From Pseudomonadota bacterium (lineage in GTDB: Bacteria > Myxococcota > Polyangia > Polyangiales > Polyangiaceae): DNA of 10,838 nucleotides. Positions within the stretch are counted from its first letter, which is position 1, and every line of letters starts with the position of its first letter. The position numbers and the translations under genes are program-made. Under the pieces are notes generated by a model. It had not been told where the DNA came from. It saw only the letters and a program-made list of their open reading frames with translations, and made no database searches. The stretch covers positions 1-10,838 of the forward strand of contig JAEZYO010000668.1 in NCBI GenBank assembly GCA_023419055.1, in the 5' to 3' direction. Positions 1 through 10,838 of this stretch are shown in pieces.

Positions 1-786
1 GTGCTGAACGTGGTGGGAGAAGCGGCCGAGAGCGGGACCATTCACCCGGCGGCCGCGGAGATCTCCACGCGCGCGCTCGAGTTCGTGAACACGGCGGTCG
101 GCCGCGTCATGGTCCCCCGCTCGCGCATCGTGGCCATTCCGCGCAACGCCGACGAGAACACGATCAAGCAGGTCGCGCTCGAGCATGGCTTTTCGCGGTT
201 CCCGGTCTACGGCAAGGACCTCGACGACATCGTCGGGTACGTGCTCGTCAAGGACATGCTCGCCATCGCGTGGGAGCGACAGCTCGTCGTGCTCGAGGAC
301 TTGATACGGCCTCCGTGGGTGGTGAGCGAGATGTCGCGCGGGCCGGAGGTGTTGAAGCAGATGCAAGACGAGCGCGTGCACCTCGCGGTCGTCGTCGACG
401 AGCACGGCGGCACCGCCGGCATCGTCACGATGGAGGATCTGCTCGAGGAGCTGGTGGGCGAGATCACGAGCGAGCTCGCCGAGCCGGAGCCGCGCTCGGT
501 GCGCCTGCAGCCCGATGGATCGGCACTCGCCCGCGGCGACGCGACCGTGCGCGAGGTGAACCGCGAGCTCGATCTCGCCCTCCCGGAGGGCGACAGCTAC
601 AGCACGTTGGGCGGCCTGTGCTCCGTGCTCGCCGGCCACTTGCCGAGGGAGAAGGAGGAGCTCTGGTCGCCGGACGGCACGCGGCTCGTCGTGGTGAAGG
701 CGACCCCTCGGGCGGTGCTCGAGGTCAGGATCTGCCGCGGTCACTCGGGCGGCCTGGGTGAGCCCGAGCCGCAAATGGGCGAGTGA
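1..786 (+). CDS. CorC/HlyC-family CBS-domain membrane protein, 5'-truncated
   Basis: This is the C-terminal 261 residues of a DUF21-CBS-CorC_HlyC protein, a family of inner-membrane proteins implicated in Mg/Co or other cation transport. Seen here: a first CBS motif at about residues 36-90 (including VMVPRSRIV and GFSRFPVY), a second at about 104-155 carrying the diagnostic VVDEHGGTAGIVTMEDLLEE block, and a C-terminal CorC_HlyC (transporter-associated) domain at about 168-245. The N-terminal transmembrane DUF21 domain normally present is missing. The reading frame is open from base 1, so the gene almost certainly begins upstream and the GTG at base 1 is probably internal. The stop is TGA 784-786. 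A 253-bp gap separates it from the next gene, so it is probably not part of the downstream operon. The family assignment is secure; the transported ion cannot be told from sequence. Confidence 0.93.
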   Translation: MLNVVGEAAESGTIHPAAAEISTRALEFVNTAVGRVMVPRSRIVAIPRNADENTIKQVALEHGFSRFPVYGKDLDDIVGYVLVKDMLAIAWERQLVVLEDLIRPPWVVSEMSRGPEVLKQMQDERVHLAVVVDEHGGTAGIVTMEDLLEELVGEITSELAEPEPRSVRLQPDGSALARGDATVREVNRELDLALPEGDSYSTLGGLCSVLAGHLPREKEELWSPDGTRLVVVKATPRAVLEVRICRGHSGGLGEPEPQMGE

Positions 787-995
787 GCGGCCCGGCCGGA
801 GTGGGACACGGCGGAGATCCGACGACGAGAGCCGTCGCAAGTTGCCACGCCACCGCTCCACGAGAAGGCGAGAGCGAGGGCGGAGACGGCGAATTTTCTG
901 CCGCTCGGCGTGACGTCGGTCGCGCTCCACCCTTTTGAGTGACGGCGGCTCTGGTCGAGGCAAAATGCCGCGCGTCGATTAGCGCCCTTCGCGCG

Positions 996-1013
996 TGGAA
1001 CGGCACTGTTCGA
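996..1013. promoter_or_regulatory. imperfect palindrome just upstream of the B12/bilin operon
   Basis: The 18-mer TGGAACGGCACTGTTCGA is an imperfect inverted repeat: outer arms TGGAAC and GTTCGA pair at five of six positions across a 6-nt centre. It lies 26-43 bp before the first operon start and is immediately followed by the Shine-Dalgarno-like AGGAG. Its place suits an operator or an mRNA hairpin near the ribosome site, but short repeats arise easily by chance in GC-rich DNA. No consensus promoter with acceptable spacing was found beside it. The rest of 787-1039 shows no other feature I can support. Confidence 0.22.
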
Positions 1014-1040
1014 GGAGCTAGTGTGCCGACATTCCCGTGA
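1013..1040 (+). other. possible leader mini-ORF with Shine-Dalgarno site
   Basis: AGGAG at 1013-1017 is the only good ribosome-binding site ahead of the operon. It is too far (about 19-22 nt) from the GTG (1037) or ATG (1040) of the B12-binding gene, but sits 5 nt before GTG 1023. That GTG opens a five-codon reading frame (V-P-T-F-P) ending at TGA 1038-1040, which overlaps ATG 1040 as TGATG. Translation could therefore start on the leader and reinitiate at the B12 gene. This is an inference from spacing only; a five-codon frame may be coincidental. Confidence 0.25.
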
Positions 1041-1702
1041 TGGCAGCGCGCATCGAGCCGCCCCACCCGTTGCTTTCGCCTTATTTGAAGGCGCAGCTGC
1101 GCGGCGAGCGCGAGGAGGCGCTCCGCCTGGTGCTGGAGGACGGCCTCGGGCGCGGCCTCTCGATCAAGGAGCTCGAGCTCGACGTCTTGCAGGCGGCGCA
1201 GCGCGAGGTCGGCAGGCTCTGGCAGAAGAACCAGGTCAGCGTGGCGGAGGAGCACCTCGCGACCAGCGTCACGCAGCTCGTGATGTCGCACCTGTATCGC
1301 CACCTGCCGCGTGAGAGGCACAACGGCAAGGTCGCGCTCGTGGCCTGCGTCGAGGGTGAGCTCCACGACATGGGCGGGCGCTTCGGCGCCGACTTCCTCG
1401 AGATGGCAGGCTTCGAGGTGCGCTTCCTCGGCGCGAACGTCCCGACGCAGAGCCTGCTCGCGATGGTGGAGCGAGATCGCCCGGACGTCCTCGGGCTGTC
1501 GGCGGCGATGAGCTTCCATTTGCCCGCCCTGCGCGCGGCGATCGACGGCGTGCGAGCGCTCCGCGGCGCGGAGTATCCCATCATCGTGGGAGGGCACGTG
1601 CTCGAGTGGTCGCCCGAGCTCTCGCGGGAGCTCGGCGTTCAAGTCCTCGGCACCTGCGCGGACCGGCTCGTGAAGGGGTGCAGGGAGTACCTCGGGTGCT
1701 GA
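1040..1702 (+). CDS. stand-alone cobalamin-binding protein with B12-photoreceptor-type motif
   Basis: A 220-residue soluble protein with the two-part cobalamin module: a helical cap at about residues 10-88 and a Rossmann-like B12-binding domain at about 96-218. In the cap, W61 followed by E71-H72 gives the Wx9EH signature. In CarH/LitR-type photoreceptors these residues cover the upper axial face of adenosylcobalamin and make the complex light-sensitive. In the Rossmann part, ELHDMG (E107, H109, G112) matches the ExHxxG base-off/His-on motif, H109 being the predicted lower cobalt ligand. LGLSAAMS (S154) and IIVGGH (G184-G185) fit the nucleotide-tail loops. Unlike CarH there is no MerR DNA-binding domain. 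I chose ATG 1040 over the adjacent GTG 1037 because of the TGATG overlap with the upstream mini-ORF; an in-frame TAG at 1019-1021 rules out longer starts. It is the first gene of the operon and overlaps the next by 7 bp. B12 binding is well supported; light sensing is inference. Confidence 0.9.
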   Translation: MAARIEPPHPLLSPYLKAQLRGEREEALRLVLEDGLGRGLSIKELELDVLQAAQREVGRLWQKNQVSVAEEHLATSVTQLVMSHLYRHLPRERHNGKVALVACVEGELHDMGGRFGADFLEMAGFEVRFLGANVPTQSLLAMVERDRPDVLGLSAAMSFHLPALRAAIDGVRALRGAEYPIIVGGHVLEWSPELSRELGVQVLGTCADRLVKGCREYLGC

Positions 1703-2397
1703 CGCGGACCGAGCTCGCTTCCGCGCTCGAGCGGCTCGCGCCACGCCTCGGCGAGCGCGCGCGCAGGCGCCTGTACGAGGATCCCTTCTGGCTCCTGCGC
1801 TACGGCGAGCGCGGCGTGAGGCACTCGCGAGAAGACGGCGATTTTCACCTGAAGTATCTCTGCCAGGCGCTCAGGGAGGGCGACCCCGGCCTGCTCGCGA
1901 GGTACGGCGTCTGGCTCCGCTCGCTGCTCGTCTCGCGGGGCATGTGCAGCCGCCACCTGGCCGACAACTTCACCTACTTGATCGACGAGCTTCGCCTGGA
2001 GCTCCCCCCCGAGGAGGCCGAGCTCGCCTCCGGTTACCTCCACGCGGCCGCGCGCTCTCTCGAGTACTCGGAGGGCCCCGCGGGGGCTCTCTCTGCTCGC
2101 GCGGCGTCGGTGATCGCCCGGGTCGAGCGCGAGCTCGCACCGCCGAGTCCCCCGCTCTCGCGCGAGGTGGCGTCGGTGACGTCCTACCTGGCTGACGCGC
2201 TCGCCGAGGGAAAGCCCGAGATCTTGACGGCGTACCTCGACGTTCTGCAAAGCTCCGACGAGTTCGTGCTCTCGACGCGTGTGGCCGAGCTCCTCGACGC
2301 GCTGTCGCGCGCCGTCGTGGCCGAGCTCGAAGACTCGCCGGCACGCGCCGTCCTCGACGTCGTTGCCGAAGCGCGGAACAAGCGAGTCATCGCATGA
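1696..2397 (+). CDS. all-helical phycobiliprotein/BBAG-like globin (putative bilin-binding), with internal repeat
   Basis: A 233-residue, predicted all-helical soluble protein. GTG 1696 is chosen as start because GGGAG (1683-1687) lies 8 nt upstream and longer versions would run deep into the preceding gene. Residues 44-63 (S-R-E-D-G-D-F-H-L-K-Y-L-C-Q-A-L-R-E-G-D) align without gaps to the phycocyanin beta-subunit segment starting at its bilin Cys84 (C-L-R-D-G-E-I-I-L-R-Y-V...AGD), as I recall that sequence. D47 falls on Asp87, which contacts the bilin pyrroles, while Cys84 is replaced by S44. The following helix fits too (LLxxY, then LR about nine residues on). Together with the bilin reductase two genes downstream, this suggests a bilin biosynthesis-associated globin, a phycobiliprotein paralogue found beside pre-PcyA reductases in non-photosynthetic bacteria. 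Residues 54-74 recur at 164-184 (10 of 21 identical), suggesting an internal duplication. The assignment rests on remembered sequences, so it is moderate; otherwise the gene is a real hypothetical. Confidence 0.6.
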   Translation: MLTRTELASALERLAPRLGERARRRLYEDPFWLLRYGERGVRHSREDGDFHLKYLCQALREGDPGLLARYGVWLRSLLVSRGMCSRHLADNFTYLIDELRLELPPEEAELASGYLHAAARSLEYSEGPAGALSARAASVIARVERELAPPSPPLSREVASVTSYLADALAEGKPEILTAYLDVLQSSDEFVLSTRVAELLDALSRAVVAELEDSPARAVLDVVAEARNKRVIA

Positions 2398-2696
2398 TCG
2401 TGGTCACTTCACGCATCGTCGTCGTGAGCGACAACGCGGACGAGGTCGCGCACGCGTACGCCACGCGTTTGCGGCGCGCCGAAGCGGCGCCCGGCTGTCT
2501 CGGCATCGAGATTCTGCGGCACCTCGAGCGGCCCGGTGAGTTCGTGGTCTACTCTCGCTGGCGGGCGCTCGACGACTACGAGGCGTACCGCCGCTCGGAC
2601 GCGTTCAAGGCGGCGCACGCGCGCATCGGCGCCATGGGCACGACGCCGAAGGTCTCCCACGATCGTTCGCTCGACGCGTACGAGGTGCTCTCGTGA
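2394..2696 (+). CDS. antibiotic biosynthesis monooxygenase (ABM/IsdG-fold) domain protein
   Basis: A 100-residue single-domain protein of the dimeric ferredoxin-like ABM fold, closest in pattern to HmoA/HmoB/IsdG heme-degrading monooxygenases. These start MIVVTN-R and carry a C-terminal segment like SDVFKAAH. Seen: MIVVTSRI at the N-terminus, APGCLGIEILR (about 32-42), GEFVVYSRW (48-56) and SDAFKAAH (68-75). H75 matches the proximal heme-ligand His of IsdG. The other two residues of the IsdG Asn-Trp-His triad are changed: S6 where Asn is expected and Y65 where Trp is expected. It may therefore bind heme or a bilin without classical heme cleavage, or use altered chemistry. The ATG overlaps the preceding stop as ATGA and its stop overlaps the next GTG, so translation is coupled on both sides. 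Its place before a bilin reductase makes a tetrapyrrole substrate plausible. The fold is secure, the activity is not. Confidence 0.87.
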   Translation: MIVVTSRIVVVSDNADEVAHAYATRLRRAEAAPGCLGIEILRHLERPGEFVVYSRWRALDDYEAYRRSDAFKAAHARIGAMGTTPKVSHDRSLDAYEVLS

Positions 2697-3403
2697 GCGG
2701 CTTCGGCTTCGTCGGCGCGCTCGAGCGCTCGGAGGCGGAGCTCGCGGAGCGGCTGTCTCTCGAGCGGATCGCGCTCCCGGCCGGCCTCGAGGGCGCGAGC
2801 GGCACCCTGCGCGGCAACCCCGCGACCATCGAGGCCCGCGCCTACCGAGGCCCCAGGATCGCCTACGCGCGCTTCGTGGCGCTGCAAGGCGCGGGTATCG
2901 AAATCGCGAACCTGCTGTGCTTCGGGAGCGCCACCTACCGCGTTCCGATCTTCGGCGCCGACCTGGTTGCCGTGACTCCGCGCCGAGCCATGCTCGCTGC
3001 CGACCTCACCCCGACCACGCGCGACGGCGCTTTCTGGAGAGAGCAGCTCTCGCCGCTCGCGGAACGTCGCTCCCGGGCCGAGGCGTTGCCCGACGGAGGC
3101 GAGCTGCCGAGCTACTGCGCGAGCTTCTTCTCGAACCTCTACCTCTACGTCCGGGTCGAGCCGGAGCAGCGCGAAGCAGCGCTCGCGAGCTTCGGCGACT
3201 ATTCCACCGTGTACGCGGAGCTCTTGGAGCGCTCGCTGCCCTCGCCCGAGCACTCGGAGCAGGTGTCGAGCTTGCAGCGCGACTACTCGATTTCGCACCG
3301 GAGCGACGACCACGGGCTCGAGCTCCTGTCGAAGGCGTTCGGCAAAGGCTTCGCGCAGGAGTTCATCGCGCGAGTGCTCTTTCCGGCAGAGGTGGCGGCA
3401 TGA
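2693..3403 (+). CDS. ferredoxin-dependent bilin reductase (PcyA/HY2 superfamily, pre-PcyA-like)
   Basis: A 236-residue soluble protein, close to the usual 240-250 of ferredoxin-dependent bilin reductases, which reduce biliverdin with electrons from ferredoxin. It aligns through its length with cyanobacterial PcyA: LPAGL (28-32) with LPEDL; IEARAY (46-51) with the IENRCY region; GAGIEI (66-71); YRVPIFGADLVA (82-93) with YGLPLFGCDIVA; ADLTPT (103-108); and a C-terminal SKAFGKGFAQEFIARVLFP (213-231) like EKAFGEAWAERYMSQVLF. Catalytic D90 matches PcyA Asp105. PcyA Glu76 and His88 are replaced by F61 and N73, and D205 lies where many PebA/PebS/HY2 enzymes have their C-terminal Asp. The product is therefore unlikely to be phycocyanobilin made by the normal four-electron route. 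Start GTG 2693 overlaps the preceding stop by 4 bp; a longer in-frame start is not needed. It lies two genes after the BBAG-like globin, an arrangement known for pre-PcyA enzymes. The family call is strong; exact regiochemistry is unknown. Confidence 0.87.
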   Translation: MSGFGFVGALERSEAELAERLSLERIALPAGLEGASGTLRGNPATIEARAYRGPRIAYARFVALQGAGIEIANLLCFGSATYRVPIFGADLVAVTPRRAMLAADLTPTTRDGAFWREQLSPLAERRSRAEALPDGGELPSYCASFFSNLYLYVRVEPEQREAALASFGDYSTVYAELLERSLPSPEHSEQVSSLQRDYSISHRSDDHGLELLSKAFGKGFAQEFIARVLFPAEVAA

Positions 3404-5433
3404 CGACCTACGGGACGGAAGCGTTCGAGGGCACGAGTCGTGAGTTTCAGCTCGTTTGCGACGAGAAGGGGGCGATCGTCTGGCTCGACGATCGCGCCCG
3501 ACACGTGCTCGGCGGCGAGGTCGGGCGCTCGCTCTACGACTGGGCTGCGCCGGGCACGGAAGAGAAGGTCGCGAGCCTGCTCGCCCGCGCGACGGTGAAC
3601 GATTCTCGCGCCTGGGAGCTCGCGCTTTGCCTGGACGGCGCGCCGAGGACGCTCGCCTTCCGCTCGAAGCCGCTCGCGGAGGCGCAGGTCGCCCTGACCG
3701 GCAGCCTGGTGCCCGAGGACTACGGGCAGGCCTTGATGCAGGTGAGCGCGAACCTCTCCGAGCTCGCGAGCCTCCACCGCGAGACCGATAGGCAGCAGCG
3801 CGAGCTCCTACGGCGGCACGAAGCGCTGCTCCGCCAGCAACGCGAGCTCGAGGACAGCTACAAGGGCATGGTCGCCCTGCACGCGGAGATCGGCGAGAAG
3901 GACGACTCGCTCCGCCGCGCGTCCGAGGTCAAGTCGCGCCTGGTCGCGAACGTCAGCCACGAATTTCGCACGCCGCTGAACTCGATCCTGGGCCTCACCA
4001 AGCTGCTCCTGAGCCGCGCGGACGGAGAGCTGACGGGCGAGCAGGAGAAGCAGCTCGGCTTCGTGCTGCAGTCGGCGGAGTCGCTGTACGCGCTCGTGAA
4101 CGACCTGCTCGATCTCTCCAAGATGGAGGCGGGCAAGGTCGCGCTCCGGGCCGAGAAGTTCGCGGCGCAGAGCCTGTTCGCGTCGCTCCGAGGCATGCTG
4201 CGCCCGATCGCTCCGCAGGGTCCGGTCGAGCTCGTGTTCGACGCGCCCGAAGCGCCCGTCGAGCTCGAGACCGACGAGACCAAGGTCATGCAGGTGTTGC
4301 GGAACCTGATCTCGAACGCCTTGAAATTCACCTCGCAAGGCGAGGTGAGGGTCAGGGTCGCGCTCGATCCGAACGATCGGGTGCGCTTCAGCGTCTCCGA
4401 CACCGGCGTCGGCATCGCCGCGGAGCACCAGGCCCGGATCTTCGAGGAGTTCTTCCAAGTGGACGGCCCGCTGCAGCGGGAGGTGAAGGGTACGGGGCTC
4501 GGCTTGCCGATCGCCCGCAACCTGGTCGAGCGCCTGGGCGGCACGCTCACCGTGAAGAGCGTGGAGGGGCAAGGCTCGACCTTCGAGTTCTCGATCCCGA
4601 GGCGGCACCCCGAGGTCAGCGAGTACGCCGCGCTCGCGGAGCGCAGCCGTCACACCGAGCCGGGCCAGTCGCCGGTGCTCGTGGTCGAAGACGATCGGCA
4701 GACGCTGTTCCTGTACGAGAAATACCTGCGCGGCTCGGGGTTCCAGGTGATCCCCGCGCGCACGGTGGAGGAGGCGCGGGCCGCGCTCGCCCGCGTTCGG
4801 CCCTCCGCCGTGGTGCTCGACATCATGCTCGACGGTGAGGCCTCCTGGACGTTCCTGCACGATCTCAAGAGCAACGAGCGGACCCGCGACATCCCGGCCC
4901 TGGTCGTGACCGTGACCAACCGCGAGGACAAGGCGCGCGCGCTCGGAGCGGACGAGTTTTTCATGAAGCCGATGGAGCGCGAGTGGCTGGTCTCCAAGCT
5001 GAGATCGCTCGCTCGCACCCAGGCGGTCGAGACCGTGCTCGTGATCGACGACGATCAGGTCGCGCGTTACCTCGTGAAGAAGCACCTGTCCGGGCTGCCC
5101 TACGACGTGATCGAGGCGTCGAGCGGCGTGGAGGGCGTTAGGCTCGCCAGGCAGCGCTTGCCGAGCGTCGTCTTCCTCGATTTCGTGATGCCGGAGATGA
5201 GCGCGTTCGACGTGATCGACGAGCTCAAGAAGGATCCGGCGACCCGCAACATCCCCATCATCATCCACACGTCGAAGAACCTGGCCGAGGAGGAGCGCAA
5301 GCGCCTCGAGGTGGAGGCCTCGGCCATTTTGAGCAAGCAGAGCTTGTCGCGCGAGATCGCGATCGGGCGCATTCGCGAGGCGCTCGAGAAGGCGGTGCGA
5401 ACACCGCGCGTCGAGGAGCAGATCCATGGTTGA
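3400..5433 (+). CDS. soluble hybrid histidine kinase, PAS-HisKA-HATPase-REC-REC
   Basis: A 677-residue cytoplasmic sensor kinase without transmembrane segments or signal peptide. Order: a PAS-like domain (about 14-105), a charged coiled coil (about 115-178), HisKA with phospho-acceptor H187 in SHEFRTPLN, and HATPase_c with N-box N306 (NLISNALKF), G1 DTGVGI (334-339), F-box FEEFFQ and G2 GTGLGL (364-369). Two receiver domains follow. REC1 (about 425-537) has E430/D431 and D432, phospho-acceptor D474, T504 and K523 (MKP). REC2 (about 545-662) has D550-D552, D594, T624 and K646. ATG 3400 overlaps the bilin reductase stop as ATGA; reading the frame upstream would only enter the reductase gene. 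With no membrane sensor, the signal is likely cytosolic, through the PAS domain or a partner such as the B12 or globin proteins made from the same transcript. No output domain is present, so phosphoryl transfer to another protein is expected. Confidence 0.96.
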   Translation: MTTYGTEAFEGTSREFQLVCDEKGAIVWLDDRARHVLGGEVGRSLYDWAAPGTEEKVASLLARATVNDSRAWELALCLDGAPRTLAFRSKPLAEAQVALTGSLVPEDYGQALMQVSANLSELASLHRETDRQQRELLRRHEALLRQQRELEDSYKGMVALHAEIGEKDDSLRRASEVKSRLVANVSHEFRTPLNSILGLTKLLLSRADGELTGEQEKQLGFVLQSAESLYALVNDLLDLSKMEAGKVALRAEKFAAQSLFASLRGMLRPIAPQGPVELVFDAPEAPVELETDETKVMQVLRNLISNALKFTSQGEVRVRVALDPNDRVRFSVSDTGVGIAAEHQARIFEEFFQVDGPLQREVKGTGLGLPIARNLVERLGGTLTVKSVEGQGSTFEFSIPRRHPEVSEYAALAERSRHTEPGQSPVLVVEDDRQTLFLYEKYLRGSGFQVIPARTVEEARAALARVRPSAVVLDIMLDGEASWTFLHDLKSNERTRDIPALVVTVTNREDKARALGADEFFMKPMEREWLVSKLRSLARTQAVETVLVIDDDQVARYLVKKHLSGLPYDVIEASSGVEGVRLARQRLPSVVFLDFVMPEMSAFDVIDELKKDPATRNIPIIIHTSKNLAEEERKRLEVEASAILSKQSLSREIAIGRIREALEKAVRTPRVEEQIHG

Positions 5434-7372
5434 GAGCCAGACACTCGTCCTCAACGTCAACGACGACGCCGCGACGCGCTACTTGATGAGCAACATCTTG
5501 AAGCGCGGCGGCTACGAGGTCATCGAGGCCTCGAACGGCACGGACGCGCTCGAGCTCGTGGCGCGGCGGCGCCCGTCGCTCGTGCTGCTCGACGTGAAGT
5601 TGCCCGACGTGAGCGGGCTCGAAGTCTGCCGCAGGATCAAGGCGGAGCCCGCCTTGTCGACCACGTTGGTGGTGCAAACCTCGGCGACCTTCGCGTCGAG
5701 CGCGCGCAAGATCGAGGGCCTCGAGAGCGGCGCGGACGCCTACCTGGCTCAGCCCATCGAGTCGCTCGAGCTGCTCGCCACGGTCAAGGCGATGCTGCGC
5801 ACGCAGCGCGCCGAAGAGGAGCAGAAGCGCTCGGCGCGCAAGCTCCAGCGCACCTTCAACGCCATCTCGGACGCGCTCCTCCTGCTCACGCCTGCCGGCA
5901 AGATCGATCAGGTGAACGACGCGACGCTCGCCCTCCTCGAGCGGCAGGGCGAGTCGCTCGTGGGACAGAGCGCGGCCGACGTGCTGTCGGGGCTCGTCGG
6001 GCCCGAGGTGGTGGGCGATCTCGTGAACGGCTCGCAGACGGGACGGCGCGAGCACGAGTTCTCGAGCGGCGAGCGCTATTTCCGGCTGAGCGCGGACCCC
6101 GTCAGGCTGAACGGGGGCCCGCTCGAGGGCACGGTGCTCATCCTGAGCGATCTCACGGACCGGCGGCGGCTCGAGGAGCAACAGCGCCTGCGCGCCGAGG
6201 AGCTCACCGAGGCGGGGCGGCGCAAGGACGAGTTCCTGGCGATGCTCGCCCACGAGCTCCGGAACCCCCTGAACGCGATCGGCGCGGCCTCGAGCATGGT
6301 CGGGCGCGCGGCGCAGAAGGACGAGACGCTGCTCCGGCTGCAGACCATCATCAGCCGTCAGGTGCGGAACCTGGCGCGCATGGTCGACGACCTGCTCGAG
6401 GTGTCGCGCATCAACCGCGGCCAGCTCCAGCTCCGCCGGCAGGCGCTCGATTTCACGGGCGTGCTCCGTCAGGCGGTGCAGGGGATCCAGGGCTCGCTCG
6501 AGGGGCGCAAGCAGACGCTCTCGCTCAGCGTGCCGGACGAGCCTTTGATCCTGGACGGCGACGACCTCCGGCTCGAGCAGGTGATCTTGAACCTGCTCGC
6601 GAACGCCTCGAAGTACTCCGAGCCGGGCTCCACCATCAGCGTCTACCTCGAGCGCTCGCCGCGCGGCACGGCGCTGCTCCGCGTGCGGGATCAAGGCATC
6701 GGGATCCCTCGCGAACAGCTCGAGAAGATCTTCGAGCCCTTCGTGCAGGTCGATCAGTCCCTGTCGAGGTCGCTGGGCGGGCTCGGCATCGGGCTCAGCA
6801 TGGTAAAGAGCCTGGTCGAGCTCCACGGTGGCAAGGTGAGCGCGCGGAGCACCGGCGTCGGTCGCGGCTCCGAGTTCGTGGTGGAGCTGCCGCTCTACGA
6901 GAGTGAGATCACGACCTCGCCGAACCTGGCTTCCCAGACGGAGCGGCGCGAGAAGCTGCTCGAGCCGCTCAGCGTGCTGGTGGTCGAGGACAACAACGAC
7001 ACGCGCGAGGTCCTGCTCGAGTGGCTCGAGCTCATGGGACACTCGGTGCGCGGCGCGAGCGACGGCAAGCAAGGGCTCGAGCTCGCGCTCAGCCTGAAGC
7101 CCGACGTCGCGCTCGTCGACATCGGTCTGCCCGCCGTGGACGGCTACGAGGTCGCGAAGAACTTGCGCGCCTCCGAGGGCGGCAGCGACGTCTACCTGGT
7201 GGCGGTGTCGGGCTACGGTCGCCCGGAAGATCGCGCTCGCGCGCTCGACGCGGGCTTCGACGCCTACGTGGTCAAGCCGGTCGACGAAGAAGCGCTCCGC
7301 CGGGCCCTCGGCGGGCGCGGCGACGCCGGACGCAGAGCACGGGCAGGGTCGACGAACGCCCACGTCGCGTAG
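5426..7372 (+). CDS. soluble hybrid histidine kinase, REC-PAS-HisKA-HATPase-REC
   Basis: A 648-residue cytoplasmic kinase. An N-terminal receiver (about 5-125) has D13/D14, phospho-acceptor D56 and T85, but Q109 replaces the usual receiver Lys (AQP instead of KP), so its phosphorylation-linked switching may be altered. A PAS domain (about 138-245) follows, then HisKA with H276 in AHELRNPLN, and HATPase_c with N393 (NLLANASKY), G1 DQGIGIP (422-428), FEPFVQ (436-441) and a glycine-rich G2 loop GGLGIGL (451-457). A C-terminal receiver (about 515-628) has E521/D522, D565, S595 and K617 (VKP). The tail after 628 is Arg/Gly-rich and probably disordered. ATG 5426 has GAGGAG at 5412-5417 (8-nt spacing) and overlaps the previous gene by 8 bp. 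A leading receiver suggests this kinase accepts phosphate from, or is gated by, another kinase, most simply its operon partner. It is the last gene of the operon. Confidence 0.96.
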   Translation: MVESQTLVLNVNDDAATRYLMSNILKRGGYEVIEASNGTDALELVARRRPSLVLLDVKLPDVSGLEVCRRIKAEPALSTTLVVQTSATFASSARKIEGLESGADAYLAQPIESLELLATVKAMLRTQRAEEEQKRSARKLQRTFNAISDALLLLTPAGKIDQVNDATLALLERQGESLVGQSAADVLSGLVGPEVVGDLVNGSQTGRREHEFSSGERYFRLSADPVRLNGGPLEGTVLILSDLTDRRRLEEQQRLRAEELTEAGRRKDEFLAMLAHELRNPLNAIGAASSMVGRAAQKDETLLRLQTIISRQVRNLARMVDDLLEVSRINRGQLQLRRQALDFTGVLRQAVQGIQGSLEGRKQTLSLSVPDEPLILDGDDLRLEQVILNLLANASKYSEPGSTISVYLERSPRGTALLRVRDQGIGIPREQLEKIFEPFVQVDQSLSRSLGGLGIGLSMVKSLVELHGGKVSARSTGVGRGSEFVVELPLYESEITTSPNLASQTERREKLLEPLSVLVVEDNNDTREVLLEWLELMGHSVRGASDGKQGLELALSLKPDVALVDIGLPAVDGYEVAKNLRASEGGSDVYLVAVSGYGRPEDRARALDAGFDAYVVKPVDEEALRRALGGRGDAGRRARAGSTNAHVA

Positions 7373-7517
7373 CGCGGCGTCCGAGAAAATAGCCGCTACG
7401 GCGCCGGTTTCGCGCAGAAAACGCGGTTGCTCGTCGAGGGCGGGCGGAGGTTCCGGCGAAGATTTCCTCGTTCTACGGCTTCCGGGCTATCCTCCCGCGT
7501 CGTCGTAAGAGGTGGCA

Positions 7518-8528
7518 GTGTTCCGCAGAACGTTTCTCAGTCTTGCGCTCGGTCTCCTTTCGCTCGCTTGTGGGAAAAAGCAGGAGGGCAGCCCCGAAGG
7601 CGGTGGACCCACGGAGAAGGGGAAGCCCCGCATCGCGGTCATTCCGAAGGGCACGACGCACGAGTTCTGGAAGGCCGTCCACGCCGGCGCCGTGAAGGCC
7701 GGTCGCGAGAGCAACGTCGACGTGGTGTGGAAGGGGCCGCTCAAGGAAGACGATCTCAAGAGCCAGATCGAGCTCGTGCAGACGTTCACCGCGCAGAGGG
7801 TTTCGGGCATCGTGCTCGCGCCGCTCAACGACACGGCCCTCGCCGCGTCCGTGAAGGCAGCCGAGCGGGCCAAGATCCCGGTCGTGATCTTCGACTCCGA
7901 TCTCAAGGGAGCGAGCTACGCGAGCTTCGTCGCGACCGACAACCGAGCCGCGGGGAAGCTCGCCGGAGAGCGCCTGGCCAAGCTCATCGGCGAGAAGGGC
8001 AACGTCGTGCTCTTGCGCTACCAGGAGGGCTCGGCGAGCACGAACCACCGGGAAGAAGGCTTCCTCGAGGCCATCAAGGCTTTCCCCGACATCGAGGTCG
8101 TGAGCGACAACCAGTACGGCGGCGCCACCACGGAGAGCGCGTTCTCCGCGAGCGAGAACTTGCTGCTCGCGAAGAGCGCCGCGAAGGGTGAAGTCGCCGG
8201 AGTGTTTACGCCCAACGAGTCGACGACGTTCGGCATGCTGCTCGCGCTCCGCAAGGCTGGGCTCGGCGGCAAGGTTCGCTTCATCGGCTTCGACGCCTCG
8301 GAGAAGCTCGTGGAAGGGGTGAAGGCGGGCGAGATCGACGCGCTCGTGCTCCAAAACCCGTTCAACATCGGCTACCTCGCGGTCAAGACCATGGCCGAGC
8401 ACCTGAAGGGGGCGAAGGTCGAGCCGCGCATCGACACCGGGGCGACGCTCGCCGACAAGGCGAACCTGGATCGACCCGCCGTGAAGGAGCTGCTCGCGCC
8501 CGACCTCAAGCAGTGGCTGGGCGAGTGA
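7518..8528 (+). CDS. sugar-type ABC transporter substrate-binding lipoprotein (Peripla_BP_4, RbsB-like)
   Basis: A 336-residue periplasmic-binding protein of the RbsB/LacI-fold group that delivers a small solute, usually a sugar or polyol, to the importer encoded downstream. Residues 1-17 form a signal peptide with an Arg pair and a hydrophobic core, ending in LLSLAC. C18 is the likely lipidation site, although Ser at -3 is atypical for a lipobox. A Lys/Gly/Pro-rich linker follows (about 19-37), then two alpha/beta lobes. Binding-type residues by analogy with RbsB are F50-W51, D126/D128, R178, N233, D259 (GFDA) and Q279 (LQNP). GTG 7518 is chosen because AAGAGG (7507-7512) lies 5 nt upstream; the in-frame GTG at 7512 is too close to that site. 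A 145-bp gap separates it from the kinase operon, so it probably has its own promoter, though none is convincing. Its end overlaps the ATPase start by 4 bp. Substrate is unknown. Confidence 0.93.
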   Translation: MFRRTFLSLALGLLSLACGKKQEGSPEGGGPTEKGKPRIAVIPKGTTHEFWKAVHAGAVKAGRESNVDVVWKGPLKEDDLKSQIELVQTFTAQRVSGIVLAPLNDTALAASVKAAERAKIPVVIFDSDLKGASYASFVATDNRAAGKLAGERLAKLIGEKGNVVLLRYQEGSASTNHREEGFLEAIKAFPDIEVVSDNQYGGATTESAFSASENLLLAKSAAKGEVAGVFTPNESTTFGMLLALRKAGLGGKVRFIGFDASEKLVEGVKAGEIDALVLQNPFNIGYLAVKTMAEHLKGAKVEPRIDTGATLADKANLDRPAVKELLAPDLKQWLGE

Positions 8529-10015
8529 GCGAGCGCTTCACGGCGAGGGCGATCGGGAAGCGCTTCGGCGCGGCGCAAGCGCTCGACGGCGCGGATCTCT
8601 CGGCGCGCGCGGGCGAGGTGCACGCGATCATCGGCGAGAACGGCGCGGGCAAGAGCACCCTGATGAAGGTGCTCGCGGGAGCCGTCACCCCTGATTCGGG
8701 GACGATGTTGCTCGACGGGCGCCCTTTCGCGCCCCGCGGTCCTTCGGAGGCGCGTGATCGGGGCGTGACGATCGTCTATCAGGAGCCGCTGCTCTGCCGA
8801 GATCTCACGGTCGCCGAGAACGTGCTGCTCGGCGTGGAGCCCACGCGAGCCGGCTTCGTGCGGCGGAGCGAGGCCCACCTCCGCGCCGAGCGCGCGCTCG
8901 AGCTCGTGCGGACGCCCGAGCAGACCCACCTCCGCCCGGGGGCGCTCGTGAAGTGGCTCACGCCGAGCGAGCGGCAGCTCGTCGCCATCGCGCGAGCGCT
9001 CGCCCAGGCCGACTGTCGCGTGCTGATCCTGGACGAGCCGACGGCGAGCCTCACGCGGGAGGACGGCGAGCGGCTGTTCGCGGTGATCCGCCGCCTCAAG
9101 GAGCGAGAGATCACGGTGCTCTACATCTCGCACTTCCTGGAGGAGGTCGAGAAGATAGCCGACCGTTATACCGTGCTCCGCGACGGTCGTACGGTCGCGA
9201 GCGGCGAGGTGGCCGCGACGTCGCGCAGCGAGCTCGTCACGAGCATGGCGGGCAAGCGCGTCGAGGAGCTCTTCCCTCGTTCGAGCCGCTCTCCGGGGGA
9301 GGTGCTGCTCTCGGTCGATTCGCTCGCGGGTCAGCGCTTGCCGAAGTCGGCGACGCTCGAGCTCAGGCGCGGCGAGGTGCTCGGGGTCGCGGGCCTCGTC
9401 GGGTCGGGTCGTACCGAGCTATTGCGAGCCATTTTCGGCCTCGATCCCGTCCGCAGCGGCACGCTGCGCGTGGCAAGCTTCTCGGGATCGGCCTCACCCA
9501 ACAGGCGCCTCGCGCAGGGGGTCGGCCTCTTGAGCGAAGACCGCAAGCACGAGGGCCTGGCGGAGACCCTCAGCGTCGCCGAGAACATCACGCTCTCGAA
9601 GCTCGGCGGCCTCGGGCGGTTCGGCTTCGTGGTCCCTTCTGCCAGGCGCCGCGTGGCCGAAGGCTTCATCGAGCGCCTCGGGATCCGCTGCCGCGATCCC
9701 GAGCAACGCGTCGCCGATCTGTCCGGCGGCAATCAGCAGAAGGTCGCGCTCGCGCGGCTGTTGCACCACGACGTCGACGTCTTCTTGCTGGACGAACCGA
9801 CGCGCGGCATCGACGTCGGTAGCCGCTCCGCCGTCTACCGCGTGATCGACGAGCTTGCGGCCCGCGGCAAGGCGGTGCTCATGGTCTCGAGCTACCTGCC
9901 CGAGCTCCTCGGCGTGACGGATCGCATCGCGGTCATGACGCGCGGGATCCTCGGACCGGCACGCCCGACCCACGAGAGGAGCGAGCACGAGCTCCTCCTG
10001 GAGGCGACCGCCTGA
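8525..10015 (+). CDS. ABC sugar-type importer ATPase with two nucleotide-binding domains (RbsA/MglA-like)
   Basis: A 496-residue double ATPase, the usual length for RbsA/MglA/XylG proteins that energise CUT2-type sugar uptake. NBD1: Walker A GENGAGKST (37-45), Q-loop Q86, a divergent signature LTPSERQ (145-151), Walker B VLILDEPT with E171, and H-loop H203. NBD2 (from about 258) has a degenerate Walker A, GLVGSGRTE (290-298), lacking the Lys, and SEDRKHEG (337-344). It then has a complete signature LSGGNQQK (399-406), Walker B FLLDEPTRGID (420-430), and Ser/Tyr in place of the switch His (VSSYLPE). This asymmetry is normal in the family: one site hydrolyses ATP, the other mainly binds. GTG 8525 overlaps the binding-protein stop as GTGA; the alternative in-frame GTG at 8513 would overlap by 16 bp with no benefit. 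Its stop overlaps the permease ATG by one base. Confidence 0.96.
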   Translation: MSERFTARAIGKRFGAAQALDGADLSARAGEVHAIIGENGAGKSTLMKVLAGAVTPDSGTMLLDGRPFAPRGPSEARDRGVTIVYQEPLLCRDLTVAENVLLGVEPTRAGFVRRSEAHLRAERALELVRTPEQTHLRPGALVKWLTPSERQLVAIARALAQADCRVLILDEPTASLTREDGERLFAVIRRLKEREITVLYISHFLEEVEKIADRYTVLRDGRTVASGEVAATSRSELVTSMAGKRVEELFPRSSRSPGEVLLSVDSLAGQRLPKSATLELRRGEVLGVAGLVGSGRTELLRAIFGLDPVRSGTLRVASFSGSASPNRRLAQGVGLLSEDRKHEGLAETLSVAENITLSKLGGLGRFGFVVPSARRRVAEGFIERLGIRCRDPEQRVADLSGGNQQKVALARLLHHDVDVFLLDEPTRGIDVGSRSAVYRVIDELAARGKAVLMVSSYLPELLGVTDRIAVMTRGILGPARPTHERSEHELLLEATA

Positions 10016-10838
10016 TGAACGAACGGGTGAACTCAGCGGCCAGAAGAGCCGCCTCGGTGCAGACGCTGCTGTCGTTGCCCTGGCTCGGTCCGTTCATCGC
10101 GCTCGTGCTGGTGTACGCGCTCTTCACGGCGCTCGTCCCGGACACGTTCGCCGGCGGGGTGAACCTGGTCACGATGTTGCGGCAGACTGCGGTGGTCGGG
10201 ATCGCCGCCGTCGGCATGTCGCTCGTGATCGTGAAGGGCGGCATCGATCTCTCGGTCGGTTCCGCCGTGGCCCTGGTCACGGTCATCATCGCGACGGCCC
10301 TTCGCGCGGGCCACGGTCCTTACGTCGCCGCGCTCGCCGGGGTGGCAGCCGGCGCGCTCACTGGCGCCGTCAACGGCGCGCTCACCGCGAGCCTCCGCAT
10401 CACGCCGTTCATCGTGACGCTCGGCACGATGAGCGTGCTGCGCGGCGCCGCCAAGGGCCTCGCCGACGAGCAGAAGATCGACGCGGATCCTCGTGGCCTG
10501 GATCACCTGATGGCGATGATGCCCGGCGAAGACTTCGTCGCGCCGCCCTGGGGAGTCTGGATCGCGCTCTTGGTCGCTCTGGCTGGCGCGACCCTGCTCG
10601 GTTACACCCGCTTCGGCCGCCACGTGGTGGCGATCGGCTCGAACGAGCTCACCGCGCGCCTGTGTGGCGTGCCGGTGCCGCGCGTGACGGTGCTCACCTA
10701 CGCGATCGCGGGGCTCCTCGCGGGCGTTGCCGGCGTCCTCGAGTATTCGACGCTCACGGTCGGAGATCCGACCGACTCCGTCGGGCTGGAGCTCGAAGTG
10801 ATCGCTGCCGTCGTGATTGGCGGCGTCTCGCTCTCGGG
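10015..10838 (+). CDS. ABC sugar-type importer permease (RbsC-like), 3'-truncated
   Basis: An open frame from ATG 10015 (TGATG overlap with the ATPase stop) runs to the window end, giving 274 complete codons of a family usually about 310-350 long. It is a multi-pass inner-membrane permease of the BPD_transp_2 family. Residues 1-22 are polar and cytoplasmic, and several hydrophobic segments follow (for example about 24-41, 58-74, 80-97, 103-122, 181-196, 226-243). Family landmarks are GGIDLSVGS (75-83), TPFIVTLGT (130-138), TRFGRHVVAIGSN (198-210) and EVIAAVVIGGVSL (261-273), which begins the conserved block that couples to the ATPase. It forms the channel for the solute captured by the lipoprotein two genes upstream. 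The missing C-terminus should hold the last one or two helices. Confidence 0.96.
   Translation, partial: MNERVNSAARRAASVQTLLSLPWLGPFIALVLVYALFTALVPDTFAGGVNLVTMLRQTAVVGIAAVGMSLVIVKGGIDLSVGSAVALVTVIIATALRAGHGPYVAALAGVAAGALTGAVNGALTASLRITPFIVTLGTMSVLRGAAKGLADEQKIDADPRGLDHLMAMMPGEDFVAPPWGVWIALLVALAGATLLGYTRFGRHVVAIGSNELTARLCGVPVPRVTVLTYAIAGLLAGVAGVLEYSTLTVGDPTDSVGLELEVIAAVVIGGVSLS

Follow-up and report, generated by a model that had tools for sequence, protein, structure and literature searches.

The six same-strand genes carried by the window, the whole 10,838-nucleotide stretch of DNA analysed here, are best explained, with modest confidence, as a split photocobilin controlling a two-kinase phosphorelay, in which an ABM protein and a ferredoxin-dependent bilin reductase (FDBR) supply the bilin. 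Gene content, fold, motifs and co-occurrence are direct observations. Two features are new in this survey: a hybrid-kinase pair as constant partner of the sensor, and a group of Ser-type ABM proteins linked to globin/B12 genes. The features of the window are:

1040..1702, + strand: B12-binding protein with a CarH/photocobilin-type cobalamin module (220 aa; GxxW-x9-EH, GxxH, GxxxP; PDB matches)
1696..2397, + strand: BBAG-2-type globin (233 aa; RGMC at residues 81-84; two globin-like halves)
2394..2696, + strand: ABM/IsdG-like protein, candidate heme oxygenase (100 aa; Ser6, Tyr65, His75)
2693..3403, + strand: FDBR (236 aa; PcyA-type aspartate, FGxD, kept)
3400..5433, + strand: HK1 hybrid kinase (1-165, conserved N-terminal stretch plus coiled coil; HisKA, HATPase, two receivers)
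5426..7372, + strand: HK2 hybrid kinase (648 aa; receiver-PAS_4-HisKA-HATPase-receiver)

The genes, from 1040 to 7372, overlap at every junction, by 7, 4, 4, 4 and 8 bp, as an earlier note on this DNA had described for a six-gene overlapping unit. Its interpretation holds for the unit, the gene assignments, the gene order and the separate sensory subunits; it does not hold for the novelty of the B12/bilin pairing, and the ABM gene was left uninterpreted, so that a candidate role in chromophore supply was missed. The surrounding genes look unrelated. Upstream, window positions 1-786 encode the 3' part of a CBS-pair/CorC_HlyC protein. Downstream, on the same strand (7512-10836), a periplasmic sugar-binding-type protein (PF13407) is followed by an ATP-binding protein and a permease of an ABC importer, as judged by sequence. 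Rfam at gathering thresholds returned no matches within the window, and a promoter and terminator scan of the window gave no signal above chance level.

The B12 protein finds its best PDB matches in the photocobilins 8j2y, 8j2w and 8j2x and the cobalamin protein 8jbs. It shares with CarH a B12 module with GxxW-x9-EH and GxxH, whereas the DNA-binding domain of CarH is missing and the probable output is a kinase; against the NCBIfam CarH model it scores 60.9 bits, with a cut-off of 400. Screening for light-responsive cobalamin domains by the full CarH-type light motif, GxxW-x9-EH...GxxH...GxxxP, has been recommended (PMC11796333). The motif is present in the window protein and in all 19 B12 proteins linked to HK1, and the photocobilin of locus L139 gave no match to it. 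Since B12 and heme enzymes are able to signal the status of metabolites, the cluster might sense a chemical cue, such as cobalamin supply, heme, oxygen or redox, and not light; this is improbable in view of the conserved light motif and of the globin fold, which is that of light-absorbing biliproteins.

The globin has a phycobiliprotein fold and the RGMC motif that marks BBAG-2 proteins, in agreement with the bilin-type globin of the earlier note. It is a tandem of two globin-like halves (HHalign 99.1% between halves), with the RGMC cysteine motif in the first half only. Two BBAG-2 proteins have been found to bind biliverdin and to be photoinert alone (PMC10151467); by analogy, the window globin probably binds a bilin, and a globin that is photoinert by itself fits a role as antenna. 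For photocobilins, Zhang et al. (2024, PMC10979010) showed that exciting the biliverdin leads to photolysis of B12, that a form with biliverdin only undergoes no obvious change, and that stand-alone members can exert their effect by contact with proteins. Light-type B12 motifs in a CarH-type module, together with a phycobiliprotein-fold globin partner for a bilin, are common to photocobilins and the window, and the protein-contact output of the stand-alone form is a further likeness. The window differs from the fused photocobilin chain in that B12 protein and globin are separate genes (1040-1702 and 1696-2397), in the Cys motif and second globin-like half of its globin, and in its probable target, HK1. 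Elsewhere, locus L161 (8414-9943) encodes a protein with two globin-like stretches before a B12 domain, followed by two kinase genes.

The joining of B12 to bilin, which the earlier note took, together with the hybrid-kinase phosphorelay, for a version it did not recognise, is not new: B12/biliverdin coupling has been published for photocobilins, and the trio of B12-binding protein, RGMC globin and FDBR corresponds to the pre-2 group of Rockwell, Martin and Lagarias (2023, PMC10151467), where the genes for a pre-2 FDBR, a B12-binding protein and BBAG-2 form a stereotyped cluster of three, in some cases with a heme oxygenase (HO). The window has this FDBR with an adjacent B12-binding protein and globin. 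It departs from the pre-2 cluster as given in the main text of that paper, three genes with HO clustered or elsewhere, by an ABM gene in place of a clustered HO and by the conserved hybrid-kinase pair. The same main text makes no mention of histidine kinase, monooxygenase or Isd, and contains "kinase" once, in a reference; a literature search with partial coverage found no paper on the HK1-HK2 pair or the linked ABM. It has been proposed that the phycobiliproteins and the phycocyanobilin synthesis of cyanobacteria arose from pre-PcyA/BBAG clusters, and pre-2 was stated to be largely confined to delta-proteobacteria (PMC10151467). RGMC-globin FDBR clusters were also seen in Chloroflexota (L001, L002, L004 and L143), the first three of these in Thermomicrobiales.

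The FDBR family profile aligns to PcyA, which bears out the PcyA/HY2-type assignment of the earlier note, and the FGxD aspartate, read as PcyA Asp105, is invariant in the alignment. In the FDBR tree, whose rows include seven of the 51 lower-ranked scan loci mentioned below and no named pre-2 sequence such as CAP_1520, the window protein lies apart from the PcyA of cyanobacteria. It belongs to a clade of 18 rows (99/98) that also holds ABM-linked FDBRs from Chloroflexota and kinase-linked FDBRs from myxobacteria. Within this clade the tree as drawn does not group the ABM-linked rows together, though several forks are open; perhaps ABM was gained or lost more than once.

A scan of genome contigs with single proteins returned no relatives, unlike the alignment-based scan, which gave 55 loci. 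Gene order was read for the best four of the 55, and the other 51 are nearly all cyanobacterial. The order is B12-globin-FDBR-HK1-HK2, without ABM, in L003 (a Polyangiaceae MAG), B12-globin-ABM-FDBR in L004 (a Thermomicrobiaceae MAG), and globin-ABM-FDBR in L001 and L002 (Thermomicrobiales MAGs). The window globin, ABM and FDBR also have close relatives in metagenomes, and the lengths of their longest contigs are equal (13,816 and 15,193), which suggests the same gene order there. The survey was then based on 317 genomes from the class of the L003 genome, which we take to be Polyangia. The BBAG profile matched 46 of the 317 at E <= 1e-3, and in 15 of these the match lay below 1e-40. HK1 orthologs, 47-62% identical to the HK1 of the window or of L003, adjoin B12 and globin genes in 13 of these 15 strong loci; the two strong globin loci lacking HK1 are L132, a 12-kb contig on which a B12 gene was not detected, and L135. 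FDBR genes occur in four of the 15 (L003, L122, L127, L135) and ABM in none. Conservation of gene order in relatives, proposed earlier as a check, is thus seen as B12-globin-FDBR-HK1-kinase in L003, L122 and L127.

HK1 and HK2 each carry HisKA, HATPase_c and receiver domains and are hybrid histidine kinases; the histidine of HK1 lies in SHEFRTP (from 186). No Pfam match to a GAF/PHY chromophore domain was obtained in either at E <= 1, consistent with the earlier suggestion that the chromoproteins act as separate subunits. With 12 candidates per genome scored, the HK1 N-terminal profile gave 21 matches in 20 of the 317 genomes, the weakest at 2.3e-39, and no others up to the 1e-8 limit. An HK2-like kinase follows HK1 at all 21 loci (shorter in L127), and 19 of the 21 hold a B12 gene in the cluster, 13 with globin and six without (L276-L281). 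Because of these counts, B12, HK1 and HK2 look like the core and the bilin genes like an addition; the bilin genes are less constant than the kinase pair, a point that the earlier note had missed. The two remaining pairs, in genomes G181 and G359, have no B12 gene nearby and a B12-ABM-globin locus elsewhere (L284, L285). L276-L281, where HK1-HK2 and a CarH-motif B12 protein stand with no adjacent globin, represent a bilin-free form of the system. The predicted structure of the HK1 N-terminus from a single sequence reached a pLDDT of 55.6. A weak resemblance to this region, to which the coiled coil contributes in part, is seen in kinases that adjoin fused photocobilins (L159 1e-8, L158 1e-7). 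At L158 a stop-to-stop frame hinted at a single-chain photocobilin-kinase; this was rejected, as globin-B12 and kinase lie in different frames, adjacent and unfused.

The HK1 loci with B12 and no globin agree with another reading, in which the bilin genes serve a different receptor, e.g., a phytochrome elsewhere, while B12-HK1-HK2 works alone and the co-location reflects shared regulation. The pre-2 enzyme CAP_1520 indeed made phytochromobilin, which loaded a phytochrome, and BBAG-2 took biliverdin (PMC10151467). However, the globin stays beside B12 and HK1 in 10 loci lacking FDBR (L123-L126, L128-L131, L133, L134), and photocobilins show both pigments as one working unit (PMC10979010), making a separate bilin receptor quite improbable.

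The ABM protein matches its domain model (PF03992) at 5.3e-18. Of the Asn-Trp-His catalytic triad of IsdG (PMC6018153), His75 is retained, Ser6 replaces Asn and Tyr65 replaces Trp. The fold family and axial His are thus common to IsdG/MhuD/HmoA-type monooxygenases and the window protein, which differs in the two substitutions and in its setting, bilin photosensing and not iron uptake. ABM matches at E <= 1e-8 were obtained in 12 of the 317 genomes; the best seven, unlike the other five, all adjoin globin/B12 genes. An eighth linked Polyangia ABM (G709, L139), outside those 12 genomes, was found through the globin search. Linked ABM proteins occur with globin/B12 genes in both Chloroflexota and Myxococcota. 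Across the 12 genomes with a linked ABM, the Asn position is Ser in 11 and Phe in G709, the axial His is kept in all, and the Trp position is Tyr in six and Trp in six. Unlinked ABMs of the same two classes (the Chloroflexota class and Polyangia), for which a B12 or globin gene was not detected within about 1.5 kb on each side, have Asn in 22 of 23, with one gap. Among homologs of the window ABM, with context read for a minority, 15 of 16 reach the Asn position and all 15 have Ser. In three loci (L136 7792-8703, L137 2886-4007, L139 8191-9126) an ABM domain forms one protein with a PAS-like/coiled-coil region and no kinase; these fusions have a C-terminal Cys motif and lie directly 5' of a globin-B12 (photocobilin) gene.

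The change of Asn to Ser may mean altered chemistry or loss of chemistry, and the loss of Asn, and in the window of Trp, may have cost the protein its activity as a heme oxygenase. For this reason some weight is given to a photosensor-kinase system in which the ABM is a heme or bilin chaperone, a delivery factor or a signalling subunit and another enzyme supplies the biliverdin. This is an unlikely alternative, still one to be taken seriously; it accommodates the kinase-free ABM fusions and the canonical HO of several Polyangia genomes described below, and is harder to reconcile with the axial His kept throughout. Known IsdG enzymes yield staphylobilin or mycobilin and not biliverdin (PMC6018153), and the products of Chlamydomonas LFO1, of the IsdG family, differ from biliverdin (PMC9393634), which counts against an ABM making biliverdin.

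The distribution of canonical HO, scored as PF01126, bears on this point. HO is found in 14 of 15 globin genomes without a linked ABM (the exception is G707), in 10 of them inside the cluster, against a same-cluster count of 0/12 with a linked ABM. Anywhere in the genome, HO occurs in five of the 12 ABM-linked genomes: in five of eight Polyangia, of which G747 and G153 have partial matches only, and in none of four Chloroflexota, where the ABM adjoins globin and FDBR genes. The 13 FDBR-match genomes of the Chloroflexota class, whose HO base rate is 28/158, have HO in 0/4 with a linked ABM vs 7/9 of the others (G419 and G488 have neither). Fisher tests, which ignore kinship and for which genome completeness is not given, yielded p = 0.0085 for HO anywhere, 0.0004 for HO in the cluster and 0.015 for FDBR-bearing genomes. 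The absence of HO from ABM-bearing clusters and the Chloroflexota contrast argue against a purely accessory ABM. A strict genome-wide either/or of ABM and HO was rejected; it holds in clusters and fails across genomes. HO is absent from the four genomes scored that have B12-HK1-HK2 and no adjacent globin (G343, G727, G374, G372), which have just weak globin-like matches elsewhere. Set beside the 14 of 15 globin genomes without a linked ABM, this shows canonical HO going along with the globin, in favour of the split photocobilin. The photocobilin genomes G597, G712 and G738 also lack HO (0/3) and, by tblastn, a linked ABM, so the source of bilin is not always visible.

In the favoured mechanism, the B12 protein would bind adenosylcobalamin as the photoswitch, with light breaking the Co-C bond and altering the dimer, and the globin would hold a bilin beside it, optical coupling extending sensitivity to red light. 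This photochemistry, bilin binding and coupling are presumed from published photocobilins and BBAG-2 proteins. The ABM, as a heme oxygenase replacing the canonical enzyme, would make the bilin from heme, and the FDBR may tune it. The altered B12/globin complex would act on HK1 at its conserved N-terminal region and its coiled coil, and phosphate would pass through HK1 and HK2 receivers to an unlinked output; co-occurrence only is what suggests the ABM activity, the action on HK1, the relay and its direction. The split photocobilin is weakened by HO elsewhere in five ABM-linked genomes, by L132 and L135 without HK1 and by G181 and G359 without nearby B12. It is proposed more tentatively, at somewhat below an even chance, that the Ser-type ABM group is an alternative heme oxygenase for B12/bilin photoreceptors, feeding FDBR and globin, with B12, HK1 and HK2 as phosphorelay core and the bilin antenna as an option. 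With a conserved kinase as partner, BBAG-2 acquires a role that can be tested, that of antenna to a B12 photoswitch, and an output that can be assayed. Should the ABM make biliverdin, it would open a separate route to the bilins of photoreceptors and offer optogenetics a small gene for supplying chromophore.

An output gene was sought by ORF clustering of the window and 28 loci, with a crude caller that overlooked some genuine genes and accepted some antisense frames; beyond the kinase, B12, globin and FDBR groups, no family occurred in more than six loci. The remaining shared neighbour families mostly reflect synteny of L123-L126, L129 and L130. Receivers usually carry Lys-Pro at a site where, by eye, the first receiver of HK2 (window 5426-7372) reads AQP; Gln is also there in the HK2 of L003, L127 and L131, and this is perhaps an atypical receiver.
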